Made by a program: the position numbers and the translations under genes. The notes under the pieces are model-generated. The model was given only the letters and a program-made list of their open reading frames with translations, did not search any database and had not been told where the DNA came from. Positions 1 through 53,162 of a DNA stretch of 53,162 nt are shown here, in pieces. The first letter of the stretch is position 1, and every line of letters begins with the position of its first letter. The stretch is from Actinomycetota bacterium (GTDB lineage Bacteria; Actinomycetota; CADDZG01; WHSQ01), in the NCBI GenBank assembly GCA_009379915.1, contig WHSV01000014.1, positions 1 to 53,162 on the forward strand, read 5' to 3'.

Positions 1-264
1 GTTTGCTCGATAGGTCCGAATTGGCAATAGACATCTGAATTGTCATTGCGCTCACTCGACAGAACACCGTTTCGATTTTGCTTGACTTTTTTCCGCCTGG
101 GGGTTGAAGTCCAAGGGGAGGGTCGATGCCATTCGGGGGGCAGGCTCGACTGGGCCGCGCAGAGACGCCGGAACAGTTTGGCTTGGCCGCGCCGCATGCT
201 CTCCGGAGAGACAACAGGTGCTTCGTCGGAGCTGTACTGGAGTTAAGCCTCGGGAAGGGGGAGC
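1..264. other. Upstream region of glpF, no gene seen
   Basis: No convincing coding frame is visible; the long minus-strand frame covering it is antisense to glpF. GAATTG occurs twice as a direct repeat about 18 bp apart near positions 19-42, possibly an operator half-site pair. A TTGACT hexamer sits at 82-87 but has no good -10 partner. A purine-rich Shine-Dalgarno (about 252-263) precedes the glpF start. Confidence 0.4.
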
Positions 265-993
265 ATGGATAACATCTTTGTTGCCGAAATGATCGGCACG
301 GGCATCCTGGTTCTGCTTGGGGATGGGGTTGTCGCAGCGGTGCTGCTGAATCAGTCCAAAGCCCAGAACTCCGGCTGGATCGTGATCACCTTCGGTTGGG
401 GTCTGGCGGTTGCAATGGCCGTTTACGCCGCCGGGTCGTTCAGTGGGGCCCACATCAACCCCGCGGTCACCCTCGGCCTTGCTTTTACGGATCAGGGTGT
501 CGCCTGGGGCGACGTGCCTCAGTATCTTGGCGGACAGTTCGTCGGAGCATTCCTCGGGGCCGTGCTCGTCTACCTGGCCTACCTGCCCCACTGGGCGGTA
601 ACCGAGGACCCGGGGCTGAAGCTCGGGGTGTTCTCCACGGGGCCGGCAATCCGCAACCCTGCGGCCAACTTCATCACCGAGGTCATCGGTACTGCGATGT
701 TGTTGCTCGGTGTTCTTGCACTGACCTACTCCGACAATGCCGCGTCGATCGAGTCGGGTCTCACGCCCCTTCTCGTGGGTCTGCTCGTGCTCGCCATCGG
801 TCTCTCGCTGGGTGGGCCCACGGGCTACGCCATCAACCCAGCGCGCGACCTGGGACCTCGCGTCGCGCACCAGGTCCTGCCCATCGCGGGCAAGGGCGAC
901 TCCGACTGGAACTATGCATGGCTCCCGGTCGCGGCACCCATCGTTGGAGGAGTCCTCGGGGCGCTCCTGTTCAAGTTGGTGTGGCCGACCTAG
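265..993 (+). CDS. glpF: Glycerol uptake facilitator (MIP/aquaglyceroporin)
   Basis: A 242-residue multi-pass inner-membrane channel with both half-helix motifs of the MIP family. The first is INPAVT near residue 68 and the second INPARD near residue 191. The Asp following the second NPAR is the usual mark of glycerol facilitators as opposed to water-only aquaporins. Six hydrophobic segments are apparent. The ATG follows a GGAAGGGGGAG Shine-Dalgarno. It is the first gene of a run with dhaK, dhaL and glpK, which supports glycerol (and perhaps dihydroxyacetone) as the substrate. Family and role are clear; exact selectivity is inferred. Confidence 0.93.
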   Translation: MDNIFVAEMIGTGILVLLGDGVVAAVLLNQSKAQNSGWIVITFGWGLAVAMAVYAAGSFSGAHINPAVTLGLAFTDQGVAWGDVPQYLGGQFVGAFLGAVLVYLAYLPHWAVTEDPGLKLGVFSTGPAIRNPAANFITEVIGTAMLLLGVLALTYSDNAASIESGLTPLLVGLLVLAIGLSLGGPTGYAINPARDLGPRVAHQVLPIAGKGDSDWNYAWLPVAAPIVGGVLGALLFKLVWPT

Positions 994-1054
994 CTGGATC
1001 TCGACCCTTCCGCAACCGTAAGCAGGCTCATCAACGAAATAGGAAGGCATAGCA

Positions 1055-2053
1055 GTGAAGAAGCTGATCAACAATCCGGATGATGTCGTCAGGGAAGCGC
1101 TGCAGGGAACGGCCGCAGCTCACCCCGACCTCAAGGTGTTCTTCGATCCGCACTACATAGTGCGTGCGGACGCTCCGGTTCAGGGCAAGGTCGGCATCGT
1201 GTCCGGAGGAGGCTCCGGACACGAGCCCATGCACGGCGGTTTCGTCGGCATGGGCATGCTCGACGCGGCTTGCCCGGGCGAGGTCTTCACCTCGCCGACT
1301 CCGGATCAGATGCTCGAGGCCACCAAGGCCGTCAGCGGAGGCGCCGGCGTTCTTCATATCGTTAAGAACTACACCGGCGACGTCATGAACTTCGAGATGG
1401 CGGCGGACCTCGGCAAGGCGGAGGGCATCGAGGTCGAGGCCGTGGTGATCGACGATGACGTAGCCGTGCAGGACAGCCTCTACACGGCAGGGCGGAGGGG
1501 TGTCGGCGCCACGGTTCTTGCCGAAAAGCTCACGGGAGCAGCGGCCGAGGCCAAGGCTACGCTCGCTGAGGTGGCCGAGCTCTGTAAGAAGGTCAACGAC
1601 CAGTCTCGCTCCATGGGTATGGCCTTGACCAGCTGCGTCACTCCCTCAGCGGGGAAGCCGACCTTCGAGCTCGGCGACGACGAGATGGAGATCGGCATCG
1701 GCATTCACGGGGAGCCGGGGCGCGAGCGCAAGAAGCTGGCGCCGGCCTCCGGGATAATCGAGCAGATTGCCGGTACCATCATCGGAGACCTGCCGTTCAA
1801 GCAGGGCGACGAGGTGCTCGCCTTCGTCAACGGCATGGGCGGCACGCCACTCATCGAGCTCTACGTCGTCTACAACGAGCTGACCAAGATCCTCGACGGT
1901 AAGGGAGTCAAGATCACGCGCAACCTGATCGGTTCCTACATCACGTCGCTAGAGATGGCGGGATGCTCGATAACCCTGCTGAAGCTCGACGACGAGCTGA
2001 CCAAGCTGTGGGACGCACCCGTGAAGACGTCGGGCCTCAGGTGGGGCGTTTGA
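1055..2053 (+). CDS. dhaK: Dihydroxyacetone kinase, substrate-binding subunit DhaK
   Basis: 332 residues, the normal DhaK length. The N-terminal GGGSGHEP signature of the DAK1 domain is present near residue 50, and a later GIGIHGEPG contains the histidine expected to hold dihydroxyacetone covalently as a hemiaminal. DhaK binds the substrate that DhaL-bound ADP/ATP phosphorylates. The GTG start follows AGGAAGG. dhaL begins 31 nt downstream, and the phosphoryl donor DhaM is encoded at 8524. The set therefore looks like a PTS-dependent rather than an ATP-dependent single-chain kinase. Confidence 0.95.
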
Positions 2054-2084
2054 GGAGGAGCATCGAGTCAGGAGTAAACAGCAC

Positions 2085-2759
2085 GTGAGCGATTCGACCA
2101 TTTCGGGCGCCGACGTAGTTCGCTGGATCCAGGTGTATGCGTCGACGATCGCCGAGAACAGGGACTACCTGACCCAACTGGACTCGGCAATCGGTGACGG
2201 CGACCACGGAACGAACATGAATCGCGGTATGAGCGCTGTGATCGAGAAGTTGGATGGAGCCACCGGAGACGACGTCGGTGGTTTGCTCAAGACGGTGGGA
2301 ATGACGCTCGTGTCCAAGGTCGGGGGTGCCGGCGGGCCGCTTTACGGCACCCTGTTCATGCAGATGGGAGCGGCGACGACAGGCAAGTCCGATTTGGCGA
2401 TGGGGGACTGGGCGAAGGCGGTCGACGCCGGCCTGAAGGGTGTCCAGGCGCGCGGCAAAGCGGAGCCCGGTGACAAGACGATGATCGATGCCCTTACACC
2501 CGCGGCCGAGGCTCTGTCCAAGGCGGCCGCCGCCGCTGCCTCTTTGAGCGATGCTCTCAGGTCGGCGGCTCAGGCGGCCGAGGAGGGCATGAAGGCGACC
2601 ATCCCACTCGTCGCCCGCAAGGGCCGAGCGAGTTACCTGGGTGAGCGCAGTGCCGGCCACCAGGACCCCGGTGCCACGTCGTCGTTCCTGCTCATGAAGA
2701 CGGCCGCAGACACGTTTGCAGACGCGGGGCGGCCTCGAGCGGACCGCAAGAACGAATAG
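2085..2759 (+). CDS. dhaL: Dihydroxyacetone kinase, ADP-binding subunit DhaL
   Basis: 224 residues with the DAK2-domain signature IGDGDHGTNM near residue 37, whose aspartates chelate the Mg-nucleotide. In PTS-dependent enzymes DhaL keeps ADP bound as a cofactor that is rephosphorylated by DhaM, and it passes the phosphate to dihydroxyacetone on DhaK. The GTG start is chosen because the N-terminus then matches the family and GGAG lies upstream. It lies between dhaK and glpK on the same strand, probably one transcript. The C-terminus is slightly longer than usual and polar. Confidence 0.94.
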   Translation: MSDSTISGADVVRWIQVYASTIAENRDYLTQLDSAIGDGDHGTNMNRGMSAVIEKLDGATGDDVGGLLKTVGMTLVSKVGGAGGPLYGTLFMQMGAATTGKSDLAMGDWAKAVDAGLKGVQARGKAEPGDKTMIDALTPAAEALSKAAAAAASLSDALRSAAQAAEEGMKATIPLVARKGRASYLGERSAGHQDPGATSSFLLMKTAADTFADAGRPRADRKNE

Positions 2760-2792
2760 CAGAAATTGACCAGCAGTCGAGGAGGAGAGCGT

Positions 2793-4289
2793 ATGGCCGA
2801 ATACGTAGGAGCTCTGGACCAGGGCACCACCAGCACCCGCTTCATGATCTTCAATCATGGCGGGGACGTCGTCGACCTCGACCAGAGGGAGCACGAGCAG
2901 ATCTACCCGAAGCCGGGCTGGGTCGAGCACGACGCCAACGAGATATGGGAGCGCAGCCAGGAGGTAATCAAGGGTGCGCTCGATAAGGCCGGCATCAAGG
3001 CGAGTGACCTCGCCGCGGTGGGCATAACCAACCAGCGCGAGACGACGGTGTTGTGGGACCGCAACACGGGTCAGCCGGTGCACAACGCGCTGGTGTGGCA
3101 GGACACTCGGACGGACAAGCTCTGCAACGAGCTGTCCAAGGAGGGCGGTCAGGACCGTTTCCGGTCGACCACGGGCCTACCTATCGCCACCTACTTCTCC
3201 GGCCCGAAGGCCAAGTGGTTGATGGAGAACGTAGATGGGTTGAGAGACAAGGTCGATGCGGGCGACATCCTGTTCGGCAACATCGACACCTGGTGCATCT
3301 GGAACCTTTCCGGCGGCACTGAAGGCGGAGTTCACGTCACGGACGTCTCGAACGCGAGCCGCACGATGATGATGGATCTCCAGAGCCTGGATTGGGACGA
3401 CGACATCCTCAAGACTCTCGACGTACCTCGCGCGATGCTTCCGGAGGTTCACGCTTCGAGCGAGGTCTACGCGGAGGCCAAGGGGGTGCTCGAGGGCATT
3501 CCGATCGCCGGTGACCTAGGCGACCAGCAGGCGGCCACCTTCGGCCAGACCTGCTATGACATAGGCGACGCCAAGAACACGTACGGCACCGGCAACTTCC
3601 TGCTTCTCAACACGGGCACCGATGCGGTGCAGTCGAAGAGCGGGCTCTTGACCACTCTCGGCTACAAGATCGGCGATCAGGATGCCGTGTACTGCCTCGA
3701 AGGCGCCATCGCCATCACCGGCGCGCTCGTGCAGTGGCTGCGCGACAACCTGAAGATGATAAAGGCGGCGCCCGAGGTCGAGGATCTTGCGAAAACTGTC
3801 GACGACAACGGCGGCTGCTACTTCGTCCCTGCGTTCTCGGGATTGTTCGCGCCGTATTGGAAGAGCGACGCTCGGGGCGTTCTCGCCGGGCTCACTCGCT
3901 ACGTGAACGCCGGACACATCGCTCGAGCCGTGCTCGAGGCGACGGCCTGGCAGAGCCGCGAGGTCGTGGAGGCCATGAACAAGGACTCCGGTGTCGATCT
4001 CAAGGAGCTCAAGGTCGACGGGGGCATGGTCGGTAACGACCTCCTCATGCAGTTCCAGGCCGACATTCTCGGTGTGGACGTCATCCGTCCGAAGGTACCC
4101 GAGACCACGGCACTTGGTGCGGCTTACGCAGCCGGCTTGGCCGTCGGGTTCTGGAGAGAGATCGACGACCTGCGCGAGAACTGGCTCGAGGACAAGCGCT
4201 GGAGCCCATCGATGGACAAGGCCGAGGTCGAAAAGGAGTACGGCTTCTGGAAGAAGGCCGTCACTCGCACGTTCGACTGGGTCGAGTAA
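2793..4289 (+). CDS. glpK: Glycerol kinase
   Basis: 498 residues of the FGGY sugar-kinase family: ATP + glycerol gives glycerol-3-phosphate. The N-terminal [10 protein letters not shown] phosphate-binding loop begins at about residue 6, and the C-terminal actin-like domain has the DGGMVGND segment. The ATG at 2793 is preferred over an upstream TTG because GGAGGAG lies 6 nt before it and the protein then starts at the usual [11 protein letters not shown]. It is the last gene of the glpF-dhaK-dhaL-glpK run and is followed by a strong terminator. Confidence 0.96.
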
Positions 4290-4308
4290 CCAACGAGGGT
4301 CAACGGGA

Positions 4309-4342
4309 GGGCCGGCGGTTTCGCTCCGCCGGCCCTTCTTTT
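4309..4342 (+). terminator. Rho-independent terminator after glpK
   Basis: A perfect 10-bp GC stem (GGGCCGGCGG / CCGCCGGCCC) with a 7-nt loop is followed by TTCTTTT. It ends the glpF-dhaKL-glpK transcript and separates it from glpABC. Confidence 0.93.
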
Positions 4343-4372
4343 GGGGGCGCGCAGGCTAGAGTCGAACGAGGC

Positions 4373-5968
4373 ATGAAGAGTGTTCAAACCGAGGTACTCG
4401 TTATCGGAGGGGGCGCTACCGGCGCGGGTGTTGCGTGGGATGTCGCCACGCGCGGCTTCGACACCGTTCTCGTCGAACGTAAGGACCTGGGAGAGGGAAC
4501 TACGGGGCGTTTCCACGGCTTGTTGCATTCCGGTGGGCGGTACGCGGTCAAGGACAAGCTGGCCGCCGAGGAGTGCATTCACGAGAACCTCGTTCTTCGG
4601 CGCGTCGCCGCAAACACGATCGAGAACACCGGTGGCTACTTCGTAACAACCCCGTGGGACGATCCCGCCTTCGGCGACAGGTTCATGGAGGGATGCAGGG
4701 ACTGTGGAATCCCGGTCGAGGAGATAGCTCCCCCGGACGCCTTCAGGGCCGAACCCCGAATCAATCGAGACATATCACGCGTCTTCACCGTGCCCGACGC
4801 CGCGATCGACGCGTGGAAGCTCGTATGGGACTGCGCCAAGTCGACTAAAGAACACAACGGGAAGATCCTCACCTACCACCGGGTCCTCGACATCCTCCGG
4901 ACCGGGGACGTGGTACGTGGCGCGAGCGTTCGAAACGAGCTCTCCGGTGAGGAGTTCGACGTCCACGCGGATGTCACCATCAACGCGACCGGAGCGTGGG
5001 CGGGCAAGGTGGCCGACATGGCCGGCTGCCCGGGAGTTCAGGTCCTGGCGGGCAAAGGCATCATGATCGCGATGAACCATAGGCTCGTGAACGTGGTGGT
5101 CAACCGTTGCACGATGCCCGCCGACGGCGACATTCTGGTTCCGATCCGCACCGTGAGCGTCATCGGCACGACCGACATTCGAATCAAGGATCCGGACGAG
5201 CCTGACGTCACCCAGGCGGAGGTCGAGCAGATGCTTGACGACGGCGAGAAGCTTGTACCCGGTTTCCGCCGAGCGAGGGCATTGAGGGTGTGGGCGGGCG
5301 TGAGGCCGCTGTTCAAGGACGTGCGGGCCCCCGAAACAAGCGATACCCGCGACGTGAGCCGGAGCCACGCCCTGCTCGACCACGAAGCCCGAGACGGTGT
5401 GACCGGCTTTCTAACGATCACGGGAGGCAAGCTGACCACCTTCCGGATGATGGCGGAAGAGACGGTCGACAAGATGTGCGAGCAACTAGGCACCCGGCGC
5501 GAGTGCCGCACTTCTATCGATCCGCTGCCCGCGTCGAGGACGGGCAAGTTCTACTGGCTCGGTGAGCGCCTCAGCAAACGCGAGGCGACGATGCACGAGG
5601 ACCAGCTCATCTGCGAATGCGAGTTGATCCAGCGCAGAAATCTGGAACGCGTGATGAAACAGAGGTCATCGACGATCCTGGACGACATCCGGCGCGCAGT
5701 GCGGCTCGGGATGGGGCCCTGCCAGGGCGGTTTCTGTATGTACCGGGCCACGGGAATCCTGCACGATGTCGAGAGGATCGACAGTTGGACCGCCAACAGG
5801 TCACTGCGCGACTTCCTTCAAGAACGCTGGAAGGGCGTGCAACCGATCCTCTACGGAGATCAACTGCGGCAGGCCCGGCTGGACGACTGGATCTTTCACG
5901 GTGTGCTGGATGTCGAGCACCTTCCAACCGACCGATTGGAGGACCGGGCAGAGAGAGAGCACCCATGA
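4373..5968 (+). CDS. glpA: Anaerobic glycerol-3-phosphate dehydrogenase subunit A
   Basis: 531 residues. The N-terminal FAD-binding GGGATGAG motif is near residue 12, followed by the DAO-type catalytic fold. A C-terminal BFD-like [2Fe-2S] domain has the cysteine pattern CEC near residue 410 and CQGGFC near residue 446. The iron-sulfur domain separates GlpA from the aerobic GlpD. It oxidises glycerol-3-phosphate to dihydroxyacetone phosphate and passes electrons via GlpB/GlpC to the quinone pool. The stop overlaps the glpB start by 4 nt (ATGA), so the subunits are translationally coupled. Confidence 0.93.
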   Translation: MKSVQTEVLVIGGGATGAGVAWDVATRGFDTVLVERKDLGEGTTGRFHGLLHSGGRYAVKDKLAAEECIHENLVLRRVAANTIENTGGYFVTTPWDDPAFGDRFMEGCRDCGIPVEEIAPPDAFRAEPRINRDISRVFTVPDAAIDAWKLVWDCAKSTKEHNGKILTYHRVLDILRTGDVVRGASVRNELSGEEFDVHADVTINATGAWAGKVADMAGCPGVQVLAGKGIMIAMNHRLVNVVVNRCTMPADGDILVPIRTVSVIGTTDIRIKDPDEPDVTQAEVEQMLDDGEKLVPGFRRARALRVWAGVRPLFKDVRAPETSDTRDVSRSHALLDHEARDGVTGFLTITGGKLTTFRMMAEETVDKMCEQLGTRRECRTSIDPLPASRTGKFYWLGERLSKREATMHEDQLICECELIQRRNLERVMKQRSSTILDDIRRAVRLGMGPCQGGFCMYRATGILHDVERIDSWTANRSLRDFLQERWKGVQPILYGDQLRQARLDDWIFHGVLDVEHLPTDRLEDRAEREHP

Positions 5969-7221
5969 GGGACGTTCTCGTCATGGGAATGGGTACGTCG
6001 GGTCTGGTGGCGGCCCTTCGTTGCCAGGAGGCGGGGCTCAAAGTGACGCTGCTGGCAAAGGGCGTCGGTTCCACTCACCTGGCCCCCGGCACCATCGACG
6101 TCCTCGGATACGACCCAGAGTTGGTCGAGAACCCGTCTGAGGCGTTGCCCCGCTTCGCCGACCGGAATCCGGAGCATCCCTACGCGCGCATCGGGGCCGA
6201 TGTCGTGGCTCGTTCACTCGAGTGGTTTTCCGAGCGCTTCGACGGATACCGCTATACCGGGTCGGTGGACGAGAACTTCCTGCTGCCCACGGCGATCGGC
6301 TCTATCAAACCCAGCACTCTCGTGCCAGAGACGCTGGCTGCGGGAGACCTTCGTAAGGGCGGGCGGTTGCTGTTCGTGGGCTTGCGACAGCTCAAAGACT
6401 TCTATCCTGCGCTCACCGCCCAGAACGTCGCGAACGCAAAAACGCCATCGGGGGCGGACATCTCGGCACGCGCCGTGCAGATCGAGCCCCCGATCAGTGG
6501 CGAGGCCGACGTGACCGGCCTTGCCTTGGCAAGGAAGTTCGACGATCCAGGGTTTCTCGACGCGGTTGCGACGCAGATATCTGCACTCGTAGACGGCGAC
6601 GAAGCCGTTGGTCTTCCGGCAGTCCTCGGATTGCGACGACCGCGCGAGGTTTGGGAGGGGCTCCAGGAAGCGCTCGGCCGCCCGGTCTTCGAGATCCCCG
6701 GTCTTCCCCCGTCGGTGCCCGGCGTTCGTCTCCATGAGATCCTGGTCGCGCAGTTCGAGTCGGCCGGTGGGAGGGTCGTCGTGGGAGCGGAGGCGGTCGG
6801 TGCCGACACCGAAGGCGATCGCGTCACCGCCGTCCGGGTGGCGGCGGCCGCGCGCATCAAGCCCTTTGTCGCCCGCCACTTCGTCCTCGCAACCGGAGGT
6901 TTCGGATCGGGGGCAATCGAGATGACGTCGAGCTGGAAGGTGCGCGAGAACGTATTCGATCTGCCGGTGATGGGGGTTCCTGCCGACGGACAGCGCTTCA
7001 GTCCCCGGTATTTCGACAGGCAACCCATGGGCCGAGCGGGGATCCGTATCGACGACTCGCTGCATCCGCTCGACGGGTCCGGCCGCAGGTTGTACGCCAA
7101 CCTGACCGTGGTGGGGGCGTGCATCGCCGGTTCCGAGGCGTGGCGGGAGAAGTCGGGTGAGGGAATCAGCTTGTCGAGTGGCTACAAGGCCGCGACGACT
7201 GTGATCGAGGAGGCCATGTGA
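5965..7221 (+). CDS. glpB: Anaerobic glycerol-3-phosphate dehydrogenase subunit B
   Basis: 418 residues with an N-terminal Rossmann FAD/NAD motif (GMGTSGLVAALRCQEAG) near residue 8, the expected size and fold of GlpB. The ATG at 5965 lies in an ATGA overlap with the glpA stop; a longer in-frame extension over glpA is rejected. GlpB links GlpA to the membrane-attached GlpC. The glpC start overlaps its stop by 4 nt (GTGA). Confidence 0.9.
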   Translation: MRDVLVMGMGTSGLVAALRCQEAGLKVTLLAKGVGSTHLAPGTIDVLGYDPELVENPSEALPRFADRNPEHPYARIGADVVARSLEWFSERFDGYRYTGSVDENFLLPTAIGSIKPSTLVPETLAAGDLRKGGRLLFVGLRQLKDFYPALTAQNVANAKTPSGADISARAVQIEPPISGEADVTGLALARKFDDPGFLDAVATQISALVDGDEAVGLPAVLGLRRPREVWEGLQEALGRPVFEIPGLPPSVPGVRLHEILVAQFESAGGRVVVGAEAVGADTEGDRVTAVRVAAAARIKPFVARHFVLATGGFGSGAIEMTSSWKVRENVFDLPVMGVPADGQRFSPRYFDRQPMGRAGIRIDDSLHPLDGSGRRLYANLTVVGACIAGSEAWREKSGEGISLSSGYKAATTVIEEAM

Positions 7222-8426
7222 TCGAAGACCTGATCCGCGGCTCACTCGATCACTGTGTCAAGTGCACGATCTGCGAGACGCATTGCCCGGTCTCACGCGC
7301 TACACCGCTGTTCCCCGGTCCGAAGTACGTGGGTCCGCAGGCGGAGCGGTTTCGCTCCGGGGATGTCTCGCCCGACGATTCGCTCGACTACTGCTCCGGG
7401 TGCGGAATCTGCACGCAAGTGTGCCCTCAGGGCGTCAAAGTCGCCGAGATCAACAGCCGAGCTCGCCGTACTCTGAAGGAGAGCCGAGGCATACCGCTTA
7501 GGGACAAGATCATCTCGAGGCCCACCCTGAGCGCCAGGCTCGCGACACCGGTCGCGCCTGTCGCCAACTGGAGCCTTCGCAACAAGCTGATTCGCGCAGC
7601 GGTCGAGAAGACCATTGGCGTTCATCGCCGGGCTCCTATGCCGAAGTTTGCGGGCCGGACCTTTCAGAGCTGGGCGCGCAAACACGATGCACCGAGGCTC
7701 GACCGCTCGGTCGTCTACTTCCATGGCTGTAGCACCAACTTCTTCGAGCCGGACCTGGGCGCCAAGACGGTGGCGGTGCTCGAGCACAACGGATTCAACG
7801 TCATCGCCCCGAGGGGTCAGGGCTGTTGTGGCCTCCCTCTGCAGTCGAACGGGCTGTTCGACGACGCCACGGGGTACGTGGAGCGGCTGGTGGCCAAGCT
7901 GGCGCCCTACGCCCGTGAGGGATACGACATCGTCGCGACATCGACCAGTTGCGGGTTGATGCTCAAGCGCGAGGCATACGAGATTCTCGGGATGGAGAGC
8001 GACGACCTGAGGGTCGTGTCCGAGCGGATGTACGACATCTGCGAGTTCCTCCTCGACCTCCAGGAACGGGGCGAACTCGAGACCGATTTATCGCCCGTGC
8101 CCATGAAGGTCCCGTACCACGTTCCCTGTCAGCAGCGAGGTCATGAGATGGGCAAGCCGGCCGTCGATCTCTTCCGTCTGATCCCCGAGTTGCAAGTGGT
8201 CGACACACAGCGCGCGTGTTGTGGAATCGCCGGAACCTATGGGCTGAAGAAAGAGAAGTACGACATCGCCATGGAGGTCGGCCGGCATCTGTTCGAGGAC
8301 GTCACACGCATGGAGCCGGAGGTATCGGTGTGTGACAGCGAGACCTGCCGCTGGCAGATCGAACACGGCACGCGGATTCGGTCGGTGCATCCCATCGAGT
8401 TGCTGCACCGCTCTTACGAACTCTAG
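7218..8426 (+). CDS. glpC: Anaerobic glycerol-3-phosphate dehydrogenase subunit C (iron-sulfur, CCG domains)
   Basis: 402 residues. Two ferredoxin-type 4Fe-4S motifs are seen near residues 13 (CVKCTICETHCP) and 59 (CSGCGICTQVCP). They are followed by two cysteine-rich CCG repeats (CCGLPLQSNG and CCGIAGTYG), as in GlpC and heterodisulfide-reductase-like proteins. It anchors GlpAB and passes electrons to menaquinone. The GTG start overlaps glpB. Its stop codon TAG lies within CTCTAG, the left boundary of a repeated element that separates glpC from dhaM. Confidence 0.92.
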   Translation: MIEDLIRGSLDHCVKCTICETHCPVSRATPLFPGPKYVGPQAERFRSGDVSPDDSLDYCSGCGICTQVCPQGVKVAEINSRARRTLKESRGIPLRDKIISRPTLSARLATPVAPVANWSLRNKLIRAAVEKTIGVHRRAPMPKFAGRTFQSWARKHDAPRLDRSVVYFHGCSTNFFEPDLGAKTVAVLEHNGFNVIAPRGQGCCGLPLQSNGLFDDATGYVERLVAKLAPYAREGYDIVATSTSCGLMLKREAYEILGMESDDLRVVSERMYDICEFLLDLQERGELETDLSPVPMKVPYHVPCQQRGHEMGKPAVDLFRLIPELQVVDTQRACCGIAGTYGLKKEKYDIAMEVGRHLFEDVTRMEPEVSVCDSETCRWQIEHGTRIRSVHPIELLHRSYEL

Positions 8427-8502
8427 GCTTCGGCGGAGCTTCGCTGCGCCTCGCCGAGCGAGAGGCTCGGAACCCCGCCCTCCGGGCGGGCAAAGTCTCT
8501 AG
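8421..8502. repeat. Repeat A, copy 1 (76-bp period, hairpin-rich)
   Basis: The sequence between two CTCTAG boxes (8421-8426 and 8497-8502) is nearly identical to 45914-45994, with a few substitutions and one extra C here. It holds two hairpins: GCTTC-GGC-GGAGC and CCCGCCC-TCC-GGGCGGG. Collapsing the flanking CTCTAG copies would leave glpC ending only 21 nt before the dhaM start, so the element looks like an insertion between two formerly adjacent genes. It could act as an mRNA structure or attenuator in the glpABC-dhaM transcript. Confidence 0.85.
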
Positions 8503-8523
8503 AAGAGAGCGTAGGGTTCGGCC

Positions 8524-11010
8524 GTGGTCGGGATAGTCATCGTGTCGCACAGCCGCAGAATTGCTCAGGGAGTCGTCGACCTCGCGCGCGAGATGGGTGG
8601 AGAAGATGTCGTTCTCGTGGCGGCCGGGGGGGCGGACGAGGAGGATGCTCTCGGCACCGACGCGATGAGGGTGCTCGGGGCATTGGACGAGGCTTACTCG
8701 GACGACGGTGTGCTCGTGCTCATGGACCTGGGGAGTGCGGTCATGAGCGCCGAGATGGCGGTCGAGATGATCGAGGAATCGAGACGCGCGAGGGTGCTCC
8801 TGTGCGAGGCACCGCTCGTCGAGGGCGCCGTCGCGGCCGCGACCGCCGCCAAGCTGGGCCGCACCCTCGAGGAGGTCGCGCACGAAGCAAGAGGCGGGCT
8901 TGCGGGGAAGCAGACCCACCTCAGTGTCGCACCGGAGGCTTTACATGAGTCTGCCGGAGAGCCGGCCGGGGAGGAGTCCGGCCCCCCCATCGAAGCGACC
9001 ATCGTGATCCAGAACCCACTGGGCCTGCACGCTCGTCCCGCCGCCCGCTTCGTCAGAGCCGCGGGCGAGCACGGGGCGCGGGTCGAAGTCATGAACCTGA
9101 CGACCGGGCGGGGGCCCGTGGACGCAACGAGCCTCAACGCGTTGACCACGTTGGGAGTCGTTCAGGATCACGCCATCCGCGTGCAAGCCTGGGGCCCGGA
9201 CGCCGAGTCGGCGATCAAGGCCATAGAGGCCCTGGCCGCGGACAACTTCGGTGATCCGGTAGAGGAGGCGGTCGCCGGGCCTCCGTCCTCGGCGGTGAGC
9301 GACGCCGAGCTGCCGGAGGGGGGCATTGCCGGCCTTCCCGCATCTCCGGGAGTTGCGCTGGGGCCGGCGCGGCGCTTCGCCAGGCCGGCACCCGAGGTGC
9401 CGACGACCCCCGCCGCCGACATCGAGAGCGAGATCGTGCGCCTGGAAACCGCGGTTGCGGCGGCCTCGGTGGAGATCGGCCGGATTCGCGACGAGGTGTC
9501 TTCCTCGGCCGGCAGTTACGAGGCCGAGATCTTTGACGCTCACGTGCTGATGCTCGAGGACGTGACTCTCCAGGGCAGGGCGCAAGAGCTCATTCGAGAG
9601 CAAAAGCGAAACGCCGCCGACGCCCTCTGGGCGTCCGTCCAGGAGTCGGCGAGCCAGTTCGAGTCAGTGGGCAACGCCAGGCTCCGAGAGCGTGCGCGAG
9701 ATGTGGTCGATGTCGGGCAACGTGTGCTCGGCCACCTTCTGGGACAAGCCGAGAGGAAGCTCGAGCTGTCCGCGCCGGGCGTTTTGATCGTCGAGGAACT
9801 GACACCCAGCACGGCGGCGGGACTGGATCCCGACAAGGTGCGAGGGATCGCGACGGCAACTGGTGGTCCCACTTCGCACGGTGCGATTCTCGCCAGAGCA
9901 CTGGGGGTTCCCGCGGTGGTCGGAGGCGGGGAGCGACTTCTCGACGTACCCGAGGACACCGCCGTCATCGTCGATGGCGACCGCGGCATCATCATCGTCG
10001 ATCCGGTCGTCGAAGTGAGCGAGCAGTACGCCGACACCGCCCAGCAGCAGGCCGAAGCGGCGAAGGCCGCAACCGCCGCGGCGGGGGAGCCGGCCGTGAC
10101 GCGCGACGGCACGATCATCGAGGTGGCGGCGAACGTCGGGTCGGTGGAGGAGGTGGCCCAAGCGGCGGGCGGAGGGGCCGACGGCGTGGGCCTGCTGCGG
10201 ACCGAATTCCTGTTCCTCGAACGCAGCGCGATGCCCACCGAGGACGAACAGTTCGACACTTTGTCGGCCATCGCTCGAGCGCTCGGTGACCGGCCGCTTA
10301 CGATCCGCACACTCGACGTCGGCGCAGACAAGCCGCTGCCCTATCTGCGACGGGGCCCGGAAGAGAACCCATTCCTGGGTGTGCGCGGCATCCGGCTCGG
10401 CCTGGCTCAACGAGATCTGCTGACAACCCAGATCAAGGCGATCGCCCGTCTCGCCTCCGAGCGACCGGTGCGCGTGATGTTCCCCATGGTGGCGAGCGTC
10501 GAGGAGTTGACCGAAGCGCGCGGACTCCTGGACGAGATCGTCGGCCACGAGCGCCCAACGGGGCTCGAGGTCGGGATCATGGTCGAGGTGCCCTCCGCGG
10601 CCCTCATGGCCGCGCGCTTCGCACCCGACCTGGACTTCTTCTCGATCGGCACGAACGACCTGAGCCAGTACACCCTCGCGGCGGAGCGCGGTAATGCCGA
10701 TGTTGCGTCACTCGCCGACCCGCTGCACCCCTCGGTGCTGAAGCTCATCTCGAGTACCGTGGAGGCGGCCGCGGCCGACGATGCTTGGGTGGGGGTCTGC
10801 GGCGAGCTGGCCGGCGATGCGCGCGCCACCGGTCTGCTGTTGGGTCTGGGTGTGACCGAGCTGAGCATGGCGGCGCCCTCGATCGCTTCGGTGAAGGCCG
10901 CAGTGAGGACGACCAGCCGCGGCCAGGCGGCCGAACTTGCGACCCGGGCTCTGGAGGCGAGCTCCGCGTCCGACGTCCGACGGCTGCTGACCGGCGAGCC
11001 GGCGGCATGA
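8524..11010 (+). CDS. dhaM: DhaM-HPr-Enzyme I fusion (PTS phosphoryl donor for dihydroxyacetone kinase)
   Basis: 828 residues with three phosphorelay domains. Residues 1-125 are a mannose-type EIIA (DhaM) with the phosphorylatable His9 in VSHS. Residues 158-245 are HPr with His169 in NPLGLHARP. Residues 265-828 are a complete Enzyme I with His452 in GGPTSHGAILAR, a PEP-binding barrel (GIMVEVPSAALMA) and the VCGELAGD cysteine segment. E. coli DhaM carries only a shortened EI part; here the whole enzyme is present. One chain could therefore move phosphate from PEP to the DhaL nucleotide. The stop overlaps the pgsA start by 4 nt. Confidence 0.94.
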   Translation: MVGIVIVSHSRRIAQGVVDLAREMGGEDVVLVAAGGADEEDALGTDAMRVLGALDEAYSDDGVLVLMDLGSAVMSAEMAVEMIEESRRARVLLCEAPLVEGAVAAATAAKLGRTLEEVAHEARGGLAGKQTHLSVAPEALHESAGEPAGEESGPPIEATIVIQNPLGLHARPAARFVRAAGEHGARVEVMNLTTGRGPVDATSLNALTTLGVVQDHAIRVQAWGPDAESAIKAIEALAADNFGDPVEEAVAGPPSSAVSDAELPEGGIAGLPASPGVALGPARRFARPAPEVPTTPAADIESEIVRLETAVAAASVEIGRIRDEVSSSAGSYEAEIFDAHVLMLEDVTLQGRAQELIREQKRNAADALWASVQESASQFESVGNARLRERARDVVDVGQRVLGHLLGQAERKLELSAPGVLIVEELTPSTAAGLDPDKVRGIATATGGPTSHGAILARALGVPAVVGGGERLLDVPEDTAVIVDGDRGIIIVDPVVEVSEQYADTAQQQAEAAKAATAAAGEPAVTRDGTIIEVAANVGSVEEVAQAAGGGADGVGLLRTEFLFLERSAMPTEDEQFDTLSAIARALGDRPLTIRTLDVGADKPLPYLRRGPEENPFLGVRGIRLGLAQRDLLTTQIKAIARLASERPVRVMFPMVASVEELTEARGLLDEIVGHERPTGLEVGIMVEVPSAALMAARFAPDLDFFSIGTNDLSQYTLAAERGNADVASLADPLHPSVLKLISSTVEAAAADDAWVGVCGELAGDARATGLLLGLGVTELSMAAPSIASVKAAVRTTSRGQAAELATRALEASSASDVRRLLTGEPAA

Positions 11011-11585
11011 GCGCCGCCAACCCGAGATCGGTTCGGCTGCTGACGGTCCTCACCTATGCCCGGATCGCCCTCGTCCCCATCGTCATGGTCCTGATCGTGC
11101 TCGGAGACGAGGTCCGGTTCGCCTACGGGATCGCCGCCGCTCTGTTCGTTGTCGCCGCTCTGACGGACTTCGTCGACGGGAAACTGGCGCGCAAATGGGG
11201 CGCGGTCACGTCTTTGGGGGCCTTTCTCGACACGACCGCGGACAAACTGCTCGTCACCGGCGTACTGATAGCCCTGGTTGCGGATGATCGAGCCTCGATT
11301 TGGGTAGCGACGATCATCATCGGGCGCGAACTTATGATCATGGGTCTGCGCGGACTCATCGCTGCAGACGGAACTGTCATGAAACCGTCGATCTGGGGAA
11401 AGCTCAAGGCCAATGTGCAGTTCGTTGCAATCACCTTGGCGATCATCCGTTGGCCGGTCGACATCGGACCGCTGCTTCTCGATGAGTGGGCCATGTTGAT
11501 CGCCGCAGGGATAACCGTGATGTCGGGTATCGAGTATCTGAGCCGTTTCTCACACCTGTTGACCGCATCGGGACGGGAGCGTTGA
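11007..11585 (+). CDS. pgsA: CDP-diacylglycerol-glycerol-3-phosphate 3-phosphatidyltransferase
   Basis: 192-residue membrane enzyme of the CDP-alcohol phosphotransferase family. It has the metal-binding signature DGKLAR...GAFLDTTADK near residues 55-80 and about five hydrophobic segments. It makes phosphatidylglycerophosphate from CDP-diacylglycerol and glycerol-3-phosphate. The ATG at 11007 lies in an ATGA overlap with the DhaM-HPr-EI stop, so it is coupled to glycerol/DHA catabolism and uses the GlpK product. A related transferase of the same family is possible, but length and motif favour PgsA. Confidence 0.87.
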   Translation: MSAANPRSVRLLTVLTYARIALVPIVMVLIVLGDEVRFAYGIAAALFVVAALTDFVDGKLARKWGAVTSLGAFLDTTADKLLVTGVLIALVADDRASIWVATIIIGRELMIMGLRGLIAADGTVMKPSIWGKLKANVQFVAITLAIIRWPVDIGPLLLDEWAMLIAAGITVMSGIEYLSRFSHLLTASGRER

Positions 11586-11597
11586 AAGTGCCTCGTC

Positions 11598-12620
11598 ATG
11601 GCTGAGCGCACGTTCGTCACCGGCGGCACGGGCATCCTCGGGAGCGCGCTCCTGGAGGGACTCGTCAAGGATGGCCGGGAGGTCTCCGCCTTGGCTCGCT
11701 CCAACGAGTCCAAGGCCAAGATCGAAGCGATGCGGGCAACGCCCATGGACGCCAACCTCCTGGATCCGGAGGGCCTCGAAAAGGCCATGGTGGGACACGA
11801 CGTCGTCTATCACGCGGCCGGAATGAACGCCTTCTGTCTCAAGGAGCGTTCGCCGCTGTTCGAGGTAAACGTCCAGGGTTCTCTGAACGTGGTCGAGGCG
11901 GCCGTGCGCGCGGGAGTGAGGCGAGTAGTGCACACCTCGTCCGCTGCAACCCTTGGCGAGAAGAGCGGCACGGTGGGACGCGAGGACTCCATGCACCGCG
12001 GATGGTTCCTCTCCGAGTACGAGAGGTCGAAGTACGAGGCCGAGCGTGCGGTACTGGATGCGGCTCGATCGAAGGACCTCGACCTCGTGTGCGTCAACCC
12101 GTCGTCAGTTCAGGGACCGGGTCGCGCCGGCGGCACTACGAAGATCCTCGTTTACTACATCACCGGCAAATTGAAGTACTTCGTGAACACTCGATTCAGC
12201 ATCGTCGATATCGATGACTGCACCCGAGGACACATGCTCGCCGAGCGAGAGGGGCGTTCGTGGAACCGCTACGTGCTGAACAGTGGAACCATTTCGGCAA
12301 TAGATGCTCTTGGCGTCATGGCTCGAATCACCGGGGTTAAGTATGTTCCTCGCTTCGTTCCGGGCCCTCTCGCGATCGGGGTTGCCGGAGCCGCTGCGAA
12401 CGTCTATCGTCTCCGCGGGAAAGCGCCGCCGGTGTGCTCCGAGATGGTGCGAACGCTGGTGCACGGCCATGCCTACGACGGATCGCGCGCAGCGCGCGAG
12501 CTGGGACTCGAGTACACGCCAATCGAAGACACTCTCGAACGAACGGTGCAGTGGCTGATCGAAGAGGGGGAGATACCACCCCCACCGAGCTACACCGGAC
12601 AGCTGGAGGCGAACGACTGA
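11598..12620 (+). CDS. NAD(P)-dependent epimerase/dehydratase (extended SDR, dihydroflavonol-reductase-like)
   Basis: 340 residues. The N-terminal nucleotide-binding TGGTGILG loop is at residues 8-15. The catalytic-type YERSK (Tyr-x3-Lys) lies near residue 140, with HTSSAATLG before it supplying the serine. These are extended short-chain dehydrogenase features, most like the dihydroflavonol-4-reductase/3-beta-HSD branch. The substrate cannot be told. It starts 12 nt after pgsA and shares 1 nt with the following DJ-1/PfpI gene, so it is probably cotranscribed with both. Confidence 0.85.
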   Translation: MAERTFVTGGTGILGSALLEGLVKDGREVSALARSNESKAKIEAMRATPMDANLLDPEGLEKAMVGHDVVYHAAGMNAFCLKERSPLFEVNVQGSLNVVEAAVRAGVRRVVHTSSAATLGEKSGTVGREDSMHRGWFLSEYERSKYEAERAVLDAARSKDLDLVCVNPSSVQGPGRAGGTTKILVYYITGKLKYFVNTRFSIVDIDDCTRGHMLAEREGRSWNRYVLNSGTISAIDALGVMARITGVKYVPRFVPGPLAIGVAGAAANVYRLRGKAPPVCSEMVRTLVHGHAYDGSRAARELGLEYTPIEDTLERTVQWLIEEGEIPPPPSYTGQLEAND

Positions 12621-13150
12621 TGGCAGGCGGACTAGAGGGTCAAAAGGCTCTCGTCTTCATCGAAGCCGGGTACGAAGATCTCGAGTTCTGGGTCACCGCA
12701 ATGCGACTGCGCGAGGAGGGCGCGGACGTGACGGTCGTCGGGCCCAAAGCAAAGAGCGAGTACACGGGCAAGAACGGGCTCCTTGCGACAAGTGACGAAG
12801 CCGCGGCCGACGTCTCGGCGGACGAGTTCGACATCGTCGTGGTGCCCGGAGGATGGGCCCCCGACAAACTTCGTCGCTACGAGTCGGTCACTGCCCTGGT
12901 GCGCGCGGCGTACGACCAGAACAAGACCGTCGGGCTCATCTGCCACGCAGGGCTCGTCGGCATCTCCGCAGGAATCGTGGAGGGCAAACGGGCAACCGGC
13001 AGCCTCGGCATCAAGGACGATCTCGTCAACGCAGGCGCGACGTGGGTCGACGAACCGGCCTTCAGCGACGGAAACATCGTCTGGGGGCGCGTCGTGGATG
13101 ACATCCCGGCCTTTTGCCGGGAGCTGGTGGCCCACGCGGCCTCTCGTTAG
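12620..13150 (+). CDS. DJ-1/PfpI family protein
   Basis: 176 residues. The fold signature VVVPGGWAPD lies near residue 75 and the nucleophile elbow ICHAGL near residue 109, with the Cys-His pair typical of PfpI/DJ-1 proteins (intracellular protease-, chaperone- or deglycase-like). The ATG at 12620 shares its A with the upstream TGA. The role could be general protein or aldehyde-stress protection; no substrate is evident. The gene faces a small minus-strand gene across a perfect hairpin. Confidence 0.86.
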   Translation: MAGGLEGQKALVFIEAGYEDLEFWVTAMRLREEGADVTVVGPKAKSEYTGKNGLLATSDEAAADVSADEFDIVVVPGGWAPDKLRRYESVTALVRAAYDQNKTVGLICHAGLVGISAGIVEGKRATGSLGIKDDLVNAGATWVDEPAFSDGNIVWGRVVDDIPAFCRELVAHAASR

Positions 13151-13170
13151 GACCTGCTGTTGTTCTTGGC

Positions 13171-13190
13171 GCGATCGTCGAGACGATCGC
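13171..13190. terminator. Palindromic hairpin between convergent genes
   Basis: GCGATCGTC-GA-GACGATCGC is a perfect 9-bp stem with a 2-nt centre, 20 nt after the PfpI-like stop and touching the stop codon of the minus-strand small gene. There is no strong T tract on either side. A bidirectional terminator is the most natural reading. Confidence 0.6.
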
Positions 13191-13417
13191 TACTCGTCGT
13201 CCTGACCGCGCGCGTAGTCGGGCCGTACAGCTTCGCGCTCGGGGTCCTCTTCGTCTTCGCCGCGAGCGAAGTCGGAGCGCACCTTCTCGCGCGCCGCGTC
13301 GTGCGTCTCCTGGCCGCTCCCGAAGTCGCCCTCGTGCTCTTTCTCGTGGTCGTCGGGAACCTTCTCCTGGCCCTTCGCGAAACCATGGCCCGAGTGGTCG
13401 TCCTTGTGATGATCCAT
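13190..13417 (-). CDS. Small acidic, His/Asp/Glu-rich hydrophilic protein
   Basis: 75 residues starting MDHHKDDHSGHGFAKGQ. The ATG at 13417 is chosen because a perfect AGGAGG lies 5 nt upstream. The protein has no hydrophobic segment and no cysteine. It carries four loose repeats around an aromatic-A/G-(K/R/S)-G-(Q/E) core (GFAKGQ, FGSGQ, DFARGE, DYARGQ) separated by charged stretches, and is probably disordered. I do not recognise the family; a stress or hydration-type protein is a guess. It is transcribed alone, towards the PfpI gene. Confidence 0.7.
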   Translation of the reverse strand: MDHHKDDHSGHGFAKGQEKVPDDHEKEHEGDFGSGQETHDAAREKVRSDFARGEDEEDPEREAVRPDYARGQDDE

Positions 13418-13596
13418 CGATCCTCCTAGAGATCGGCCGGCTTGACAGTGGCCATCCCCCAACCAGCCCAAGCTTCTACCGACGGGATGGGTGGGTCAAT
13501 GTTGGTGTCCCCATAAGCCCGTTAAGGGCGGAAAGTGATACTAGCCCTCCGCGCGCCTTTCCTCTCGGTGAATGCCGGATAACGACGTGCAAAGGC

Positions 13597-13612
13597 AGCC
13601 GGAATTCCGGCT
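13597..13612. terminator. Perfect palindrome downstream of the Lrp-domain gene
   Basis: AGCCGGAATTCCGGCT is a 16-bp perfect palindrome 22 nt beyond the stop of the minus-strand gene. On that strand it is followed by GCCTTTGC, so it may be a weak terminator. A protein-binding palindrome is the alternative. Confidence 0.4.
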
Positions 13613-13633
13613 CCCCCCGAGGACTGGGAACTG

Positions 13634-13873
13634 TTAGAGGTGTACTACGGGGCACGTGAGCGTGCGAGTGATCCCTTCGATCGCTTGGATCTTGGCGACC
13701 ACCAGTTTCCCGAGGTCGTCGACGTTGTCCGCGCTGGCTCTAACTATGACGTCGTAGGGGCCCGTGACGTCCTCTGCGGCGTTGACGCCGTCGATGTCAC
13801 GGACTTCCTTCGCCACCTGTGCCGCCTTGCCCACTTCGGTCTGAATCAGAACGTAAGCCTGAACTTCTGCCAC
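13634..13873 (-). CDS. Stand-alone Lrp/AsnC ligand-binding (RAM) domain protein
   Basis: 79 residues with no DNA-binding helix-turn-helix: only the alpha/beta ligand domain of Lrp/AsnC proteins. It runs from VAEVQAYVLIQTEVG through DVTGPYDVIVRASA to the C-terminal strand. The GTG start is set by AGGAGG 8 nt upstream. Such small proteins form dimers or larger rings and may sense amino acids, or modulate full Lrp partners. It is divergent from pckA with about 180 bp between, so the two may share a control region. Confidence 0.85.
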   Translation of the reverse strand: MAEVQAYVLIQTEVGKAAQVAKEVRDIDGVNAAEDVTGPYDVIVRASADNVDDLGKLVVAKIQAIEGITRTLTCPVVHL

Positions 13874-14051
13874 TCCTGAGTCCTCCTTTGCGGTCTTTGG
13901 CTTGTCCGGTTGCGAGAGGTGCAGGGAGTCTAGTCCAGATGGGCTTGCGCGTGGTCGCTGGGTACGACGCCCACAGGTGAGGGAGGGACGAAGGAGTAGG
14001 CTTCGTGCGAGCCAGCGATCCGTCCATAGGTGCAGAGGGAGTAACGAATCA

Positions 14052-15626
14052 ATGTCGCTTGAAGTTGCGGGCATCAAGAATCCAGGAAGGGTTTACTTAA
14101 ACCCCAGCCCGGCAGAACTAGTCGAGCATGCGATAAGGCGCGGTGAGGCTCAACTCTCAGACACAGGAGCTCTCGTTGCCGAAACCGGGAAGCTCACCGG
14201 TCGTTCTCCCAAGGATCGTTTCTTCGTTCGCCACGGCAAGTCCGCCGGGAAGATCGATTGGGGAGCGAGGAATCAGCCCTTCGAGCTCGAGAAGTTCGAC
14301 GCACTCTACGACCGGGTTCGCGAGCACCTCGAGGGCAAGGAGCTGTTCGTCATCGACGGATACATCGGCGCGGATCCACAGTACCGGATCAAGCTCAGAG
14401 TCGTCGCCGAGTACGCGTGGCACGCACTCTTTGCGCAACAGCTCTTCCGCCGGCCCCCGCGCAAAGAACTCGAAGACTTCGAGCCGGAGTTCGTCAGTCT
14501 CTCGTCGCCGACATTCGTAGCGGTTCCCGAGCGCGACGGAACCCGTACCGAGACCTTCGTGGGCATCGATCTCGAACGCGAACTAGTGCTCATCGTCGGA
14601 TCCGGGTACGCGGGTGAGATCAAGAAGTCCATCTTCACGTCGGGCAATTACCTCTTCCCGGAAGAGGGCGCTGCGGGAATGCACTGCTCGGCCAACGTCG
14701 ATGAGGACGACAAGGTCGCACTCTTCTTCGGACTATCGGGAACCGGTAAGACCACTCTGTCGGCCGATCCCTCACGGCGCTTGATCGGTGACGACGAGCA
14801 CGGGTGGTCCGACAACGGGGTCTTCAATTTCGAGGGCGGCTGCTACGCGAAGTGCATCAACCTCTCGAAGGAGAAGGAACCTCAGATCTTCGATGCGATT
14901 CGTTTCGGTTCGGTCATAGAGAACGTGATCATCGATCCGGTCACCCGGGAGCCCGACTTCAAGGACGACTCGCTGACCGAGAACACGCGCGTCGCCTACC
15001 CACTCGAATTCATTGCGAATTTCGTCCCAGAGGGCCGCGCGGGGCACGCCAGCACGGTCGTCTTCCTGACGGCCGATGCGTTCGGGGTTCTGCCTCCGAT
15101 CTCCCGGCTGAGTCCTGCGGCGACCATGTACCACTTCCTTTCTGGGTTTACGTCGAAGCTGGCCGGGACCGAGGCCGGACTCGGCGACGAGCCGGAGCCC
15201 AGCTTCTCGACCTGTTTCGGCGCGCCCTTCCTGCCGCTGAACCCCAGCGTCTACGCCCAGATGCTGAGGGACCGGATCGAGAAGCACGGAGCATCGGTCT
15301 ACCTGGTGAACACGGGCTGGACGGGCGGTCCGTTCGGTGTCGGCGAGCGAATGGATCTGGCTCACACGAGGGCGATCGTGAACGCCGCGACGTCCGGCGC
15401 ACTGGACGAGGTCGAGACGAGGCGGCATCCGATCTTCAACGTCGACGTGCCGGTGGCCTGCCCGGGAGTCCCCGGCGAGGTGCTGGACGCACGCGGAACG
15501 TGGTCCAATCCGGCCGAATACGACGCACAGGCGCGCGAGCTCGCCCGCATGTTCGCCAAGAACTTCGAGCAGTACCGAAGCTCGGTGCCTACGTCCGTCG
15601 CCGAGGCCGGTCCCTCGGCCGACTGA
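14052..15626 (+). CDS. pckA: Phosphoenolpyruvate carboxykinase (ATP)
   Basis: 524 residues, typical of the ATP-dependent type. The kinase loop [11 protein letters not shown] is near residue 227, followed by a metal-binding GDDEHGW, both diagnostic of ATP-PEPCK rather than the GTP enzyme common in many actinobacteria. It converts oxaloacetate + ATP to PEP + CO2. The ATG at 14052 follows a GAGGGAG Shine-Dalgarno; a longer reading frame upstream lacks family similarity. PEP is also the phosphate source for the DhaM-HPr-EI chain upstream. Confidence 0.95.
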
Positions 15627-15639
15627 CCGAAACTCGAGC

Positions 15640-16650
15640 TTGGACGACGACCGCCCCCAGACGACTGTTGGGGAGCTTGGAGAGCGCGCGCTCATCGATC
15701 GAGTTGCCCCGCGCTTCGGGCCCCCGGCCGGAGGGGAAGTGTGGAGTGGAGACGACACCGCCCTGTTCCCGGCGCCCGAGGGCGAGCTGTTGTTCACGAC
15801 GGATCTCATGGTCGAAGACGTCGACTTCCGCACGTCCTACTCGAACGGGTTCGATGTCGGCTGGAAGCTAATCGCGGCGAACGCATCCGACATCGCGGCG
15901 ATGGGCGGGCGGCCGTGGCGCGCGGTCGCGAGCGTGGCGGTTCGGCCCGAGACAGAGGTCGCCTTCGTGGACGATCTGGCCTCGGGAATGGCGGCCCTGT
16001 GCAGGAAATTGGACCTGGGTCTGGTGGGAGGCGACTTCAGCTCCGGACGGGAGATAAGTGCCTCGGTGGCCATGATCGGTATCGCCGGCGAGGGCGGCCC
16101 GGTGCTTCGCAACGGTGCTCGAGTCGGGGACGCCCTGTGTGTCACGGGAACCCTCGGCGGCGCGGCGGGAGGTCTGCTCGTGCTCGAGGAGGGCATCGAC
16201 GCCGATGGGTCCGAGGACCGCGAAGCGCTCGTGGCCGCATCCCAACGACCCCGGCCGCGCGTGGCCGAGGGGCGGGTTCTGGCCGGATACGCCCGCGCGA
16301 TGATCGATCTCTCGGACGGACTCGCCGTCGACCTCGGGCATCTGGCCGAGGCGAGCGGCGTCGGCTGCGAGATCGACCTGGACGCGATGCCCCTCAATCG
16401 CTCGCTCACCTGGCTGTGCGACCGGCGGTTGGACACGGATCCGGTGGCGCTGGCCGTAACCGGCGGGGAGGACTTCGAGTTGCTCCTGAGCCTGGATGCT
16501 TCAGACTTGAGTGAGGCGCGGGCCCGCGTCGGTGAGCTGGGCACGACCCTGACTCAGATTGGAGTCGTTACCGGCGGGCCGGCGCGCATAGGCGATCGAG
16601 ATCTCGACGAGTGGAGAGCAGCGGGATGGCAACACCTACACAACCGGTGA
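15640..16650 (+). CDS. thiL: Thiamine-monophosphate kinase
   Basis: 336 residues of the AIR-synthase/ThiL fold: N-terminal [13 protein letters not shown], then the metal-binding SGDDTALF and DLMVEDVDF motifs, and the later TGGEDFELL segment. It makes thiamine diphosphate from the monophosphate with ATP. A TTG start 13 nt after pckA is used; no ATG or GTG fits the N-terminus better. thiD begins inside its 3' end. Confidence 0.93.
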
Positions 16651-17450
16651 GCGGGCTGCCGCGAGCATTGACCATCGCCGGTTCGGACTCGGGTGGAGGA
16701 GCCGGCATCCAGGCCGACCTGAAGACATTCTTTGCGCTTGGTTGCCACGGGATGAGCGCCCTGACGGCACTCACGGCCCAGAACACCGTCGCCGTAACGG
16801 CCATCCACGAGGTTCCCCCCGAGTTCGTCATTGCGCAGGTGGACGCGGTCGTGTCCGATATCGGGGTCGACGCGGCGAAAACGGGGATGCTGTCGTCTGC
16901 GCCGATCGTCGAGGCCGTCGCCAAAGCAGTCGAGGTGCACGGGATAGAGCGCCTCGTCGTCGACCCGGTGTTCGTCTCCAAGCACAGGGATCACCTCCTC
17001 GCTCCCGAGGCGGTGACGGCGCTCAGCGAGCGCCTGCTCCCTCTGGCACAGGTGCTCACCCCAAACCTCTATGAGGCCCAGGGTCTCGCGGGTGGAGGCG
17101 AGATCGCATCCCTCGAGGACATGCGAGAGGCGGCGAGGGCCTTGCACGCCCTCGGCCCCCGCTTCGTCCTGATCAAGGGTGGACACCTGGCCGGTGACGC
17201 GGCCATCGACCTGCTCTTCGACGGCAGTGTCTTCACCGAGCTATCGGGGCCCCGGTTCGACACCCAGGACACGCACGGAACCGGTTGTGCCCTGTCCGCG
17301 GCCATCACGGCGCGGCTGGCTCACGGCGACGACGTACCGACGGCGGTCCGGTCGGCGAAGGAGTTCGTCTCCGGTGCCATCAGGCACGGCCTCCGGATAG
17401 GGAGGGGCTACGGTCCGGTCAATCCGGGCTGGAGGACGGCTCGCCCCTAG
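16626..17450 (+). CDS. thiD: Hydroxymethylpyrimidine/phosphomethylpyrimidine kinase
   Basis: 274 residues of the ribokinase-like ThiD family. [18 protein letters not shown] near residue 16 binds the pyrimidine, and the C-terminal [13 protein letters not shown] is the anion-hole/catalytic motif. It phosphorylates HMP and HMP-P for thiamine synthesis. The ATG at 16626 overlaps thiL by 25 nt and is preferred to a GTG 15 nt earlier. It is convergent with the minus-strand envelope cluster only 28 bp away, where a CTAGCGCTAG palindrome lies at the thiD stop. Confidence 0.93.
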
Positions 17451-17478
17451 CGCTAGGTCCAATGCGCGAAAGGGATCG

Positions 17479-18288
17479 CTAACCGGTGTGGCGCGCCAGG
17501 TCCGCGCGCAGCTCGTCGGCGCCGAAGCCCTCGTCGGTGCGCGCTCGGAGGTCGAAGTAGACACGGAGCTCGACCGCGGCCATGAAGGGGAGTACCAGCG
17601 CGCTCACGATGGCGAAGATCAGAATGACGAAGAGCGTCTGGGCAACGGCGCTCAGAGCCAACAGAATTGGAAACACGAGGGCGAAGCCAAGTATCGCCAG
17701 AAGGAAGGCTACGAGCAGGAGCGTGAGAATCACCCGGCCCAGGCGGCCCCGAGCCCGTCTTCGCGTCTCCGTCCACGCGTCGGGAAACGATCGATTCTCG
17801 AGCACTGTCGTCGTCCCGATCAGAGGAGGCCCCCACCAGACGAAGAAGATCAGCGAGAGCGGCCGCAGGACACCGAAGAACATCGCTCCGGTGGATCCGA
17901 GAAGCACACACTGCACCACCGAGGGAAGGTCGGCCTTCAGAGCGGAGAGGGCCCGCCTCGGATTCGTCTCTCCCCCCACCAGTCCTTCAGCGATTAACGC
18001 GTGAGCGGCAAGAATCAGCGCGCTACCGATCAGAGACGGGAAGAGGAGGAACCAGAAAATGCTTCCGGCCTGGAGGAGCAGCGGAACGTCCAGGTTGGCG
18101 GCGATCAGCACCCACAGGGACCCTGCGATGAAAACCAGCGCCATCCCGGGCGCGAACAGCGTGAACAGCCCGAGGAAGTTTCTCTTGTAGAGGTGCCCGG
18201 AGTCCCTCAGGACACCGGTCATGGTCGCAATCCCCAGAAGCCGCTCGTCCGGCTCGTTCGGTCCTTGCTGGTCCGAGCTAGCCTCCAA
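17479..18288 (-). CDS. Multi-pass membrane protein, family not firmly assigned
   Basis: 269 residues with about six strongly hydrophobic segments after a polar 40-residue N-terminus. The C-terminal AVELRVYFDLRARTDEGFG resembles the ending of actinobacterial glycerophosphodiesterase-type membrane-domain and DUF975-like proteins, but I cannot assign it with confidence. The start overlaps the DUF3618 gene by 11 nt, making it the last gene of a four-gene operon of envelope proteins. Confidence 0.7.
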   Translation of the reverse strand: MEASSDQQGPNEPDERLLGIATMTGVLRDSGHLYKRNFLGLFTLFAPGMALVFIAGSLWVLIAANLDVPLLLQAGSIFWFLLFPSLIGSALILAAHALIAEGLVGGETNPRRALSALKADLPSVVQCVLLGSTGAMFFGVLRPLSLIFFVWWGPPLIGTTTVLENRSFPDAWTETRRRARGRLGRVILTLLLVAFLLAILGFALVFPILLALSAVAQTLFVILIFAIVSALVLPFMAAVELRVYFDLRARTDEGFGADELRADLARHTG

Positions 18289-18472
18289 CTCGCCGCTTGG
18301 CGATCATTCCGAGGACGAGGAGCCCTACCAGGGCCGCGGCACCGACGGCGACCTTCTTGCCCACCTCTGCGGCTCCGACCTTGGCCTCATCGATCAGCTG
18401 GTCGACCTTGACGGCCATCTCCTCGCGTGTTCGTTCGATCTCCTCTACCGTTTGCCGAGGGTCTTGGCCCAT
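18278..18472 (-). CDS. DUF3618-type small membrane protein
   Basis: 64 residues. A charged N-terminal helix (DPRQTVEEIERTREEM) of the DUF3618 type is followed by one transmembrane helix near residues 40-58 and a basic tail. The family is found next to Holin-X proteins in actinobacteria; its function is unknown. It overlaps the upstream Holin-X gene by 28 nt and the downstream membrane gene by 11 nt, so translation is tightly coupled. Confidence 0.82.
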   Translation of the reverse strand: MGQDPRQTVEEIERTREEMAVKVDQLIDEAKVGAAEVGKKVAVGAAALVGLLVLGMIAKRRVGG

Positions 18473-18867
18473 TCGATGTCCTCCTTAACCGTCTGCTTGG
18501 TGAGATCTGCCTTGATCGGAGTCGCCAGCTTCCGTCGGGCGAACAGCACCGCTCCCACTCCGACCAGTATCAGGATCAGGGCCGTGACCAGATCGGCGAC
18601 CCAGGTCCAGAGAAATGTGTCGAGTCCGTCTCGCACCGCAAGGAGCAGAAAGATCAGCGCGAAGAAGCCGAAGACGGCCGCGATCACGATACTCGCGATG
18701 CCCTTGGCCTTGGCCGCCACCGAAGAGCCCAGCTCCTGCTTGGCGAGGTCGATCTCCTTGCGGATGAGCGTGGAAAAGTCCTCGGAGATCTCCTTCACGA
18801 GCTGTCCTACCGACTTCTTGCCGTTGCTGCCTCCATAGAGATCGTCGTTCGTGGGTCGGTCGCTCAA
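18445..18867 (-). CDS. Actinobacterial Holin-X / phage-holin-III-like envelope protein
   Basis: 140 residues: an amphipathic N-terminal region (VKEISEDFSTLIRKEIDLAK) typical of DUF1469/Holin-X, two transmembrane helices near residues 55-78 and 88-110, and a charged C-terminus. Despite the family name this is a chromosomal envelope protein, not evidence of a prophage. Its start overlaps the BrkB-like gene by 4 nt. Confidence 0.83.
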   Translation of the reverse strand: MSDRPTNDDLYGGSNGKKSVGQLVKEISEDFSTLIRKEIDLAKQELGSSVAAKAKGIASIVIAAVFGFFALIFLLLAVRDGLDTFLWTWVADLVTALILILVGVGAVLFARRKLATPIKADLTKQTVKEDIEWAKTLGKR

Positions 18868-19670
18868 GGTGCCTCCTTGTCTCTATCGGCTAGAGAGAAT
18901 TCACGAGACTGCCGTCTTTCCGCAAGCACGGCATTCAACTCGGCCGCCAGGAGGGTTACCTGGCTGAGCAGGTAAGCCGAGATGAGCAAACCCGCCGTCG
19001 TTGCAAAAGCTCCGAAAGTCGCATCGCGGCCGCTCCGACCCGATGCGAGGTACAGAGGACCGACGATCTTCAGCACCTCAAAGATAGCCCCTGCGAAGAC
19101 GGCACCCGGCATGACGTCACGCCAGGAGGGATTGACGCGGGGAAGGAACTTGAACGCGGCCGCGAACAGCAGGACGCTCAATAGAGCCCCGGCGATGAAG
19201 GCGAGAACGCTGACGAGGGGCGATTGAACGAGTTGTGCGGTCGCCCCCAGGGCAACAGACAGGAGCGGAATGGCGCCGAGGGTTGCGAGGAACCTGAGTG
19301 CATTGACTCGTTTCTGCACGAAGGTGCCCTCGTCCTCGAGACCTCGAATCCGGTTGAGCGCGTGTTCCAGCGCCACGATTCCGCCCGTTCCCGAGTAGAG
19401 GACGAGGAGGAGACCAGTCGCAGCCAGTCCGAAACGGGCGTCGGACAGGTTTTCGAGGGTGTCCTCCTGCAGCACCTGAGTCATGAGCGGGAAGGTCTCC
19501 GTGGCATCGATGATCTGCTCCTTGACGTTCTCGCTGATAAAGACCGCGAACCCAAGGGCGGAGACACCGAACAGGACCAGCGGGAAGACCGAGAAGAAGA
19601 TGAAGTACGTCAGCCCGGCCGCGTAGAAGGCTCCGTCCTGGTCGGAGAAACGCTTGAACGTCGTGAGCAC
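18864..19670 (-). CDS. YihY/BrkB family inner-membrane protein
   Basis: 268 residues with six transmembrane segments and the family motifs AAGLTYFIFFSVFPL near residue 17 and GRSGRDATFGAFATTAGLL near residue 210. The role of the family is unsettled (envelope or transport; not RNase BN as once claimed). The GTG at 19670 is the first usable start. An in-frame stretch upstream has no ATG/GTG/TTG but reads plausibly (RSRYGWLDV), so a rare start further up cannot be excluded. First gene of the minus-strand operon. Confidence 0.85.
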   Translation of the reverse strand: MLTTFKRFSDQDGAFYAAGLTYFIFFSVFPLVLFGVSALGFAVFISENVKEQIIDATETFPLMTQVLQEDTLENLSDARFGLAATGLLLVLYSGTGGIVALEHALNRIRGLEDEGTFVQKRVNALRFLATLGAIPLLSVALGATAQLVQSPLVSVLAFIAGALLSVLLFAAAFKFLPRVNPSWRDVMPGAVFAGAIFEVLKIVGPLYLASGRSGRDATFGAFATTAGLLISAYLLSQVTLLAAELNAVLAERRQSREFSLADRDKEAP

Positions 19671-19839
19671 GACGTCCAGCCAGCCGTAACGAGAGCGCGC
19701 GGTCTCAAGCCGCAGCTTTGCCTGCGCGCTCAGGTTCTTGACGGAACTCAGGATCCCTCGCTCCGTAGCGCTCGCATGGCCGCACGTTACCCCCGTTGGT
19801 GGGTCCTTAACGAGGGCGCTCGGGTACGGAGATGCCGGC

Positions 19840-20031
19840 TCAGCCGGCCTTGATCACCTTGTTGGCCTTGAGGCACTTCGTGCACACAGCCATCCTGCGC
19901 GGTGATCCGTCGACCAAGACCCGGATCTTCTGGATGTTCGGATTCCACCGGCGGCGGGTGCGCCGGTGTGAGTGCGAGATGTTGTTCCCGAATCCCGGGG
20001 TCTTTCCACAAACGTCACATACGGAGGGCAT
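19840..20031 (-). CDS. rpmB: 50S ribosomal protein L28
   Basis: 63 residues: MPSVCDVCGK at the start, basic SHSHRRTRRRW, then CTKCLKANKV at the end. Both CxxC pairs of the zinc-binding type are kept. The ATG at 20031 gives the normal L28 length; a longer frame upstream is not used. It is divergent from recG with a 59-bp shared control region, the usual arrangement. Confidence 0.95.
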   Translation of the reverse strand: MPSVCDVCGKTPGFGNNISHSHRRTRRRWNPNIQKIRVLVDGSPRRMAVCTKCLKANKVIKAG

Positions 20032-20090
20032 AGTGCCCAGCAGGCTACCAAATGCGCGCCTGAGTCCCAGACCGCTCCTATTCTGAGCGG

Positions 20091-22304
20091 ATGGCAGATG
20101 TCGTCCAGGCCCCTCCCAAGGGGCTCGAGCTCTTCGCCTCACCCCGCCGCCAGAGAAAGCTGGAGGTCACCGGCAAGAAAGCGAGGGGACTCGAGAAGCT
20201 CAACCTCGCCACCGTGCAGGATCTCCTCCAGCACTACCCGCGCCGCCACGTCGATCGGACGGAGGTCCGCACCATTCGGGACCTCGCCACGATGTCCGCC
20301 AAGGAGCGCGGCAAGGAGAGCCAGGTGCTGGCAAGGGTCGAGCGCATCGGGCGGCCCATCCGCACCAAGACCGGCAAGAAGCTCATCAAGGGACGCATCC
20401 GCGACGAGACCGGCTCCATCGCGGTCACCTGGTTCAACCTCGAGTGGGTGGCGCGCGCTCTCAAGCCGGGGACCGAGGCGTTCTTCTACGGCAAACTCGA
20501 TTCGTTTCGCGGCACACTGCAGATGACGATGCCGCGCTTCGAGCTCATTCGTACGGGGCGCGAGCCGTTCAACGTCGGTCGCATCATCCCCATCTACCCC
20601 GCGACCGCCGATCTCTCGAGCGACGAGATCAGGCGGTTGATCTGGGACAACCTGAACCAAACGGGCGACGTCATGGACCCGCTGCCCGATGAACTCCGCA
20701 GCAGGCTCCACTTGATGAAACGCGGAGACGCATTGAGGCTGTACCACTTCCCGGACGACATGACCGATGTGCAGTCGGCGGAGAACCGGCTGGTGTTCGA
20801 CGAAGTCTTCACGCTGCAACTAGGTCTCGTCTATCGCAAGCGAAGGCTCGAGCGCACGGTGCAGGGCATCAGCCACGCACTGCCGGCGCAAGACTCGCTG
20901 TCCGAGGTTTTTCTGACCCAACTCCCGTTCGAACCGACAGGCGGACAACGAAGGGCCTGCGACGAAGTGGCGGCCGACATGAACAGGTCCTTTCCGATGC
21001 ACCGGCTGCTCGAGGGTGAGGTCGGCTCGGGCAAGACCGTGGTTGCGCTGTACGCGTGCCTGTCCGCTATCGACGGGGGGCACCAGGCCGCGTTCATGGC
21101 TCCAACCGAGGTCCTCGCCGAGCAACACCTGCTCACCGTCAATGACTTGCTCGACCGCGCGTTCGGCGCGGAGGAGGCGCGCAATCTCTTCGCAAGCGTG
21201 AGCAGGCGACCGGTGGTTCGCTTGCTCACGGGTTCGACACCGCCCGCGCAGCGCGCCGAGATACTCCAAGGAGTGGCCGGGGGCGAAGTTGACCTGCTCA
21301 TAGGTACGCACGCTCTGATCCAGGATGCGGTGGACTTCGGGCGCCTCGGACTGGCCGTCGTCGACGAACAGCATCGCTTCGGCGTCCATCAACGGAAGCG
21401 TCTGCGCGACAAGGGCACCATGGGCGAGCCCGACATCCTCGTCATGACCGCAACTCCCATTCCGCGCACTCTCGCTGTATCCATCTACGGTGACCTCGAT
21501 CTATCGGTGCTCGACGAGCTCCCCGGTGGCCGGCAGCCCATCAGGACGCGCATCGCGGTGGGGGAAGAGGAGCGCGAGCGAGCCTACGAGCTCATCAGGC
21601 ACGAGGTGGCTGCGGGACGGCAGGCCTTCGTGGTCTATGCGCTGCGCGACGAATCCAACAAGATCGAGCTTCGGAGTGCGAAGGCCGAGGCCAAGCGGCT
21701 CGCCGAGGAAGTGTTTCCCGATCTCAAGATCGGGCTCGTCCACGGAGACATGAAGAGCATCGACAAGGAAGAGGCGATGACGGCCTTTCGCGACAACACC
21801 ACACAGGTCCTCGTCGCTACCACCGTGATCGAGGTCGGCGTTGACGTGCCCAACGCGACCGTCATGTTGATCGAGGACGCAGAACGGTTTGGACTGGCGC
21901 AGTTGCATCAACTGAGAGGACGAATCGGTCGCGGCGAGCACGAGTCCTTCTGTGTGCTCGCGACAGACCTCGATCTCTCGTTGGCATCGGAGGACGCGGC
22001 CATCGCACTCACCGCCGAGCGATTGCACGCCGTCGAGTCCACCGGCGACGGGTTCAAGCTCTCGATCGTCGACCTGCGGCAGCGGGGGGAGGGCCAACTC
22101 TTCGGAGCGCGTCAATCCGGAATGCCGCAGCTACGGCTTGCGCGCGTCCTGCAACACAAGAGGGTTGTGATCGCGGCGCGCGAGATGGCCGTGGAGATGA
22201 TCGACAAGGACCCGGAGCTCCGGGCCTACGAGCACATCGCTCTCGAGAGAGAGGTCAGAGACCGCTTCCCCGAGCACGCTCTGGACGTCGTCCAGTCGGG
22301 CTAG
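20091..22304 (+). CDS. recG: ATP-dependent DNA helicase RecG
   Basis: 737 residues: N-terminal wedge/OB domain (residues about 50-170), Walker A GEVGSGKT near residue 308, Walker B-type DEQHRFG near residue 425, and helicase C motifs ending in HQLRGRIGRGEHESFC. RecG remodels stalled forks and branch-migrates Holliday junctions. The length is normal. It leads the recG-rsmD-coaD run. Confidence 0.96.
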   Translation: MADVVQAPPKGLELFASPRRQRKLEVTGKKARGLEKLNLATVQDLLQHYPRRHVDRTEVRTIRDLATMSAKERGKESQVLARVERIGRPIRTKTGKKLIKGRIRDETGSIAVTWFNLEWVARALKPGTEAFFYGKLDSFRGTLQMTMPRFELIRTGREPFNVGRIIPIYPATADLSSDEIRRLIWDNLNQTGDVMDPLPDELRSRLHLMKRGDALRLYHFPDDMTDVQSAENRLVFDEVFTLQLGLVYRKRRLERTVQGISHALPAQDSLSEVFLTQLPFEPTGGQRRACDEVAADMNRSFPMHRLLEGEVGSGKTVVALYACLSAIDGGHQAAFMAPTEVLAEQHLLTVNDLLDRAFGAEEARNLFASVSRRPVVRLLTGSTPPAQRAEILQGVAGGEVDLLIGTHALIQDAVDFGRLGLAVVDEQHRFGVHQRKRLRDKGTMGEPDILVMTATPIPRTLAVSIYGDLDLSVLDELPGGRQPIRTRIAVGEEERERAYELIRHEVAAGRQAFVVYALRDESNKIELRSAKAEAKRLAEEVFPDLKIGLVHGDMKSIDKEEAMTAFRDNTTQVLVATTVIEVGVDVPNATVMLIEDAERFGLAQLHQLRGRIGRGEHESFCVLATDLDLSLASEDAAIALTAERLHAVESTGDGFKLSIVDLRQRGEGQLFGARQSGMPQLRLARVLQHKRVVIAAREMAVEMIDKDPELRAYEHIALEREVRDRFPEHALDVVQSG

Positions 22305-22352
22305 AACCGACTCGGGTAGCAAGGGGACCGCGCTTTTCGGTAGTTTGGAGCT

Positions 22353-22907
22353 ATGCGCGTCATCGCGGGAAAGGCAAAGGGACACCGGCTTAGGGCTCCG
22401 ATCCAGGGGACGAGACCGATGACCGACCGGATCAAAGAGTCTCTGTTCTCATCGCTCGGAGATCTCCAGGACAGGGTCGTGCTCGATCTCTACGCCGGAT
22501 CCGGATCACTTGGACTCGAGGCACTGTCGCGCGGGGCGCGCTCGGCCACCTTCGTCGAAAACGCCCGCGAGGCGATACTCAAGATCGAGCAGAACATCGA
22601 GGCTTGCGGCTTCGGCGACCGCTCCAACGTCGAATGGATGGAGGTCCAGTCGATGCTCGGGCGTCCCGCCATAGAACGCCACGACTTGATCTTCGTAGAC
22701 CCCCCGTACGCCCAGTCGGTAGAGGCCGTGCGCCGTGATCTCGAGGCGCTCGTCATGGGTGGGTGGCTGTCGGACGAGGGCCGCGTGATCGTGCACCGCA
22801 TGTCGAAGGACTTCAAGCTCGACGCCCTTGGCCTGAAGGTCATCTGGCAGCGCACATTCGGGCAATCCACCGTCCTCGTGTACACGCACGAGGACGAAGA
22901 AGAGTAG
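22353..22907 (+). CDS. rsmD: 16S rRNA (guanine-966-N2)-methyltransferase
   Basis: 184 residues: N-terminal MRVIAGKAKG, SAM-binding DLYAGSGSLGLEALSRGA near residue 49, and the catalytic DPPY near residue 113. It methylates G966 of 16S rRNA. coaD follows 9 nt downstream, a conserved pair. Confidence 0.95.
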   Translation: MRVIAGKAKGHRLRAPIQGTRPMTDRIKESLFSSLGDLQDRVVLDLYAGSGSLGLEALSRGARSATFVENAREAILKIEQNIEACGFGDRSNVEWMEVQSMLGRPAIERHDLIFVDPPYAQSVEAVRRDLEALVMGGWLSDEGRVIVHRMSKDFKLDALGLKVIWQRTFGQSTVLVYTHEDEEE

Positions 22908-22916
22908 TAGACCCGA

Positions 22917-23399
22917 GTGCGCGTCGCCCTCTGCCCCGGGTCGTTCGACCCACCCACGAACGGGCACATCGACGTCATCGAACGAGCCGCTCGTCATTTC
23001 GATCGCGTGATCGCGGCCGTCATTGCGAATCCATCGAAGGAGCCCCTGTTTCCTCTCGAGACCCGCAAGGATCTTCTCGCAGACGCTCTGGGTCACGTCG
23101 ACAATGCCTCGGTCGAATCGTTCGACGGGCTGCTCGTCGACTTCGCCAACGAGCGCAAGGTCTCCATCATCGTGAAGGGCCTGCGAGCGGTGTCGGATTA
23201 CGAGTACGAGTTGCAGATGGCTCAGATGAACGCGGCCCTCACCCATGGACTCGACACGCTTTTCCTGCCCTCGCAGCCCGAGTGGTCTTTCCTCTCGTCC
23301 AGCCTCGTCAAGCAGGTCAGCAAGTACGGAGGTGCGGTCGACGGGCTCGTCCCAACCAACGTGGCGCAAGCTCTCAAGGATCGGTTCGCTTCTTCCTGA
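22917..23399 (+). CDS. coaD: Phosphopantetheine adenylyltransferase
   Basis: 160 residues of the nucleotidyltransferase family. The N-terminal GSFDPPTNGHIDVI contains the TxGH adenylyl-binding motif, and GLRAVSDYEYELQMA is typical of CoaD. It makes dephospho-CoA. The GTG start lies close to the rsmD stop. Confidence 0.95.
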   Translation: MRVALCPGSFDPPTNGHIDVIERAARHFDRVIAAVIANPSKEPLFPLETRKDLLADALGHVDNASVESFDGLLVDFANERKVSIIVKGLRAVSDYEYELQMAQMNAALTHGLDTLFLPSQPEWSFLSSSLVKQVSKYGGAVDGLVPTNVAQALKDRFASS

Positions 23400-23597
23400 C
23401 GCCCCTGAAACCCGGTCGAGGCGTGCCCAAGTCCTCGAATCCCACCCCCCGCCTGGGTCCAAAAAGGGTTGCAGAGGGGGAAATCGTGGCACAATTGATG
23501 AATTCGCGGACTCCGGGGTAACTCCGGGGTATGGGTGCCACTCGGCATTGCGTCTCCTCCGCGGCAGAGCCAGGATTCAGAAAGGAAACCGGAGGAC

Positions 23598-24137
23598 ATG
23601 GACCTCATAGAACGCATCGAGGAACTACAGGTCCTCGTCGAAGAAGCGAAAGCGGTACCGCTCTCCTCGAGTGCCGTCATCAACCGAGAGGAGTTTCTCG
23701 AGCTCCTCGCCCAGCTCAAGCAAGAGGTGCCGGACGAGATCCGCCAGGCCCGCTGGATGAGTCGCGACCGCGACGAGCTCCTCGGCCGCGCCCGCAAGGA
23801 GGCCGAGCGGATCATCGCCGAGGCCCGAGAACAGCGCGACAGATTACTGTCGCGCACCGAGATCGTCCACGCCGCCGAGCGCGAGGCCGAACGGATCACC
23901 GATGACGCCAAGGAGCGCGCGGCCAAGATGCGTCTCGAAGCGGAGGACTACATCGACCAGAAGCTGGCAGGGTTCGAGATCCTCCTCAACAAGACCGTCG
24001 CGACCGTCGAGCGAGGCCGCGCCCAGCTCCAGGGCGAGAAGCACTCCTCGGTTCAGATGCCGGCTATCGACCCCAACGAGCCTCCTGCAGAGGGCCCCTT
24101 CGACGCCGCCCAGCTCGACGAGGAACCCGCGGTCTAA
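23598..24137 (+). CDS. DivIVA/SepIVA-like coiled-coil protein
   Basis: 179 residues, highly charged and helical. The stretch from about residue 50 to 150 is Glu/Arg/Ala-rich coiled coil of the ATP-synthase-b/DivIVA kind, followed by a proline-rich acidic tail. The position between coaD and yceD matches SepIVA of mycobacteria, a cell-division and envelope-growth factor; that link rests mainly on synteny. The ATG at 23598 has GGAGG 5 nt before it. The 198-bp gap before it contains ACTCCGGGGTA twice in tandem (about 23513-23534). Confidence 0.75.
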   Translation: MDLIERIEELQVLVEEAKAVPLSSSAVINREEFLELLAQLKQEVPDEIRQARWMSRDRDELLGRARKEAERIIAEAREQRDRLLSRTEIVHAAEREAERITDDAKERAAKMRLEAEDYIDQKLAGFEILLNKTVATVERGRAQLQGEKHSSVQMPAIDPNEPPAEGPFDAAQLDEEPAV

Positions 24138-24243
24138 GCTCCCTCAGTAAAGGCCGTTTAGGCCCCTCCGGAAAGAGCGAATTAGGGGCCTCTACCAGGG
24201 CTTTTACCCGCTCGATGGGCCTGGAGTGCTATCATGGCGGCCC

Positions 24244-24264
24244 CTGCGCGCTCCGGGCGCGCAG
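24244..24264 (+). promoter_or_regulatory. Leader hairpin before yceD-rpmF
   Basis: CTGCGCGC-TCCGG-GCGCGCAG is a perfect 8-bp GC stem 30 nt upstream of the chosen yceD start. A second inverted repeat, AGGCCCCT...AGGGGCCT, lies further upstream at about 24160-24195. Together they give a structured leader that could control the yceD-rpmF(L32) transcript. Confidence 0.45.
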
Positions 24265-24294
24265 CCACTCGATTCGACGACGGGGGTTTCGCGC

Positions 24295-24822
24295 GTGCAG
24301 GACCTCAGGCTTTCGGTCGCCGAGATTCTCGGCCGTCCGGGCGAATACCGAGACATCGCCGTACGGCGTCCGCTGCCGGGTGTCGGCATGGCCCTGGCGC
24401 GTTTGGGCGAACAGGGGATCGAGGGGGACCTGCGCATCGAGAGCGTCATCGAGGGAATCCTCGTCACCGGCAGAGTCCAGGGCGACGCCGTTATGCAGTG
24501 CGCGCGGTGCCTGAACGAGTTCCGCCAGGCCGTGACACTGCGTGTCTGCGAGCTGTTCGCCGGCCCGGGCCACGAGGCCTCGGAGGACGCCGACGTCTAT
24601 CAGGTCGAGGGCGTGGAGATAGATCTCGAGCCGATGGTTCGTGACGCGGTGACGCTTGCGTTGCCGCTCAACCCGCTGTGCAGGAAGGACTGCAAGGGGC
24701 TTTGCGGCACCTGCGGGACCGACCTGAACCAGGGGTCATGTGACTGCCAAGAAGACGATTTCGATCCGCGCTGGGCGGCCCTGTCCGACCTGCGCCAGCG
24801 GCTCGAGAACCAGGAGCTATAG
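24295..24822 (+). CDS. yceD: YceD/DUF177 family protein
   Basis: 175 residues. The YceD cysteines are seen as CARCLNEF near residue 66 and, C-terminally, CRKDCKGLCGTCG, probably binding zinc. It is conserved next to rpmF and linked to 23S rRNA/large-subunit assembly in other bacteria. The GTG at 24295 is chosen because it begins the conserved region (QDLRLSVAEIL) and has GGGGG upstream; an in-frame ATG at 24226 would start within the leader hairpin region. rpmF begins 8 nt downstream. Confidence 0.88.
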   Translation: MQDLRLSVAEILGRPGEYRDIAVRRPLPGVGMALARLGEQGIEGDLRIESVIEGILVTGRVQGDAVMQCARCLNEFRQAVTLRVCELFAGPGHEASEDADVYQVEGVEIDLEPMVRDAVTLALPLNPLCRKDCKGLCGTCGTDLNQGSCDCQEDDFDPRWAALSDLRQRLENQEL

Positions 24823-24830
24823 GAGGTCCG

Positions 24831-25007
24831 ATGGCCGTTCCGAAGAGAAGGAAGACGCGCTCCAAGATGCGCATGCGACGCGCTCACTGGCGATTGAAGG
24901 CCCCCACGCTGTCGCGCTGCCCTCAGTGTCGCGAGCCCAAGCAGCCCCACCGCGTCTGTCCCAACTGCGGCTACTACGCCGGTCGCCAGGTTGTCGAAAC
25001 CGACTGA
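24831..25007 (+). CDS. rpmF: 50S ribosomal protein L32
   Basis: 58 residues: MAVPKRRKTRSK at the start, then CPQC and CPNCGYY, the two CxxC zinc pairs of L32, ending in VVETD. AGGAGG lies just before the ATG. The 3' end lies 10 nt before the ATG chosen for rnc. Confidence 0.97.
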   Translation: MAVPKRRKTRSKMRMRRAHWRLKAPTLSRCPQCREPKQPHRVCPNCGYYAGRQVVETD

Positions 25008-25017
25008 CCCGGCGTCG

Positions 25018-25743
25018 ATGTTGACGGCGCTGGGCCTGCCCGCACGCGAGGGGTCCATCTACGAGCTCGCGCTTACACACCGGTCATACGCCTTCGAACA
25101 GAACGAGCCGCCGCCGCACAACGAGCGCTTGGAGTTCCTCGGAGATGCGGTTTTGGACCTCATCGTCACCGACCTCATCTTTCGAACGCGGCCGGAGATG
25201 GCCGAGGGTGATCTGGCGAAACTGCGGGCCTCGGTGGTCGAAGGAAGGACGCTCGCAGCGCTGGCGCGCGCGATGGGCCTTGGAGCCCACCTGCGGCTCG
25301 GCAAGGGAGAGGAGGCTTCGGGCGGACGGGACAAGACCTCGCTGCTCGAGGACACCTTCGAGGCCCTCGTGGGCGCCGTCTACATGGACCGGGGTCTCGG
25401 GTACCTGAAGGAGGTCCTCGTGCCGGTCTTCAGCACGCTCGTGGATGACTCGCTTGCCACCGGGAGTGGCTACGACTCCAAGACCGCGCTCCAGGAACAC
25501 GTGGTGCGGCAACACGGGGGCCGCCCGACCTACCGGGTGGCATCCTCCGGCCCCGACCACGACAAGAGATTCGTCGCACACGTCTACGTAACCGAGGAGC
25601 TTTACGGGGTGGGAACCGGCAGCAGCAAGAAGGCGGCCGAACAGGTCGCGGCAAGAGAGGCGCTCGAGCGTCTCGAGCTGGAGGCGTCCGAGCCGTCGGC
25701 GGACGTCGTCGCGGAGGCGAGGTCGGATGCCCGAGCTTCCTGA
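25018..25743 (+). CDS. rnc: Ribonuclease III
   Basis: 241 residues: RNase III catalytic signature ERLEFLGDAVLDL near residue 36, second acidic motif DTFEALVGAVYMD near residue 111, and a C-terminal double-stranded-RNA-binding domain (residues about 155-230, GTGSSKKAAEQVAA). It matures rRNA and cleaves structured RNA. Start choice: ATG at 25018. A TTG at 24991 inside rpmF would add nine residues and cannot be excluded. It overlaps mutM by 17 nt. Confidence 0.93.
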   Translation: MLTALGLPAREGSIYELALTHRSYAFEQNEPPPHNERLEFLGDAVLDLIVTDLIFRTRPEMAEGDLAKLRASVVEGRTLAALARAMGLGAHLRLGKGEEASGGRDKTSLLEDTFEALVGAVYMDRGLGYLKEVLVPVFSTLVDDSLATGSGYDSKTALQEHVVRQHGGRPTYRVASSGPDHDKRFVAHVYVTEELYGVGTGSSKKAAEQVAAREALERLELEASEPSADVVAEARSDARAS

Positions 25744-26572
25744 GATCGAGGTACTACATCGCGACCTCGAAAAAGAGGTCGTCAGCAGGCGCTTCAAGGA
25801 CGTCGAGATCCGTCCCGGCTCGACATCCATGAAGCTCATTCCTCGCCACGGCAGACGCAAGGAGTTCCAGGACCTTCTCGTTGGAGCCAAGGTCGAGCAC
25901 GCGCGGCGGATCGGGCGCAACCTCTTGATGGACCTCGACAACGGCCAGACGATGGTCGTCCATCTCGGTCCGCACGGTCAGATGGTGAAGGTCAGTGCCT
26001 CGGGCGACGTCGCCCCGCACACACACATCATCATGACGTTCACCATCGGAGGCCAGCTGCGCGTCATCTGCTCCGACGCGACCACCGAGGTCTTCGTTGC
26101 GCCGACCGACGAGGTGAAGAGCCTCGAGGACATGCGGGACTTCGAGATCGATCCGCTCGAGAGTCCACTGGCCTGGCAGCACTTCTCCGCCATCCTCGAG
26201 CAGAAGGCCCGTCCCATGAAGGAGTTGCTCGCGGACGAGAGGTTCATCGTCGGGCTGGGCGACCTCTACAGCGACGAGATCCTCTTTGCCTCCGGACTGC
26301 GGTACGACCGTCCGTCGGACAAGCTCTCGTCCCAGGACGTGCGGCGGCTCTATCGCTCGCTGATGGAGACACTGCAGGAAGCCGTCAAGCTGCGCGGGAC
26401 GAGCTTGGGCGAGCATGAGTTCACCGATCTAACGGGTCAGCCCGGCGCCTACCAGATCGAGTTGAAGGTCTACGAGCGCGAGGGCGAGTTCTGTCGCCGC
26501 TGTCGCAACGACATCATGCGGGTTGCCTTCAACGGAACCGACACGTACTTCTGCCCGCAGTGTCAGACATGA
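25727..26572 (+). CDS. mutM: Fpg/Nei-family DNA glycosylase homologue with altered recognition residues
   Basis: 281 residues. The N-terminal MPELPE gives the catalytic Pro and Glu, and the C-terminal zinc finger (CRRC...CPQC) is intact. Compared with E. coli Fpg, several key positions differ: the void-filling Met73 is Pro (HLGPHGQ), the Arg108/Phe110 loop (usually DPRxFG) reads SDATTE, Asn168 is Asp (GLGDLYS), Lys56 is Arg, and the zinc-finger Arg258 is Thr. The active-site chemistry could remain, but lesion flipping and phosphate gripping should be impaired or changed. It sits in the conserved rnc-mutM-smc order. Confidence 0.85.
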   Translation: MPELPEIEVLHRDLEKEVVSRRFKDVEIRPGSTSMKLIPRHGRRKEFQDLLVGAKVEHARRIGRNLLMDLDNGQTMVVHLGPHGQMVKVSASGDVAPHTHIIMTFTIGGQLRVICSDATTEVFVAPTDEVKSLEDMRDFEIDPLESPLAWQHFSAILEQKARPMKELLADERFIVGLGDLYSDEILFASGLRYDRPSDKLSSQDVRRLYRSLMETLQEAVKLRGTSLGEHEFTDLTGQPGAYQIELKVYEREGEFCRRCRNDIMRVAFNGTDTYFCPQCQT

Positions 26573-26635
26573 GGATGACAGGCCGAACGATCGGCGCGAC
26601 AAGCGATGAGAACAGAAGAGCGAGGAGGATTCAGG

Positions 26636-26911
26636 TTGGAAGATAGGACCCGAGTCCACGTATTCGTGCACGGGGATATAGAGGGAACCGGCTTCAAGGA
26701 GGCCATCGCCCAAAAAGCCACCGAGCAGGGTGTGGTCGGCTGGGTAAAGGAGCTCGCCGACGGGCGGATCGAGGCCGCCATAGAGGGTCCACGCGACCCC
26801 GTCTACAGGGTCGTCGGGCTGTGCAGGGCGGGACCGCGCGGCGCAACGGTCTCCGGCGTCCAGGTCGACCGAGAATCCCCGAAGAACGAAAAGACCTTCA
26901 AGATCAAATAG
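26636..26911 (+). CDS. Acylphosphatase-fold protein lacking catalytic residues
   Basis: 91 residues of the acylphosphatase fold: VHVFVHGDIEGTGFKEAI corresponds to the usual VxGxVQGVGFR loop, and GWVKELADGRIEAAIEG to GWVRNxxDGxVE. The catalytic Arg is Lys and the catalytic Asn is Glu, so normal acylphosphate hydrolysis is unlikely. The TTG at 26636 is chosen for the GAGGAGG 7 nt upstream and the family length; an ATG at 26606 is the alternative. It lies between mutM and smc, where many actinobacteria carry an acyP. Confidence 0.82.
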   Translation: MEDRTRVHVFVHGDIEGTGFKEAIAQKATEQGVVGWVKELADGRIEAAIEGPRDPVYRVVGLCRAGPRGATVSGVQVDRESPKNEKTFKIK

Positions 26912-27147
26912 CGCTCAGCGCCGGATCCCCCGACGCACCTTTGCCATGTGGCAACCGGTGGGCGGCGCTGAGTTGGAGAAGGTGTTCAAGCTCGTGGATC
27001 TGCGCCCGGGGGCGAGCCTGGACCGCATACTCGCCGCATATTCGCCTCTCGAAGGCCCCCAAAGCCGAGCGGATTCCCGTTCTCGAGCGCGAAAGCCGGA
27101 TCTCGATATCCGCGGGCGCCGTCGCAGACGCTGCTAACTTGTTCCGG

Positions 27148-30100
27148 ATGTACGTCAAGCGTCTCAAGCTGGCCGGGTTCAAGTCGTTCGCGGCCCCCAC
27201 GGTCATGGAGTTCGAGCGCGGGGTGAACGTCGTCGTCGGCCCCAACGGATCCGGGAAATCCAACATCTCGGACGCGCTCTCCTGGGTGCTCGGTGCCCAG
27301 GCTCCGTCGACGCTTAGATCCGGGTCGATGGAGGACGTGATCTTCGCCGGCTCGGAGACGAAGTCGCGGCTCGGCCTCGCCGAGGTGGCACTGACGCTCG
27401 ACAACACCTCGGGACTCCTGCCGCTCGATCTCGCCGAGGTCACGATCAGCCGGACGGCCGATCGCTCGGGAGGCTCCGAGTACCGCATCAACGGGGCCGC
27501 CTGCCGCCTGCTCGACGTCACGGAGTTGATCAGCGACACGGGTGTGGGCCGGAGCATTCACACCGTCGTCGGTCAGGGCAACCTCGACGCCGTTCTTCAG
27601 TCCAAGCCCGAGGACCGGCGCACGTTCATCGAAGAGGCTGCCCAGATCGGCAAGTTCAGGCGCCGCAAGGAGCGGGCGCTGCGAAAGCTCGAGCGCGTGG
27701 ACGACAACGTCATGCGGCTCAACGACGTGCTAACCGAGTTGCGAAGAGGCCTGAGACCTCTGAAACGCCAGGCGAACGCGGCGTCACGCTACTCCGAGCT
27801 CATGAGCGAGCAGCGAGAGCTCAGACAACGGCTCGCCGCGACCGAGATCCACCGGCTCAGCTTCGACGAGGCCGCGCTCGACGTCGAGTCCGAGGAGCGC
27901 AAGACGCAACTCCTTGCCGACGAGCTGGCCAACGTGCGCGCCGTGCTCGAGGGAGCCGAAGGTGAGAGGGAGGCCATCGGGGCCGAGGCCACCGAGCAAC
28001 AGCAGACGGCCAACCGCATCGGCCGCGCCGCCGACAGGCTCGAGGGCCTCGGGCGTCTGGCCGACGAGCGGGCCCAGCGCATCACGGCTCGTCTCGCCGC
28101 CGAAACCGAGGAGGGCTATCGGGAGCGCATCCGTTTGCTCGAGTCGGACCGCGAGCGGTGGAGCAAAGAGACCGAGGGGCTCGAGGCGCAATCCGCCGCG
28201 GCGACCGAACGAGCGGAGGTACTCCGGCAGGACGCGGAGACGGCCCGGGCCAGGCAGAACGAAGCCGAGCGAGCCCTCGCGGAGGCGCGCGGGGCCGAGA
28301 CCGCAGCGGCCCAGGACCTCGTGCGCGCCGAGGGCAGCGAGTCCGCCAGCCGTCAGACGCTCGGCTCGCTCGAGGCGCGCGTGCACGCCGCCACGGAACG
28401 GCGAGAGGTGCGCGAGCGAGAGGTCAAATCGGACGAACACGCTCTAATCGCCGCCGAGAAAGAGGTCACCGATTTCGAGGCCGAACTAGACCGGGTCACG
28501 GAGCTGGCGGCGGCGGCCGAAATGGAGCTCGAGAACCGTCGGGAGCGTGCCGAAGGTCTAAAGGAGAAGCTCAACGCAACTCACGCGCAGCAGGCCGCCG
28601 CCGAGGCGCGCCTGGAGGCGCTCGAGGAGGTCGCGGGCGTCGTCGCCGACATTCCAACGGCGGCGGCGCGCCTCGAGCCCCTCGTCCAACGTGCACGCGA
28701 GCAAGCCGCGGTCGCGTCCGCGCGCGAAGACGAGGACGGGGGCATCGTCAAGGAGGCGGATGAGGCCGTCGAGGAGGCCTGGCTCGTCGTCGCCAGTCAC
28801 GACGAGGATCTTCGACGGCTCGATGCCCACATGTCCGCGGCGGCCGAGCGTCTTGCCGGAAGACGGCGCAAGCGGGAGGCACGCGAGATCGAACTCGCCG
28901 CGCTGAACGAGGAGCTCGCCCGCGTTCAGGAGGCTCTTGCTCAGGCGGAACGGGCTGCCATCGAAGAACGCGCCGCGCTCCCACAACGCCGCCAGGCTCA
29001 CGAAGAGGCGAACGAGATGCGCGTAATCGCGGACTCGGCGCTCGCCGAGGCACGCTCGACGGCGGAACAGGCCGGGCGCCGGGCGGGCGATGCAGCGATG
29101 GAGGCACGCAGCGCAGAGGAGCGAATGCTGTCCGCCAAGCTCCGCCTCGAAGAAGCCGAGGCGGGCATCGCCGACGCACAGACCGCTCTCGAGGGACTAA
29201 CCGAGTTGCGCGCCTCGTTGACCGCGGCGCGGGATCGCGCCCGGGTGGTGGCCGAGACGGCATCGATGTCGGCGGATCAAGCGGCGGCCTGGGCTTCGGA
29301 GGCGGAGACCCGGGCCGGTGAGGCGCGCGCGAAGGCGCATGCTGGCGACGAGCGCCTGAGCTCGCTCAGAACGCGGGAGAGAGAGCTCGACACCAACCTC
29401 GCCGACGCCGCCCAGCGACGCAATCAAGCCGAAGTCCGCAGGGCCGAGATGCGTGCGCGCATGGAAGCACTGGGGGAACGGGCGCTCGACGAGTGGGGGC
29501 TTGGCGTCGACGAGCTCAAAGCGCTCGACCGCTTCGATGAAGCCGACGAGGAAGCGAGCCGCGTACGCGTCGAAGGGTTGGAGCGAGACCTCAGGCGACT
29601 CGGCGCGGTCAACCCGAACGCCGCCGAGGAATACGAGGAAGCGGCGAAGCGCGAGACGTTTCTCGTCGACCAGATGAACGACCTCGAGACCTCGAAGCGC
29701 GATCTCATGAAGATCGTCCGTGAGGTCGACCAGACCATCGTCGAGGCGTTTTCTTCGGCCTACGACGACGTCGCACGCGAGTTCGAGACCGTGTTCGCCC
29801 GGCTCTTTCCGGGGGGCACCGGCAAGCTCAAGCTGACCGATCCCGACGACCTTCTGAACTCGGGAATCGAGGTCGAGGCGCGGCCGCCGGGCAAGAATGT
29901 TCGGAAGCTCTCACTGCTCTCGGGAGGCGAGCGGTCGCTCGTTGCGCTCGCGTTTCTGTTCGCCATCTTCAGGTCGCGCCCCTCGCCCTTCTACCTGCTC
30001 GACGAGGTCGAGGCCGCGCTCGACGACGTCAACCTGGCGCGGTTCATCGGACTCGTTCACGAGCTCGAGGCCAACGCCCAGGTGCTCATCGTCACCCACC

Positions 30101-30234
30101 AGAAGCGGACGATGGAGGCCGCCGACGTTCTCTACGGGGTAACGATGCGCGAGGGCATCTCGAGCGTCGTTGCCCAGCGCATGGAGGACGTGGACCGACT
30201 CGCCCGAGAGAGCGCGCCGGCAGCCTCTGCCTAG
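27148..30234 (+). CDS. smc: SMC chromosome-partition ATPase without a recognisable hinge
   Basis: 1028 residues. N-terminal head: MYVKRLKLAGFKSF with Walker A GPNGSGKS at 31-38. C-terminal head: LLSGGERSLVALA near 923 and Walker B YLLDEVEAALDD near 950. Coiled-coil arms of about 320 residues each (about 170-487 and 540-870) flank a central segment. The usual hinge of about 150 residues with its Gly-rich dimer interface is not visible there; the segment reads EEVAGVVADIPTAAARL followed by charged helix. The family norm is about 1150-1200 residues. The ATG at 27148 starts the conserved N-terminus; the 236 bp before it hold no convincing gene. Confidence 0.9.
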   Translation: MYVKRLKLAGFKSFAAPTVMEFERGVNVVVGPNGSGKSNISDALSWVLGAQAPSTLRSGSMEDVIFAGSETKSRLGLAEVALTLDNTSGLLPLDLAEVTISRTADRSGGSEYRINGAACRLLDVTELISDTGVGRSIHTVVGQGNLDAVLQSKPEDRRTFIEEAAQIGKFRRRKERALRKLERVDDNVMRLNDVLTELRRGLRPLKRQANAASRYSELMSEQRELRQRLAATEIHRLSFDEAALDVESEERKTQLLADELANVRAVLEGAEGEREAIGAEATEQQQTANRIGRAADRLEGLGRLADERAQRITARLAAETEEGYRERIRLLESDRERWSKETEGLEAQSAAATERAEVLRQDAETARARQNEAERALAEARGAETAAAQDLVRAEGSESASRQTLGSLEARVHAATERREVREREVKSDEHALIAAEKEVTDFEAELDRVTELAAAAEMELENRRERAEGLKEKLNATHAQQAAAEARLEALEEVAGVVADIPTAAARLEPLVQRAREQAAVASAREDEDGGIVKEADEAVEEAWLVVASHDEDLRRLDAHMSAAAERLAGRRRKREAREIELAALNEELARVQEALAQAERAAIEERAALPQRRQAHEEANEMRVIADSALAEARSTAEQAGRRAGDAAMEARSAEERMLSAKLRLEEAEAGIADAQTALEGLTELRASLTAARDRARVVAETASMSADQAAAWASEAETRAGEARAKAHAGDERLSSLRTRERELDTNLADAAQRRNQAEVRRAEMRARMEALGERALDEWGLGVDELKALDRFDEADEEASRVRVEGLERDLRRLGAVNPNAAEEYEEAAKRETFLVDQMNDLETSKRDLMKIVREVDQTIVEAFSSAYDDVAREFETVFARLFPGGTGKLKLTDPDDLLNSGIEVEARPPGKNVRKLSLLSGGERSLVALAFLFAIFRSRPSPFYLLDEVEAALDDVNLARFIGLVHELEANAQVLIVTHQKRTMEAADVLYGVTMREGISSVVAQRMEDVDRLARESAPAASA

Positions 30235-30270
30235 AGACGGTCCCGCTCTCGGGTCGTTTAGCCTCTTGCA

Positions 30271-31386
30271 ATGCCCGACGGAATGCTTCCCGAACTGTTG
30301 ATCGCGCTGGGCCTGGTGGTCCTCGTCGTGGTCGTTGTCTTCGTCGCTCGGCGCGGCTCCCAACGAGATGCCGACGTCCTCGACCGTCCGGAGACGACGA
30401 AGGCTCCGGTCACACGGACAGAGGTCGAGCCCGAGACGATCGTCGAACCCCCTCCCGACGTGGTCGAGGAGGTCGAGGTTGAGCCCGCGCTCCGGCCCTC
30501 CCTGCGCGAGCGGCTCACCAAGAGCCGCAGGTTCATCACGGGTCGTCTCGCCGACGCTCTGGGGCAGACACCCGACGAGGAGACATGGGAGGACGTCGAG
30601 GCCGTACTGATTCAAGCCGACATCGGGGTGGCGACCGCAACGAGAATCGTCGACGACCTGCGCGAGCAGGTACGTGAGCGCAAGATCAAGGATCCCTCCG
30701 AGATCATGGCATTGCTCAACGAGGAACTAGTGTCGTTGTTCGATACCGAGAAACCGCGCGACCTGACCTACTCGGACGACCGTCCGACCGTGTGGCTCAT
30801 CGTCGGCGTCAACGGAACCGGTAAGACCACGACGATCGGAAAGCTCGCCAGCACTCTCAGTCGCGACGGCAAGTCGGTTGCACTGGCGGCCGCCGATACC
30901 TTTCGGGCGGCGGCCGACGAACAACTAGGCGCGTGGGGCGAGCGCTCGGGCGCTCAACTCGTCAAGCACCAACCCGGCGCCGACCCGGGGGCGGTCGCGT
31001 TCGACGCCTACAAATTTGCAAAGGCGCGCGAGCTCGACGTGCTGCTCGTCGACACCGCAGGACGACTGCACACGAAGACGCCTCTCATGGACGAGCTGTC
31101 CAAGGTTCGCCGGGTCATCGAGAAGGAGGGGACCGTTCAGGAGTCCCTGCTCGTCATCGACGCCACCGGCGGGCAGAACGGCCTCAACCAGGCGAAGGAG
31201 TTCGCCAGGGCCGCGGGAGTCACCGGAGTGGTGCTGACCAAGCTGGACGGCACCGCCAAGGGCGGCATCGCTCTGACCATCGAGGACGACCTCGACATCC
31301 CGATAAAGCTGATCGGGGTGGGCGAGGGCATCGAGGACCTCGAGCCCTTCGACCCGAAGGCGTACGTCGACGCCATCCTGGCCTAG
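30271..31386 (+). CDS. ftsY: Signal recognition particle receptor FtsY
   Basis: 371 residues: an N-terminal transmembrane helix (residues about 7-25, as in many actinobacterial FtsY), an acidic linker to about residue 75, then the SRP NG domain. G1 is GVNGTGKTTT near residue 178, with DTAGR, TKLDG and GVGEGIEDLEPF following. It docks SRP-ribosome complexes at the membrane. The conserved smc-ftsY order is kept. Confidence 0.96.
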   Translation: MPDGMLPELLIALGLVVLVVVVVFVARRGSQRDADVLDRPETTKAPVTRTEVEPETIVEPPPDVVEEVEVEPALRPSLRERLTKSRRFITGRLADALGQTPDEETWEDVEAVLIQADIGVATATRIVDDLREQVRERKIKDPSEIMALLNEELVSLFDTEKPRDLTYSDDRPTVWLIVGVNGTGKTTTIGKLASTLSRDGKSVALAAADTFRAAADEQLGAWGERSGAQLVKHQPGADPGAVAFDAYKFAKARELDVLLVDTAGRLHTKTPLMDELSKVRRVIEKEGTVQESLLVIDATGGQNGLNQAKEFARAAGVTGVVLTKLDGTAKGGIALTIEDDLDIPIKLIGVGEGIEDLEPFDPKAYVDAILA

Positions 31387-31390
31387 GTTC

Positions 31391-31669
31391 GTGGCCAAGC
31401 CGCGCGAGGGACGCCCCGTCGATGAGCGCAAGCGGCTGACGCTGCGGCTCGCCGTCGTCGCTTTCGGCTACATCGTCTACCGGCTCGTCGAACCGGCGAA
31501 CCTCGCCGGTGGCCTCCTGGTCGGGCTGGGGGTCTGGCTGGTCGGCGTCTCACGAGTCGAGCGGAACCTGAACCCGGCGCCGACCGAGCGCCAACGGACG
31601 CTTCAGACGGTGGGGACCGGGGTCGGCATCGCGATGATCGCTGTAGGAGCCGGTCTCGCCGTAATCTAG
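31391..31669 (+). CDS. Small two-helix membrane protein
   Basis: 92 residues, GTG start 4 nt after ftsY. Two hydrophobic stretches (about residues 36-52 and 72-92) flank a short polar loop with RVERNLNPAP; the N-terminus is basic. I recognise no family. The position between ftsY and ffh and the tight spacing suggest cotranscription with the SRP genes, but a role in targeting is not shown. Confidence 0.65.
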   Translation: MAKPREGRPVDERKRLTLRLAVVAFGYIVYRLVEPANLAGGLLVGLGVWLVGVSRVERNLNPAPTERQRTLQTVGTGVGIAMIAVGAGLAVI

Positions 31670-31713
31670 CCGTCGGGCAGACACACCAAGTCACCAGATC
31701 AAGGGATTCTTCG

Positions 31714-33069
31714 ATGTTCGACTCATTATCCAACCGGCTCGACGACATCTTCACGCGACTCAAGTCGCGCGGTCGCCTGAGCGAGAAGCAGGTCGACGAG
31801 GTGCTTCGCGAGATTCGCCTTGCACTGTTGGAGGCCGACGTCTCGCTGAAGGTCGTGAAGGCGTTCGTCAAGGACGTGCGTGAGCGGGCCGACGGAGCGG
31901 AGATCCACAAGAGCCTCACCCCCGCTCAGCAAGTCATCAAGATCGTCAACCAGGCGTTGATCGACATTCTCGGCGAGGCGAACGTGGGCCTGGAGGTCGG
32001 TTCGCGACCGCCGCGCGTCATCCTCATGGCCGGCCTTCAGGGGTCGGGAAAGACCACGGCATCGGGCAAACTCGCGCGGCTGCTCAAGAGCCAGGGTCGC
32101 AACCCCATCCTCGCCGCGGCCGACCTCCGCAGGCCGGCGGCCATCCGTCAACTGCAGCTCCTCGGCGAGCAGGTCGGGGTTCCGGTCCACGCCGAACCCG
32201 ATAGTCCGGGCCACGACGCCGCGGGGGTGGCCGGGCGCGCTCTCGAGTATGCCCGCAACGAGGGCTACAGCGACCTCATCGTCGACACTGCCGGACGCAT
32301 GCACGTCGACCCCGAACTGATGAAGGAACTCGGTGCGGTCGCCCATGCGGTCGACCCGAACGAGATCCTGCTCGTCTGCGACGCGATGACGGGCCAGGAC
32401 GCGGTAAACGTCGCCGAGTCGTTCCTCGAGGAGGTCGACGTCACCGGCGTCGTGCTCACGAAGCTCGACGGCGACGCGCGCGGTGGCGCCGCGCTGTCCA
32501 TGGCCTTCGTTACCGGCCGTCCTATCAAGTTCGCCGGCGTGGGCGAGAAGCTCGGCGATCTCGAACCGTTCCATCCCGACCGCATGGCGAGCCGCATCCT
32601 CGGGATGGGCGACGTGCTGACGCTGATCGAGAAGGCCGAGTCGGTCTTCGACGAGGCCGAGGCCAAGAAGATGGAGGCCAAGCTCCGCAAGGCGGAGTTC
32701 ACCTTCGAGGACTTCCTGACCCAGATGCAGGCCCTCAAGAAGATGGGCCCGATGAGCCAGGTGCTCGGGATGATGCCGGGCATGTCGAAGCTTCCGGTGG
32801 CGGACGACCAGATCGACAACCAGATGCCGAGGATCGAGGCGATCATCCGCTCGATGACGATCCAGGAGCGCAACAACCCCCAGGTGCTGAACGGGAGCCG
32901 GCGCAAGCGCATCGCCGTGGGCTCGGGGAGCTCGATCCAGGAGGTCAACAAGCTCGTCAAGCAGTTCGACCAGGTGCGCAAGATGATGAAGGCGATGTCC
33001 GGCGGCAAGGGCAAGGGAAAGATGAAGCTGCCGAAGGGCATGAACCCTCCCCCGGGAATGGGTTTCTAG
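31714..33069 (+). CDS. ffh: Signal recognition particle protein Ffh (SRP54)
   Basis: 451 residues: N domain, GTPase G1 GLQGSGKTT near residue 107, DTAGRMH, TKLDGDARGG, and a methionine-rich M domain (QALKKMGPMSQVLGMMPGM) for signal peptides and 4.5S RNA. The C-terminal tail is Lys/Gly/Met-rich. It is the last gene before a 319-bp non-coding stretch. Confidence 0.97.
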   Translation: MFDSLSNRLDDIFTRLKSRGRLSEKQVDEVLREIRLALLEADVSLKVVKAFVKDVRERADGAEIHKSLTPAQQVIKIVNQALIDILGEANVGLEVGSRPPRVILMAGLQGSGKTTASGKLARLLKSQGRNPILAAADLRRPAAIRQLQLLGEQVGVPVHAEPDSPGHDAAGVAGRALEYARNEGYSDLIVDTAGRMHVDPELMKELGAVAHAVDPNEILLVCDAMTGQDAVNVAESFLEEVDVTGVVLTKLDGDARGGAALSMAFVTGRPIKFAGVGEKLGDLEPFHPDRMASRILGMGDVLTLIEKAESVFDEAEAKKMEAKLRKAEFTFEDFLTQMQALKKMGPMSQVLGMMPGMSKLPVADDQIDNQMPRIEAIIRSMTIQERNNPQVLNGSRRKRIAVGSGSSIQEVNKLVKQFDQVRKMMKAMSGGKGKGKMKLPKGMNPPPGMGF

Positions 33070-33388
33070 GATTCAGCTCGAAACGAACTCTTGCGGCATC
33101 ACTCTGCTGTCCGTTTGATGCCGAACGTTCGACCTACAGCGACGCGTGGCGTCGGTATTTGGTCGAGAGAACGAGGTCGTGGACGCATTGCGGAGGCCCT
33201 CGGGAGGATCGAGACGCGGGCCGGCCGATCCCTTCCCTCCATGGTCGAATAGCGACCAAATCGGGAAAGAGTTCGGCTCAGACGGGCCGGAGCCGGGCGA
33301 GTTGCCTGCCGGTGAGTTGCCCTCACGCTTTCGGCGTTATCGACGGAGCGGGCCTCGATAGCGAGGTCGGGGTCGCCCGAGAGAGACG
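33070..33388. other. Non-coding stretch between ffh and the toxin gene
   Basis: No supported gene. It holds a CGAACGTTCG palindrome at about 33122-33131 and Repeat B copy 1 at 33240-33316. No T-rich terminator is evident after ffh. Confidence 0.5.
33240..33316 (+). repeat. Repeat B, copy 1
   Basis: About 77 bp beginning CATGGTCGAATAGCGACC, whose core GGTCG-AATAG-CGACC is a hairpin, and ending in CGGGCGAGTTGCCTGC. It matches 34197-34282 in the same orientation and, more weakly, 36524-36592 inverted. It lies downstream of the toxin gene. Confidence 0.85.
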
Positions 33389-33799
33389 CTAGCCGAGATC
33401 GAGCAACTCGTAACGCACCCCAACCGCTTCGTAGGTTCGGAGTGCTCGCCGGTCGCGCGTGCTCAGGGTTGCCCCGTTGCGGAGCACCGTCAGAGCGATG
33501 AAAGCGTCGAAGATCGCTCCTCCGGAGATCTGCCGCCGGGCGGCCAGCCGGATCACCTCGTCGAAGACATCATCCGGCGGCACGAGAATCCGGCCCTCGA
33601 TCACTCTCCTCACGAAATCGCCGGCGACCTTGGCGGGAACCCGATGAGGAGGAGGAAGCCGGGTGAGAACCGAGTAGGTCTCGAGTGCAACATGGGCCGG
33701 CACGAATGGGCGCTCGCGAACCAGACCGTGTGCAACTTCGTGCGCCTCGTGCCAGGTGGCGAAACCCGCCACGAGGAGACTGGTGTCTGCTGCTATCAA
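33389..33799 (-). CDS. vapC: PIN-domain ribonuclease toxin (VapC-like)
   Basis: 136 residues with the PIN acidic set: Asp5 (MIAADTSLL), Glu near 40 (ALETYSVL), Asp near 98 (IFDAFIAL) and Asp near 115 (TRDRRALRTY). VapC toxins are Mg-dependent RNases, often cutting tRNA or rRNA. It overlaps the antitoxin gene by 4 nt, the standard antitoxin-first arrangement. The pair lies between two direct copies of Repeat B. Confidence 0.9.
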   Translation of the reverse strand: MIAADTSLLVAGFATWHEAHEVAHGLVRERPFVPAHVALETYSVLTRLPPPHRVPAKVAGDFVRRVIEGRILVPPDDVFDEVIRLAARRQISGGAIFDAFIALTVLRNGATLSTRDRRALRTYEAVGVRYELLDLG

Positions 33800-34041
33800 C
33801 GCCGCGTGTTCTCTACCGTGGCGCGAACGACGTCATCGGTGAGAACGGGGAGATCCTCCTCGCTCTCGGCCACGGGAACCCCATCACGGTCGACCAGCGT
33901 CATCGGACTGGGGGCCGGCTCGATTTCGATGCGACCCTCTCGTTCGGTGACGAGGACCGCACCGCCTCCCGAGAGGCCGAGACGTGCTCGCAAAGCCTTC
34001 GGTATGACGATTCGCCCGGCTGGGTCAATGGTAGTTTCCAT
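33796..34041 (-). CDS. vapB: AbrB/SpoVT-type antitoxin (VapB-like)
   Basis: 81 residues. The swapped-hairpin DNA-binding domain is clear in TTIDPAGRIVIPKALRARLG. The C-terminal acidic region (ESEEDLPVLTDDVVRATVENTRR) should cover the toxin. It probably represses its own promoter: an ATGG-N10-CCAT inverted repeat spans the -10 region and start codon. Confidence 0.9.
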   Translation of the reverse strand: METTIDPAGRIVIPKALRARLGLSGGGAVLVTEREGRIEIEPAPSPMTLVDRDGVPVAESEEDLPVLTDDVVRATVENTRR

Positions 34042-34077
34042 GGCATTAAGTTACCATCACGCCTCGGGCGGAACCAA
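34039..34077 (-). promoter_or_regulatory. Candidate promoter/operator of the toxin-antitoxin pair
   Basis: On the minus strand, TTGGTT (34077-34072), an 18-nt spacer and TAACTT (34053-34048) are followed after 6 nt by the antitoxin ATG, which would give a nearly leaderless mRNA. An imperfect inverted repeat overlaps it. Judged from sequence only. Confidence 0.4.
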
Positions 34078-34196
34078 GGTCAAGGTTTGCCCCGGAGAAC
34101 CGAAGGGGTCCTGCAGCGGTCTCATTCCTGCCGATGGCAAACATCCTCCTGTGCATGATCTTGGTTGTAGGCCTTGGGTGCTCGTCTGGTGCCCTG

Positions 34197-34282
34197 CATG
34201 GTCGAATAGCGACCAAATCGGCAAAGTTCGGGTCGGACCCGGCCGGAGCCGGCCGGAGCCGGGCGAGTTGCCTGCTGGTAAG
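34197..34282 (+). repeat. Repeat B, copy 2
   Basis: About 86 bp, same orientation and ends as copy 1 (CATGGTCGAATAGCGACC to GGCGAGTTGCCTGC), with an internal duplication of a CCGGAGCCGG-like decamer. It lies between the antitoxin promoter and rpsP, close enough to be part of the rpsP leader. Confidence 0.85.
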
Positions 34283-34329
34283 CTTCCACGTCGCTGTAAA
34301 TCCCTTTCCAGCACGTCTGAAGGAGAAGC

Positions 34330-34767
34330 ATGGTCAAGATCAGGTTGATGCGCGTCGGCAAATCGAAGCAGCCGTCGTACCGAGTGGTCGTGGCTGACTC
34401 GCGGAGCCCGCGTGACGGCCGGATCATCGAGTCGATAGGCCACTACCAGCCCCGGCACGATCCGTCGCAGATCGTCATCGACTCGAGCCGAGCGGTGTAT
34501 TGGCTCGGCAAGGGCGCTCAGCCCTCCAACACGGTCAAGAACCTCATGCGCATATCGGGTGCGTGGGCAGAGTTCACCGGGGAGACGCCGAGCGCGCCTC
34601 CCACTCAGGAGGAGGTCAGGAGGCGCGCCACCGCCGCGGCATCGGTGAGCGCGGACGAGGCACCCGCGGGCGAGGCGCCGGCCGAGGTGCCCGAATCCGC
34701 CGACCGGGCGGACACCGCGCCTGAGGCGGACTCCGGCGACTCCGATCCGGGTGAGGGCAAGAAATGA
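34330..34767 (+). CDS. rpsP: 30S ribosomal protein S16
   Basis: 145 residues. Residues 1-85 are the S16 core (MVKIRLMRVGKSKQPSYRVV). The remaining 60 residues are an Ala/Glu/Asp/Pro-rich, probably disordered extension, longer than in most bacteria. GAAGGAG precedes the ATG. khpA overlaps its stop by 4 nt. Confidence 0.95.
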   Translation: MVKIRLMRVGKSKQPSYRVVVADSRSPRDGRIIESIGHYQPRHDPSQIVIDSSRAVYWLGKGAQPSNTVKNLMRISGAWAEFTGETPSAPPTQEEVRRRATAAASVSADEAPAGEAPAEVPESADRADTAPEADSGDSDPGEGKK

Positions 34768-35000
34768 CCGCTCAGTTCCTCGAGTACGTAACCCCCTGGC
34801 TCGTCGACAATCCCGACGACATCTCGATCACCGAGGCCGAGGGCGAGGGTGACACGACGGTCCTCGAGATCAGCGTTCACCCCGACGACATGGGCAAGAT
34901 CATCGGAAAGCAGGGCCGCATCATTCGCTCCCTGCGGACTCTTGCTCGAGCTGCGGGGCAACGAGACGGCCATTCCGTGATGGTCGAGGTCGTCGACTGA
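34764..35000 (+). CDS. khpA: KH-domain RNA-binding protein KhpA
   Basis: 78 residues with a single KH domain carrying GKIIGKQGRIIRSL near residue 43. It is conserved between rpsP and rimM; the KhpA/KhpB pair binds many RNAs and affects cell-size control in Gram-positives. The ATGA overlap with rpsP indicates coupled translation. Confidence 0.93.
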   Translation: MTAQFLEYVTPWLVDNPDDISITEAEGEGDTTVLEISVHPDDMGKIIGKQGRIIRSLRTLARAAGQRDGHSVMVEVVD

Positions 35001-35035
35001 CGGACGCGTCCGACTCCGACCCAGCTCGCTTACTC

Positions 35036-35515
35036 GTGGGCGAGATCGGCAAGCCGCACGGTACCGATGGCGAGGCCTACATGGTTGCGATCTCCGACGA
35101 CCCGCACCGCTTCGACCCAGGATCACGGCTTGTGCATGGCAACGGGACTCCCCTCGTAGTCGAGGGATCGCGCATACACCGGGGCACCCGCCTGTTGGTC
35201 AAGTTCGAGGGTGTCGATTCCCGCAACGCAGCCGAGCTCCTACGAGGTCCCGTCTACGTGAACGAGGACCAGCGACGCGATTTGGAAGAGGGCCATTATT
35301 GGCAACACGAGCTCGTCGGGTGTCGCGTCCTAACCGTTGCCGGGAACGACGTCGGAGAGGTCTCCGGCGTGGTGGAAGGACCTGCGCAGGATCTCATATC
35401 CGTGGCTCACGAGGACAAGACCTTTCTCGTCCCACTCGTAAAGGAGATTGTCGTCGACGTGGACATCGATGCTCGGCGGGTCACGATCGCTCCACCCGCC
35501 GGCCTGCTGGACTAG
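35036..35515 (+). CDS. rimM: Ribosome maturation factor RimM
   Basis: 159 residues from the GTG: N-terminal GEIGKPHGTDGEAY and the C-terminal PRC-barrel with DLISV...FLVPLVKEIVVDVDI. The GTG falls inside the first strand. Homologues begin a few residues earlier, and the in-frame sequence upstream (DASDSDPARLLV) reads like real N-terminus. A CTG at 34997 overlapping the khpA stop may be the true start. It binds S19 during 30S assembly. Confidence 0.9.
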   Translation: MGEIGKPHGTDGEAYMVAISDDPHRFDPGSRLVHGNGTPLVVEGSRIHRGTRLLVKFEGVDSRNAAELLRGPVYVNEDQRRDLEEGHYWQHELVGCRVLTVAGNDVGEVSGVVEGPAQDLISVAHEDKTFLVPLVKEIVVDVDIDARRVTIAPPAGLLD

Positions 35516-35517
35516 AG

Positions 35518-36183
35518 ATGCGCATCGACATCGTCACCCTCTTCCCCCGGATGTTCGACAGTGTGTTGAACGCAAGCCTCCTAGGGCGTGCAATCGAGTC
35601 CGGCACACTCGAGGTCAAGGTCCACGATCTGCGAGCCCACGGACTCGGCAAACATCGCAGCGTCGACGACGAGCCCTACGGCGGGGGGGCGGGGATGGTC
35701 ATGCGTCCGGAACCGATCTTCGACGCGGTCGAGGAAATCAGAGACGAGCAGAGCCACGTCGTTCTGCTGTCCCCGCGCGGATCGCTGTTGCGCCACGATG
35801 GCGTCGCCCGTCTCGCCGAGCGCGAGCACATCATCCTCATCTGCGGGCGGTACGAGGGCGTGGACGAACGCGTCGCAGAGTTCCTCGCCGACGCGGAGCT
35901 CTCGATCGGTGACTACGTGCTGGCGGGAGGCGAGCTCGCCGCCATGGTGGTCGTCGAATCCGTATCCCGCTTCGTGCCGGGAGTCATGGGGAACATGACC
36001 TCGCTCGAGTCCGAGTCCCACTCGCAAGGACTGCTCGAGTACCCGCAATACACGAGGCCCGCTCAGTATCGAGGCCACTCGGTCCCCGAGGTGCTTCTCT
36101 CCGGTCACCACGGCGAGGTCGATCGGTGGCGGCGGGCTCAATCGGACCGAGTCACCCGGGAGCGTCGACCCGACTTTTCCTGA
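35518..36183 (+). CDS. trmD: tRNA (guanine-37-N1)-methyltransferase
   Basis: 221 residues. The SPOUT trefoil-knot SAM site is in LICGRYEGVDERV and SIGDYVLAGGELAA, and PYGGGAGMVMRPEP is also diagnostic. It makes m1G37, preventing +1 frameshifts. The usual next gene, rplS (L19), is not in this window. Confidence 0.95.
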   Translation: MRIDIVTLFPRMFDSVLNASLLGRAIESGTLEVKVHDLRAHGLGKHRSVDDEPYGGGAGMVMRPEPIFDAVEEIRDEQSHVVLLSPRGSLLRHDGVARLAEREHIILICGRYEGVDERVAEFLADAELSIGDYVLAGGELAAMVVVESVSRFVPGVMGNMTSLESESHSQGLLEYPQYTRPAQYRGHSVPEVLLSGHHGEVDRWRRAQSDRVTRERRPDFS

Positions 36184-36184
36184 A

Positions 36185-36219
36185 CCCTCGGTCCTTCAGA
36201 AGCTCTGGAAGGACGAGGG
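36185..36219 (+). terminator. Stem-loop after trmD
   Basis: CCCTC(g)GTCCTTC pairs with GAAGGAC-GAGGG over a 10-nt loop, beginning right after the trmD stop. The 12-bp stem is strong but has no T tract. It may be a terminator/processing structure or the first hairpin of the microprotein leader. Confidence 0.55.
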
Positions 36220-36244
36220 GACTACGATCTCGCCCTCACGCGTG

Positions 36245-36298
36245 GCGACCGACGGTCGCGCTCTCACCCAAATGGGTGTTTCGCCATACCCATTCGGG
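36245..36298 (+). promoter_or_regulatory. Structured leader upstream of the microprotein gene
   Basis: GCGACC-GAC-GGTCGC (36245-36259) is followed by two mutually exclusive pairings: a short ACCCA-AA-TGGGT hairpin (36266-36277) or a longer stem of AATGGGT with ACCCATT (36271-36277 with 36288-36294), extendable by CCC/GGG. Alternating pairings suggest a regulatory RNA, but no known riboswitch is recognised. Confidence 0.4.
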
Positions 36299-36358
36299 GC
36301 CTTGTGGAGCCACCAGAGGTGTGTTCCGATGAGCCCCAATCACGCCTTAGGAGGTCAG

Positions 36359-36418
36359 ATGAGCTTGCTGTTCAGCTTCGTATTCGCGGCACTGGTAATC
36401 GGCATTTCCTGGTCCTAG
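36359..36418 (+). CDS. 19-residue single-helix membrane microprotein
   Basis: MSLLFSFVFAALVIGISWS, almost entirely one hydrophobic helix. A perfect AGGAGG (36349-36354) lies 4 nt before the ATG, and a canonical terminator begins 20 nt after the stop, so it looks like a complete tiny gene or leader-peptide gene rather than noise. It could be a membrane regulator of a larger complex, a type-I-toxin-like peptide or a translated part of a regulatory RNA. No homologue is known to me. Confidence 0.6.
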   Translation: MSLLFSFVFAALVIGISWS

Positions 36419-36437
36419 GGGACCAGCTGTTCGCGGG

Positions 36438-36462
36438 GCCGCCCCTCGGGGGCGGCTCTTTC
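36438..36462 (+). terminator. Rho-independent terminator after the microprotein gene
   Basis: GCCGCCCC-TCG-GGGGCGGC is a perfect 8-bp stem followed by TCTTTC. It ends the short transcript. Confidence 0.85.
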
Positions 36463-36788
36463 GCGTTAGGACGCAGCCCGGCAAAACCCGAAACCGGCGC
36501 CAAGGGCGGAACTGGGAGTCAATCGGCTCCGACCGGCGAGTCCGGCTTGCGACTGAAGCAACTCTTCGCCGATATGGTCGCTCTATTCGACCTTCACGGG
36601 CAATAGAACGAGCGCATCCTCCGCGGACCGGCCTTTTTCTGCAATTGGGGCCCCGCTAGTCCCTGAGTGCGGATTAAGCCGGGATCAGGGCGAAGCGGAC
36701 TCCGAAAACCAGGGCACGGTACCCAACTTCCCCCTTCGATGCCGGTTTTGGCTCAGGCCTCCTTCAGCCAATCGGTGACAATGGGACC
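36463..36788. other. Intergenic stretch before uvrC
   Basis: No gene supported. It holds Repeat B copy 3 (inverted), a CCTTTTTC tract near 36630, and a TTGGCT...AGCCAA inverted repeat (36748-36753/36766-36771) 18 nt before the uvrC start that could be an operator. Confidence 0.45.
36524..36592 (-). repeat. Repeat B, copy 3 (inverted, diverged)
   Basis: On the minus strand it reads GGTCGAATAGAGCGACC...ATCGGCGAAGAG...GGAGCC, matching copies 1 and 2 over the hairpin and the GC-rich tail with indels. It is the oldest-looking copy. Confidence 0.65.
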
Positions 36789-38684
36789 ATGCAGGTTCGC
36801 AGGCCCCTCGAGCGCCCGGAGGCGGGGTCGATCCCCACCTCATCCGGCGTCTACATGTTTCTCGACGCCTCCCGCCGTGTCATCTACGTGGGCAAGGCGA
36901 AGTCCCTGCGCGCCCGGCTTTCGAACTACTTCGCCGGCGACCTCCACCCTCGTACGGCCGCAATGGTCGAGGCGGCCGCGGACGTCGAATGGATCGTCGT
37001 CTCCAACGAGGTCGAGGCGCTACAGCTCGAAGTAACCCTCATCAAGCAGCACCGGCCGCGCTACAACGTCCGCTACAGGGACGACAAGAGCTACCCGTAT
37101 CTCGCCGTGACTCTGGATGAGGAGGTTCCCCGTGCACGAGTGATGAGGGGCCGCAGGCGCAAGGGGGTCAAGTACTTCGGCCCCTACGCACACGCCTACG
37201 CGATCCGCGACGCTCTCGATCTCCTGCTGCGCACGTTCCCGATGCGAACCTGCTCGCAGGGGGTCTTTGATCGCTGCCGTCGGCGCGGACGCCCGTGTCT
37301 TCTGTTCCACATCGAGCGTTGTGCGGGACCGTGCGTCGGCGCCGTCGGTCCGGACGAGCACAGGCGGATCGCGCTCGAACTCTGTAATTTCCTCGAGGGT
37401 GACACCAGGCCCGTTCTGGACCGGCTCGAGGCCGAGATGAGAGCCGCTGCGAACAAGCAGGAGTACGAGCACGCGGCCAAGCTCCGAGACCAACTCGACA
37501 ACGTTCGCAAGGCCATCGAGAAACAGCAGATGGTGTCCTCCAAGCGCGAGGACATGGACGTCATTGGAATGGTCGAAGACGACTTGGAGGCTGCCTTTCA
37601 GGTGTTCTTCGTGCGCGGAGGTCGAGTCACGGGGCGCAAAGGCTACGTGGTCGACAAAGTCGAGGACCTGGAGACCGAGCAATTGGTCGCAGGCTTCGTC
37701 GAACGGACCTATCTCGATTCGGAGGTCCCCAAGCAGGTGCTCGTTCCCGTGGAGCCGGCCGAGCGCGAGTTGATCGAGTCGTGGCTGGCCGCCGAGAGGG
37801 GCACGAACGTGTCTCTCCGAGTGCCACATCGAGGCGAAAAGAGAGCACTGCTCGAGACCGTCACCCAGAACGCCAAGGAGCAGTTCGCCCAGCATCGCTT
37901 GAAGCGTTCCAGCGATTTCGCGGCGCGCTCGCGACAGTTGAAGGAATTGCAGGATCAACTCGGCCTCCAGGAGGCTCCTCTTCGCATCGAGTGCTTCGAT
38001 ATCTCCAACACCGGGCCGACCGAGGCCGTGGGGTCGATGGTCGTCTTCGAAGACGGCCTGCCGAAGCGCAGCGACTACAGACAGTTTGCAATCAAGTGGA
38101 GCCAGGGGCAGGACGACTTTGCCAACATGGGGGAAGTGATCCGGAGACGCTTTCAGCGATACCTCGAGGAGAGGGAGGCCGGGCGCGACGATCCCACTTC
38201 CCGCAGGTTCGCCTATCCGCCGAATCTCGTCGTCGTCGACGGCGGTAAGGGACAGTTGAACCGGGCGGTCGAGGTGATGGACGACCTCGGCATCGACGAT
38301 GTCGCGGTCGTGGCACTGGCGAAGCGCATGGAAGAGGTCTTCATACCCGGACGGCCCAATCCCATCGTCATTCCTCGCGGCTCCGAATCCCTCTATCTAC
38401 TGCAACACATCAGGGACGAGGCCCACCGTTTTGCAGTGGCCTATCACCGAAAGCGGCGAGGCAAGCGCATGACTCAGAGCGTGCTCGACAACATCGCCGG
38501 GTTGGGGGAGGTGCGTCGCAAGAAACTCTTGCGTCACTTCGGTTCCGTGAAACGAATACGGGGGGCATCGCTCGACGACCTCCTCGAGGTACAAGGTGTC
38601 CCGAAGGCGGTCGCCGAGGCCGTGTACGAGGCGCTTCACCCGAACGGTGCAAGTCGCGGAGGGGATGAGAGGAGAGCGTCGTGA
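36789..38684 (+). CDS. uvrC: Excinuclease ABC subunit C
   Basis: 631 residues: GIY-YIG nuclease (SGVYMFLDASRRVIYVGKAK) at residues about 18-95, a cysteine cluster near 150-180, UVR coiled coil near residue 205, the RNase-H-like second nuclease (ECFDISNT...VVDGGKGQL), and C-terminal helix-hairpin-helix motifs. It makes both incisions in nucleotide excision repair. Its TGA overlaps the rapZ GTG by 4 nt. Confidence 0.96.
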   Translation: MQVRRPLERPEAGSIPTSSGVYMFLDASRRVIYVGKAKSLRARLSNYFAGDLHPRTAAMVEAAADVEWIVVSNEVEALQLEVTLIKQHRPRYNVRYRDDKSYPYLAVTLDEEVPRARVMRGRRRKGVKYFGPYAHAYAIRDALDLLLRTFPMRTCSQGVFDRCRRRGRPCLLFHIERCAGPCVGAVGPDEHRRIALELCNFLEGDTRPVLDRLEAEMRAAANKQEYEHAAKLRDQLDNVRKAIEKQQMVSSKREDMDVIGMVEDDLEAAFQVFFVRGGRVTGRKGYVVDKVEDLETEQLVAGFVERTYLDSEVPKQVLVPVEPAERELIESWLAAERGTNVSLRVPHRGEKRALLETVTQNAKEQFAQHRLKRSSDFAARSRQLKELQDQLGLQEAPLRIECFDISNTGPTEAVGSMVVFEDGLPKRSDYRQFAIKWSQGQDDFANMGEVIRRRFQRYLEEREAGRDDPTSRRFAYPPNLVVVDGGKGQLNRAVEVMDDLGIDDVAVVALAKRMEEVFIPGRPNPIVIPRGSESLYLLQHIRDEAHRFAVAYHRKRRGKRMTQSVLDNIAGLGEVRRKKLLRHFGSVKRIRGASLDDLLEVQGVPKAVAEAVYEALHPNGASRGGDERRAS

Positions 38685-39571
38685 ACGTCCGTCGACGAGC
38701 ACGCGAGGTCGATGTAATCGTCCTCACGGGTCTGTCGGGGGCCGGCCGGTCCGAGGCCGCCAAAGCGCTCGAGGATCTCGGCTGGTTCGTTATCGACAAC
38801 CTTCCCCCCGCACTGATTCGCAAGATGTTGTCGCTCGTTTTTCATCAGGCCGACCATGAGATACAACGCGTCGCTCTCGTGATCGACGTGCGCGGCGGCA
38901 CCTTCTTCGCCGAGGCGTCCAAGGAGCTCGAGAAGCTGAGGCGCGACTATTGCAACTACAGACTCGTTTATCTCGAGGCATCCGACGAGGAGCTCGAGAA
39001 GCGGTTCGAGTCGAGCCGACGACGCCATCCGCTCTCCGATCGCCTCGTGACCGGCATTCAGCGGGAGCGGGAGCTCGTGAGCCGCTTCCGGGACGGAGCC
39101 GACCTCATCATCGATACGACCGAGATCTCGGTGCGCGAACTGAGAGCGCGTCTCGGCGCGTATTTCGACAGCGACGACACGGCGGAGGGTCTCAAGACGA
39201 CCGTGATCTCGTTCGGCTACAAGTTCGGGCTGCCCCTGGACGCAGACCTCGTGTTCGACGTCAGGTTTCTTCCGAATCCGCATTGGATCGATCAGCTCAG
39301 ACCGTTGACCGGCTTGGATGAACCGGTCAAGGACTACGTCATGAGCCACGAGCAGACTCATGACGTGCTGGCTCGGATCAAGGACTTGTTCGCCGTCTTG
39401 CTCCCCGGCTACCAGGGTGAGGGACGGCACTACCTGACTGTGGCGATCGGCTGCACCGGGGGGCGACATCGTTCCGTCGCGCTGGCGGAGGAGATCTGCT
39501 CCTTCATCATGGACAAGGGGTTCTCTGCCAAGGTGATCCACCGCGACGTCGACCGCGAGCCAACCCAGTGA
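38681..39571 (+). CDS. rapZ: RNase adapter/nucleotide-binding protein RapZ (YvcJ family)
   Basis: 296 residues. P-loop GLSGAGRSEAAKALEDLG near residue 17 (Arg in place of the usual Lys, as in many actinobacterial members), DNLPP near 40, and the C-terminal IGCTGGRHRSVALAE. It is a GTP/ATP-binding regulator that senses amino-sugar metabolites in proteobacteria; its role in actinobacteria is unclear. It has 4-nt overlaps with both uvrC and yvcK. Confidence 0.94.
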   Translation: MNVRRRAREVDVIVLTGLSGAGRSEAAKALEDLGWFVIDNLPPALIRKMLSLVFHQADHEIQRVALVIDVRGGTFFAEASKELEKLRRDYCNYRLVYLEASDEELEKRFESSRRRHPLSDRLVTGIQRERELVSRFRDGADLIIDTTEISVRELRARLGAYFDSDDTAEGLKTTVISFGYKFGLPLDADLVFDVRFLPNPHWIDQLRPLTGLDEPVKDYVMSHEQTHDVLARIKDLFAVLLPGYQGEGRHYLTVAIGCTGGRHRSVALAEEICSFIMDKGFSAKVIHRDVDREPTQ

Positions 39572-40485
39572 AGGCCCCCATGAGGGTCGTCGGCATCGGG
39601 GGAGGGCACGGACTGGCCGAGTCCTTGCGCGCGGCGCGACTTTTTGCCGACGATATCGCCGCGGTCGTTACGGTGGCAGACGACGGCGGCTCGTCGGGCC
39701 GGCTCGTTCGAGAACTCGGCGTTCCTCCCCCCGGCGACATTCGAAACTGCCTGATTGCCCTCGCGGGGAACGAGGCCATGGCCGGTCTCTACCAGCACCG
39801 CTTCCAAAGTGGTGAGTTGACGGGCCACCCACTCGGCAATCTTCTTATCGCCGCGCTGACCGAGATGACCGGCGACTTCGCGAGCGCAATTCACGAGGCC
39901 GGCAAGCTTCTCGAGTGCGACGGGCGCGTGTATCCGGCAACGTCGGCGCTCGTGGACCTACGGGCGATCGTGAACGGCGACGTGGTGCGGGGCCAGGTGG
40001 CGGTCGCCGAGACCGAGGGCCCGATACAGGCCGTCTATCTCAAGCCCCACGACCCTCCGGCCTGCGAGGAGGCAGTCGATGCCATCTGCTCCGCGGATCA
40101 GGTGATCCTCGGTCCGGGGAGCCTCTTTACGAGCCTCATAGCGACGTTGCTCGTGCCCGGCATCCGTCAGGCTCTCCGGGACACACCCGGCAAACGGATC
40201 CTCGTCGCCAACAACCGGATCCAGAAGGGCGAGACGTCGGGCCTCGACGGAACCGCGCACGTGGAATCGGTCCTCGCTCATATCGGAGCAGACACGCTCG
40301 ACGCCGTCGTCGTTCAGGCTCCGGTTCTCGAGCCCGACGGCGTGTCGTTCGACAGACGAGCCATCGAGAATCTCGGCATCGAGGTTCACGAGGGCCACGT
40401 GTCGACCGAAGAGGGCGGGCACGACCCCGCGGCCCTGGCGGAGGCGTTTCGGGCTCTTGGATCCGAGCGACGCGTAGCGAACTAG
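39568..40485 (+). CDS. yvcK: Gluconeogenesis factor YvcK (CofD-like)
   Basis: 305 residues with VVGIGGGHGLAESLRA at the N-terminus, VADDGGSSGRLVRELG near residue 36 and LGPGSLFTSLIATL near 187. The family binds UDP-sugars and helps envelope synthesis during growth on gluconeogenic carbon. The GTG overlaps the rapZ stop; an ATG four codons later is equally possible. The next gene is gapA only 58 bp on; whiA, usually here, is missing. Confidence 0.93.
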   Translation: MKAPMRVVGIGGGHGLAESLRAARLFADDIAAVVTVADDGGSSGRLVRELGVPPPGDIRNCLIALAGNEAMAGLYQHRFQSGELTGHPLGNLLIAALTEMTGDFASAIHEAGKLLECDGRVYPATSALVDLRAIVNGDVVRGQVAVAETEGPIQAVYLKPHDPPACEEAVDAICSADQVILGPGSLFTSLIATLLVPGIRQALRDTPGKRILVANNRIQKGETSGLDGTAHVESVLAHIGADTLDAVVVQAPVLEPDGVSFDRRAIENLGIEVHEGHVSTEEGGHDPAALAEAFRALGSERRVAN

Positions 40486-40498
40486 CCGGCCCGATTAG

Positions 40499-41551
<1,053 letters not shown>

Positions 41552-41569
41552 CGCTGGTTGTTCGACTCA

Positions 41570-41590
41570 TTCGGTCGCTGGGCGACCGAA
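41570..41590 (+). promoter_or_regulatory. Hairpin between gapA and pgk
   Basis: TTCGGTCGC-TGG-GCGACCGAA, a perfect 9-bp stem 18 nt after the gapA stop with no T tract. It probably stabilises or partly terminates the gapA message, giving more gapA than pgk transcript. Confidence 0.6.
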
Positions 41591-41647
41591 ACGGTCGGAT
41601 GAACACCGGAGTCAGGTGGGTTTGGAGATCGAGCGTAACCTCGCAAC

Positions 41648-42841
41648 ATGAGCGACCCGGGCCTGCCTTCGATAGACGAGCTGGAGGTTTCGGGCAGGCG
41701 CGTGCTGGTTCGCTGTGACCTGAACGTTCCTCTCGAGGGCGGAGCCATCACCGACCACCTCCGCATCCGGGCCGCGCTGCCGACGCTCGAGGCGTTGCTG
41801 GAGAAAGGGGCTCGGCTCGCGGTCTGCTCTCACCTCGGGCGTCCCAAAGGGCAGGTCAACGACGGGTTGCGCCTGGCCCCCGTGGGCGAGCGGCTGTCCA
41901 AGCTCCTCGGTCGCAATGTCACCGCGGTTCGAGACGTGGTGGGTGACGAGGCCAAGAGGGCCTGTGCATCCGACGACGAAGTAGTCCTGCTGGAGAACCT
42001 CAGGTTCGAGCCCGGCGAGGAGGCCAACGACCCCACCTTCGCCGACGCGTTGTCGACCATGGCGGGGGCCTACGTCAACGACGCGTTCGGAGCGTCGCAT
42101 CGAGCCCACGCATCGATCGTCGGGCCCCCCGAACGACTTCCCTCGGCGGCCGGCCGCCTGCTCGTCGACGAGGTCTCCAAGCTCCAGCGACTACTCGATG
42201 ACCCCGATCCTCCCTACGTCGCGGTACTGGGAGGAGCCAAGGTCTCCGACAAGCTGGACGTCATCGGCAACCTCCTCGACCGCGTCGATTCCTTATGCGT
42301 CGGCGGAGCCATGGCCTTCACGCTGCTCGTCGCCCGGGACAAGGCCGTCGGCCGATCCCTCGTCGAAGAGGATCGCGTGGAGGACGTAAAGAGGATCCTC
42401 GAGCGGGCGACCCAGCAGGGCGTCGAGATACACCTTCCCGTCGACGTCGTCGCGGCCGTGGAGCCCGAGGGGGGTTCGCCGCATGAGACCGTGCCTCTCG
42501 ACCAGATCGGCGACCGCATGGGAGTCGACATCGGTCCTGCGACCACGGGGGAGTTCGCCACGACCATCCTCGGGGCGCGCACCGTGCTGTGGAACGGACC
42601 GATGGGCATCTTCGAGATTCCCGAGTTCTCGGCCGGGACCAAAGGCGTTGCCACGGCCATCGCCGAGGCGACCGCGGAGGGCGCGTTCACCGTGGCAGGT
42701 GGCGGAGACTCGGCCGCGGCCCTAGCGCGGTTCGGGATGACCGATGTGGTCTCGCACCTGTCCACCGGCGGGGGAGCGTCGTTGGAGCTCCTCGAGGGCA
42801 AGAAGCTGCCCGGCGTCGCCGCTCTCATGAGAACGAAGTAG
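41648..42841 (+). CDS. pgk: Phosphoglycerate kinase
   Basis: 397 residues: VLVRCDLNVPL near residue 18, HLGRPKG near 58, the hinge region and the C-terminal nucleotide loop (VAGGGDSAAAL). It interconverts 1,3-bisphosphoglycerate and 3-phosphoglycerate. tpiA begins 26 nt downstream. Confidence 0.97.
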   Translation: MSDPGLPSIDELEVSGRRVLVRCDLNVPLEGGAITDHLRIRAALPTLEALLEKGARLAVCSHLGRPKGQVNDGLRLAPVGERLSKLLGRNVTAVRDVVGDEAKRACASDDEVVLLENLRFEPGEEANDPTFADALSTMAGAYVNDAFGASHRAHASIVGPPERLPSAAGRLLVDEVSKLQRLLDDPDPPYVAVLGGAKVSDKLDVIGNLLDRVDSLCVGGAMAFTLLVARDKAVGRSLVEEDRVEDVKRILERATQQGVEIHLPVDVVAAVEPEGGSPHETVPLDQIGDRMGVDIGPATTGEFATTILGARTVLWNGPMGIFEIPEFSAGTKGVATAIAEATAEGAFTVAGGGDSAAALARFGMTDVVSHLSTGGGASLELLEGKKLPGVAALMRTK

Positions 42842-42867
42842 CAGCCCGACCGTAGGAAGGAACGCAA

Positions 42868-43644
42868 ATGAGAACTCCGCTCATCGCGGGCAATTGGAAG
42901 ATGAACAAGACCCACCTGGACGCGATTCACTTCCTCGGGCAGTTGGGTCACGAGCTGGGCGACCACGATCACGGCAAGGTCGAGGTCGCGGTCTGTCCCC
43001 CCTTCACCGCTCTGCGGTCGGTCCAGACCAACATCGAGGACCGTCGTCAGAGCTTCCGGCTCGGCGCGCAGGACATGCACTGGGAGGCGGAGGGGGCCTT
43101 CACCGGAGAGGTCTCTCCCTTGATGCTGAAGGCACTCAAGGTCGGCTACGTGATCCTCGGTCACTCCGAACGCAGACAACACTTCGGCGAGACCGACGAG
43201 TCGGTCAACAAGAAGGTAAAGGCGGCGTTCGCTCACGACCTCGTCCCGATCATGTGCTGCGGCGAAACGGAAGGGGAGCACGAGGCCAACGAGACCGAGG
43301 CGAAGGTAGAACGCCAGGTGCGCGAGGGGCTCGACGGAGTGAAGCCGGACGACGCTCGCAACCTCGTCGTCGCCTACGAACCGATCTGGGCGATCGGTAC
43401 GGGCAAGACCGCAACGCCCGACGACGCTCAGAGGGTCTGCGGGCTCATTCGAAAGGTGTTGGGCAACCTCTACGACCAAAACATCGCCGATGAGGTCCGG
43501 ATCCAGTACGGCGGGAGCGTGAAGTCGGGGAACACCGAGGCATTGACCTCACAGCCGGACATCGACGGGGCGCTGGTCGGCGGTGCCAGCCTCGAAGCTG
43601 CCGAGTTCGCCGCCATCGTCAGGGCCACGAAGGTGAAGGGCTAG
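42868..43644 (+). CDS. tpiA: Triose-phosphate isomerase
   Basis: 258 residues: AGNWKMNKT at the start (catalytic Lys), LGHSERR near residue 95 (His), AYEPIWAIGTGK near 170 (Glu) and YGGSVK near 213. It joins dihydroxyacetone phosphate, the product of both glycerol routes in this window, to the Gap/Pgk steps. Confidence 0.97.
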   Translation: MRTPLIAGNWKMNKTHLDAIHFLGQLGHELGDHDHGKVEVAVCPPFTALRSVQTNIEDRRQSFRLGAQDMHWEAEGAFTGEVSPLMLKALKVGYVILGHSERRQHFGETDESVNKKVKAAFAHDLVPIMCCGETEGEHEANETEAKVERQVREGLDGVKPDDARNLVVAYEPIWAIGTGKTATPDDAQRVCGLIRKVLGNLYDQNIADEVRIQYGGSVKSGNTEALTSQPDIDGALVGGASLEAAEFAAIVRATKVKG

Positions 43645-43667
43645 GGGTCCCGAACACGAGACCCTAG
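43641..43667 (+). terminator. Stem-loop at the end of tpiA
   Basis: CTAGGGGTC pairs with GACCCTAG (one bulged G) over a 10-nt loop. The stem includes the tpiA stop codon. No T tract follows, so the confidence is moderate. Confidence 0.5.
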
Positions 43668-43688
43668 TGAAAAGGGTGGGCGGGACGT

Positions 43689-43702
43689 AGACTTCTGAGT
43701 CT
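43689..43702. promoter_or_regulatory. Candidate BlaI operator
   Basis: AGACT-TCTG-AGTCT, a perfect inverted repeat 28 nt upstream of the blaI-like gene, where an autorepressor would be expected to bind. It is not identical to the TACA-N2-TGTA-type sites known to me. Confidence 0.4.
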
Positions 43703-43730
43703 CGTCACTCATCCACAGGCAGGGGGGAAA

Positions 43731-44141
43731 ATGGCGCCGAGACGTAAGCACACGCTTGCGGAGGTTCTTGGACCTCTGGAGGCAGAGGTAATGGAGGTCG
43801 TCTGGGACCGTGATGAGGTCACCGTCCGCGACGTCCACAAAACCCTCAAAGCCAACCGCGATATCGCCTACACCACGGTGATGACTACGCTCGGACGCCT
43901 TACCGACAAGGGCCTCCTGAGGAGAGTCGAGGGGCAACCCGCCCACCACTATTCGGCAATCGTCTCGCGCGAGCAATACGCCCGGTCGACCGTCAAATCG
44001 GTCGTCGACTGGTTGGTCAGCCATTTTCCGGATCCCGCAGTGGCCTACTTCGTCGACAAGGTCCGAGAGGAGGACGAAGAGGTCATCGATCGCCTGAAGG
44101 TGGCGATCGCAGAGCGGAAAGCAAACAACTCGGGTGATTAG
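43731..44141 (+). CDS. BlaI/MecI/CopY family repressor
   Basis: 136 residues: winged-helix domain with LGPLEAEVMEVVWDR, VRDVHKTL and AYTTVMTTLGRLTDKGLL, and a C-terminal dimerisation helix region. Family members are cleaved by a partner membrane peptidase to release genes for beta-lactam or envelope stress. The partner M56 gene overlaps its end by 8 nt. Confidence 0.92.
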   Translation: MAPRRKHTLAEVLGPLEAEVMEVVWDRDEVTVRDVHKTLKANRDIAYTTVMTTLGRLTDKGLLRRVEGQPAHHYSAIVSREQYARSTVKSVVDWLVSHFPDPAVAYFVDKVREEDEEVIDRLKVAIAERKANNSGD

Positions 44142-45552
44142 CGCCTCTCCAACAATCCTCGCCGTAGAAGTCGACTCGGCATGGGTCGTCATCCTGGTCG
44201 TCTCCCTGACGACCCTGATCGCGACCGTATTGCTGAGACGTTTGATCTCTCGCCCGGGTGGAATCGCCTCGGGCCTACTGGTAGCGCTGCCTCTATTGCT
44301 GCCGATCGTGGCCGCCGCGATCTACCAGGGTGGCGTGCTTCCCGAGATCACGGTGCTGAAGCCCATCAGCTCCATGGTTCAGAACCGGTCGGAGAGTCTT
44401 CTTCATCTCTTGTTCTTGTCCGACGGTAACGGCCGGGCGGCTCTTTACGCGTTCTACGGCTCGGCGGGTGCTTGGATCTTCGTGATCGGAGTAGCGGTGA
44501 GCGCCTTCATGCTCGTCCGCCGGCTCTGCGGCGCCCTGGTGCTGCGGAGACTGATCTCTCGCTGCACGGCCCCCGAACCCGAGCGCGACGCCCAAGTCCT
44601 GTTCGTCCTCCAGCATCTCGCCGTCTCCGTTGGCCTCTGTCCGGCCCCCAACCTCCTCATCCTCCCGGGCGATGTATCCGGTGCCTTTGCCGTCGGCTTA
44701 CGGCGGGGCCGGATCCTGCTCTCGCGGGACCTCGTCGAAAAGCTCAACGACGATGAGCTGGCGGCGGTCCTCGCGCATGAGGTCGCGCACCTCAAGGCCC
44801 GTGACGTCCCGATGATGCTCGCGGCCGGCCTTCTGCGTGACTTCCTCGCCTGGAATCCCTTCGCGCACATCGCCTTTCGTCGCCTGCTGACGGACAGAGA
44901 ACTCGAGGCCGACCGCCGGGCGGCCAGCCTCACGCGCAGCCCGCTTGCTCTAGCCTCGGGGCTATTGACGGCCTGCGAACTCGTGAGGGAGCAACGCAAC
45001 TACGTCCAGAGGGGCGCCCTGGCGGTGCTTCGGCCACGGGTCAGCGTGACCCGCAGAGTTCGGAGCCTCCTCGCCATGGCGGACGAGGGAATCCACTTCG
45101 ATGGCCCGGTCAGGAGCGGGACCTTTCTGATCGCGGCTCTGCTCGTGGCCCTCCTGGGGCTCGAGGCGGGCGCCAAGCTGGCCGCCGACGACTCCACGTG
45201 GGCAGTCGTCTTGGGGAGCACCAGCACGCCGGCGGATGCGCCGGAGTGGCAGCCGGCTCCCCCCGAAATCGCCTCCAAGAAGAAGCCGACGAAGGCCGAG
45301 CTGAGGGAGATCGCCAGGGCCAAGAAGGAGAGCTCTGTCAGGCGCCTCATGTCAAACGAGGCCCTGCACACCTTGCTGGTCTCCGAGTCAAACGAGAAGG
45401 CCTTGTTCAGGCAGATCTATCGCCACGTCAACCGCATCGGAATCCCGGCCTCGGAGTTCCAGCTCCGGGCCCGGCCCGTCCCCCTCTGGAGCCCCGATGC
45501 GTTCGGCGTTTACCGGATCGACCAGCAGCTGCTCGGAAAGCCCGTGCGCTAG
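44134..45552 (+). CDS. M56 (BlaR1-like) membrane metallopeptidase
   Basis: 472 residues with about four transmembrane helices. The gluzincin motif HEVAH near residue 214 has its third ligand Glu in TDRELEAD near 252. Unlike BlaR1/MecR1 there is no penicillin-binding sensor domain; the C-terminus is a Lys/Glu-rich linker plus a short unknown domain. GTG start. It probably cleaves the BlaI-like repressor next to it; the signal is unknown. Confidence 0.87.
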   Translation: MISASPTILAVEVDSAWVVILVVSLTTLIATVLLRRLISRPGGIASGLLVALPLLLPIVAAAIYQGGVLPEITVLKPISSMVQNRSESLLHLLFLSDGNGRAALYAFYGSAGAWIFVIGVAVSAFMLVRRLCGALVLRRLISRCTAPEPERDAQVLFVLQHLAVSVGLCPAPNLLILPGDVSGAFAVGLRRGRILLSRDLVEKLNDDELAAVLAHEVAHLKARDVPMMLAAGLLRDFLAWNPFAHIAFRRLLTDRELEADRRAASLTRSPLALASGLLTACELVREQRNYVQRGALAVLRPRVSVTRRVRSLLAMADEGIHFDGPVRSGTFLIAALLVALLGLEAGAKLAADDSTWAVVLGSTSTPADAPEWQPAPPEIASKKKPTKAELREIARAKKESSVRRLMSNEALHTLLVSESNEKALFRQIYRHVNRIGIPASEFQLRARPVPLWSPDAFGVYRIDQQLLGKPVR

Positions 45553-45647
45553 GGCCGAATATGCTCCCCAACCCGGGCAAGCGGGTAATCTGAGGGTGCA
45601 GCTCACGAACCGATCCCAGGTCTTCTACTGCTAACCGAGGTGTCCTT

Positions 45648-45881
45648 GTGGAAATCGCACTAATCGTCATTCACGTCATCGTGTCTCTGACGCTGATCCT
45701 TCTCGTCCTCCTCCACGCCGGTCGTGGCGGGGGCGTCTCTGAGATGTTCGGAGGCGGCATGCAGAGCACGGCGATGGGATCCACGGTCATGGAGAAGAAC
45801 CTGGACCGAATCACGGTCGTCACGGCCGTGATCTTCACGGGCACGACGATCCTGCTCGCATCCAGGCTTTCTGGTTCGTAA
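45648..45881 (+). CDS. secG: Preprotein translocase subunit SecG
   Basis: 77 residues: two transmembrane helices flanking the GRGGGVSEMFGGG loop diagnostic of SecG. GTG start. The tpiA-secG synteny is conserved in actinobacteria, so the BlaI/M56 pair is an insertion in this order. Confidence 0.95.
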   Translation: MEIALIVIHVIVSLTLILLVLLHAGRGGGVSEMFGGGMQSTAMGSTVMEKNLDRITVVTAVIFTGTTILLASRLSGS

Positions 45882-45908
45882 AGGGTAAATCTGGGAATCC
45901 TGGCTCCC

Positions 45909-47645
45909 ATGTCCTCTAGGCTTCGGCGAAGCTTCGCTGCGCCTCGCCGAGCGAGAGGCTCGGAACCCGCCCTACGGGCGGACAAGTCCTCTAGCAGCGC
46001 GGCGCTGCGCGCCGCTGTACTGAGCGTCTGCCTGCTGATACCGGCGGCATGTACCGGAGACGACGAGCCCGGAGAAGGCCCCGATGCTCTGGCTACGGCG
46101 GCTTCGGACGAGGCGCCGGAGCCTCTGGAGACCGCGGCACCCGACGCGTCCGTGGCCTCGTTCGAGGACGAATCAAACGTCTTGAACGTCGCGATCAGCG
46201 AGCCCAACTCGCTTGACCCCATGCGCGTGCAGGATCCCGCCTCGGTACTGATCGCACGCCAGCTCTATGAGGGCCTCACGCGTTGGGATGCCGCCGGCGA
46301 GCGGGTTGAGCCCGCGGTGGCGGAGGAGATCGAGGTTTCGGACGACGCCAAGACGTTCACGTTCACGCTGAGAGACGATGCGACCTTCCACAACGGCGAT
46401 CCGGTCACGGCTCAGGACTTCGCGTTCGCCTTCAATCGGATCGCGCTCAAGCGCAGCGGAGCCGACATCTCCTACCTCCTCGAGCTCGTCAGAGGCTTCG
46501 ATGACGTCAATTCCTTCGGAGATGCAAAGTCGCTCAGCGGAATCAAGACTCCCGACGACAAGACCCTCGTGATCGAGCTGTCCGAGCCCTATGCCAACTT
46601 CCCATCCGCCTTGACCAATCCAAGCCTCGTTCCTCTACCGGAGGAGGCGTTCGAGGCGTCCGATGACTTCAGCTCGGAGCCGATCGGAAACGGTCCCTTC
46701 GAGATGGCGCAGCCGTTCGAGCTCAGCGCTCCGGTCGTGCTGAAAGCCGTGGAGGGGCATTTCCAGGAGCCGGGCATCGAGGGGATCCGGTTCCTGCCGT
46801 TCCCCGACGCGGCCTCCTCGTGGATCCCCTTCACGAACGACCAGCTGGACGTCACCGAGGTCCCCACGACTCGGATCGAGCAGGCGCGCGAGGAGTACGG
46901 GAAGGATGGATTCGTACCGCTTCTGGTTGGGTCGTACTACGGGTTCAATCTCGAGTCGGACGAGCTCGGGGACACTCGAAAGCGCCGGGCCATCAACCTC
47001 GCGATCGATAGAGAGACCCTGGCCGAGGACATCTTCGCCGGAACGATGCAGCCCCCACGGGGCATCGTTCCGCTCGGCATGCCGGGTTTCTCCGATGACG
47101 TCTGTGGCGAGCTCTGCGAGTTCGACGCCCCAGCCGCGAGGCAGCTCGTGCGCAAGCTTCCCGAGGACCAACGTGAAGTTACGCTCGAGTACACCAGGGA
47201 GCAACCGCAGAAGCAGGTGGCGAGGCGGGTGAGGGGCTACCTTCGGGACGCCGGGCTCGACGTGAAGTTGAGGGGCTATCCCTTCGGCAGGTACCTCGAG
47301 CGCTTGAGCGACGGCGACCAATCCATGTACAGGCTCGGCTGGATCGCCGAGTACGCCGATCCCGACGTGTATCTCTCTGCTCTGTTCGACTCAGACTCGC
47401 CCGACAACCACACGGGCTTCGCCTCCAAGCGGGTCGACTCCCTGTTAGCCGAGGCTCGGAGGGAGAGCGACGAGGCGGCGAGACTCCGGCTCTACCAGCG
47501 CATCGAGGAGATCATCCTCGATCGGGTACCCCTGGTTCCGGTCGGTTCGTTCCGCATGTTCTGGGCTGCGGCGACGCGCGTCCAGGGAGTCGAGTTCGAC
47601 GCTCTCGGAGGGTTCGACGCGGCCCCCATCTCTCTCGAAGGCTAG
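45909..47645 (+). CDS. ABC-type peptide/oligopeptide-binding lipoprotein (family 5) with inserted N-terminus
   Basis: 578 residues. The body (from about residue 75) is a family-5 solute-binding protein of the OppA/DppA type: ISEPNSLDPMRVQDPAS, TFTLRDDATFHNGDPVTAQD, and a C-terminal LGWIAEYADPDVYLS. The lipobox is IPAAC with Cys48. Residues 4-28 are encoded by Repeat A copy 2; no other start codon is available downstream before the signal helix. Removing the 75-bp period leaves a normal 23-residue lipoprotein signal. No permease or ATPase genes are adjacent. Confidence 0.88.
   Translation: MSSRLRRSFAAPRRARGSEPALRADKSSSSAALRAAVLSVCLLIPAACTGDDEPGEGPDALATAASDEAPEPLETAAPDASVASFEDESNVLNVAISEPNSLDPMRVQDPASVLIARQLYEGLTRWDAAGERVEPAVAEEIEVSDDAKTFTFTLRDDATFHNGDPVTAQDFAFAFNRIALKRSGADISYLLELVRGFDDVNSFGDAKSLSGIKTPDDKTLVIELSEPYANFPSALTNPSLVPLPEEAFEASDDFSSEPIGNGPFEMAQPFELSAPVVLKAVEGHFQEPGIEGIRFLPFPDAASSWIPFTNDQLDVTEVPTTRIEQAREEYGKDGFVPLLVGSYYGFNLESDELGDTRKRRAINLAIDRETLAEDIFAGTMQPPRGIVPLGMPGFSDDVCGELCEFDAPAARQLVRKLPEDQREVTLEYTREQPQKQVARRVRGYLRDAGLDVKLRGYPFGRYLERLSDGDQSMYRLGWIAEYADPDVYLSALFDSDSPDNHTGFASKRVDSLLAEARRESDEAARLRLYQRIEEIILDRVPLVPVGSFRMFWAAATRVQGVEFDALGGFDAAPISLEG
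45911..45994. repeat. Repeat A, copy 2, flanked by 9-bp direct repeats
   Basis: GTCCTCTAG occurs at 45911-45919 and 45986-45994, a 75-bp period, enclosing a sequence nearly identical to 8427-8496. Hairpins: GCTTC-GGC-GAAGC (perfect here) and CCGCCC-TAC-GGGCGG. It lies entirely inside the start of the lipoprotein gene and keeps its frame (25 codons). Candidate non-autonomous mobile element (MITE/REP-like). Confidence 0.85.
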
Positions 47646-47656
47646 GGTCCCTGGCG

Positions 47657-47718
47657 TATAATCGTGCGAGCCCTGTCGAGACGCGCAATGCGGACGGGTT
47701 TAAGCGGACAGGGCTTTT
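47657..47718 (+). terminator. Terminator-like stem, possibly a tiny RNA with its own -10
   Basis: AGCCCTGTC (47669-47677) pairs with GACAGGGCT (47707-47715), then TTTT, consistent with termination of the lipoprotein gene. The 29-nt loop is unusually long, and TATAAT (47657-47662) sits 7 nt before the stem, as if a transcript of about 50 nt began there. No good -35 is seen. Confidence 0.6.
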
Positions 47719-47753
47719 CGTTCGCCCGGTGCCATCCGGGAGCGAGCCACATT

Positions 47754-47837
47754 GCGGTGGTGCTGAAATTGGTAGACAGGCATGGTTGAGGGCCATGTGT
47801 CCGTAAGGACGTGAGGGTTCAAGTCCCTCCCACCGCA
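47754..47837 (+). tRNA. tRNA-Leu (anticodon GAG)
   Basis: 84 nt class II tRNA. The acceptor stem GCGGTGG/CCACCGC carries discriminator A; CCA is not encoded. The anticodon stem CATGG/CCATG holds the loop TTGAGGG, giving anticodon GAG for CUC/CUU codons. The long variable arm (TGTCCGTAAGGACG) and the T loop GGGTTCAAGTCCC are intact. It stands alone, not in a tRNA cluster. Confidence 0.97.
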
Positions 47838-47903
47838 CTTCTCCGATGCGACCGACGCCTTCAGCCGCGTTCGGACAATCGGACTCGCTTCGTTCAATCA
47901 ACG

Positions 47904-47940
47904 GTTCGCGTGATTTGCCCTACTCGTTTTTGACGCGAAC
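47904..47940. promoter_or_regulatory. Inverted repeat upstream of the cyclase gene
   Basis: GTTCGCGT (47904-47911) and ACGCGAAC (47933-47940) are perfect 8-bp arms 21 nt apart. The second arm overlaps a TTGACG -35-like hexamer (47930-47935). It could be an operator for the cyclase operon or a stem downstream of the tRNA. Confidence 0.4.
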
Positions 47941-47989
47941 AACGGTAACAATGGCAGCCGCGGATGTACCTAGACGATGGGGGGAGTAG

Positions 47990-50857
47990 GTGACCGACCT
48001 CCACGGTCGCGGAGGCGACGTCGGTCTCGAAGTGGACGGCGCCGGCTCCCAGAGCGCAACTCGACGTAACGGTGCGAAGGACCTGCCAACCGGCACCGTT
48101 ACCTTGTTGTTGACCGACATCGAGGGTTCGACCAAGCTCTGGACCGAGCGCCCCCGGGCGATGTTCCAGGCCGTCTCGCGTCATCACACGATCATCGGGA
48201 ACGCAATCGAGCGGCGCGGCGGCGTGATGCCCCGCGATCAGGGCGAGGGGGACAGTATCTTCGCCGCGTTCCCGCGCGCCAGTGACGCGGTTTCGGCGGC
48301 GCTGGACATCCAGCTGGCGCTACACGGCGAGCCGTGGCCGGAGGGCGTTGCCCTGCGTGTGCGTCTCGCTCTACATACGGGAGAGCCCCGGCTGGCGGAG
48401 GGAAACTACTTCGGGCAGACGGTGAGCCGCTGCGCCCGGCTTCGGGGCCTCGCAAACGGCGGGCAGACCCTTCTCTCCTCCACGACCATGGAGCTCGTAC
48501 GCGACGAATTTCCACCCGGAGCGTCGGGGGTGGATCTGGGCACTCACCGGCTGAAGGACTTCGCCCGGCCCGAGGCCGTCTTTCAGCTCACTCATCCCGA
48601 TCTGCCAGACAACTTCCCACCACTCCATTCCGACGAAGCGAGAGCCGACAATCTGCCACTGCAGCTCACGACTTTCGTGGGCCGCGAGCAGGAGATCACG
48701 GAGATCAAGGACCTTCTGGCGGACCTCCGCCTCGTCACGCTCGTCGGCCCCGGCGGCTGCGGCAAGTCACGGCTCGCCATCGAGGTCGGGCGGCAACTGC
48801 TCGCCGAGTTCGAGGACGGCGTTCATCTCGTTGCCCTTGCATCACTAAGCGATTCGTCACTGGTCGTGTCGCGCATCGCGCAGAGCGTCGGTCTGCAAGA
48901 GAGCGCCGGCGAGGCACCGTTCGACGGGCTCGCGAACTTCCTTCGAGACAAGCACATGCTGTTGATGCTCGACAACTTCGAGGGCGTCATCGGAGCGGCT
49001 GCGATGGTTTCCGAGGTTCTGGCCGAGTGTCCCGATATCAAGGTCCTCGTGACAACGCGGGCCTCGTTACGAGTCTCCAGCGAGCACCAGTTTCAAGTGC
49101 CCCCCCTGGATTTGCCGGAGCTGGACTACCTTCCCGACTTAGAGGAGCTGTCCCGCCATTCGGCCGTCAAGCTCTTCGTCGAACGTGCGCAGGCGATCAA
49201 GGCCGACTTCGCCCTGACGAACGCGAACGCCCGCATCATCGCAGAGATCTGTCACCGGCTCGACGGGCTGCCTCTTGCAATCGAACTGGCCGCCGTACGC
49301 GTCAAGCTGTTGCCGCCGGCCGTTCTGCTCGACAGGCTGAGTAGCCGGCTGGATCTATTGATCGGTGGCCCGCGCGATCTTCCCGCGCGCCAGCAAACCC
49401 TGCGAAATGCTATCGACTGGGACTACACGCTGCTCGAACCAGAGGAACAGAAACTCTTCCGGCGCCTCGCCGTGTGCCGGGGAGGCCTGAGCCTCGAGGC
49501 GGCCTCCGCGGTCGCGACCGCAGCCGGGGAGGTCGGTCTCGACCTATTCGACGGACTCGACTCCCTCGTGGGAAAGAGCCTGTTACGGCAGGTGCCGTCG
49601 CTCCAGGATGACCCGCGCTTCGGAATGCTCCAGACCATCCGCGAGTACGCGCTCGACGTGCTCGATGCGTCCGAGGAGGCGGACGCCACGCGCCAGGCTC
49701 ATGCGAACTTTTATCTCGATCTGGCAGAACAGGCGGCGGAGAAGCTCAGGGGGGCCGATCAGGTGCGCTGGCTCGAGGCCCTCGAGTTCGATCACGACAA
49801 CCTGCAGGACGCCCTCCAGTGGGCGAAGCGCAACGACGATTGGGCAGTGCTCCTGCGATTGACGGCCGGCATGTCCTACTTCTGGTCCATTCGCGGCTAC
49901 GTGACCGAGGGCCGGCTGTGGACCAAGCTCGCTCTCGAACGCACCGAAGGGATCAACAGCCTTCACCGTGCGCGCGTTCTCGCCGGTGGAGCGATGCTGG
50001 CGCGGGCCCGCGTGGACTACGACGAGGCGCGACGTCTCCTCGAGGAATGCATCGAGGCCCAACGGTTGTTGGGCGACGACGGGGGCGTGGCTTTCTCGAT
50101 CAAGGACCTCGGCAACCTCGAGGTCGATCAGGGCAATATCGAGGGGGCCGAGAAGCTCTACAACGAAAGCCTCGCCGAGTGGCGCAGGCTCGGGGACCAG
50201 GAGGGGATCGCGCAGACGCTCAACAATCTCGGCTTCATCGCTCAGATCAAAGGCGACCAGACCGAGGCCATGAAACTGCTCAACGAAAGTCTCGTTATCT
50301 TTCGCCAGGTGCGCGACAAGCAGGGGATCGCTCGAGCTCTCATGAACATCGCCGTCAGCACGCGCGAGCTCGGCGACTACGATCGGGCCGTCAAGCTCTC
50401 GCGCGAAAGCCTCGTGTTATGGAGGCAGCTCGGAGACAAGTGGGACGTGGCGGACTGTCTCGAGGACCTGGCCGGCGAGCTTCACGAGCTCGGCCTTCAC
50501 TACCAGGCGGCCGTCCTTTACGGTGGTGCAGAGGCACTCCGCTGGGCGATCGGTGCACCGAGGCCACCCGTCGAGCAAGAGACCTACCAGCGACGCGTGG
50601 ATGCGGTCCACAATGCGCTGGGGGACGCCGGATTCAGTGAGTGTTGGGCGCGGGGGAGCGGGATGCGAATGGAGGAAGTCATCGACTACGCGCTGCACGA
50701 CGACACCCGAAGTCGCGGGGCGGGCTCGGCCGGACCGCAAAATGGACGCGGGGCGGGCTCGGCCGGACCGCAAAATGGACGCGGGGCGGGCTCGGCCGGA
50801 CCGCAAAATGGACGCGGGGCGGGCTCGGCCGGACCGCCGGATGGGGTGGGCAAATGA
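47990..50857 (+). CDS. Class III nucleotide cyclase fused to NB-ARC-type ATPase and TPR repeats
   Basis: 955 residues. Residues 35-205 form a class III cyclase homology domain with metal Asp43 (LLTDIEGSTKLW) and Asp88 (QGEGDSIFAAF). The usual transition-state Asn is Ser146 while Arg150 is kept (TVSRCARL). Residues 225-520 are an AfsR/NB-ARC-like STAND ATPase, Walker A GPGGCGKS at 253-260. Residues about 600-890 are TPR helices (ARVDYDEARRLLEE, repeated NESL units). Residues about 907-950 are RGAGSAGPQNG tandem repeats. There is no LuxR helix-turn-helix as in related mycobacterial proteins. The TGA overlaps the next ATG by 4 nt. Confidence 0.88.
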   Translation: MTDLHGRGGDVGLEVDGAGSQSATRRNGAKDLPTGTVTLLLTDIEGSTKLWTERPRAMFQAVSRHHTIIGNAIERRGGVMPRDQGEGDSIFAAFPRASDAVSAALDIQLALHGEPWPEGVALRVRLALHTGEPRLAEGNYFGQTVSRCARLRGLANGGQTLLSSTTMELVRDEFPPGASGVDLGTHRLKDFARPEAVFQLTHPDLPDNFPPLHSDEARADNLPLQLTTFVGREQEITEIKDLLADLRLVTLVGPGGCGKSRLAIEVGRQLLAEFEDGVHLVALASLSDSSLVVSRIAQSVGLQESAGEAPFDGLANFLRDKHMLLMLDNFEGVIGAAAMVSEVLAECPDIKVLVTTRASLRVSSEHQFQVPPLDLPELDYLPDLEELSRHSAVKLFVERAQAIKADFALTNANARIIAEICHRLDGLPLAIELAAVRVKLLPPAVLLDRLSSRLDLLIGGPRDLPARQQTLRNAIDWDYTLLEPEEQKLFRRLAVCRGGLSLEAASAVATAAGEVGLDLFDGLDSLVGKSLLRQVPSLQDDPRFGMLQTIREYALDVLDASEEADATRQAHANFYLDLAEQAAEKLRGADQVRWLEALEFDHDNLQDALQWAKRNDDWAVLLRLTAGMSYFWSIRGYVTEGRLWTKLALERTEGINSLHRARVLAGGAMLARARVDYDEARRLLEECIEAQRLLGDDGGVAFSIKDLGNLEVDQGNIEGAEKLYNESLAEWRRLGDQEGIAQTLNNLGFIAQIKGDQTEAMKLLNESLVIFRQVRDKQGIARALMNIAVSTRELGDYDRAVKLSRESLVLWRQLGDKWDVADCLEDLAGELHELGLHYQAAVLYGGAEALRWAIGAPRPPVEQETYQRRVDAVHNALGDAGFSECWARGSGMRMEEVIDYALHDDTRSRGAGSAGPQNGRGAGSAGPQNGRGAGSAGPQNGRGAGSAGPPDGVGK
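50714..50837 (+). repeat. 33-bp tandem repeat (about 3.75 copies)
   Basis: The unit starts CGCGGGGCGGGCTCGG and encodes RGAGSAGPQNG. Three copies are identical and the fourth is cut after 25 bp. It forms the C-terminus of the cyclase protein and ends 16 bp before the start of the next gene. Perfect identity implies recent expansion. Confidence 0.95.
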
Positions 50858-51849
50858 CCAAGCACGCGTCGTCCGCGACGGTCATCTCCTGGATTCCCTC
50901 GGAGGCGATCAAGGGACTGCCGAGCGTCCCGTTCCAGATGGGCATAACCCAGATCGACGAGCCTCCGCCGGCGCGCATCGATGACGTGGCGAGCCTCGTT
51001 GCCGATCAGAAGCTTCGCTTCGCGAACCGGCTCTCGGCATGGATCGAAGTGGACGAGCGGGGAATCGTGGGCTACGGCTGCGAAGGTGGCGGGCTGATGG
51101 GGAGCTCCGCGGTGGGAGTGGGCGCCCGCACCATAACTCTCCCCGGTCTATCGCTTCCCGACCTTCGTCCCGATCCGTTGGTCACACCCGAGTCGGTCAC
51201 CTGGCGCCAGACCGCCGGAGGACGCCCCTCGCTTCCGGCACCCCGTCGCATAAAGCACAAGCCCTTCGTGCAGCTTCGGGCCCCCATCGTGTGGACCACG
51301 CTCGAGCTGGAGCTCTTTGCCGACGGAACATCCGATGGACGCCTCGTCGGATCGAGTCCCTTCCCGCGCCACTGGGTCTACGACGAGTCGAACAACCTCG
51401 TGGCCAAGAGCGGACTCATCGACTTCGACCAGTGGTACCACCACGCCTTCGGCGGCGTAACCCCCTGGGAGGCCGTGGACATCGAGGCACTTACGACCGA
51501 GGTCGAGTCCGAGCTGGAGCGACAGCTGTCACGTTCGATCATGACCTCCGGCCACAAGACGCGCCGTCAGCGACTGAAGACGGGGGACGTCCTCTTCAGC
51601 CAGGGCGACGAAGGCACCGACCTCTTCCTGGTTTTGGACGGGGTTGCGTCGGTCGAGGTGGACGGCAACGTCGTGGCAGAGATCGGGCCGGGGGCCGTGA
51701 TGGGGGAGCGAGCCGTGATCGAGGGTGGCCGCCGGACCGCGACGGTGCGGGCCGTCACTCCCCTGAGAGGGGTCGTCGTGCCCCCCGAGCTGGTCGAGCG
51801 CGAGCACCTCGAGGAGCTGAGGGGCGGCCACCGCCGAGAAGACCAATAA
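50854..51849 (+). CDS. Cyclic-nucleotide-binding domain protein with unknown N-terminal domain
   Basis: 331 residues. Residues about 240-320 are a CRP-type cyclic-nucleotide-binding beta-roll: LKTGDVLFSQGDEGTDLFLVLDG, then a phosphate-binding cassette MGERAVIEGGRRTAT keeping the Glu and Arg that contact the ribose and phosphate. Residues 1-235 contain no helix-turn-helix or membrane segment; Trp/Pro-rich beta-like sequence (FPRHWVYDESNN, DFDQWYHHAFG) is of a family I cannot name. The ATG overlaps the cyclase stop, so it is the likely effector of the adjacent cyclase. Confidence 0.85.
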   Translation: MTKHASSATVISWIPSEAIKGLPSVPFQMGITQIDEPPPARIDDVASLVADQKLRFANRLSAWIEVDERGIVGYGCEGGGLMGSSAVGVGARTITLPGLSLPDLRPDPLVTPESVTWRQTAGGRPSLPAPRRIKHKPFVQLRAPIVWTTLELELFADGTSDGRLVGSSPFPRHWVYDESNNLVAKSGLIDFDQWYHHAFGGVTPWEAVDIEALTTEVESELERQLSRSIMTSGHKTRRQRLKTGDVLFSQGDEGTDLFLVLDGVASVEVDGNVVAEIGPGAVMGERAVIEGGRRTATVRAVTPLRGVVVPPELVEREHLEELRGGHRREDQ

Positions 51850-51994
51850 CGATTCTGAGTGCCGGAGCTCCCGCCAGACGGGCGCTATCGCACAAAGAAC
51901 GCCGTAACAAGCAAAGCCACGAGGAATAGCACGATGCTTGGGAGCTCGAGGACAGCTACGGTGAGGCCACCTTGAGCGATAAAACGGAGGCGAC

Positions 51995-52930
51995 GTGGCG
52001 AGGCGATTCCGATTTGGCATGCAGCTTGCCGAAGCAGCTTCAAAGAGTGATTGGATCGAGCAGGCTCGCCTAGCGGAACGTCTCGGTTACGACATCGTCG
52101 TGGTTCCCGACCATGTGAGCCACCAATTGGCACCATTTCCCGCGCTCGTTTCTGCTGCTGAGGCGACGGACAGAATCCGGCTGGGGACTTTGGTAATCGA
52201 CAACGACTTTCGTCATCCGATGCTTCTGGCTCAGGAGGCAGCAACGGTTGATCTTCTCACCGACGGGAGACTCGAGCTCGGAATCGGTGCGGGTTGGATG
52301 GGACAAGACTATCGACGCCTCGGTGCCACGTTCGATCCCCCCAGCATCCGCTTAGCACGACTTAAGGAAGCTGTGGAGATTCTCGGCAAGCACTTCCGAG
52401 GCGAACCGTTCTCCTTTGAGGGCGCTCACTACCGGGTTACAGACGCCGAGCCGAAACCCATGCCGGCCCAGCGGCCCCGACCGCCCCTCTTGATCGGAGG
52501 CGGAGGGCTACGACTACTCACGTTCGCCGCCCAGCAAGCAGACATCGTGAGCGTATTTATCAGATCATTGCGGGACGGCTCAGGCTTCGATGTCTCTGAA
52601 CTGACCGCGACTTCCTATCTGCAGACGACCGATCACGTCCGTAAAGTTGGAAGTGATCGGGAATCGGGACAGGAACCGGAACTAAACGTTCTCCTTCAAT
52701 ACTTCGAGGTCACGAATGATCGCATAGCCACCGCGGAAGAGCACGCCCGAGAACTTGAGATGGATCCCGAGGACCTACTCACACTTCCATTTGAGCTGAT
52801 CGGAACCATCGACCAGATCGTCGAAGATCTAATCCACCGCCGAGAACGTTTCGGCATCTCATACGTCACCGTTCTCGATAGGTACTTGCGCGATTTCGCG
52901 CCCGTCATCGAGCGACTCTCGGGTTCCTAG
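51995..52930 (+). CDS. LLM-class (probably F420-dependent) oxidoreductase
   Basis: 311 residues of the luciferase-like monooxygenase TIM barrel: RFGMQLAEA, AERLGYDIVVVPDHV near residue 27, GAGWMGQDY near 98, and PPLLIGGGGLRLL near 160. It resembles the F420-using LLM subgroup of actinobacteria rather than FMN luciferases, but the cofactor is inferred. GTG start. It stands alone after the cyclase pair and codon use is slightly less GC-rich than its neighbours. The substrate is unknown. Confidence 0.83.
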   Translation: MARRFRFGMQLAEAASKSDWIEQARLAERLGYDIVVVPDHVSHQLAPFPALVSAAEATDRIRLGTLVIDNDFRHPMLLAQEAATVDLLTDGRLELGIGAGWMGQDYRRLGATFDPPSIRLARLKEAVEILGKHFRGEPFSFEGAHYRVTDAEPKPMPAQRPRPPLLIGGGGLRLLTFAAQQADIVSVFIRSLRDGSGFDVSELTATSYLQTTDHVRKVGSDRESGQEPELNVLLQYFEVTNDRIATAEEHARELEMDPEDLLTLPFELIGTIDQIVEDLIHRRERFGISYVTVLDRYLRDFAPVIERLSGS

Positions 52931-53058
52931 TGAATTCGCGCGCCCAGTTGTGGAGCGTGGCTGCCGTCGAACCAAAGAAACTCCTTCCCCGATTCTGAAG
53001 GCGGAAGCAATGGCCTGCACTGGGCCCGAGTTTTCTCCCGCTTTCTGTGGATTTGCCC

Positions 53059-53087
53059 TTGTATTGGTGACTGCGATTCGCTAGTAT
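53059..53087 (+). promoter_or_regulatory. Promoter of the gene at the window edge
   Basis: TTGTAT (53059-53064), exactly 17 bp, TAGTAT (53082-53087). The predicted start site falls at about 53094-53095, the ATG itself, so the mRNA would be leaderless, common in actinobacteria. Confidence 0.65.
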
Positions 53088-53104
53088 CGAACGTATGTTC
53101 GATA
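53085..53104. promoter_or_regulatory. LexA/SOS box
   Basis: TATCGAAC-GTAT-GTTCGATA is a perfect palindrome containing TCGAAC-N4-GTTCGA, the actinobacterial LexA operator. It overlaps the -10 hexamer, the start site and the start codon, so LexA binding would block transcription until DNA damage. Confidence 0.85.
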
Positions 53105-53162
53105 CTGATGTGAAGGGTGCGGACGCGACCGGCCCGAGTGGATTCGAGGAGCTCGACGACGA
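53095..53162 (+). CDS. 5' end of a gene cut by the window, SOS-controlled
   Basis: Open frame MFDTDVKGADATGPSGFEEL... runs off the window after 22 codons. The start is supported by the -35/-10 pair and the SOS box rather than a Shine-Dalgarno. In actinobacteria, HNH-nuclease genes of the DUF222/13E12 repeat family are often LexA-controlled and begin MF-plus-acidic, so this is one possibility, but too little protein is visible to assign it. Confidence 0.5.
   Translation, partial: MFDTDVKGADATGPSGFEELDD

Follow-up and report, generated by a model that had tools for sequence, protein, structure and literature searches.

Most known cases of selfish repeats embedded in proteins come, to our knowledge, from Rickettsia and a few other proteobacteria. 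The Rickettsia palindromic elements (RPE) are about 150 bp long and are inserted in frame in many genes, and most of the copies described in the review drawn on here lie within open reading frames (Ogata et al. 2000, as reviewed in PMC10969869). The enterobacterial repeats RU-1 and RU-2 are MITE-like, with units of 103–168 bp, and in YPO1552 an RU repeat makes the predicted signal (PMC2759123). REP elements, tagged GTAG or CGTC, measure 20–40 bp; many are accompanied by RAYT tyrosine transposases, and in some genomes they are intragenic (PMC3733652).

The window analysed here, 53,162 nucleotides of DNA from an uncultured actinobacterial lineage, holds a 75-bp stretch in the signal peptide of a lipoprotein gene. 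This stretch is probably a copy of a small non-autonomous mobile repeat, E1, which inserts at (C)CTCTA(G)-like sites and duplicates about 5–7 bp. As a family E1 is new, though of a known kind: it works like RPE, RU and REP elements and fits none of their definitions in full. As judged from the reading frames, which appear unbroken, it lies in frame in the lipoprotein and in at least two other proteins, a TetR regulator and a ceramidase-like protein. In this it is like RPE, small hairpin-forming families with no transposase of their own that sit in frame in unrelated protein genes left open. It differs from RPE, as compared by description and not by sequence, in its unit of 75 bp, its mostly intergenic or stop-codon positions, its tandem arrays and its actinobacterial host. 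As with RU there are intragenic copies, and E1 too would be translated in host proteins, including a signal peptide and a C-terminal end, which is a likeness in effect; E1, however, merely lengthens the n-region of a pre-existing signal, whereas the signal of YPO1552 is made by RU. REP elements are likewise short palindromic repeats, often in dimers or groups (PMC3733652), but E1 has a core of 68–69 bp and edges reading CTCTA or CTCTG, and the Y1 (RAYT) family (PF01797) is absent from the 95%-complete assembly. E1 resembles MITEs (PMC10969869) in being small, multicopy, non-autonomous and apparently target-duplicating, but it has no terminal inverted repeats, and no autonomous partner or parent insertion sequence was seen. 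It is an independent case in its lineage, with an empty site at the DNA level, and the lipoprotein copy is a natural experiment on the extra length that an export signal will tolerate in its n-region.

The lipoprotein gene and its insert

The gene lies directly behind secG (Table 1), and its ATG opens an ORF of 578 aa whose product is a family-5 solute-binding lipoprotein. GTCCTCTAG occurs at 45911–45919 and again at 45986–45994, a spacing of exactly 75 bp or 25 codons, at the very positions given in the first-pass annotation. Removal of one 75-bp period in silico yields MSSSSAALRAAVLSVCLLIPAAC, with 23 residues to the Cys, which is the lipoprotein signal that had been foreseen. The same annotation had held that there is no alternative start downstream, and a start-codon scan indeed found no other ATG, GTG or TTG after 45909 through the lipobox Cys; if a standard start codon is used, the insert must therefore be translated.

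Table 1. Features of the window discussed in the text
Feature	Position	Strand	Basis or remark
Second E1 copy in the window	8421..8502	+	CTCTAG on both sides; empty site in orthologue L250
secG, kept upstream neighbour and synteny marker	45648..45881	+	PF03840, E=6.2e-19; gene order the same in orthologue loci
SBP_bac_5 lipoprotein ORF with insert in signal peptide	45909..47645	+	PF00496, E=1.5e-70; sole start codon ATG 45909
Probable duplicated target TCCTCTA, left copy	45912..45918	+	Sequence reading, flank statistics
E1 core, 68 bp, GGCTTCGG...GACAAG, hairpin-rich	45919..45986	+	Alignment, consensus fold, covariance-model match
Probable duplicated target TCCTCTA, right copy	45987..45993	+	Sequence reading, flank statistics

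The 25 inserted codons make the n-region longer by mostly polar and Arg-rich residues; neither the hydrophobic stretch nor the lipobox is affected. The gene holds a single E1 core, matched by the covariance model at 45915–45986 with 100.8 bits. All 10 syntenic orthologues, which belong to other genera and are likewise preceded by secG, lack the 25 codons and have signal peptides of ordinary length; the insertion is read here from these orthologue proteins, and the DNA-level empty site described below belongs to a sister copy. The intact reading frame suggests that the gene is unbroken, and the longer signal may still export its protein. The RRSFA in the insert was considered as a Tat motif and ruled out, the hydrophobic stretch beginning about 25 residues later. 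A search of viral contigs with the lipoprotein profile gave no match. Farther downstream, a 955-aa ORF (47990–50857) has a C-terminus (50720–50857) composed of tandem RGAGSAGPQNG-type repeats, which are unrelated to E1.

Copies, edges and target sites

E1 is abundant in its own genome of 3.39 Mb. BLAST with a 144-bp query gave 42 matches, many of them 85–98% identical, and a covariance model built from 27 units gave 41; some 40 matches place the repeat far beyond chance. Seven contigs of this genome (C4, C13, C53, C68, C82, C101 and C107) terminate within or beside an E1 unit: the repeat breaks the assembly, the copies are undercounted, and the true number is probably higher. Elsewhere E1 was absent: there was no match to the covariance model in 60 relatives, by BLAST in 40 relatives, to an exact degenerate pattern in the GTDB genome collection minus the own genome, or in Rfam. 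The named records nearest to the assembly are uncultured Actinomycetota bins, at about 48–56% protein identity. The idea that a tiny repeat had come to lie in frame in an export signal is thus supported by the dispersed copies together with the insert-free orthologues.

When the units are aligned with their flanks, the consensus reads TCTRGGCTTCGGCGRAGCTYCGCTGCGCCTCGCCGAGCGAAAGGCTCGGAAYCC(C)GCCCTCCGGGCGGGCAAG, and the edge beyond it is TCTCTAG-like but more variable. E1 consists of a hairpin-rich core and a probable duplicated target of 5–7 bp resembling (C)CTCTA(G); the left edge TCTRG is near-invariant. The consensus unit is stop-free in four of the six frames. The copies in proteins are read in three different frames, and on both strands; what spreads is therefore not the encoded peptide. 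Only about 5 of 33 loci lie inside genes, most of the others being intergenic or at a TAG stop codon.

In the TetR regulator two units in tandem, together 150 bp or 50 residues and read from the element's other strand, lie between the last two helices. The 50-residue insert is missing from 19 of 19 aligned homologues, and the junction aligns without further gaps. With the insert removed, the score for TetR_C_32 rises from 62.0 to 77.0 bits and the match extends towards the end of the domain; in the structure model residues 182–230 form a low-confidence loop between two helices. For the ceramidase-like membrane protein, the Pfam score climbs past the curated cut-off, from 28.5 bits to 38.8 bits, once the in-frame E1 is taken out. 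In another membrane protein (L058), two E1 units make up the C-terminal end. A further copy stands at the very start of rsmG/gidB (L061:954–1625, minus strand), where it is either an in-frame insertion at the N-terminus or lies just upstream of the GTG start; it was not counted as a firm in-frame insert, since the GTG right behind it fits the orthologue start.

The 9-bp repeat around the lipoprotein copy had been taken for a target-site duplication. A duplication is supported, but 9 bp is too long, the meaningful part being the roughly 7 bp TCCTCTA; in the family it spans about 5–7 bp and reads (C)CTCTA or TCTCTG. L045, a closely related copy, agrees with the lipoprotein copy at the right edge, AAGTCCTCTAG, but has GCTGCTCTAG as its left flank, so that the 9-bp match owes its outer bases to chance or to the element's edge. 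Tabulation of flanks, a check proposed in the first-pass annotation along with the copy count and a search for an empty site, favours duplication across the family: at the 18 loci with both edges readable the flank match was 77, against 68.1 ± 2.7 when right flanks were reassigned (20,000 shuffles, p = 6.5e-4), although subfamilies with their own edge bases could yield part of this correlation. At these loci flanks of the same locus had a mean match of 4.3 of 6, versus 2.6 for random genomic flanks. On the other side, the motif is the preferred target family-wide, and in several copies (L053, L055, L056) a clean duplication is lacking. Since subfamily edges are possible, the case for duplication takes the flank statistics together with the empty site in DNA and the TetR alignment.

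The empty site is that of the second copy in the window. The left CTCTAG of this copy contains the TAG stop (8424–8426) of an Fe-S protein gene (7218–8426). In L250, from another genus and 70% identical, the Fe-S gene ends at the same residue, GGG CTC TAG AGAATT, and is followed by the same downstream gene. The single CTCTAG there, which is the stop codon, fits the state before insertion. An empty site of the kind sought in the first-pass annotation was hence found at the DNA level for the sister copy; at the lipoprotein site itself the insertion is read from orthologue proteins.

Stop codons are a common address of E1. At 11 of 33 loci the TAG stop of a neighbouring gene, as called by codon usage, lies in the edge motif, compared with about one locus or fewer expected by chance on a rough estimate of one stop codon per kb. 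CTAG is rare within high-GC genes and natural where a gene ends in C-TAG. With the target duplication restoring the stop, target choice and selection together can explain the overlap.

Origin and spread of the repeat

Three other explanations of these observations deserve consideration. That the 75-bp period arose from host sequence, through slippage or a local tandem duplication and with no mobile insertion, is scarcely tenable. Slippage on the unit does occur, for E1 forms tandem arrays with a step of about 75 bp (four units in L048, two each in L062 and L058), but the unit recurs at about 40 unrelated places whose flanks differ, the lipoprotein has one core only, and its orthologues carry no similar sequence; a host duplication is already refuted by this dispersal and by the empty site in L250. 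It is very unlikely that E1 is a useful host element, such as a terminator or mRNA stabiliser at gene ends, with the protein copies accidental. The many copies on neighbouring stop codons and the GC-rich hairpins would suit such a role; the consensus fold, however, has a double change at one pair only across the family, the fold of the lipoprotein copy is hardly better than that of shuffled sequence (z = -1.36), no T-run was found after the hairpins, and none of the 60 relatives has E1.

The remaining alternative concerns the edges: the CTCTAG sequences could be part of the element instead of a target duplication, with spread by recombination or template switching. The near-invariant left edge beside a varying right edge lends itself to this reading, as does the failure to find a transposase or inverted repeats, the core ends GGCTTCGG... 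and ...GGGCAAG not being inverted copies of each other in the aligned units. The one CTCTAG that L250 has at its empty site, a gain of exactly 150 bp in TetR and the correlation of flanks within loci speak against it, and we consider it unlikely.

For a mobile, target-duplicating E1, the following course is proposed. The core and one copy of the target would amount to about 75 bp, or 25 codons, and with four of its six frames open, one such unit or several in tandem can be taken up by a reading frame that stays unbroken. In the lipoprotein gene E1 would have landed immediately behind the start codon. A putative transposase presumably moves, or moved, the repeat. Tandem arrays would grow by slippage or unequal exchange between direct repeats, which is likely because each joint in the arrays carries the target motif once. 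The 25-codon step, the open frames on both strands and the stop-restoring target duplication are features that would make insertion harmless. Rather speculatively, a preference for CTCTAG may lead E1 onto TAG stops that its own duplication restores, permitting near-harmless spread in a gene-dense genome, with the 25-codon step and the four open frames allowing entry into proteins, and with a mover that uses neither terminal inverted repeats nor a Y1 transposase.

A second repeat family

Another family, D, of about 100 nt, has 44 model matches in the same genome, about 26 of them full length, and no match in Rfam. Its loci include L076–L094 (for example L077:947–1052, L086:935–1041 and L092:937–1042), and a lone hairpin lies at 13157–13193 of the window. 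Covariation is strong: on each measure, none of 500 shuffles reached it. Most copies precede a start codon by a few to 75 nt and share its orientation, and the genes that follow include ones resembling rplF, rpsQ, miaB and ybaB. Among relatives, weak matches alone were seen, in G008, G009 and G010. D is a candidate cis-regulatory RNA or another hairpin repeat.

The two families meet in compound E1 copies (L052, L066, L070, L071, L074 and L075), in which a whole or shortened D lies between the second and third hairpins, as if one repeat had captured the other. At L081:975–1213, D is tandemly duplicated along with the first codons of the following gene (MKSRYSKWE / MKSRYSKWDN).
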